From a virus: 26,200 nt of DNA. Numbering within the stretch: position 1 is the first letter of the stretch; each line of letters opens with the position of its first letter. The DNA is taken from positions 1 through 26,200 of the IMG/VR virus record IMGVR_UViG_3300030098_003263; one strand, given 5' to 3'. Positions 1 through 26,200 of the stretch are shown here, one piece after another. The notes below the pieces were generated by a model. The model was given only the letters and a program-made list of their open reading frames with translations. It made no database searches and was not told the origin of the DNA. Position numbers and translations under genes: made by a program.

Positions 1-407
1 GTTTTTCTGCGACCAGAATATACGTTAATTCCGTATTTCTTTAATGTTGTAATAGATTTATGTAAGTCTTCGGCTTTCTCGGCAACAGATTTTTCTTCAT
101 CTTCTGCTTCCTCTTCTTCCTCTTCTTCTTCGAGTTCCTCTTCTTCGGCCTTCTCTTCCATTTCCTCTTCTTCTTCTGGGGCTTCCTCTTCTTCTTCCTC
201 TTCGTCAGCTTTTTCTTCGCCTGCCATTTCCTCTAAGTAGGCCATGACTTCTTTGAGTTTTCCGAGAGTAGCTTCCATATCCTTGTAAAGCTCTTCGTGC
301 TTATCAAGTTCTGCTATCGGTTCATCGAGAGCTTCACTTTTCTCTGCTTCTACGACTTCTTCGTCAGCAGGTGCAGCGTGTGAATCTCCACAAGTACATT
401 TGCTCAT
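1..407 (-). CDS. Glu-rich scaffold-like protein, C-terminus cut by window edge
   Basis: This open frame starts at ATG 407-405 and runs off the left edge, giving about 135 visible residues. The N-terminus (MSKCTCGDSH) carries a CxC pair. Residues of roughly 30-65 look helical or coiled-coil, and roughly 66-105 are almost entirely Glu with a few Ala, Asp, Met and Pro. The chain then becomes ordinary again (a segment ending KKYGINVYSGRRK). It lies directly downstream of the prohead protease, where tailed viruses usually encode a scaffold and the major capsid protein, so a scaffold-like or head-assembly role is inferred. It has its own promoter, with a TATA box about 24-32 bp before the ATG. It could instead be the N-terminal delta domain of a capsid protein whose shell domain lies outside the window. 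Confidence 0.75.
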   Translation of the reverse strand, partial: MSKCTCGDSHAAPADEEVVEAEKSEALDEPIAELDKHEELYKDMEATLGKLKEVMAYLEEMAGEEKADEEEEEEEAPEEEEEMEEKAEEEELEEEEEEEEAEDEEKSVAEKAEDLHKSITTLKKYGINVYSGRRK

Positions 408-477
408 ATGTGTGCGTTATTTGGGACTACCTATATAAATAATAGAAAATACTCGGGTTTGTGTGCGTTATTATGGA
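408..477 (-). promoter_or_regulatory. Leftward promoter flanked by two GTGTGCGTTAT copies
   Basis: Read on the minus strand, the order is ATAACGCACAC (461-471), AACCCGAGT (451-459), a TATA-like TTTATATAG (431-439), a second ATAACGCACAC (410-420), then the start codon at 407. The TATA-to-ATG distance fits a leaderless or near-leaderless archaeal transcript. The same arrangement recurs upstream of the protease gene at 1884-1947. Confidence 0.65.
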
Positions 478-1881
478 TTATGGTTTGAAATTAGCTCTGC
501 CTACTGCGTCACGTAACTTAAACCCGCTAGTCATTCCACCACCGCCATCAGGTTTTTTGTATGGTTTACTAAACTTACCTGGATTTCTCCATAACTCGGC
601 ACACCATGCAGCTTCATCTCTTATTACATTACGAGGTCCTGTAAATTTATCACCAGTAAATCCACTTAATTTTCTAGCAGATAGCTTACAATTTGCCATC
701 CATGCACTAGAAGGTTGTCTACCGCCACGACCTTTTGGTGGTTCTTTCTTAGGTTTCTTTTGTATAAATGCACCAAACTTTATCATGCGCATTACATCAT
801 CTAAGTAATTATTTGTCTTCTGTAAACGTTCTGTCTTAATAGTACAAGGACATTCTGCCTTATCTAACGACTTTACCTTGTCTTCCAAACTCTTACTCCA
901 ACTGTGACCTGCATCTCCACCCATCATTTTCCACATAATAAAACCCTTACTAGGTCTTTTCTTATTATCAAAGTTCTTACCCTGTGGGTCTACTGTCTCA
1001 TGTCTTCTATAATACTTGTGAATCTTCATTGCCATTGAATATGTTACAAATTGTTTATCTATTAAATGACGGTTTATTGCTTTTGTAACTTTACCGCCAC
1101 CATACCCAAACTCTGCTCGTAACTCCCTACCATACTTAGCTTCTTTTTTGACTCCTTTTGGTATCTTGTATTTTTCTATCTTAGTAAGTATGTCATCTAA
1201 TACATCTGATTTACCGAATCTTCTGGCTTGTATGGCCCTTTCCTGCCTTATAGCTCCTGCCTTGGTATCATGGCAGCCTAGAAGTCTTCGGTTCTTTTTA
1301 GCGTATAAACAATATTTACCCTTTTTACGCTCTATTATCTTTTCTACCATAGACTCAACTTCATCTAAAGTGACCTGTACACTGTTAGATTTAGCCATAG
1401 CTACATCTGTAACCTTTGCCTCTGGGTTGGCTGGATTGTCACCAACCCAAGATACGCTCCAAAGAGAAAGTTCGTTAATACGATTGTGGCAGTCGTTTTC
1501 TGAAAAACATACTTTCTCTTGGTTTGTGGCTTCACCACGGATACTACTTGCACCCGATGGTCCGTAATCTTTAATCTCTTTCCATACTTTATCATGCATT
1601 CCTATTTTATTGTGAATACCTATTCTAATCTTAACTTTACCGTTTTTAACTTTGTAAGCAAGGGGAAGCCCAATCGGCATTTCCTCATGACGGTACGAAT
1701 ATACGCCGTAGCGCATGTAAAAATCCATGGCTTCTTTGATAGTTTCTGTGGGAACCATATCGCCTTGTTTATCGACAATAGGAGCGGAGATATATGTCTC
1801 CATTACTCTGTCATTATACCACTCTGGTCGGTAGACTTTCCAACCAGTGTTCTTTTCGTCTGCCACAAATAACGCACACAT
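478..1881 (-). CDS. XkdF-like prohead maturation protease with extra C-terminal head domain
   Basis: The product is a capsid maturation protease of the prohead-protease/XkdF type, expected to cleave scaffold and capsid proteins inside the procapsid. Residues 24-155 carry the protease core: a conserved His in YRHEEMPIG (about 65), a SGASSIRG strand (109-116) with the likely catalytic Ser, and an ELSLWSVSWVGDNPAN strand (137-152). Residues 190-223 form a small KxLGxH/QxxAI-type linker motif. Residues 245-335 match a domain common in phage head proteins, ending in WKMMGGDAGHSW. The C-terminal 100 residues are basic and Gly/Pro-rich. The ATG at 1881 lies too close to the TATA box (about 1887-1894), so the GTG at 1866 may be the real, leaderless start. 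Confidence 0.85.
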   Translation of the reverse strand: MCALFVADEKNTGWKVYRPEWYNDRVMETYISAPIVDKQGDMVPTETIKEAMDFYMRYGVYSYRHEEMPIGLPLAYKVKNGKVKIRIGIHNKIGMHDKVWKEIKDYGPSGASSIRGEATNQEKVCFSENDCHNRINELSLWSVSWVGDNPANPEAKVTDVAMAKSNSVQVTLDEVESMVEKIIERKKGKYCLYAKKNRRLLGCHDTKAGAIRQERAIQARRFGKSDVLDDILTKIEKYKIPKGVKKEAKYGRELRAEFGYGGGKVTKAINRHLIDKQFVTYSMAMKIHKYYRRHETVDPQGKNFDNKKRPSKGFIMWKMMGGDAGHSWSKSLEDKVKSLDKAECPCTIKTERLQKTNNYLDDVMRMIKFGAFIQKKPKKEPPKGRGGRQPSSAWMANCKLSARKLSGFTGDKFTGPRNVIRDEAAWCAELWRNPGKFSKPYKKPDGGGGMTSGFKLRDAVGRANFKP

Positions 1882-1883
1882 AA

Positions 1884-1947
1884 AGCGATATAAAAAGAAA
1901 AATATTTACTCGGGTTGCAACATAACGCACACACTTGTGTGCATTAT
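1884..1947 (-). promoter_or_regulatory. Leftward promoter of the protease gene with motif copies on both sides
   Basis: The minus-strand TATA box (TTTTTATATCG, near 1886-1896) has an upstream AACCCGAGTA element (1907-1916). One motif copy overlaps the predicted start site (1869-1879). An inverted pair lies upstream: ATAACGCACAC at 1922-1932 facing GTGTGCATTAT at 1937-1947. The two outer same-strand copies are 53 bp apart, against 51 bp at the 408-477 promoter. Confidence 0.6.
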
Positions 1948-1951
1948 TTGG

Positions 1952-2494
1952 TTATCGCCTTGTTACTTTTATGTTCTTTTGTGCAGCCATAGATAATTTT
2001 CTAGCCAATATCTTTGCAAATCTTTCAGGTAAAATGCCTTTTTTTTCTGCAAATGCTCTACCTAAAAAACGGCGTGGTTGTGTACCAAACCTCATAATGC
2101 TCTGTAAAACAGCATCCTCGTCTTTACTATGTCTTTTAGACCAAGGTGCTAATTTGCCATCTGGAGGGCGATATGCTGGCCTACCTATCGCAGGGCCCGT
2201 TCCAAACTCCATGTGTCCTGCATAAGGTAATGGACTACCAATCTTAAATTTGTATTCATTCTCTTCAACAACTCCTCTCATACTTGAGGCTAAACGGCCT
2301 GTGTCATATGCACCTCCATCTTTACCTTTTGTACTTTGTTTATACTTTTCTGACACATTCTCTATTGCTTTAGCCTCTATTGCGTCTGCTGTGTCTCTTA
2401 AAGCTAAATGTAAAGTTTTAAAACAATTTGGTTTAATTTTTTGAAAGAACTCTCTTACTTTAGGCGAATCTGTTATGACTACTTTGCCACTCAT
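1952..2494 (-). CDS. HK97 gp10-like head-tail/tail completion protein
   Basis: This 180-aa protein resembles the HK97-gp10_like family of small structural proteins that act at the neck or tail completion. Signature stretches are DTGRLASSM (64-72), YAGHMEFGTGP (91-101) and PRRFLGRAF (about 141-149). These match the family pattern of DTG.L..S, YA...EFGT and pR.Fl. The start codon overlaps the stop of the upstream zinc protein as ATGA (2491-2494), which indicates translational coupling. Its position upstream of the protease, instead of between connector and tail genes, is unusual. Confidence 0.8.
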   Translation of the reverse strand: MSGKVVITDSPKVREFFQKIKPNCFKTLHLALRDTADAIEAKAIENVSEKYKQSTKGKDGGAYDTGRLASSMRGVVEENEYKFKIGSPLPYAGHMEFGTGPAIGRPAYRPPDGKLAPWSKRHSKDEDAVLQSIMRFGTQPRRFLGRAFAEKKGILPERFAKILARKLSMAAQKNIKVTRR

Positions 2495-2733
2495 TTTTTA
2501 TATAATTTAACGTTTTCTATGTGGTCGTCACCGTACTTCTCTTTCCACTTCTTATCTACGTATTTCTGCGCTTTCTCATAGTAATCCATACGTTGCTTTT
2601 TTTGTGCATGAAGAAGTGTTTGCCTGTCTGCATTCTTCCATGCTCTTTCTGTCTCACACTCTTCACAGAATCCGTTAGCCGCTATATGGACTGTCATTGC
2701 TCCTCTTAAACATTTCTTACACTGTTTGCTCAT
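2491..2733 (-). CDS. Small zinc-ribbon protein
   Basis: This 80-aa protein begins MSKQCKKC, with CxxC at residues 5-8 and a second CxxC (CEEC) at about 23-26. It is followed by a highly charged helical tail (EKAQKYVDKKWKEKYGD). The ATG at 2733 was chosen because AAAGGAG lies just upstream. A longer frame from 2772 exists but lacks such a site. The knuckle pair suggests zinc binding and possibly nucleic-acid or protein contacts during head assembly. No specific function is recognised. Confidence 0.7.
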   Translation of the reverse strand: MSKQCKKCLRGAMTVHIAANGFCEECETERAWKNADRQTLLHAQKKQRMDYYEKAQKYVDKKWKEKYGDDHIENVKLYKK

Positions 2734-2808
2734 CTTTCTCCTTTCCGTTTCCATGATGCCCATACTTTGCATTACATATATGTATTTTGATATGGTCTGG
2801 CATTCTAC

Positions 2809-3531
2809 TCATACTATCCTCACTAGTTGTGTTCTTTGATTAGGATGTAATAAAGAATGCCCTCTTAAATTCATCCTATACTTTGCCCCTACTTCTTGTT
2901 GTAACATAATTAACTCATTTAAATACATGCCATTCTCAGGCATACGCCTTGCTAATTCTTTGTGTGCAGGACATACTCGTGTATCTTGTCCTACTATTAA
3001 ACTATATCTAAATTGTTGACCCATACGTTGCTCTGCTATTTTATATCCTCTTAATCTACCTTCATTAGCTATTTGATTAATCTCCGTTCGTGCTATTCTT
3101 GTAAGTTTGTAAGTCTCTCCAATCCCTACCTGACGCATGTTTTGAACAATTACTGGAATAGTACTGCCTTGTGTTACGCCAGCCATTATTACTGCATTTA
3201 ACTTTTCTACAAGTATATTTTGAAATTGATTGTAAGCATTATACAACGCACCTTCATTCTTTAACAATCTAAGTACTTCTAAATCTTCAGGCCCTAAATC
3301 TGGTGCTTTTGCTGCCGTTTTCTTTATTCCTCTTATCTCACCATATGCTGAACTATATCCATTCCTAAATGCAAAATCCATGTCATCCATAATTGCATCA
3401 CGCATTCGCTTCGCTAACATTACTGCAATGTCATCAATTTGTGTGCGCAATTTGTCGTAAGTTCTAACTTTTTCTAACTGTTTAAGTTCTTGTATAAGGA
3501 CTCTTCGGAGTTCTCGAGCTGCTGATTCCAT
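2809..3531 (-). CDS. MuF-like phage head morphogenesis protein
   Basis: This 240-aa protein matches the Phage_Mu_F family, a minor head protein made next to portal and thought to be packaged in the procapsid. The hallmark is IARTEINQIANEGRLRGY (146-163) followed by the GQDTRVCPAH stretch (181-190). A late LRGHSLLHPNQR segment matches the usual His/Pro/Arg-rich end of the domain. The N-terminal 110 residues are helical. It overlaps the portal gene by 58 nt, and no better start lies nearby. No toxin or ADP-ribosyltransferase extension is present. Confidence 0.9.
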   Translation of the reverse strand: MESAARELRRVLIQELKQLEKVRTYDKLRTQIDDIAVMLAKRMRDAIMDDMDFAFRNGYSSAYGEIRGIKKTAAKAPDLGPEDLEVLRLLKNEGALYNAYNQFQNILVEKLNAVIMAGVTQGSTIPVIVQNMRQVGIGETYKLTRIARTEINQIANEGRLRGYKIAEQRMGQQFRYSLIVGQDTRVCPAHKELARRMPENGMYLNELIMLQQEVGAKYRMNLRGHSLLHPNQRTQLVRIV

Positions 3532-4946
3532 ATATCCAGATGTTCTTTTAGCTCCTCGGCCTCCTGCGACTCCTGAGAACTGCTTCGAAAATCCTGACGC
3601 ACCACCTCTGCCTGTTGAGGAAGCACTAAATTACCTTCACCATCCAAATCCATCTCCACTCCTACATTCTGCATTTGGGTCAATATCTGAGCCTTCAAAT
3701 TCATATTATTCAAATATTTGGTCTCATCCTTTTCATTAATATCATTAAATCTAATCTTCCATGTGTCAACTTCCATCAACTTTAGTAAAGGTTTCAAGAA
3801 ACCCATCTCTACACACTGCTGTGTTTCCCTGATAGTCCTGTCAAATATTGTAATCTGCTCGCCTTCTGAATTTAATCCACCTACTCCCTGCATCTGACCA
3901 ACAACCAATGGCATGACTCCATACGCACCGTTTATGTCGTTGTTAATGCGGTCCATGTAAGGTAGCATCATCAACTCATCCATGTTAGGCATAACTGGAA
4001 CAAACTTAGCCGTAGTGCTTGCATCTCTACTACTTAAGATAGGAATAAAGTTCGGATTACGTCTTGTTTCCTCTGCAATATATTCTCCTAATCTGTTAAG
4101 TGATTCCTCATCGTGGCCTGGTACATCTAAGAAACCTTTAGGTGGTCTTTCCAGTCTATAGATTTTGTTTTGGAATGACTCTATGGCCAATGCTGTTTCG
4201 ATTTTTTTGGAAAGACCTATAATTGGCGACTGCCCATACAAACGAGCATTCGCACTGTATTTGTTAAAATGTATAATCTCATCACGTGCAAACGGTATCT
4301 TACCATCCTCACTCTCATAATAATAAGCCATATACTCTAACTCTACACCTGTTTCTGGATTAACTGTCCCTTCCATAAACTCTCGAGTTACTGGGTCAAA
4401 CTTATCTTCCTCTAAAAATCTACCAAACTCATCTACATGGAATCGCATGTGCTTTGCATCTTCTACCCATAACTCCTTGACAATCTTGCCAGATACACTA
4501 CCATCCTCACTTGCTAACCTGTCGTAAACAAGACTTATCCAACAATCATCAAAGACTTCTAACTGCCTTATCATTGCCTTAAAGAACTCAGTTCCATTAA
4601 TATCTGCACTACCATTAGTAGGATTACGTAAAAGTGATTCTACCTGCTTTCTCTGCTCTGGGTCTCCTTCACCAATGGCTTGGTACTCCCACCCTTTGGC
4701 GACCGACTGCGAAGCTATCCTTGTGATTACAGTACGTAGATGAGAATACCTGTCAGCTAATTGTTCTAAATAAAATTGGTCAACTTGCGGAAGTATAGAT
4801 TGACGATATGCCGTATCTGTACTTACACCTGAATAAACTGGAGTCCTTGCCTCCTTAGAAACATCAGCAGTCGCATTCTCCAGAAATGCATCTATGCCCG
4901 TTGTCTTTCTAACTGGTTTGCTCCTGAATCGGTCAAATATTCCCAT
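3474..4946 (-). CDS. Portal protein
   Basis: This 490-aa portal forms the dodecameric DNA-entry ring at the capsid vertex and docks the terminase. Support comes from length, from position between the large terminase and MuF genes, and from typical sequence. Examples are YSHLRTVITRIASQSVAKGW near 68-88 (clip/wing region), RDEIIHFNKYS near 219-229 and YGQSPIIGL near 236-244. An ERPPKGFLDVPG stretch follows, with a Gln/Glu-rich coiled end. The ATG at 4946 is preceded by GAGGAG, and the start overlaps the stop of the RHH gene (TAATG). Confidence 0.92.
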   Translation of the reverse strand: MGIFDRFRSKPVRKTTGIDAFLENATADVSKEARTPVYSGVSTDTAYRQSILPQVDQFYLEQLADRYSHLRTVITRIASQSVAKGWEYQAIGEGDPEQRKQVESLLRNPTNGSADINGTEFFKAMIRQLEVFDDCWISLVYDRLASEDGSVSGKIVKELWVEDAKHMRFHVDEFGRFLEEDKFDPVTREFMEGTVNPETGVELEYMAYYYESEDGKIPFARDEIIHFNKYSANARLYGQSPIIGLSKKIETALAIESFQNKIYRLERPPKGFLDVPGHDEESLNRLGEYIAEETRRNPNFIPILSSRDASTTAKFVPVMPNMDELMMLPYMDRINNDINGAYGVMPLVVGQMQGVGGLNSEGEQITIFDRTIRETQQCVEMGFLKPLLKLMEVDTWKIRFNDINEKDETKYLNNMNLKAQILTQMQNVGVEMDLDGEGNLVLPQQAEVVRQDFRSSSQESQEAEELKEHLDIWNQQLENSEESLYKNLNS

Positions 4947-5125
4947 TAAATTCTCCTCGATTCCAAGACATGACGGTGCCTGTGTATATAGTCTTCGATA
5001 ACTGGTTCTAACATCTTCGATACTGGCGTCTCCTTAACCTTTGCCAATGTCTTTAAGTTTTGTTTTGTCTCAACTGAGATTCCCCATAATTCCATTCGGG
5101 TTCCAGAGCTGGGTGAACTTGTCAT
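4946..5125 (-). CDS. Ribbon-helix-helix DNA-binding regulator
   Basis: This 59-aa gene fills the gap between large terminase and portal. Residues 11-50 have the RHH (Arc/CopG) pattern: a short strand (MELWGISV), then helix A (ETKQNLKTLAKVKE), a turn (TPV), and helix B (SKMLEPVIEDYIHRH). RHH dimers usually bind short palindromes. Its promoter has a TATA box at 5150-5157 and a CATATG-like palindrome at 5171-5182, so autoregulation is plausible. The stop overlaps the portal start, so the two are co-translated. Confidence 0.7.
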   Translation of the reverse strand: MTSSPSSGTRMELWGISVETKQNLKTLAKVKETPVSKMLEPVIEDYIHRHRHVLESRRI

Positions 5126-5145
5126 CTGGATTCCCAGTGTGTCTG

Positions 5146-5182
5146 CTTAGTATATATGTCTTTCTGTAAGGGAGATATGTCC
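5146..5182 (-). promoter_or_regulatory. Promoter and candidate operator for RHH-portal unit
   Basis: On the minus strand, ACATATATACTA (TATA box around 5148-5159) lies 26-32 bp before the ATG at 5125. GGACATATCTCC (5171-5182) lies just upstream. That element resembles the near-palindromes at 10382, 12262, 13538 and 16880. Confidence 0.5.
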
Positions 5183-5186
5183 TAGC

Positions 5187-6674
5187 CTAAATGTAATCCC
5201 ATCGAGTAAAAACTAGCCTCTTCTTTTCCAAAACATGCACACATAACTCACACATCCATAGAGCCATAACTGCATCGGGCGTATGTCCTTCTAGCCTTCC
5301 ATGTTTACCATAAATCAACCTACTCAAACCATCAACAAGTTTTCTCATGCCAGGTTTAGAACTCTCTCTAGCCTCCTTATTCCAAGGTATGAAATACTTG
5401 CCCTGTTCCATCGCTAACGCAATTCTAGGAACTCCAACGTCATGCTTGTGTTTTTCTTTTCCTGTGTTGTGACCCTCGACTGGCATGCCGTCTAACTGCT
5501 TTGCAGTATGAACAACCAATCTCTGATAACCATTAGACTCTACCATAATCTTGTCTGGTTTAAACTTGTCTGCCAAACTCTTCATCGTAACTACCTGTGC
5601 CTCTAACCATCCTGCACCCTTAGCCCTAATCTTACCACTCCAACAATACAATACTTTACGTTCTAAAGTAACTCGATTGTAAGCCATCACCACATAAGCC
5701 GTCTCGTCATTCTGACTGTCCATTCCCACAGCCAAGTCAACACCCATAGTTACAAACCAATCCTGACCTCGCTCTGGTAAGCCCATTTCCATGCCCTCCT
5801 TCAAGCAAGGTTTCAAAACCTCGTAAGGAATTACTGCACTCTCTGGGTCTAACGGATTTAACATATACTCAGACTCGAAAGCTCGACTTCCCATCGTCTC
5901 TCGCTCTTTGTCTAACCTCTCCTGATTCCAATACTCAGGCCAACGTGGAGTTCCATCCTTTAACAAAGCAGGATGGCGAACTGAGTTCCACTGACTGTTC
6001 TGCTCTGCCCAATCTGTAGCATCTCCTACCCTCTTCTGTGTTCCTACCAATAACATCTTTGCCTTCGGTAATCTCATCGGCATCACAACACGCTTTATGT
6101 AGTGAATAACCTTCTCATCCGTCATGTTAGGAAACTCTTGTAAAATATCATCCAGAATAATCATGTGAACGTGAGGACCTTCTAACGCCTTTCCAATACT
6201 GGCCGCATGAACCCTACTTCCATTGTTAAAATACTTAGCACCCTTACGCCAAGTTACCTTATCATCCTCATGTTGCGATTTCATAAAAGAATTAAGACGC
6301 CAAGAACGCCGACATATTTCTTCAAATTGCTCAAGTTTGTCCCATGCCTGTTCCAACGTCGCTGAAAGATATAACGCACGGTAATTTGGCTGCATTGCCA
6401 TCTGATAAGCCAATGCACTCAATCCCCAAGAAGTCTTCAAGTGACCCCTTGCGCAAATTATCGAAGTATGTGTGCCTGCCTCAAAAGCATCTGCCCACTC
6501 TGCATGCATCTGTCCTAAAGGGACATATTCTCCAGGCTCCATCTCCATGTAATGACGCAATACATCGTCGATAAAGTCCTCTAAAGTAAGAGGCGTACTC
6601 TTTAATGTGTCTAAAGCACCACTAATCGCTAAGTTCAGCAGCTTGTCGTCGATTCCTTTTTTCGATTTCGTCAT
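5187..6674 (-). CDS. terL: Terminase large subunit (ATPase-nuclease)
   Basis: This 495-aa DNA-packaging motor has both domains. ATPase: Walker A-like CARGHLKT (74-81), Walker B MIILDD (171-176) and coupling motif LLVGTQ (208-213). RNase H-like nuclease: GVDLAVG with Asp313, MVESNG with Glu379, and HTPDAVMALW with Asp467. It cuts concatemers and pumps DNA through the portal. The ATG at 6674 lies inside the preceding small gene (53-nt overlap). Length is close to the family norm, and no lesion is visible. Confidence 0.96.
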   Translation of the reverse strand: MTKSKKGIDDKLLNLAISGALDTLKSTPLTLEDFIDDVLRHYMEMEPGEYVPLGQMHAEWADAFEAGTHTSIICARGHLKTSWGLSALAYQMAMQPNYRALYLSATLEQAWDKLEQFEEICRRSWRLNSFMKSQHEDDKVTWRKGAKYFNNGSRVHAASIGKALEGPHVHMIILDDILQEFPNMTDEKVIHYIKRVVMPMRLPKAKMLLVGTQKRVGDATDWAEQNSQWNSVRHPALLKDGTPRWPEYWNQERLDKERETMGSRAFESEYMLNPLDPESAVIPYEVLKPCLKEGMEMGLPERGQDWFVTMGVDLAVGMDSQNDETAYVVMAYNRVTLERKVLYCWSGKIRAKGAGWLEAQVVTMKSLADKFKPDKIMVESNGYQRLVVHTAKQLDGMPVEGHNTGKEKHKHDVGVPRIALAMEQGKYFIPWNKEARESSKPGMRKLVDGLSRLIYGKHGRLEGHTPDAVMALWMCELCVHVLEKKRLVFTRWDYI

Positions 6675-6792
6675 AATTTAACCTAAACTCTATCATTTTT
6701 GGCGGAGCATCATAGAAATCCATGAACTGAGCCAGTGTTTGCATGTCATCGGTCTCTTTTATAACTTTGCCATCCTTGAAAATGCGAATCAT
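6622..6792 (-). CDS. Small hypothetical protein upstream of terL
   Basis: This 56-aa protein begins MIRIFKDGKVIKETDDMQ. The start overlaps the stop of the methyltransferase gene as ATGA (6789-6792), and the C-terminal part overlaps the start of terL. The N-terminus looks like a small beta hairpin and the rest helical (FMDFYDAPPKMIEF). No family is recognised. Coupling on both sides argues that it is translated. Confidence 0.6.
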   Translation of the reverse strand: MIRIFKDGKVIKETDDMQTLAQFMDFYDAPPKMIEFRLNYDEIEKRNRRQAAELSD

Positions 6793-7226
6793 AGCCTCTC
6801 CTGAACTCTATGCTCTACTGTGCATATCGTATCATTGTGCATTCCACCATGACAGACGATTAGGATTCTTGTAATCTCAAATCCTCTCTTTTTCCCAAGA
6901 CCACAGGTGTTCCAACCAAATGAAATGCACTTATCCAATACCTTTTGAGCCATTAAGTCCTTCCAACCACTCCATGTACTTGATTTTGTATCATATTCTC
7001 CCTTACCTTTGTAACACTCCTTTAACTGACGTGGTGAATACGGAGGGTCGAACACTCCAAAACGATGGGACTTTACTTTTTGTAGGTAATCCGTAGCATC
7101 TTCCTTGTACTCAAAAGGGAAAGGGTCAATATATTCGCCCCCTATCTCCACTTCTATCAATTTTTTAATAGGGTCTATTGTAAATGTACGTTTATTTGGC
7201 ATCGCCCACGTTCTTTCTATCTTCAT
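6789..7226 (-). CDS. Compact N6-adenine DNA methyltransferase-like protein
   Basis: This 145-aa protein carries the DPPY catalytic motif in FDPPYSPRQLKECY (59-72). It also has SFGWNTCGLGKKRGFEI (102-118) and a terminal HGGMHNDTICTVE, a combination typical of a viral adenine methyltransferase family. The N-terminal FTIDPIKKLI and an IDPF stretch (33-36) stand where the SAM-binding part normally begins. From memory of the family, about 20-30 residues between IDPF and DA.dYL appear to be missing, so it may be minimal or impaired. The ATG at 7226 overlaps the upstream stop (ATGA). Confidence 0.75.
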   Translation of the reverse strand: MKIERTWAMPNKRTFTIDPIKKLIEVEIGGEYIDPFPFEYKEDATDYLQKVKSHRFGVFDPPYSPRQLKECYKGKGEYDTKSSTWSGWKDLMAQKVLDKCISFGWNTCGLGKKRGFEITRILIVCHGGMHNDTICTVEHRVQERL

Positions 7227-7729
7227 AACTCCCTCAACCAACGCTCTCCATCAAAAGAATAGATGTCAAAATGCTCCTTGTATTCAAATCTAGGTATCAT
7301 ATAACACTTTGAAACCTTGTCATCACTATCATAATGAGTTTCTCCCACCGTTTTTGTTGGAAACTTCTCACTAAGTAATAAATCTCGTAACTTTTCTGTC
7401 TCTATTACCCAAATCTGCTTATCTGATACATTTACCAAGTAATAAACAAAGTATTTTGCCTTCGTAACGTTAATTCCACTACTCTTTCCACGACATTTGT
7501 ACTCTATTGCCATGTTTCCTGACCCTCCTTTGCCCCAATCCTGCTCCCAAAGGTCAGTCTTTACCTCATACGTTACTAAATCTAAGTTCTCATCCTCAAA
7601 AAGTAAGTCAAAAGCATTCGTATCATTATCCTTAATGTATCTTTGCCCTAATGTCGATTCGACAAAATGCCTAATTACCTGCTCACCCTTCTTTCCATCC
7701 TTCAAATCCTTCTCAAAGTTGTAATTCAT
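7223..7729 (-). CDS. PD-(D/E)XK endonuclease-like protein
   Basis: This 168-aa protein has a nuclease-fold core. GEQVIRHFVESTLG (15-28) contains an early Glu. FDLLFEDENLDLVTYEVKTD (40-59) supplies Asp41 and the E-x-K pair Glu55/Lys57. GNMAIEYKCRGKSSGI (71-86) follows. The pattern is common in phage recombination or Holliday-junction-type nucleases, but the substrate cannot be read from sequence. It starts at ATG 7729 with its own TATA box 24-31 bp upstream, so it begins a transcript that continues into methyltransferase and terL. Confidence 0.72.
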   Translation of the reverse strand: MNYNFEKDLKDGKKGEQVIRHFVESTLGQRYIKDNDTNAFDLLFEDENLDLVTYEVKTDLWEQDWGKGGSGNMAIEYKCRGKSSGINVTKAKYFVYYLVNVSDKQIWVIETEKLRDLLLSEKFPTKTVGETHYDSDDKVSKCYMIPRFEYKEHFDIYSFDGERWLREL

Positions 7730-7737
7730 CTAAAAAG

Positions 7738-7760
7738 ATAATATGTCCCTTGCTATATAA
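7738..7760 (-). promoter_or_regulatory. Internal leftward promoter before the nuclease gene
   Basis: The minus-strand TATA box TTATATAG (7753-7760) is followed by GGGACATATTATC (7738-7750), a variant of the CATATG-centred motif. The distance to ATG 7729 fits a leaderless mRNA. Confidence 0.55.
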
Positions 7761-7766
7761 GTATAA

Positions 7767-8117
7767 CTATAGCAATAATTCCTTCGAAAACCTCTGATTA
7801 GCATTCACAACTCGTATTTCTAACGGATACATATGCTGTTTCTTCAAAATAGAGTCGCTTCCTTCCGTATTTACTACCTCATACACTATTCCTGAGTCTG
7901 CATCTATCACATCTGCCCTCAAACCTGACGGTTCGAACACCGCCTCAGTGTAAAACTCGTGTCCCCACTCCTTTAACTGCTTGCAAATCGCAAATTTCAT
8001 GTCAATATGGGCCTTAGTCTCGTTCCTACTCCACCTCATAGCATTCCTATTGCGATTACTGGTCCTCAAAAGCCTAGAAACTGCATTTCTTTGCTCCTGA
8101 ACGGCGTATCTATTCAT
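7767..8117 (-). CDS. CoiA-like/restriction-endonuclease-fold protein
   Basis: This 116-aa protein has the order typical of small nuclease-like proteins related to CoiA. A helix ends in HIDMKFAICKQLKEWGHEF, followed by GLRADVID (Asp strand), GIVYEVVNTEG (Glu strand) and a Lys-containing helix (SILKKQHMYPL). The ADV...YEV spacing fits a PD-(D/E)XK core, though the final Lys is displaced. The start overlaps the upstream stop as ATGA (8114-8117). Activity and role in the virus are unknown. Confidence 0.55.
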   Translation of the reverse strand: MNRYAVQEQRNAVSRLLRTSNRNRNAMRWSRNETKAHIDMKFAICKQLKEWGHEFYTEAVFEPSGLRADVIDADSGIVYEVVNTEGSDSILKKQHMYPLEIRVVNANQRFSKELLL

Positions 8118-8332
8118 TTGCGGTCACCAATCTCGCCTACCCATTTACCACATACTCGGCCCATTGCAATCTGTTTGCAAGACTTGCATGTCACTTCATG
8201 CTCCTTATCTGACGCAATTACATTCATCAATCCTTCTAATCTGTCCGAATAACGCCCACATAATGTCCACTGAGTCTCACCTTTGTACTTGTGTACTATC
8301 TGGTCACGCTCTCGCATGTAATTTCTAGCCAC
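8114..8332 (-). CDS. Small Cys-containing hypothetical protein
   Basis: This is a protein of about 72 aa with TLCGRYSDRL, then EVTCKSCKQIAMGRVCGKW, giving CxxC plus two further Cys, probably a zinc site. The start is uncertain. GTG 8332 gives an 8-nt overlap with the upstream stop like other pairs in this operon. TTG 8341 and ATG 8317 are alternatives. Confidence 0.6.
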   Translation of the reverse strand: MARNYMRERDQIVHKYKGETQWTLCGRYSDRLEGLMNVIASDKEHEVTCKSCKQIAMGRVCGKWVGEIGDRK

Positions 8333-8510
8333 GATTACCAACCAAATTTCCCATTATTGGAGTGTAAACCATATCCATCTTGCACCTGTAACAATCCTTC
8401 ATAGGACGCCCTTCCTTCTTCTTGCTGTAAATAAAATGCTCCGCATCCAAAAGCCTGTGTTCCTCTTCCCATCTCTCTCCACATTGATAACACTCAAAAC
8501 GCCACTTCAT
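8325..8510 (-). CDS. Zinc-ribbon protein
   Basis: This 61-aa protein has two knuckles, CYQC (7-10) and CYRC (about 41-44), separated by a charged helix. This is a classical four-Cys zinc ribbon. The ATG at 8510 was chosen because it overlaps the upstream stop (ATGA). The same frame could extend to a GTG at 8522. It may bind nucleic acid or act as an adaptor protein. Confidence 0.68.
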   Translation of the reverse strand: MKWRFECYQCGERWEEEHRLLDAEHFIYSKKKEGRPMKDCYRCKMDMVYTPIMGNLVGNRG

Positions 8511-8842
8511 TGAGAAGCCCACTTTCTGAACTTGTCCTCAAGCTCATCTCGCATCTTCTTTACCTCTGCCGTACTCTGAAACATACCATCATCATTCTGT
8601 ATCCGCCTCCTCAAACGACTTACACTACTCTTATCTGGCGCAAACTTCAACAAAACATACAAGTCAGTCATAAACTGCTCCTCGTAAATACTACTCTTCT
8701 TATTGTGCGGTATCGCCCTATAATAATCCTTCAGTATCATGTAAAATAACTCAACATCACTATCCCTAGTATGCGGATGCTCCTTCAAGTATTTTATCAC
8801 TAACTTGTGCGTGCTTTCCATATCCTTAAACCATTCCTTCAT
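8507..8842 (-). CDS. Helical hypothetical protein next to small terminase
   Basis: This 111-aa protein is largely helical. Visible stretches include HTRDSDVELFYMILKDYY and SSVSRLRRRIQNDDGMFQST. The latter resembles conserved phage hypothetical proteins found near terminase genes. Start and stop overlap both neighbours by 4 nt. No catalytic motif is seen. A DNA-binding role is possible from the Arg-rich helix but unproven. Confidence 0.65.
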   Translation of the reverse strand: MKEWFKDMESTHKLVIKYLKEHPHTRDSDVELFYMILKDYYRAIPHNKKSSIYEEQFMTDLYVLLKFAPDKSSVSRLRRRIQNDDGMFQSTAEVKKMRDELEDKFRKWASQ

Positions 8843-9348
8843 ATGTAACTCGATGCGTTCCTTAACTTCTCTATGTAACGTAAAAGGAACTGCTGCTTTA
8901 CGTTCTCATCCATCTTGACCTCTTCCAAAGCCTGACTTATACACTCATTAATCGTCTCTACTAACTCTTGCTTCTCATTCTCACGAAGACTCATCTTCTC
9001 AGCCATCTCTGTCAACTTAGCAAACTCGTGACCACGAATGTCCGCACCCTGCTTCTCTCGCATCCTCTCTAAGAAAGCACCACGTACCTCCTCAACCTGC
9101 TCCAATCGACTAACTCGGTTCTTTACCGCCTGCTCCTTGACTACTTCCTGAACCTCATGCTTGACATCCTGCATCAAATCCTGCCAACCCATTGCATCAC
9201 TCCAATTCCTTATAGTATCTTTATTCAATGGAGGAACAAACTTGTGACGCTCCTGCATTATAGTAGCTACATCTGTAAAACTGTTGCCCTCCAAATATAA
9301 CTTCAAACCCTCTTCCTTGTGCTTTAACTTATACTTCGCCATCTGCAA
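8839..9348 (-). CDS. terS: Terminase small subunit-like protein
   Basis: This 169-aa protein has an N-terminal helix-turn-helix (GLKLYLEGNSFTDVATIM, then NKDTIRNWSDAMGWQDL). A long central coiled coil and a C-terminal helical region follow. This is the usual plan of small terminases, which recognise the packaging site and feed DNA to TerL. The gene lies upstream of terL in the same transcript. TTG 9348 or ATG 9342 may be the start. GGGAG sits 4 nt before the TTG. Confidence 0.7.
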   Translation of the reverse strand: MQMAKYKLKHKEEGLKLYLEGNSFTDVATIMQERHKFVPPLNKDTIRNWSDAMGWQDLMQDVKHEVQEVVKEQAVKNRVSRLEQVEEVRGAFLERMREKQGADIRGHEFAKLTEMAEKMSLRENEKQELVETINECISQALEEVKMDENVKQQFLLRYIEKLRNASSYI

Positions 9349-9499
9349 TCAACTCCCTTAACCTCATAGCATCTAAACAACGCTTGCAATTTATAAGCTT
9401 AGGATTTAAACCCTTCATCTTCTCAAACTCCTGATGAGTAGCCTCATGACCACACAAAGTCATATGGGCTACCTCACTAGCCATATGCTTCTTTCTCAT
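9329..9499 (-). CDS. Small Cys/His protein
   Basis: This 56-aa gene begins MRKKHMASEVAHMTLCGHE and contains CGHEATH, then INCKRCLDAM. Together these give a C-H-CxxC set suited to one zinc ion. The start overlaps the membrane microprotein stop (ATGA at 9496-9499), and the stop lies inside terS. Confidence 0.6.
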   Translation of the reverse strand: MRKKHMASEVAHMTLCGHEATHQEFEKMKGLNPKLINCKRCLDAMRLRELIADGEV

Positions 9500-9597
9500 A
9501 AACTCTTCCTCAACTGGTCACGATAAGCATGTACGCCTAACCAAAAGCCCGCAATGAAAAACACCACTATCAAAAAGAACGCCAATAAATTACTCAT
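9496..9597 (-). CDS. 33-aa single-pass membrane microprotein
   Basis: The product has a hydrophobic span of about 20 residues (from LLAFFLIVVF to FWLGV) after MSN, then a short polar tail HAYRDQLRKSL. The charge pattern predicts an inside-facing C-terminus. Overlap with both neighbours (8 nt and 4 nt) supports translation. A role at the host membrane, for example in exit or superinfection control, is only a guess. Confidence 0.55.
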   Translation of the reverse strand: MSNLLAFFLIVVFFIAGFWLGVHAYRDQLRKSL

Positions 9598-9691
9598 GAA
9601 TACAATCTTTACAAAAGCCCCCATTGTCCTCTATCTCCCTTGTAGATAATACCATCCCACACGCCTTGCAACGCCACATGCCATTAGTCAT
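9590..9691 (-). CDS. 33-aa zinc-ribbon microprotein
   Basis: Sequence includes WRCKACGMV and GGFCKDCIHE, two CxxC knuckles 15 residues apart, so essentially the whole protein is one zinc ribbon. The start overlaps the preceding stop by 8 nt (ATGACTAA). Confidence 0.58.
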   Translation of the reverse strand: MTNGMWRCKACGMVLSTREIEDNGGFCKDCIHE

Positions 9692-9872
9692 TCTTCTCCT
9701 CCATCATGTCCTCTATCATCTTCTTCATCAATATCGCCATCATACCTAACCCCGTTGTGTACGCCTTCAACTCCTTACCATCATAATCCATAGGATTGTC
9801 ATCCACAAACTTCTGCACATGACCAAGCAACTCATCCAACTGCACTATCCATAAATCTAAAGCCTCAGTCAT
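9684..9872 (-). CDS. Small helical protein, possible paralogue of its neighbour
   Basis: This 62-aa protein begins MTEALDLWIVQLDELLGH. The ATG at 9872 gives an 8-nt overlap with the upstream gene. The segment KELKAYTTGLGMMAILMKKM resembles AEMKAFLTGYHGAMDDLQKW in the gene just upstream, suggesting a tandem duplication. No known family is recognised. Confidence 0.6.
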   Translation of the reverse strand: MTEALDLWIVQLDELLGHVQKFVDDNPMDYDGKELKAYTTGLGMMAILMKKMIEDMMEEKND

Positions 9873-10104
9873 CAATACTCTCCATAATCCACTTCTGTAA
9901 ATCATCCATAGCACCATGATAACCCGTCAAAAACGCCTTCATCTCAGCGTCACCCATAGGCGCCCACACATGCAAATCATGCACATCATCCTTCAAGCCC
10001 GCCATCTTGCCTTTTGCAAAATTTCTAATCTCTACCAAGCGCACGTTCGCCTTCAAATGCTTCTCAGTCCAAACATGCCCCTTCTTCCAAACCTTATCAC
10101 TCAT
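9865..10104 (-). CDS. Small hypothetical protein
   Basis: This 79-aa protein begins MSDKVWKKGHVWTEKHLKANV, with a mixed N-terminal part and a C-terminal amphipathic helix pair (AEMKAFLTGYHGAMDDLQKW). The start overlaps the stop of the 29-aa gene as ATGA. Function is unknown. Confidence 0.65.
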   Translation of the reverse strand: MSDKVWKKGHVWTEKHLKANVRLVEIRNFAKGKMAGLKDDVHDLHVWAPMGDAEMKAFLTGYHGAMDDLQKWIMESIDD

Positions 10105-10190
10105 GCTAGGTCATATGCCCCTTCTCTATTTAAGTCTATCCACTCTATCATGTCCAACTTCAAACAAGCCAACCACATCCTATGGCTCAT
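10101..10190 (-). CDS. 29-aa microprotein
   Basis: The product begins MSHRMWLACLKLDMIEW and ends REGAYDLA. Both ends form ATGA overlaps with neighbours, which is the main reason to call it. Amphipathic helix; function unknown. Confidence 0.42.
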   Translation of the reverse strand: MSHRMWLACLKLDMIEWIDLNREGAYDLA

Positions 10191-10363
10191 AACTTCCTTC
10201 TTCTTGTATGTACTAGCAATGCTTCCCATATCTCCTCCTGCAAACTCATCTCATCAACTTCCGCCAAACGCTGCAACTCCGCAAATACTTCCTTTCTCAT
10301 AGGGTCTCGCCCACAATTAAGCACAAACTGCTTAGGCCATCCCTTCTTCTTCGAGTAAACCAT
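10187..10363 (-). CDS. RHH-like small protein, first gene of the leftward operon
   Basis: This 58-aa product begins MVYSKKKGWPKQFVLN. A short strand (KQFVLN) is followed by helix EVFAELQRLAEV, a turn (DEMS) and helix LQEEIWEALLVHTRRR, a pattern compatible with a ribbon-helix-helix regulator. The TATA element 23-30 bp upstream suggests a leaderless ATG, although GGTGGT also sits 6 nt before it. As first gene it may regulate the divergent promoters. Confidence 0.6.
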   Translation of the reverse strand: MVYSKKKGWPKQFVLNCGRDPMRKEVFAELQRLAEVDEMSLQEEIWEALLVHTRRRKL

Positions 10364-10381
10364 ACGCTACCACCTAGGGAA

Positions 10382-10393
10382 GGACATATAACC
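10382..10393 (-). promoter_or_regulatory. Leftward operon promoter, TATA inside CATATG-like motif
   Basis: Minus-strand GGTTATATGTCC contains a TATA box centred about 26 bp before ATG 10363. It also fits the GG..CATAT..CC pattern seen at other promoters in the window. Confidence 0.5.
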
Positions 10394-10792
10394 TTACTGC
10401 TCCAAACTCCAAAAAAAAAATAATATGACCCACTTCATAGAGAATCTCCGAAGATTTGTAGAAATACCCACCTGAAGGGGAAGGGGCGTGGGGTCTACAT
10501 GCTGGCACCCTCTCAAGAAGCGTGTGCTAAATGTTGCATTACCCGAGAGTTATCGAGGAGAATCGACGTGATTTGTGTATATTTCTACAAGATATTGCAC
10601 ACTAATTTTGAGAGATTTGGAAAGATTTGGAGAACTGTGTGCTAAATGTTGAATTTGTGCTTAAATTGATTAAAAATGACTATAGTAGAATGATTTATTT
10701 TTGATGTTAATTTTGTAAGTGTTCTGTGAAGTGCGTTCTGAAGTGCATTCGGGATTAGATAATATGGCCTTAAGCACGAATCTTGTATTTTC
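10394..10792. other. Divergent control region with repeats and GC-rich structured patch
   Basis: I see no convincing gene here. An 11-bp inverted repeat (TTGTAGAAATA at 10456-10466, complement at 10580-10590) encloses a GC-rich patch with three G4 tracts (10477-10493). A 15-bp direct repeat, GTGTGCTAAATGTTG, occurs at 10522-10536 and 10637-10651. Shorter repeats are AGATTTGGA (twice near 10610-10631) and TGAAGTGC-TTC (twice near 10727-10750). TTAAGCACGAAT (10770-10781) recurs inverted at 12248-12259. The region could be a packaging site, an operator array or a small RNA. Confidence 0.5.
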
Positions 10793-10829
10793 CTTTATAT
10801 ATGGTTGCGGTCCTGAATAATTGATAAAT
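10793..10829 (+). promoter_or_regulatory. Promoter and leader of the amidoligase gene
   Basis: TTTATATAT (10793-10801) lies about 29-37 bp before ATG 10830. The leader ends TTGATAAAT directly before the ATG, a variant of the GTGATAAAC leader at three other genes. The leader's GAT matches part of the anti-Shine-Dalgarno complement. Confidence 0.6.
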
Positions 10830-11795
10830 ATGACTTATCAAGCAGGAATAGAACTAGAAGCCAAGCTCAAAAGCGGAGTGTCTCTCGACGAGGTAATCCG
10901 TGCAATTAGACAAGCAGGAATTGAAATCCGAGACGACAGATATACTCACAATGGAGATATTCCCGTCACAGGATGGAAAGTAGTTTACGACGGAACTCCA
11001 TCTCAAGACGGTAGAGATATTTGGGAATTTGTGACTAAACCAATTCACGGAGCCAAAACCATTGAAGAAATGATATTGGAAATGTGTCCAGTTCTACAGC
11101 AATTTTGTGACGTAGATAGAGACTGTGGATATCATATCCATTTCAGTATCTTAGACAAATATCATTTCAAAAGAAGAGTAGATACAACCACAAGAATGGG
11201 AAGACTAAAAGCTCTAAGAAATAAACCATCTAAATTATTCGTAGCTGAATTGATTAGAAATTATAATTATTTTCAAACTGTAATGGACAGTTTTGTAAGT
11301 CCATCAAGGAGAGGAAATGAGAGAGTTTGTGGAGGAAATGAAGCTCCTGATTATGCAGTAATGTCCACTAAGCAAGATGTGAAAGATTGGGCTACTACAA
11401 GCAATGCAGGAGCTGAAACCTTACAAGGTGAGTGGGATAGTGCAAGATACCACAAAGTTAACTTACTAGCATTGAGGAGATTTGGAACTGTAGAATACCG
11501 CCAACATCAAGGAACTTTGAACGCTACTAAAATCCTAAATTGGATGAAATTAATGGAGAGATTTACAACAAGAGCATGGGACAGAAATTACAAGGATTTA
11601 GACTGTAGGGATTTCGATGTAAATGTTGATGGATTATTTGACTTCTTAGGTTTGGGAAGATGTGACAGAAGCTTAAGAGAATACTACAGAAAGAGAGCTT
11701 CAGGATTTGGCTACCACAGGCTAGCCAATCCCGAGCTAGTAGCAAGAAGAAGAGTAGAATACGCTAGAGCATTCGCAAGATTGGGCCGAGCTTAG
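10830..11795 (+). CDS. Amidoligase (COOH-NH2 ligase, Amidoligase_2 type)
   Basis: This 321-aa enzyme belongs to the glutamine-synthetase-like COOH-NH2 ligases, which use ATP to join a carboxylate to an amine or ammonia. Family landmarks in order are GIELE (6-10), WKVVYDGT (49-56), WEFVTKP (65-71), CGYHIHFS (99-106), SPSRRGN (157-163), YHKVNLLAL (207-215) and GTVEYRQHQGT (219-229). All expected metal- and ATP-site strands appear present. The true start is ATG 10830; the upstream TTG belongs to the leader. It is the first gene of the rightward module, which also carries a class II glutaminase, a pairing known for this family. The substrate (virion protein, host surface peptide or metabolite) is unknown. 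Confidence 0.88.
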   Translation: MTYQAGIELEAKLKSGVSLDEVIRAIRQAGIEIRDDRYTHNGDIPVTGWKVVYDGTPSQDGRDIWEFVTKPIHGAKTIEEMILEMCPVLQQFCDVDRDCGYHIHFSILDKYHFKRRVDTTTRMGRLKALRNKPSKLFVAELIRNYNYFQTVMDSFVSPSRRGNERVCGGNEAPDYAVMSTKQDVKDWATTSNAGAETLQGEWDSARYHKVNLLALRRFGTVEYRQHQGTLNATKILNWMKLMERFTTRAWDRNYKDLDCRDFDVNVDGLFDFLGLGRCDRSLREYYRKRASGFGYHRLANPELVARRRVEYARAFARLGRA

Positions 11796-11893
11796 AACTA
11801 GGAGAATAATCCTAGTTCTAGATTTCCAATCTAGATGCAAATAGAGCGAGATTTAGGGCCTTTGTAGGTTTTCTAGGGTTATCATACCCTAGA
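11793..11893 (+). terminator. Cluster of CTAG-centred hairpins after the amidoligase gene
   Basis: Three stem-loops follow within 100 bp of the stop: an 11-bp stem with 6-nt loop (11793-11820), an 8-bp stem with 3-nt loop (11817-11835), and an 8-bp stem with 6-nt loop (11872-11893). Each arm contains CTAG. They may end or process the transcript. Classical archaeal terminators are T-runs, so a structured RNA or protein-binding function is also possible. Confidence 0.5.
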
Positions 11894-12247
11894 GAATCTC
11901 AAGGGAATTGCCTAAATTTGATAAATTTGATTAGAAAATCCTATAGGCCGATTTTGTTTAACCCATAGGAATCGTGATTTTAACTGTTTTTTACATTAAT
12001 TATACTAGAAAATGCACACAAATAGGCTGTGTGCGTTATTTTGCGTGTGCAATATTTTGTGTGTGTATTATCTTGATTATGGAAAGATTATGCACACATT
12101 ATTTTTTTTCTGTGTGTGTTATTATGATTTGTATTATTATTAATTATATTGTTATTGATATTGCTATTAATTATGTAAGTATTTTGGGATGTCCAAAAAC
12201 CTTTAACGGGTTTCTAAAAACCGCTACAGAAAGCACTTAAATCCTTA
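11894..12247. repeat. AT-rich intergenic region with clustered GTGTGCGTTAT variants
   Basis: There is no convincing gene, and the 88-aa frame here is low-complexity. Within 12012-12123 there are six motif versions: TGCACACA (12013-12020), GTGTGCGTTAT (12029-12039), GTGTGCAATAT (12045-12055), GTGTGTATTAT (12061-12071), inverted ATTATGCACAC (12087-12097) and GTGTGTTAT (12114-12122). A TTTGTTTAACCCATAG copy lies at 11953. The array resembles a regulator-binding or replication-associated site. Confidence 0.6.
11953..11970 (+). repeat. TTTGTTTAACCCATAG dispersed repeat (first of five)
   Basis: Near-identical copies lie at 13483-13500, 14644-14660, 16848-16861 (GTTTAACCCATAGA core only) and 17939-17955, all on the plus strand. 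All are in the rightward module. Four are intergenic; one encodes the end of a 41-aa ORF. Confidence 0.75.
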
Positions 12248-12313
12248 ATTCGTGCTTAAATGGTCATATGAGCCTATTATATACCCCCTTGTTGCTCTAA
12301 GGTTGTGATAAAC
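12248..12313 (+). promoter_or_regulatory. Promoter with two shared elements and GTGATAAAC leader
   Basis: In order: ATTCGTGCTTAA (12248-12259, inverse of 10770-10781), near-palindrome GGTCATATGAGCC (12262-12274), TATA box ATTATATAC (about 12275-12283), and leader GTGATAAAC (12305-12313) joined to the ATG. GTGAT complements the archaeal 16S rRNA 3' end. Confidence 0.6.
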
Positions 12314-12670
12314 ATGGAAACAGATACCAGAACACAAACAAACGCCAGCAATATCGACATGCTTGATAACAAGCCTGTAAAGATAGAAAGAAGTGAAGAT
12401 ATTTACTTCCACAGAAACGGAATAGGTGGCCAACCATTTTGGACCGTTAAATTTACCTATGGTCAATTAAATATGGTAGCAACTATTGGAGTAGAGGAAG
12501 ATAGTGTAATATTATCCTCATGTAGAGTCCTTTGCTTAGAATCTATAGTAGATTCATTATGGAGAGGAGATAAGTTTGCTCCTATCTTAGTAAGGCAAAT
12601 GAGTGCAATATTTGACACAGAGGGATTTAATCCTTTACAAAGAACTGTAAGAAACGTAAGGAGTGATTAA
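12314..12670 (+). CDS. Hypothetical protein
   Basis: This 118-aa protein begins METDTRTQTNASNIDMLDN. A polar N-terminus is followed by an apparently alpha/beta part (PFWTVKFTYGQLNMVATIGV). A helical end contains RVLCLESIVDSLWRGDKF. The in-frame GTG at 12305 is part of the conserved leader, not the start. The gene sits between amidoligase and glutaminase genes, so a linked role is possible but not shown. No family is recognised. Confidence 0.72.
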   Translation: METDTRTQTNASNIDMLDNKPVKIERSEDIYFHRNGIGGQPFWTVKFTYGQLNMVATIGVEEDSVILSSCRVLCLESIVDSLWRGDKFAPILVRQMSAIFDTEGFNPLQRTVRNVRSD

Positions 12671-12671
12671 A

Positions 12672-12902
12672 ATGGAAGATTTCCCTATAGTTAAAGATAG
12701 TAATCTAAGAAAATTAACCTGTGAAGAATGTGGTAAAGATTTAGATATAAGAAGCCATTTTATTCATGTTAAGAAGAAATCAGGTTGGTCTTATATTGGA
12801 GGAATGGAAATTCATGTAAGATGTCATAATGATGATTGTGATAAGTCAGACCATGAAAAGAATAAAGATTATTTCACTCCTATTTTTGTGGGGGCGATTT
12901 AA
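12672..12902 (+). CDS. Small zinc-binding protein
   Basis: This 76-aa protein contains LTCEECGKDLDIRSHFIH (CxxC) and later VRCHNDDCDKSDH (Cx4C plus His), a likely zinc-ribbon variant. AGGAGTGAT across the preceding stop is the ribosome site, which favours ATG 12672 over the upstream GTG. It lies one base after the previous gene. Confidence 0.7.
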   Translation: MEDFPIVKDSNLRKLTCEECGKDLDIRSHFIHVKKKSGWSYIGGMEIHVRCHNDDCDKSDHEKNKDYFTPIFVGAI

Positions 12903-13094
12903 ATGCTTACAATTAGACCAACTGCTAATGCAGAAGAAAGAAAGGAAGTATTAGAGGAATTAGGGCGTGCTATAAGCTATAAATGTAATTGGGTAGGGGA
13001 AGACATTCTAACAGTGTTTAAAAGCGCTTTAGAAGACGCTAATTTCCATTCCTTTAATGACTTAGTAAGTGAACTTTGGGAGAAACAACAATGA
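12903..13094 (+). CDS. Small hypothetical helical protein
   Basis: This 63-aa protein begins MLTIRPTANAEERKEVLEEL and remains helical through FNDLVSELWEKQQ. It starts immediately after the previous stop and overlaps the next gene by ATGA. Function is unknown. Confidence 0.65.
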   Translation: MLTIRPTANAEERKEVLEELGRAISYKCNWVGEDILTVFKSALEDANFHSFNDLVSELWEKQQ

Positions 13095-13300
13095 GGGGCG
13101 AAATGATTTCGAGAGTTTTGCCTCAGGATGTGAGAAAATTGCATAACGACAAAAAAGAAACAAAAGAAAGATATGGCATGTGGGAAATAACAAAACATGC
13201 AGACGGAAAAAGCGAGACATGGAAGATATCGAAAGATTATCTTAAGACTTTGAGCGATTCAGAAATCCTCAAATTATCAAAAGTAATGGGTGTGCGTTAA
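13091..13300 (+). CDS. Small basic hypothetical protein
   Basis: This 69-aa protein begins MRGEMISRVLPQDVRKLHND, with a central strand-like part (YGMWEITKHADGKSETWKIS) and a final helix (LSDSEILKLSKVMGVR). The ATGA overlap fixes the start. A GTGTGCGTTAA motif copy forms the last codons and stop (13290-13300). Nucleic-acid binding is possible from the charge. Confidence 0.65.
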   Translation: MRGEMISRVLPQDVRKLHNDKKETKERYGMWEITKHADGKSETWKISKDYLKTLSDSEILKLSKVMGVR

Positions 13301-13615
13301 ATTGCACACTAGTAGTTGGGCGACTACTGAAAAAATCGCCCGTTATATTTCAACGGTAAGCATTACGCACACAACCAACAGTTGGCAAGTTTTGGATTTC
13401 GGTTGTTCCTATTTATGTGTGCGTAATGTTGAGATATATGCTGGTCATCATATAAAACTGACCAATTTACATTTCTTATATATTTGTTTAACCCATAGGA
13501 ATCAGAGAAATGGGCGACAACAACCTTATATAGGGTGGGACATATGTCCTATTAGCTCGGGTGGGCCTAGTGTGGTCATTATACCAGCCCATCCGAACAT
13601 AAAAAAGTGATAAAC
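13301..13615 (+). promoter_or_regulatory. Control region of the glutaminase gene, rich in inverted repeats
   Basis: There is no convincing gene here. A perfect 13-bp inverted repeat (CATTACGCACACA at 13361-13373, complement at 13416-13428) encloses 42 bp with an inner ACAACC/GGTTGT pair. GGTCA/TGACC arms lie near 13443-13463. A TTTAACCCATAG repeat is at 13483. The perfect palindrome GGACATATGTCC is at 13538-13549, TTATACC (about 13579-13585) may be the TATA box, and leader GTGATAAAC is at 13607-13615. Confidence 0.6.
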
Positions 13616-14554
13616 ATGTGCGGAATAGGAGGATATTACCAAACAGGTAATACAGAAGATGCCCCTAGATGGGCAAAGCAAGCTCTCAGGACAATGTGGA
13701 ATACATTAGAGTCCAGAGGAATCGATGCTTCAGGCATCGCATTTGAAAGTCCTACAGGAATTAGGCATTATAAGACAGATAAACCTGCTTACGAATTAAG
13801 TAGTTTAGGTATGGGTCTAGCATTCGGTATGAATAGAACTCCTCGTTGGGTTATGTTGCATACTAGAGCTTCAACTCATGGTAAACCAGAACGTAACAGA
13901 AACAATCACCCCTTAATGGGGAGTAAACTAGCATTATGTCATAATGGTGTTGTTTACAATAAAGATAATGTCTTACGTAAGTATAATACCTCACCAAAGC
14001 GTGAAGTAGATACTGAAGCTATCCTTGTAGCATTAAAGAACGGTGGTATAGATGCAGTGGCAAAGAATGTAGAAGGCTCTATGTCTATTTCATGGGCCAA
14101 AGGTAAGACAATGTATCTTTGGACTAATGGAATGTCTCCTTTAGTTATTGGTGAGCTATACAATGGGGATTACATGTATTCATCTACTGATGAACATCTA
14201 ATGTCCACAGGTTTGAGATTCAGACAAGTCTTTGATGCAAAACATGGACATCTTTACAAATTTACTCCAGAAGGAATGAGTGTTCACAAAACACAACTAA
14301 GAAAAATCCAGCGTCCGATATATTCATGGAGAGATTTGTCAAAGAAAACGCACACACCAAAGAAGGACACCAGGCAAACCAGCCTGGTTGTCCCAAAGGC
14401 AACCCGCAGCGAGCGTGTGCGTAATTTTGATGAATATACAGAAAATAATGAAAAGAGTGTGCATTATTTGGATGATATAGATGTAGAATGGGAGGCAGTC
14501 TATGGTGATTGGCGCTCATGGTCAAAAAAATCAAAGGAGATAAACAATGAGTAA
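13616..14554 (+). CDS. Class II glutamine amidotransferase (stand-alone glutaminase)
   Basis: This 312-aa enzyme hydrolyses glutamine to supply ammonia. ATG 13616 is chosen because the second residue must be the catalytic Cys (MCGIGGYY). Other class II residues are present: RGIDASG (34-40), HTRAST (82-87) with substrate Arg84, NNHPL (96-100), HNG (109-111) with oxyanion Asn110, and DTEAI (132-136) with Asp132. No asparagine-synthetase or sugar-isomerase domain follows. The C-terminal 100 residues are charged and unfamiliar, and residues 244-270 are encoded by a large DNA hairpin. The amidoligase in the same module is the obvious ammonia acceptor partner, though a direct complex is inference. 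Confidence 0.9.
   Translation: MCGIGGYYQTGNTEDAPRWAKQALRTMWNTLESRGIDASGIAFESPTGIRHYKTDKPAYELSSLGMGLAFGMNRTPRWVMLHTRASTHGKPERNRNNHPLMGSKLALCHNGVVYNKDNVLRKYNTSPKREVDTEAILVALKNGGIDAVAKNVEGSMSISWAKGKTMYLWTNGMSPLVIGELYNGDYMYSSTDEHLMSTGLRFRQVFDAKHGHLYKFTPEGMSVHKTQLRKIQRPIYSWRDLSKKTHTPKKDTRQTSLVVPKATRSERVRNFDEYTENNEKSVHYLDDIDVEWEAVYGDWRSWSKKSKEINNE
14347..14425. repeat. Long imperfect hairpin inside the glutaminase C-terminus
   Basis: Outer arms AACGCACAC (14347-14355) and GTGTGCGTAAT (14415-14425) enclose a strong inner stem around CCAGGC/GCCTGG (about 14366-14394, flanked by GGACA/TGTCC). It lies in frame in a non-conserved tail and looks inserted. Confidence 0.55.
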
Positions 14555-14672
14555 AATAGATAGAATGAATCATATTAGGTATATTCTTTGTAATGATATT
14601 AGTGAATATATGGATTTATTAGATGAATTTGTTGATTTAGCAATTTGTTTAACCCATAGAGGAGGTAAATAA
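14547..14672 (+). CDS. 41-aa hypothetical protein
   Basis: It begins MSKIDRMNHIRYILCNDISE and ends LAICLTHRGGK. It overlaps the glutaminase stop by 8 nt after AAAGGAG, and its stop overlaps the next start (TAATG). The last codons include a TTTGTTTAACCCATAG repeat, so translation of the end may be incidental. Confidence 0.52.
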   Translation: MSKIDRMNHIRYILCNDISEYMDLLDEFVDLAICLTHRGGK

Positions 14673-15610
14673 TGGGGCATGATGGCATTATTCCATTACA
14701 AAATGTAATATCAGGGAACATTGGTGAATATTATATACAATATGAATTAGCTAAAATGGGTATTGATGCAGTTAAGATAGATAGAAACTATGATTTGTTT
14801 TTATGGGAAAGAATGCATAGAGTTGAAATTAAAACTGCAAAAAAAGTTAAGAATAAATATAACTTTAAATTTAAAGATACTCAAGTAAGAGAGGATGCAT
14901 TTGATTATGCTATTTGTGTTTGTATTGATGGAATGAATATAGATAAAATATATGTTATACCTCAAGATTATCTAAATAAAAAGGGTGGTTGTAAAACTGT
15001 TTTAGGTATATACGCAACCCCTACTACAGCTATAAAAGAAAAGCTCATAGGAGATTCTTATGAGTTGTTTGAGACATGTAAAGGTTTAGATAAATTAAAT
15101 ATATTCAAAATAGATAATAAAAGAACGTTTACAAGGAAAAAGAATAGTATAACTAAAAAACTTTTAGAATATAAAGATAAAAAATTAAAAGAAACTATTA
15201 AGACAATACAAAATATCATGAATGATAAAAATATATTACATCCTTTAAAAGAAGTAAGTAAAAAAATAGGAACCACTATGAGAACAACAAAAAATTGGTG
15301 TGATAAATTGGAAATTAAATATCCAGATAAACATGGAACTAAATATAACCCTCGAATACATAAAGAGGTTCTAAGGTTATGGGAAATTGGTCATAATAGA
15401 AATGAGATAGCTAAAAAGATGGACATTACTCCTTCTTTGATAAATAGTATAACTCAACAATATAAATTACCAAAGAGGAACCCAAAAAAGATAAAAATAC
15501 ATCAATGTGAAAAATGTGGTAAAACATTTGCATATCCTTATAGATTAAAAAGACATCAAAATAGTAAGACAAAAAGAGGTTGTAAAAAGGAAGGAGTAAA
15601 ATATAAATGA
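14672..15610 (+). CDS. PD-(D/E)XK nuclease - HTH - zinc finger fusion, homing-endonuclease-like
   Basis: This 312-aa protein has three parts. Residues 12-100 carry a nuclease fold: GNIGEYYIQYELAKMG with Glu19, NYDLFLW with Asp41, and HRVEIKTAKK with Glu52/Lys54. Residues 185-267 have two helix-turn-helix-like units (VSKKIGTTMRTTKNWCDKL; NEIAKKMDITPSLINSI). Residues 279-304 form a C2HC finger (Cys279, Cys282, His295, Cys304). The layout suits a site-specific DNA cutter such as a free-standing homing endonuclease. The gene is visibly more AT-rich and Lys-rich than its neighbours, hinting at separate origin. A strong GAGGAGG site precedes the ATG. Confidence 0.75.
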   Translation: MGHDGIIPLQNVISGNIGEYYIQYELAKMGIDAVKIDRNYDLFLWERMHRVEIKTAKKVKNKYNFKFKDTQVREDAFDYAICVCIDGMNIDKIYVIPQDYLNKKGGCKTVLGIYATPTTAIKEKLIGDSYELFETCKGLDKLNIFKIDNKRTFTRKKNSITKKLLEYKDKKLKETIKTIQNIMNDKNILHPLKEVSKKIGTTMRTTKNWCDKLEIKYPDKHGTKYNPRIHKEVLRLWEIGHNRNEIAKKMDITPSLINSITQQYKLPKRNPKKIKIHQCEKCGKTFAYPYRLKRHQNSKTKRGCKKEGVKYK

Positions 15611-15786
15611 TGCGTAAATGGAGAGATTGGTTCACAGATATGTGTGATGTATGTGAAGAAGACCTTACAAAAGAAGGAATGGTATACATTATCAAACAAA
15701 AGCTAGGTATATGTGCAGATTGTTATGAATCTGTAAGGATATACTTAGTTGATGTTGAGATAGAAGAAATAGGAGAAGAAGAATGA
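15607..15786 (+). CDS. Small zinc-knuckle protein
   Basis: This 59-aa protein contains MCDVCEEDL and GICADCYES, two CxxC pairs 20 residues apart, ahead of an acidic tail (EIEEIGEEE). The start overlaps the nuclease gene stop as ATGA, with a second ATG directly after. Confidence 0.65.
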   Translation: MMRKWRDWFTDMCDVCEEDLTKEGMVYIIKQKLGICADCYESVRIYLVDVEIEEIGEEE

Positions 15787-15959
15787 AAGAAGAAAGAGAT
15801 ATAAGAGCAGAAATAATAGCAAAAGAGATAGTAGAACTAACAGATTCGCTAGATAACGCACACGATTTAGATGATGCGTGGCAACGTATTACTGAAGCAT
15901 TGAGATATTTAAGTGCTAAAGATACTATGGTTAAAATAAAAGAACAGGGGGTGAAATAA
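15783..15959 (+). CDS. Small helical protein
   Basis: This 58-aa protein begins MKEERDIRAEIIAKEIVELT and is helical throughout. The start forms an ATGA overlap. A motif copy, ATAACGCACAC (15853-15863), is embedded in frame and encodes DNAH. Function is unknown. Confidence 0.6.
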   Translation: MKEERDIRAEIIAKEIVELTDSLDNAHDLDDAWQRITEALRYLSAKDTMVKIKEQGVK

Positions 15960-16097
15960 ATGAAACGAAGTATAAGATATAGTAAGATAGCTCAAATGTC
16001 TTTACCAGAAATGAAAGAGACTATCAAAGTTATGAAAGAAAGCCTAGCTAGACTAGAAATGGTATATGAAACAAGAAGTTCAGTAATAACGTGTTAA
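15960..16097 (+). CDS. 45-aa basic helical protein
   Basis: It begins MKRSIRYSKIAQMSLPEMKE and ends VYETRSSVITC. GGGGGTGA precedes the start, a strong ribosome site. No known family is recognised. Confidence 0.58.
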   Translation: MKRSIRYSKIAQMSLPEMKETIKVMKESLARLEMVYETRSSVITC

Positions 16098-16098
16098 T

Positions 16099-16323
16099 AT
16101 GCCAAGAAAGAAGAAAGAAATAGAAGGCGTTGAAAGGCTTTTCCTATACGAACTATGGGCTTTAGACATAGAACTCCTTAAAGAGCATCTATTTGCTGTA
16201 AATGATGCCATTCTGTATCATAGAGAGAAGGCTAGTGATGCAGACCGCTATAGATATCGTATTGACCAGATTCTAAAAGTTAGAAAATGGTTAGATATAG
16301 AGGACAAAGCTATCAATGATTAA
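16099..16323 (+). CDS. Hypothetical helical protein
   Basis: This 74-aa protein begins MPRKKKEIEGVERLFLYELW. A basic N-terminus is followed by two long helices (IELLKEHLFAVNDAILYHRE; YRIDQILKVRKWLDIEDK). It starts one base after the previous stop and overlaps the next gene by 8 nt. Function is unknown. Confidence 0.65.
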   Translation: MPRKKKEIEGVERLFLYELWALDIELLKEHLFAVNDAILYHREKASDADRYRYRIDQILKVRKWLDIEDKAIND

Positions 16324-16495
16324 ATACATAGAAACAGAATATGTGTGCGTTAATTGTAATGTGTGTCTTATCTATGAAGATTATGGAGATGTAAAATCTA
16401 CTGCTCTTTATTGTAAGAAATGTAATTGGCATCCAGCACTTACAAAGGATGGAAAGAAAACAGATATATCTAAATTACACACACGTTTATATTAA
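16316..16495 (+). CDS. Zinc-ribbon protein
   Basis: This 59-aa protein contains VCVNCNVC and, 19 residues on, YCKKCNW, a four-Cys zinc ribbon. The GTGTGCGTTAAT motif (16343-16354) coincides with the codons for the first knuckle, so this copy may be coding coincidence. An 8-nt overlap with the upstream gene sets the start. Confidence 0.65.
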   Translation: MIKYIETEYVCVNCNVCLIYEDYGDVKSTALYCKKCNWHPALTKDGKKTDISKLHTRLY

Positions 16496-16510
16496 GTTCC
16501 TTGTAGTAGG

Positions 16511-16586
16511 GGATAGGATAAGAGAAACCCCTGTTTGTAAGTCATGTTTATCACACAATTTTATAAACTTTTTCTCTTATCCCCCC
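16511..16586 (+). ncRNA. Long stem-loop between small genes
   Basis: A perfect 12-bp stem, GGATAAGAGAAA (16516-16527) with TTTCTCTTATCC (16571-16582), encloses 43 nt that hold a weaker inner GTTTAT/ATAAAC stem. TTTTATAAA (about 16559-16567) inside could be the TATA box of the next gene. It may be a structured RNA, a terminator or an operator. No known RNA family is recognised. Confidence 0.4.
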
Positions 16587-16599
16587 AAATAATGCATAC

Positions 16600-16845
16600 A
16601 TGAAGCAAATAGAATGGATAGATGGCAGGACATATTATATAGAATCACCAAAAAGATTTATAGAACTTAGACAACTTAGACATCCTTTTTGCGATAGAGT
16701 AGATAATGAAGAATATATGGAAAGTGTGCGTTTTACATACACTGACATTTATGGTGTTGATGAAAAATTAATAGATATTAGCTCAGAAGAAGCTTTTATC
16801 AAGTCTTTTGAGGCTTTAGGTGAAGCAAAAATTATAGAAGAATAA
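16600..16845 (+). CDS. Hypothetical protein
   Basis: This 81-aa protein begins MKQIEWIDGRTYYIESPKRF, with a beta-like first half and acidic helical end (SSEEAFIKSFEALGEAKIIE). The TATA-like TTTTATAAA about 35 bp upstream suggests its own promoter. A GTTTAACCCATAGA repeat follows 2 nt after the stop. No family is recognised. Confidence 0.65.
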   Translation: MKQIEWIDGRTYYIESPKRFIELRQLRHPFCDRVDNEEYMESVRFTYTDIYGVDEKLIDISSEEAFIKSFEALGEAKIIEE

Positions 16846-16863
16846 AATGTTTAACCCATAGAT

Positions 16864-16905
16864 ATTGTTAAATAGTAGGGGTCATATCGCCTTTTGGTGA
16901 TAAAC
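16864..16905 (+). promoter_or_regulatory. Promoter with CATAT motif and GTGATAAAC leader
   Basis: A TATA-like GTTAAATAG (about 16867-16875) is followed by GGTCATATCGCC (16880-16891) and GTGATAAAC (16897-16905) directly before ATG 16906. GGTGAT is a good complement of the archaeal 16S rRNA tail. Confidence 0.5.
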
Positions 16906-17124
16906 ATGATAATAGAATCACTTAAACTAAAATTAGGGGCTACTCGCCCTACGGCTAGACAATATGAATCTGTAAGAGCAGATATAGAATTAGACATAAC
17001 TCTTGACCACAATGAACGTGTGGAAGATGAAGAGTTTAAAACAACATGGAAACGCATTAGAAACAAGGCTAAGATAATGTTGTTAGAAGCAATGGCTGAC
17101 GCTGAGAAGGGAGTTAATCAATGA
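16906..17124 (+). CDS. Hypothetical protein
   Basis: This 72-aa protein begins MIIESLKLKLGATRPTARQY and contains YESVRADIELDITLD, then a basic helix (TTWKRIRNKAKIMLLEAM). The leader shared with the amidoligase and glutaminase genes suggests co-regulation. The stop overlaps the next start by 4 nt. Confidence 0.65.
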   Translation: MIIESLKLKLGATRPTARQYESVRADIELDITLDHNERVEDEEFKTTWKRIRNKAKIMLLEAMADAEKGVNQ

Positions 17125-17222
17125 ATGACTTCACATTGGCAGATATGATAAAATTTTTTAAAGAGGATATGAAAGAAGCTGATTGGAAAATTATAGTAGA
17201 GAAGGTGGATGATGACAATTAA
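17121..17222 (+). CDS. 33-aa acidic microprotein
   Basis: It begins MNDFTLADMIKFFKEDMKEA and ends VEKVDDDN, one amphipathic helix. GGGAG lies upstream, and ATGA overlaps the preceding stop. Confidence 0.5.
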   Translation: MNDFTLADMIKFFKEDMKEADWKIIVEKVDDDN

Positions 17223-17355
17223 ATCCTCTGAAGAAGATAAGAGTCCTATAAGATTTCAATTAAATAAAATTAAACAGGCATTAGGTATTTTGAATCATGA
17301 AGTAAATACTCTTGATAATTTTTTATGGAATTTGGAGAAGAAAGATGGCAACTAG
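17212..17355 (+). CDS. 47-aa helical microprotein
   Basis: It begins MTIKSSEEDKSPIRFQLNKI and is predicted helical to LWNLEKKDGN. It overlaps both neighbours by about 11 nt. Function is unknown. Confidence 0.5.
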   Translation: MTIKSSEEDKSPIRFQLNKIKQALGILNHEVNTLDNFLWNLEKKDGN

Positions 17356-17578
17356 AATGGTAAAAGTAAATTCATTAGCTGTTGCTAAGAGATGGCTTAA
17401 TCAAATGAAAGAAGACTACCATCCTAATCATCATAAGAGATTAGGAATATGGGAAAGGCCTAGACAGTATCATGGAAACAAGTCCTATGGATATAATGAT
17501 AGTATGATATATATTGTAGGCCATGCTAAAGCTATAGAACCTAAAATAAGTCACTTAGGAAAGAGATTAGATGTGTGA
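17345..17578 (+). CDS. Small basic hypothetical protein
   Basis: This 77-aa protein begins MATRMVKVNSLAVAKRWLNQ and is rich in His, Arg and Tyr (DYHPNHHKRLGIWERPRQYH). It looks like a nucleic-acid binder but no family is recognised. GGAG 7 nt before the ATG at 17345 favours this start over an earlier frame opening at 17312. Confidence 0.62.
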   Translation: MATRMVKVNSLAVAKRWLNQMKEDYHPNHHKRLGIWERPRQYHGNKSYGYNDSMIYIVGHAKAIEPKISHLGKRLDV

Positions 17579-17645
17579 ACACGAAGCCCAGATATGTGGT
17601 GACAATGGATGGGAATGTCTTATATGTGGTAAACTAGTGGATTAA
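17571..17645 (+). CDS. 24-aa zinc microprotein
   Basis: The sequence contains MCEHEAQICGDNGWECLICG, with C-H-C and CxxC, enough ligands for one zinc and little else. It overlaps the upstream stop by 8 nt. It is very short, so the call rests on coupling and the Cys pattern. Confidence 0.45.
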   Translation: MCEHEAQICGDNGWECLICGKLVD

Positions 17646-17646
17646 T

Positions 17647-17751
17647 ATGAGCATTACTGAATATGGATATGATGATACTGAACGATGTCCAGCTTGTCAT
17701 AGAGAATTACTAGAAGGATGTTGTGTAGAATGTGGTGAGGTATATTACTAA
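17647..17751 (+). CDS. 34-aa zinc-ribbon microprotein
   Basis: It contains RCPACHREL and EGCCVECGEVYY, two CxxC-type knuckles, a complete mini zinc ribbon. It starts one base after the previous stop. Confidence 0.52.
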   Translation: MSITEYGYDDTERCPACHRELLEGCCVECGEVYY

Positions 17752-17926
17752 CTTCATACTAAAATGTCCTAAGTGCTACACAACCAGAGCAGGCGAAAGC
17801 AGATACAAATCCTGGAAATGCTTTCGCTGTGGCTATGTTATGAATAAAAAGAATACTAAAATCCAGGCAGAAACTAATAATATTGAAGAAAATCAATACG
17901 TTATTGATATTTTAAGAAAAAAATAA
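17732..17926 (+). CDS. Zinc-ribbon protein, last gene of the rightward module
   Basis: This protein of about 64 aa has KCPKCYTT (12-15) and WKCFRCGYV (30-33), a zinc ribbon like those of archaeal transcription-associated proteins, then a polar tail. The start is GTG 17732 or GTG 17735. It ends shortly before the putative replication origin. Confidence 0.6.
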   Translation: MVRYITNFILKCPKCYTTRAGESRYKSWKCFRCGYVMNKKNTKIQAETNNIEENQYVIDILRKK

Positions 17927-17977
17927 TTATTTTATAAGTTTGTTTAACCCATAGACTTACTGTTTTTAGAGAGACAG

Positions 17978-18115
17978 ACACCTTCATTTCCACTGGAACT
18001 TTTATTATATAAGTAAGAATATATATTATATAGCTAATAAGCCGCCGTACCCCTCTAAAAATTATAAAAAATTAGTAGAGACATCTTAGAATAGTTCCAG
18101 TGGAAACAAAGGTGT
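17978..18115. other. Putative replication origin: inverted ORB pair flanking AT-rich core
   Basis: The right arm AGTTCCAGTGGAAACAAAGG (18093-18112, continuing TGT) and the left arm, its near-perfect inverted copy (17978-18000, two mismatches over 23 bp), match the archaeal origin recognition box from memory. That box has core TTCCA-GTGGAAAC followed by a G-string. The 92 bp between are about 24% GC, with a TATATATTATATA-like run suited to duplex opening. It lies between converging modules. Orc1/Cdc6 proteins bind such boxes, and none is encoded here, so host initiator use is inferred. A convergent terminator or a MITE-like element are the alternatives. Confidence 0.75.
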
Positions 18116-18121
18116 GTGTGT

Positions 18122-19186
18122 CTATGTGAAGTTAGTAATTAATACTTCTGAAGTTAAAGCATTGTTACCTACTTCTATAATTGTATTAATATTATCTGCA
18201 ATCATTATTTTATATCCTACTACTGGTAGAAATTCTACTTTCTTTAACGCAGGCGTTCTTAGTTCTACAATAGAACCTAGAGGCAACCATTCACCATTAT
18301 TGATTGTAATTCTATATCCTTTAGTTGGATTCTTAAATTGTTCTACTACTAATCTTCCTATATTTTCTAATACATCAATCCTACTTGTAAGGTATTCAAC
18401 TTTCCTAGACATTACACCGTACTTAGCTATAGACCCCTCATCATTATATGTAAATGATAAATCTCTATTAGATGAACTGACTACTGTACAACTGTTTACC
18501 ATACCTACTGAAGTATAGTTAGCTAACAAACCATCCGAAATAACATTAGACTCATCTAACGAAATAGTCAAATCAGCTTTAACATCATTATGTAAGTGGT
18601 CTGGTTGGAATACTTCAAAGTTTTTACCAGCTTTTATAGCGTAATAATATGGTAAATAAGAATGTAAAGGATGGGCATCATCTGTAGTAATATCTACCAT
18701 AAAGTTTATACAGTTATCAATAAAATCTTTTCGAGTTGCATAACCACTAAAGTTCATAGTGTCATCTAAGATTATACTACTACCTTGTGTCATTTTACTA
18801 ATAGAAGTATTTTTATAATTAGCAACTTCAGCTATTGCCATATACAAATCCATACCTTGAAAGTCACCTTGTTTAAAATTGATAATTTCACTGTTAGCTA
18901 ATTCAGTAATATAATCATAAGCTACAAAACTAAAATTACCTATTGATGGATTTATAACTCTTATAATACCAACAAACTCTTTATTTGTAATAAGGTCGCC
19001 TTTACCATATTTAATTATTACTTCTGCACCAATCCTAATCTTTTCTAAAGCATCAACAGAAGTACATAAACAAGTTGCAGACCTTGCAGAATTTACTTTA
19101 GCATCAATATTCAACTGCGTAACAAATGGAAAAGGCTCACCATCTATTGTAACATCAATTACTAATTCATTAGAAGTTGCTGACAT
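18122..19186 (-). CDS. Tail hub / baseplate hub-like protein
   Basis: This 354-aa protein resembles the gp27/gpD-type hub that joins tail tube and fibres. IGAEVIIKYGKGD and FVGIIRVINPSIGNFSFVAYDYITEL (near 52-95) give the typical 'G..V.i....FvG.I......g...l.a.dy..eL' pattern. A late stretch, WLPLGSIVELRTPALKK, matches the second hub barrel. It is the last gene of the tail operon, just before the origin. The start overlaps the adhesin stop (TAATG). Confidence 0.75.
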   Translation of the reverse strand: MSATSNELVIDVTIDGEPFPFVTQLNIDAKVNSARSATCLCTSVDALEKIRIGAEVIIKYGKGDLITNKEFVGIIRVINPSIGNFSFVAYDYITELANSEIINFKQGDFQGMDLYMAIAEVANYKNTSISKMTQGSSIILDDTMNFSGYATRKDFIDNCINFMVDITTDDAHPLHSYLPYYYAIKAGKNFEVFQPDHLHNDVKADLTISLDESNVISDGLLANYTSVGMVNSCTVVSSSNRDLSFTYNDEGSIAKYGVMSRKVEYLTSRIDVLENIGRLVVEQFKNPTKGYRITINNGEWLPLGSIVELRTPALKKVEFLPVVGYKIMIADNINTIIEVGNNALTSEVLITNFT

Positions 19187-22137
19187 TATTCTAAATGTTC
19201 ACCTATTACAACAAAATTCAAAGTGCTTAAGTATTGACCAGCATTAGATGGGTCTTGAGTAATAGTACCACCAGTGCATTTTACTCTTAATCTTTTAAAT
19301 GTTGTATATGGAGAATCTACAATATCAGTATCTACTACTGCCCAATTATATCTACCACCTTCAAGTAAAGCCCAGAGCTTTACATATCCACTGTGTTTTA
19401 AAATTCTTATATTGGCTGAAAAAGTAGGCAACCCTAATTTAGTTTGTATAACTCCTACAGGATAACGTTTGTCACCTAAAGCCATGTTAGAACCGACACC
19501 ACCTGAACGTGAAAAACTCGTACTTAAAATTGCTATACTTTTGTTATTTATTTCAGTAAGTAAATCTAAAAACCTATTAGTGTTAGATAGCACTACTATA
19601 TTGTCTGTTTGTACTTCTGTAGACAAAGACCCTGCACTGTCCTTTACACGGTGTTTAACTGCGTTAGTTTGAGCGTCATCAGCCGCACAAGAGATAGATG
19701 TTAAGAAACTAGTATCTTTTATTATTTTACAAGTAGATGATGCATCATCAGTAAGTGGGGTGCCTGCTAATCGTATAACTGTTTCTGTAACTGAATCATG
19801 ATTAGTATCTATAGCAAATGTGCCATTATTGGCTGCTTGGTCATGGCCTGAAATAGTAATATTATCACCAGGTGCAAACCCTTGTGTTAAAAAATCTGCG
19901 GTGCCTCCACCTATGTCTGTAATAACAAAACCTGAATTAACGTTAACAGTTATATTTTGAGGAGCTACATCAGATGTAGAAGTTTGTGCATTACTTGGAT
20001 TTGCAACTGCACTACCTCCCCAACGATAATCTTGTTTTACAGCTCTAATTTGAGTATTAACTAATTGATTGTCATCTGTTAAAAGCATATAGCGTGCGCC
20101 AGTGTCTTGAGCATCTAAAGTATCTACAACAACCATATCTACTCTTTTGAAAAATTCATCACTAGATGCGCTAAAATCTGTAATATTATCAGGTGAAGTT
20201 ATACCTACACTTTGCCATTGATAATGACTAAATGTTGAATCTGTATCCACTATGTTGCCTGTAGTATTATCAGCAGAATTAAAAGATAAACTTACCAAAC
20301 CATATACTGTAATTCTAGTAGAACCACAATCAGGTAAACTACATTTAAGTTTTAATTTTTTACTACCATCTTCAAAAACAGTATTATCATTATTCAAAGC
20401 AAAAGAGGTCATATATTGTGAACCATCTGTGGTTTTGTATTTATATTCAGATAAAGTTCGGTCACTACCTATCGCAAATGAGTTTTGACCTGTAATATAA
20501 AATGCAGATGCAGAATCATTATAATCTGTATTCAAGACTTCTGCTCTACTTATTTTAGGCTCAGCAATAGGAGTAGGTGATGTAACTGTAGGTTGAGAAG
20601 ATAAAGCAACTCTACTACTTCTAAATCCTAATTCATCTTCAACTTGTACCTTAATAGCTTTAGCACCACTAGAATGATATCTATGTGTAATTGTAGTGCT
20701 ACTTGCAACTTCATCTAACTCTACAAAACTATAATCCTTATCTGTATCTGAAGCTCCACTATCCCAATTTACTGCAAACCGTTTTACATTACCACTAAAC
20801 ATACCGCCTGTTGCATTTATTGTAAGTGTTATTTGTTGACCTACAGTTGGAGAAGTATCATCAACAGCAGATGAAGCATTTACACCTGGTCTTGTTATAC
20901 TTACTATATTTCCAGGTTGTGCTAACGTTGCTGACCCAGTATTTTGATTATCTTGTGCGTAAAATTGTATTCTATACTCTGTGTTATCAGTTTTAAGAAA
21001 ACTATCACTACCATCAGAAGTTAAATCAGAGGTTGTAAAAACATTTTTACCTACATCAGTAAGAGTTGCGCCATATGTACCACTACTAACTCCTGAAGCA
21101 TGATACGCAGGGTCTGCTGCTTGTTTGAAAACAGCTATATAATTTTGTAAATCTGAATCTGCACCACTATATTCTTCAGTAAAAGAAATATCTGTATTTA
21201 TACCGTCTGATTTAGGTGTTACTTGTATTAAAGGTCTATTTGGTTTAGGATTATCATACTCTATTTCTATTTTAGCATTAGATATACTACCTCCAGAAGT
21301 TGCATTTAATGCATACTCATTAGTTCCTAAACTACCTTCATCATACGCTTTAATCATAAAACCATAAGATTTACCCCATTCTGGTTTATTATTAACAAAG
21401 AAATTTTTTAATGAAAAAGAAGTAAAATCACCAGTTCCAGCAGGAGCTACAACATCTATAATTCCATTAGAACCATAACCATAATCAGTATTGATTATAG
21501 GATTGCCGCCGCCAATAATAATATATTCATCACCATTGTCAAAATTATTGCCACTTCCACCTGATAAACTAATTGCATCAGTTACAGTATTAGAAGCAAG
21601 ACCAGGAATTGTACCACTACAACCATCGGTTGTGTTTAAAACTTTACTACCATGAGTACTACCAATTCCTGTTAAATTAGCGTCTTTAAAATTACCACTT
21701 GAATCTTGTAATTGAGTAGAAGTACCGCCACTATGTGTTCCACTTCTTGACGGCGACCAATAAGTGTTTCCTGCATCACTTACATACCACCACGATACAT
21801 CTGTAAGATTTAAATTACTAGCTACCTGATATAATGCCATTGTCGGTGCTGAACTTTGAGTTGGTAATCGTAACATAATCCTAACATCTAAGATTTCTAA
21901 ATTATCATTATATGGTTTTTCAGGTAATGAAAATCTAACTAATGTTCTAGTAAAATCACTCGTAACACGACCTATTGAAATGGCGTTACTTGTAACAGTA
22001 GCACTTGCACTACCTGTGGATATAGTTTGGTAAACTGCTTTTCCTGCTGGAGGATTATCTGCACCACTTTGCCATGCACTACTTGAATAATACAATCTAT
22101 CATCAGTCTGTCCAAAAGTATCTGTAAAATTCGTCAT
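19186..22137 (-). CDS. Large tail adhesin / receptor-binding protein
   Basis: This 983-aa protein is Ser/Thr/Asn-rich and beta-structured. The N-terminus (about 1-250) looks like a DNRLRE-type carbohydrate-binding-like domain (TLVRFSLP, LEILDVRIMLRL, DVSWWY). A Gly-rich insert follows, then Ig/FN3-like repeats. A PKD-like domain near 425-510 ends THRYHSSGAKAIKVQVEDEL. Near 735-785 is GFAPGDNITISGHDQ...GTFAI, a module frequent in phage fibres. It probably binds the host surface. ATGA overlaps the tape measure gene upstream. Confidence 0.75.
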   Translation of the reverse strand: MTNFTDTFGQTDDRLYYSSSAWQSGADNPPAGKAVYQTISTGSASATVTSNAISIGRVTSDFTRTLVRFSLPEKPYNDNLEILDVRIMLRLPTQSSAPTMALYQVASNLNLTDVSWWYVSDAGNTYWSPSRSGTHSGGTSTQLQDSSGNFKDANLTGIGSTHGSKVLNTTDGCSGTIPGLASNTVTDAISLSGGSGNNFDNGDEYIIIGGGNPIINTDYGYGSNGIIDVVAPAGTGDFTSFSLKNFFVNNKPEWGKSYGFMIKAYDEGSLGTNEYALNATSGGSISNAKIEIEYDNPKPNRPLIQVTPKSDGINTDISFTEEYSGADSDLQNYIAVFKQAADPAYHASGVSSGTYGATLTDVGKNVFTTSDLTSDGSDSFLKTDNTEYRIQFYAQDNQNTGSATLAQPGNIVSITRPGVNASSAVDDTSPTVGQQITLTINATGGMFSGNVKRFAVNWDSGASDTDKDYSFVELDEVASSTTITHRYHSSGAKAIKVQVEDELGFRSSRVALSSQPTVTSPTPIAEPKISRAEVLNTDYNDSASAFYITGQNSFAIGSDRTLSEYKYKTTDGSQYMTSFALNNDNTVFEDGSKKLKLKCSLPDCGSTRITVYGLVSLSFNSADNTTGNIVDTDSTFSHYQWQSVGITSPDNITDFSASSDEFFKRVDMVVVDTLDAQDTGARYMLLTDDNQLVNTQIRAVKQDYRWGGSAVANPSNAQTSTSDVAPQNITVNVNSGFVITDIGGGTADFLTQGFAPGDNITISGHDQAANNGTFAIDTNHDSVTETVIRLAGTPLTDDASSTCKIIKDTSFLTSISCAADDAQTNAVKHRVKDSAGSLSTEVQTDNIVVLSNTNRFLDLLTEINNKSIAILSTSFSRSGGVGSNMALGDKRYPVGVIQTKLGLPTFSANIRILKHSGYVKLWALLEGGRYNWAVVDTDIVDSPYTTFKRLRVKCTGGTITQDPSNAGQYLSTLNFVVIGEHLE

Positions 22138-22820
22138 GCTAGACCTCGGCTACCTGCCCCTGGACCGCCCAAAAAACTATCATTTAATTTTTTGTTAAGG
22201 CCATCTAATGAAAACTCATTTACTAAATTAAATAATTTTTCCATTCCAAAAATAACTCCATCAGTAACTCTTTGTAATTCTTTAAACACTGAAACCAACG
22301 GCCAAAATACATCAGTTAATTTCTTAACTCGGCCATCTAAAGACATAATAACAACAATTAAAGCCGTTACTGCCACAGCTATTGCAAGCATTGGGTTTGC
22401 TAACATAGCTTTAGTAAGTCCTTTAGTTGCAAGTGTTAACCTGCCTGTAGCTGCTGTTTGACCTGTTTTAGTAGCTATGTCTTTTCTACCCATAGCAATA
22501 GAAAGTGTAAGATAAGCTAAGTATATCTCCGCAGGACCTGCAAATAATTCTAAAACTGCCGTTCCTTTACGAATTAATGTAGCTTGTTCTTTCCAACCTA
22601 ATCTATCCATTGCACCCGCAAGCTTGTTAAAACCTCCAACAGTCTGATTTAAAGCAGCAGTCATTGCTTGATAACGTGCAACCTGTGCTAAAAATGCAAT
22701 ATTAGCTCGTTGTGTTTCTTGTTCTAATTTAGTTTGAGAATCCGCAGCTTTGTTTATTTGTTGAGACAAACCTGCTGCTTTACCTTCCAACACTACACTA
22801 ATTACATATTCTTCAGCCAT
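22134..22820 (-). CDS. Short tape measure-like protein
   Basis: At 228 aa this is very short for a tape measure, but the pattern fits. A coiled N-terminus (KAADSQTKLEQETQRAN) is followed by Ala-rich helices. Two hydrophobic spans follow (PAEIYLAYLTLSIAMG near 96-111, and MLAIAVAVTALIVVIMSL near 142-159), then an amphipathic end. It sits directly after the tail-chaperone-like gene, the usual place. At roughly 1.5 angstrom per residue the tail would be about 35 nm. The gene overlaps both neighbours. Confidence 0.65.
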   Translation of the reverse strand: MAEEYVISVVLEGKAAGLSQQINKAADSQTKLEQETQRANIAFLAQVARYQAMTAALNQTVGGFNKLAGAMDRLGWKEQATLIRKGTAVLELFAGPAEIYLAYLTLSIAMGRKDIATKTGQTAATGRLTLATKGLTKAMLANPMLAIAVAVTALIVVIMSLDGRVKKLTDVFWPLVSVFKELQRVTDGVIFGMEKLFNLVNEFSLDGLNKKLNDSFLGGPGAGSRGLA

Positions 22821-23388
22821 TTATACCTAATTCTCCCATCATTTGTGTGCGCAATTCATTCACTTCAGACATTCTTTCATTAGCTACAGCTTGTGCTACA
22901 CTCATTTTTTCAGATGTAAGTGTATTTACTTGAGCCATTAAATTATCTCTATCATTTTGGTCACAAACATCTAACATTGCTTGCACCTCTGCATAATTCA
23001 TCTTAGGTTCTTCAACCATTGCTTCTAACATTCCAATATAAATTGGCATTGCTTTAGCTTGAGCTGCATTTATAACAACTTTTTCATCTTGTGAAATTTC
23101 TTTACCATCCATCATTTTTGTAATAATCTCTTGTAACAATAATGAGTCTTTAGCCAACTCTGTACGTAAATCTAAGAATTTTTCATTAATATTATTCCAC
23201 TCTGAATTACTTAATCGCTTAATAACGCACACAGGTGTGTGCGTTTTCTTGAACCAACCTCTCCATCCTTTTGGTTTTTGAAACTTAGCAAGGCTTGGTA
23301 ACTCAACAGTTTTTCTTTCCCAGTATTCTCTCTGAACTGCACCTATATCTAATAGTGGGGCGTCTAATTGACCTGTTGTGCTTACCAT
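22813..23388 (-). CDS. Tail assembly chaperone-like protein
   Basis: This 191-aa protein between tail tube and tape measure matches the position of tail assembly chaperones. Its helical, charged sequence (LSNSEWNNINEKFLDLRTEL; YAEVQAMLDVCDQNDRDNLM) is compatible. No programmed frameshift product is evident. An in-frame palindrome (23224-23245) encodes THTPVCV near residue 49-55. AGGTAGGT precedes the ATG. Confidence 0.6.
   Translation of the reverse strand: MVSTTGQLDAPLLDIGAVQREYWERKTVELPSLAKFQKPKGWRGWFKKTHTPVCVIKRLSNSEWNNINEKFLDLRTELAKDSLLLQEIITKMMDGKEISQDEKVVINAAQAKAMPIYIGMLEAMVEEPKMNYAEVQAMLDVCDQNDRDNLMAQVNTLTSEKMSVAQAVANERMSEVNELRTQMMGELGING
23224..23245. repeat. Perfect palindrome of two facing motif copies inside a tail gene
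   Basis: AACGCACACA (23224-23233), GG, TGTGTGCGTT (23236-23245). The 17 bp at 23234-23250 are identical (inverted) to 14342-14358 in the glutaminase gene, so both encode KKTHTP. Confidence 0.7.
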
Positions 23389-23396
23389 TTACCTAC

Positions 23397-24773
23397 CTAC
23401 TGTAATGTGAAATCGGCACTTACTGCAAATGCACTATAATTCCTATAATTTCCATTACCTCTAAACTTAATACTTAATGTATCAGTTACTTCTCCACCAC
23501 CTGTAAGCGGTCTGGAGAAAGAAGTAATGGTTCCATTTGTAAGTGCTATTGAACCATTTGTACCGAAATCTAATCTAACTAATGGAAGAGTTATTTGACG
23601 TGTGTATAAATCATATAAATCTTCATTATCTGCTGTCATAGTAAGGTCTAAAGTAATATCTGCTTTGCCTCTTGCAATCTTACTATTTTGCAACCATTTA
23701 CTATCTATTTTACCTGGAATTGGTGTATTATTATTTGCTATCTTAAGAGATACTGTTTTTAAATTTGTAAACTCTGTAAGTGTTTCAGTAGTGTCTGCTA
23801 CACAAGGAATGTTAACTGCACCGCCAGTCATTTTGTAAATTCCTTTTAAAAGATTTGCAGACTCATAATTATCTGCCCCACTACCTATTGCTGCTACAGT
23901 GCCACTGTGTGCGCTATTTAACACATTTCTTAAACCTACAAGGTCATCTACATCAGAATGCGTTAAATCAACAACACCTTCTGCAACTATAGATGCATTG
24001 TCTGAAGAACCGCTATCTGGCCCATCATATTCCGTGTCTGCTGCATCTGCCTCAGTAAAAAAACGCAAGTATCTTTCACCAACCTCGACATACTTTCCTG
24101 CCGTATCTGTTAATTGTAAAGCGTCATCATCTTGAATTACAAACCTTGAAGTGCTTAACGGGTCTGAAGCTGCTGAAAAACTAACTGTCAAATCTGTAGG
24201 AAGTAATGGGTCTGTGCTTGGTGCGCTTGGGAACGCAAGACTATTGTATGTCATTGCTCCTGAACCTGGATTAAAAGTAAAATCACCATCATCATCATCT
24301 TCACTATACATAGCTGTGCAAGCACAATCTAATGTCATATAACCTCCAGCAGTATAATCTGCTTCTAATGTAGCTTCGTTAACTACAACTCCATTACAAA
24401 GTGTGTGATGTCCTGTTGATAAATCTTTGGCAAGTATAACATGTGAATAAGTATTTGTTGTAAGACAATGTGGAGCATCTAAATCACCAGCATCATCCCC
24501 TATATCTGTAGACCCTATTGCATTCCCAAGAAGTTCTTGCCATCCAGTTCCTTGTAATGCAACCTTAAGAGGTAACGTAACATCAATCGGCCCTGCTGCA
24601 TGATGTGCATCAGTTGACTGCCCGATACTTGGAACAGGAGTTATGTTCATTGCTACCGCTCTTGGGTCAAATGTGTCCAGTAGACCTAAGTGATAAAGAG
24701 CTGTATCTGGGGCATCCCCATAATCGCTCTCTACTTCAAATGCTGCTTGTATATCTTGTGCTTTTCTTACCAT
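23397..24773 (-). CDS. Tail tube protein with large acidic insertion
   Basis: This 458-aa protein is placed between tail terminator-like and chaperone genes. The N-terminal 80 residues (PIDVTLPLKVALQGTGWQELLGN) and the C-terminal 150 (TLDLTMTADNEDLYDLYTRQ; GTITSFSRPLTGGGEVTDTL) have the strand pattern of siphovirus/myovirus tube proteins. Between them is an Asp-rich insertion of about 200 residues that may form a surface domain. No sheath gene is adjacent, which favours a non-contractile tail. Start/stop overlap TAATG. Confidence 0.7.
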   Translation of the reverse strand: MVRKAQDIQAAFEVESDYGDAPDTALYHLGLLDTFDPRAVAMNITPVPSIGQSTDAHHAAGPIDVTLPLKVALQGTGWQELLGNAIGSTDIGDDAGDLDAPHCLTTNTYSHVILAKDLSTGHHTLCNGVVVNEATLEADYTAGGYMTLDCACTAMYSEDDDDGDFTFNPGSGAMTYNSLAFPSAPSTDPLLPTDLTVSFSAASDPLSTSRFVIQDDDALQLTDTAGKYVEVGERYLRFFTEADAADTEYDGPDSGSSDNASIVAEGVVDLTHSDVDDLVGLRNVLNSAHSGTVAAIGSGADNYESANLLKGIYKMTGGAVNIPCVADTTETLTEFTNLKTVSLKIANNNTPIPGKIDSKWLQNSKIARGKADITLDLTMTADNEDLYDLYTRQITLPLVRLDFGTNGSIALTNGTITSFSRPLTGGGEVTDTLSIKFRGNGNYRNYSAFAVSADFTLQ

Positions 24774-25234
24774 TATACCACCGCCTCGTAACTTGTGATT
24801 TCACAATCGAGAACGTAACGGTACCAGCGACGTTGTTTGTCGGACTGGTCTGTGCGAGACAATAATTTTATGTCTGCATAATTGGTGTTTAACACCGTAG
24901 GCGCATTTCCTGCTCTTGCACCTCTAATGATACTTACAACTTCTGAATACAAATCTCTAAGTCTTGACCTACTTACCTTAGTTGCTATATCTATTGAAAT
25001 AGTTGCCGTGCCTTTGTCAAGGCCATGACCAACTCCTAAAAAATCGTGACTTGCTGAAATTTCATAACAGCGAATTACATCATTATTTTTTAAATTAACT
25101 TTATTTAAATCCCAAGAATCACCAATATCTGGTTTTACTGATGTTCCTGCTATGTCCCCTACATCCCAATTCGAATCTAATAAACTCGAGACGGTTGTTA
25201 CAGGGTCGTTTAATTCTGCATAAGTGACTGCCAT
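24773..25234 (-). CDS. Tail terminator / tail completion-like protein
   Basis: This 153-aa protein begins MAVTYAELNDPVTTVSSLLD. ATISIDIATKVSRSRLRDLY and the final YRYVLDCEITSYEAVV give the alpha/beta pattern of small tail-terminator proteins that cap the tail tube. Position between connector and tube genes supports this. Sequence similarity alone would not be decisive. Confidence 0.62.
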   Translation of the reverse strand: MAVTYAELNDPVTTVSSLLDSNWDVGDIAGTSVKPDIGDSWDLNKVNLKNNDVIRCYEISASHDFLGVGHGLDKGTATISIDIATKVSRSRLRDLYSEVVSIIRGARAGNAPTVLNTNYADIKLLSRTDQSDKQRRWYRYVLDCEITSYEAVV

Positions 25235-25959
25235 TACGGAGTCACCATTCCTGTACCAAAGCCACCAACAGCCCTTGCCATTGTCATATCTCTGTCCAAC
25301 CTTTTGTTGTCTTTTAATATCTTCATTGCCATGTCTTCAAACTTCTGAGACTTAGTAGAATTATCCATCGAATCATCTCCCTCTGGCATTAAATTTAAAT
25401 CATCATTCATTGCAATCGTTGCTGCTGTAAGATATATTGTTGCTAACTTTATGTCTTTAGGAGTTGTAGCAGTTGCATATCTATACTTTACATAAGCAGA
25501 AACACCTGCTGGAGCGCTGTTAAGCATATTATGTATAGCATAATTTTCTATGTAGATTATACCACGTTCTGTGTCTACCCAGAAATCTTTGTCAACAACG
25601 TCTGTTACTGAACTTCCCATTGTTTTACTTGCCACATAATCCACATATGCACTACCTTCCCAAATCTTAAGAGTGTCTCCACTACCTCCTGCTAATGTTA
25701 AAATTGGATAATGTGCTAATTGTATCCTACCTCTGTCATTTATGGCTGTAGAACGAACAGTTTGTACTCTTACTCTTTCATCTGTTACAGTTATAGCGTT
25801 AGCTGTAGACCATGCGTGATTTGTAAGTTGTTCGACACGTGCTTCTGCCATCTCAATAAATGCTTCAACCTGACTAATAGTAGGTGTAGTATCAGTTGCA
25901 TGAAATGCACTAACTTGTAAAAAAGCAGAAACGTCTCCGTGTGAACAATAACTTACCAT
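25234..25959 (-). CDS. Head-tail connector (gp6-like adaptor)
   Basis: This 241-aa protein has the gp6-like connector plan: an N-terminal helix (SQVEAFIEMAEARVEQLTNHA), then strands LAHYPILTLAGG and DFWVDTERGIIYIEN, then helical KLATIYLTAATIAMN. The ring sits below the portal. It is coupled to its neighbours by TAATG overlaps at both ends. Confidence 0.75.
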   Translation of the reverse strand: MVSYCSHGDVSAFLQVSAFHATDTTPTISQVEAFIEMAEARVEQLTNHAWSTANAITVTDERVRVQTVRSTAINDRGRIQLAHYPILTLAGGSGDTLKIWEGSAYVDYVASKTMGSSVTDVVDKDFWVDTERGIIYIENYAIHNMLNSAPAGVSAYVKYRYATATTPKDIKLATIYLTAATIAMNDDLNLMPEGDDSMDNSTKSQKFEDMAMKILKDNKRLDRDMTMARAVGGFGTGMVTP

Positions 25960-26200
25960 TATAATATCCTACTGAGTGCCGTGTTCATTAACTTTTCGCC
26001 TGTAGTTGCTACAACCATTCCGTTCATGTCGATTGGTTGTCCTGCCATATTCCAGCCTATTGCTCCGACTGGTAATGTGGTGTATCCCTGCTGTGTTGCC
26101 AATGGTGGAGGTCCTCCGCCATTTGCTGTATAATATTGTTCTCCATTAGCCAACTGGTCTATCTGTGGAGGTGGCATCTGCCAAGGTTGTGGTGCTGCTG
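25959..26200 (-). CDS. Pro/Gln/Gly-rich structural protein, N-terminus cut by window edge
   Basis: The frame is open to the right edge, so the ATG at 26177 is probably internal. The visible part is rich in Pro, Gln and Gly (QMPPPQIDQLANGEQYY; GGGPPPLATQQGY) and ends VVATTGEKLMNTALSRIL. Position upstream of the connector suggests a head protein, perhaps a decoration protein or the tail of a capsid-related protein. A confident family call is not possible. Confidence 0.6.
   Translation of the reverse strand, partial: AAPQPWQMPPPQIDQLANGEQYYTANGGGPPPLATQQGYTTLPVGAIGWNMAGQPIDMNGMVVATTGEKLMNTALSRIL

Follow-up and report, generated by a model that had tools for sequence, protein, structure and literature searches.

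To our knowledge, little is known about how replication starts in most archaeal tailed viruses. In archaeal chromosomes, an orc1/cdc6 gene adjoining the origin is common, not universal, and so is not defining alone. The established layout of archaeal origins consists of opposed origin recognition boxes (ORBs) around an AT-rich element, with the MCM helicase loaded between them (PMC6742236). Haloarchaeal virus BJ1 encodes an Orc1/Cdc6-like protein (PMC2194725), and Thermococcales viruses with MCM helicases have neither Orc1/Cdc6 nor classical ORBs, recognition by a virus-encoded modified MCM having been proposed for them (PMC12934983). Marine archaeal virus contigs from the ETNP have also been reported, and the accessible part of that report describes no replication origin (PMC5474096).

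The locus described here spans positions 17970-18123 of a 26.2-kb stretch of viral DNA (IMG/VR record IMGVR_UViG_3300030098_003263, positions 1 to 26,200; hereafter the window). It resembles the Orc1/Cdc6-ORB origins of Pyrococcus, Sulfolobus and haloarchaea in its ORB (GTTCCAGTGGAAAYRAAGG) and in having opposed ORBs around an AT-rich stretch, but its carrier is a virus with no recognizable orc1/cdc6, its ORB tail is GGTGTSTGTSTCT instead of the usual archaeal GGGGT, and it has just two ORBs together with a conserved CGCCG island. The present virus resembles BJ1 in being a tailed virus of archaea with a connection to initiation of the Orc1/Cdc6 type, but BJ1 has its own homologue and the present virus none that is recognizable. 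As in the Thermococcales MCM viruses, an Orc1/Cdc6 gene is lacking, but the situation is reversed here, with classical ORBs present and no MCM found. With the ETNP contigs and other archaeal tailed viruses it shares a marine origin, a size of about 30 kb and a Phage_portal family protein. The window terminase is distantly archaeal-virus-like, with PhiCh1 and phiH at 25%. Our search of the open-licence literature found neither a virus with classical ORBs but no initiator nor a prior report of a virus group assigned to Marine Group III (MGIII) archaea. We propose, with a probability of roughly 0.8, that the locus serves the virus as its replication origin, having arisen by mimicry or capture of the chromosomal origin of MGIII, and that it recruits host Orc1/Cdc6 and MCM. 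Its features are as follows.

17941 to 17956, plus strand: intergenic motif TGTTTAACCCATAG, copy five, probably an early-block element of promoter type, directed toward the origin
17970 to 17999, minus strand: left ORB with MGIII-type tail, GTTCCAGTGGAAATGAAGGTGTCTGTCTCT on the minus strand, tail outward
18000 to 18036, no strand: AT-rich segment by GC content (11% GC), likely DNA-unwinding element
18037 to 18053, plus strand: GC island ATAAGCCGCCGTACCCC, near-invariant across the virus family, common to MGIII origins, single copy per viral genome
18054 to 18093, no strand: right core segment, about 30-34 bp longer than its MGIII-origin counterpart
18077 to 18087, inside the right core segment: AGAGACATCTT, degenerate inward-facing ORB-tail-like element, present in most relatives
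18094 to 18123, plus strand: right ORB with MGIII-type tail, GTTCCAGTGGAAACAAAGGTGTGTGTGTCT, tail outward

The arms of the inverted repeat (17970-18010 and 18083-18123) are complementary at 33 of 41 positions and form the longest inverted repeat in the window. The sequence-only reading had described two inverted 23-mers with two mismatches around a 92-bp core of about 24% GC; the 23-mers AGTTCCAGTGGAAATGAAGGTGT and AGTTCCAGTGGAAACAAAGGTGT are indeed identical at 21 of 23 positions, and the interval between them measures 93 bp at 23.7% GC. The window contains TTCCAGTGGAAA exactly twice, both times within the element, and exact inverted 13-mers no more than 200 bp apart number three in the window compared to 0.05 per shuffled window. 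The AT-rich segment is close in length to the A-rich stretch of MGIII origins (about 38-40 nt). The motif TGTTTAACCCATAG beside the origin is kept in some relatives, not all.

The identification of the 23-mers as ORBs in the sequence-only reading was borne out by a genome-scale scan. The 21-mer pattern GTTCCAGTGGAAAYRAAGGNG was scanned through 84,980 prokaryote species genomes, mostly bacterial, and gave at least 119 loci, compared to about 2 expected by chance (our own arithmetic from the pattern length). Among the matches listed, 117 of 119 carry an archaeal label, including Halobacteria, methanogens, Thermoplasmata, Nitrososphaeria, Bathyarchaeia, Asgard and others. An Orc1/Cdc6 gene, detected with a profile grown from a Nitrosopumilus protein confirmed as Cdc6_C/Cdc6_lid, lies within the same 8-kb tile at 60 of the 119 listed loci, mostly at most 600 bp away. 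Since chance co-tiling is only about 1% (an estimate assuming one or a few genes per ~2-Mb genome), the pattern behaves as an ORB sequence should and, judged by sequence, the viral 23-mers are Orc1/Cdc6 ORBs. The two exact-ORB loci without an archaeal label, L093 and L156, come from bins named 'bacterium DX1.bin10' and SAR202, and may be archaeal contigs misbinned as bacteria. Among viruses, the canonical GGGGT ORB was found in just 1 of 2.9 million contigs; this contig, L306 (75 kb), has a single copy of canonical GTTCCAGTGGAAAYRAAGGGGT at 11012-11033 and is the sole IMG/VR contig with it.

The viral boxes carry AAGGTG, whereas 117 of the 119 listed loci carry AAGGGG. AAGGTG is found among these loci only in L093 and in L045, which is ordinary chromosomal DNA of the Marine Group III euryarchaeote CG-Epi1. 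By tracing the MBL-fold gene next to the L045 ORB across the MGIII family, we found an inverted ORB pair with a GGTST tail at one syntenic locus in eight MGIII genomes (G001, G003, G005, G006, G008, G009 and G014 at the same place, and G015 at the syntenic place), that is, in 8 of the 21 MGIII genomes examined, which are mostly incomplete. Across all 21 genomes the tailed ORB is confined to the MBL-fold locus, which we predict from these sequences to be the MGIII chromosomal origin. This predicted origin is not adjacent to orc1/cdc6, and no ORB was found on looking beside MGIII orc1.

The similarity between the viral element and the MGIII locus extends over its whole length: tail, inverted pair, A-rich stretch, AATAAGCCGCCG island and their order are alike. 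The host form of the GC island, AYAAGCCGYCG, is present with slight variation at 7 of the 8 MGIII loci and degenerate in L279, and the version of the virus family is AATAASCCGYCGWAYC. The 12-mer AATAAGCCGCCG, lying after the A-rich stretch, is common to virus and MGIII loci; of 500 shuffles, none reached this match for one host locus and 7 did for another, and 11 of 500 reached the maximum when all eight host loci were considered. Scored against a DNA profile of the eight MGIII loci, window 17970-18123 reaches 56 bits (E 5e-16), with both ORBs and the core covered, and the best archaeal ORB locus outside MGIII reaches 22 bits. The viral copy is not exact, because its ORB-to-ORB inner gap is 94 bp compared to 60-64 bp in MGIII, and we therefore treat it as a variant that would work like an MGIII-type origin. 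The extra 30-34 bp lie to the right of the island, before the right ORB, and contain the inward-facing tail-like element. A helical phasing common to host and virus ORB pairs was also considered, and was discarded because their spacings (83-87 and 117 bp) share no convincing phase.

The non-canonical tail, the inverted pair and the core island are found together at the MGIII chromosomal locus alone, so the host can be narrowed down to this group, and the archaeal host suggested in the sequence-only reading is upheld. The likely host of the virus, as read from its origin, is thus the uncultured MGIII archaea, which it would be expected to infect. Base composition offers weak independent support, with a GC content of 37.2% for the virus and 37.3% for MGIII, and a tetranucleotide signature nearest to MGIII for 4 of the 5 viruses tested. 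An unsampled MGIII relative within Poseidoniia/Thermoplasmatota could instead be the host of a true Orc1/Cdc6-dependent viral origin. This is in line with the few Marine Group II (MGII) genomes that have AAGGTG ORB-like sites (e.g., TTCCAGTGGAAAAGAAGGTG), with the tetranucleotide similarity of the viral relative G152, which is equal for MGII and MGIII, and with a terminase search of 146 genomes of the class, where the 21 MGIII genomes yielded no relative of this viral protein and the one match, outside the 21, was weak (28%). But such a host is unlikely, given that tail, inverted pair and island jointly match MGIII only. The MGII inverted pairs have a spacing of 160-163 bp, GGGG tails and no CGCCG island, an origin type that the window lacks, and a profile of six such pairs scores just 21 bits on the window. 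In a wider Poseidoniia scan, most MGII sites carry GGGG, and the few with AAGGTG differ elsewhere. The inverted pairs of MGII genomes (L327-L332), with their constant 160-163 bp spacing, are likely MGII chromosomal origins. Neither an integrated or binned viral relative, sought through this terminase search (0 of 21 MGIII genomes positive), nor a tRNA, of which the window contains none, gave a link to the host.

The gene content of the virus is consistent with dependence on the replication machinery of an MGIII host. No orc1/cdc6 gene adjoins the element, and the Cdc6_C domain is absent from 11 viral relatives. Pfam scans covered the larger window proteins and 75 proteins encoded by three relatives of 31-34 kb, and revealed no Orc1, MCM, primase or polymerase; the matches obtained were to terminase, capsid, tail/lectin, methylase, amidoligase, glutamine amidotransferase, PAPS reductase and recombinase-like families. 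The PHROG families of the same 75 proteins likewise include no Orc1, MCM, primase or polymerase among the 25 of 40 families listed. The remark that no initiator gene is visible thus holds both for the 26.2-kb fragment and for the longer relatives. The evidence for this absence is strong but not complete, because many of the proteins match nothing (most viral proteins are without any family match) and all the viral contigs are classed as linear, and a novel initiator could be hidden among the unmatched proteins or, with a lower likelihood, an initiator gene could lie in a genome part that the linear contigs lack. The window itself is a fragment: it starts and stops within the structural module (1-407 and 25959-26200), and it lacks the major capsid gene and the genes around it, which the 31-34 kb relatives have. 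Its early block contains genes for an Amidoligase_2 (10821-11795) and a class II glutamine amidotransferase (13607-14554), homologues of which are found only in G152 among the long relatives compared.

These data suggest that the virus replicates via the host's own initiator protein and not one of its own. Host Orc1/Cdc6 would bind both inverted ORBs, and strand opening would take place in the 11%-GC segment, which separates the left ORB from the GC island; the host MCM helicase and the host replisome would then be loaded, and bidirectional theta-type replication would follow, the virus bringing no recognizable initiator, helicase, primase or polymerase. The inward tail-like element within the viral 30-34 bp addition reads GASAYACCTT. 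A speculative extension, which we consider doubtful, is that this marine tailed virus family, having no replication gene, re-engineered the MGIII origin so that the inward tail of the insert provides an extra Orc1 contact, letting the viral origin fire more readily than that of the host and compete with the chromosome for Orc1/Cdc6.

The element makes a whole viral cis-acting unit readable (ORBs, unwinding region and island) and pairs it with the origin predicted for a single uncultured host group. It points to an MGIII virus group, and in the other direction it yields a prediction of where MGIII chromosomes start replication and of their unusual ORB. An origin sequence used as a host barcode may serve as an assignment principle where a virus has neither CRISPR nor tRNA links. 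The element also sets up a testable contrast between an initiator-less virus dependent on host Orc1/Cdc6 and viruses with their own Orc1, MCM or Rep protein.

The exact ORB pair is present in at least 33 IMG/VR viral contigs, and at least a dozen or so further contigs have slight variants around the island; none of the annotated phage records matches the element. Among 36 distinct copies, arms and island are almost invariant and the remaining core is variable. Of 34 contigs, 32 have a spacing of 120-122 bp, and counts in eight long viral contigs gave two ORBs and a single island every time. Terminase identity within this set of viruses goes down to 53%. The element occupies three genomic positions in the family: beyond the tail gene (the window, G148, G149, G151 and G152), between a gp10-like gene and the counterpart of window 478-1881, which may encode a head-maturation protease (G147 and G150), and among early genes (G154). 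A neighbouring gene can therefore not explain its conservation. The sequence-only reading had placed it between converging gene blocks, which is accurate for the window and four relatives, but this position is not general because the element moves within the virus family. Its broader interpretation as an archaeal-type origin, with inverted ORBs around an AT-rich core, is supported, and from this conserved architecture we infer origin activity.

The pattern of conservation also bears on two readings in which the element would not start replication. As viral genomes multiply in an infected cell, their ORBs, two apiece, might titrate host Orc1/Cdc6, so that the element could be a decoy that blocks host replication, or an Orc1-responsive site that regulates transcription; it does lie in intergenic DNA, and Orc1-family regulators with non-initiator roles are described in the accessible part of one report (PMC9738581). 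But a decoy needs no inverted pair, constant spacing, AT-rich segment or CGCCG island, all of which are kept, one copy of the element per genome makes a weak sponge, and a regulatory site is hard to reconcile with three genomic contexts and no single associated gene. We regard this reading as very unlikely. The other is an RNA-level or terminator element, i.e., a hairpin ending converging transcription units. The RNA fold of the element is strong (-51.2 kcal/mol, z -9.1), as expected of any long inverted repeat, and in the window it does lie between converging blocks. The loop, however, would be about 90 nt, the arms differ consistently in almost all viruses (TGAAGGTGTCTGTC in one and YAAAGGTGTGTG in the other), which is the opposite of stem maintenance, and the MGIII arms diverge from each other yet keep the ORB. 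There is no Rfam match, and in G147 and G150 the element lies between same-strand genes. We consider this explanation highly improbable. The viral replication origin of MGIII type is thus the reading we retain.

GC skew in the window changes sign at the element, as a cumulative maximum, following gene strand. In the MGIII host contigs the maximum is at the locus in G015 and near it in G014, with none in G001 and G009. Skew is not diagnostic of an origin here, since it is confounded by gene strand. As the element is at the cumulative maximum where genes converge, forks leaving it would meet the window genes head-on.

Two further repeat families were observed in the window. TGTGTGCGTTA repeats are found at 409, 460, 12028 and 16342 on the plus strand and at 1880, 1933 and 23233 on the minus strand; they are also present in G152 and absent from the other long relatives examined. 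Five intergenic copies of TTTAACCCATAG lie on the plus strand in the early block (11957, 13487, 14648, 16850 and 17943), preceded by G or TTTG and some of them just upstream of start codons, with the last copy reading toward the origin. The motif also occurs in G152, with a similar one in L189, and is probably an early promoter-type signal.
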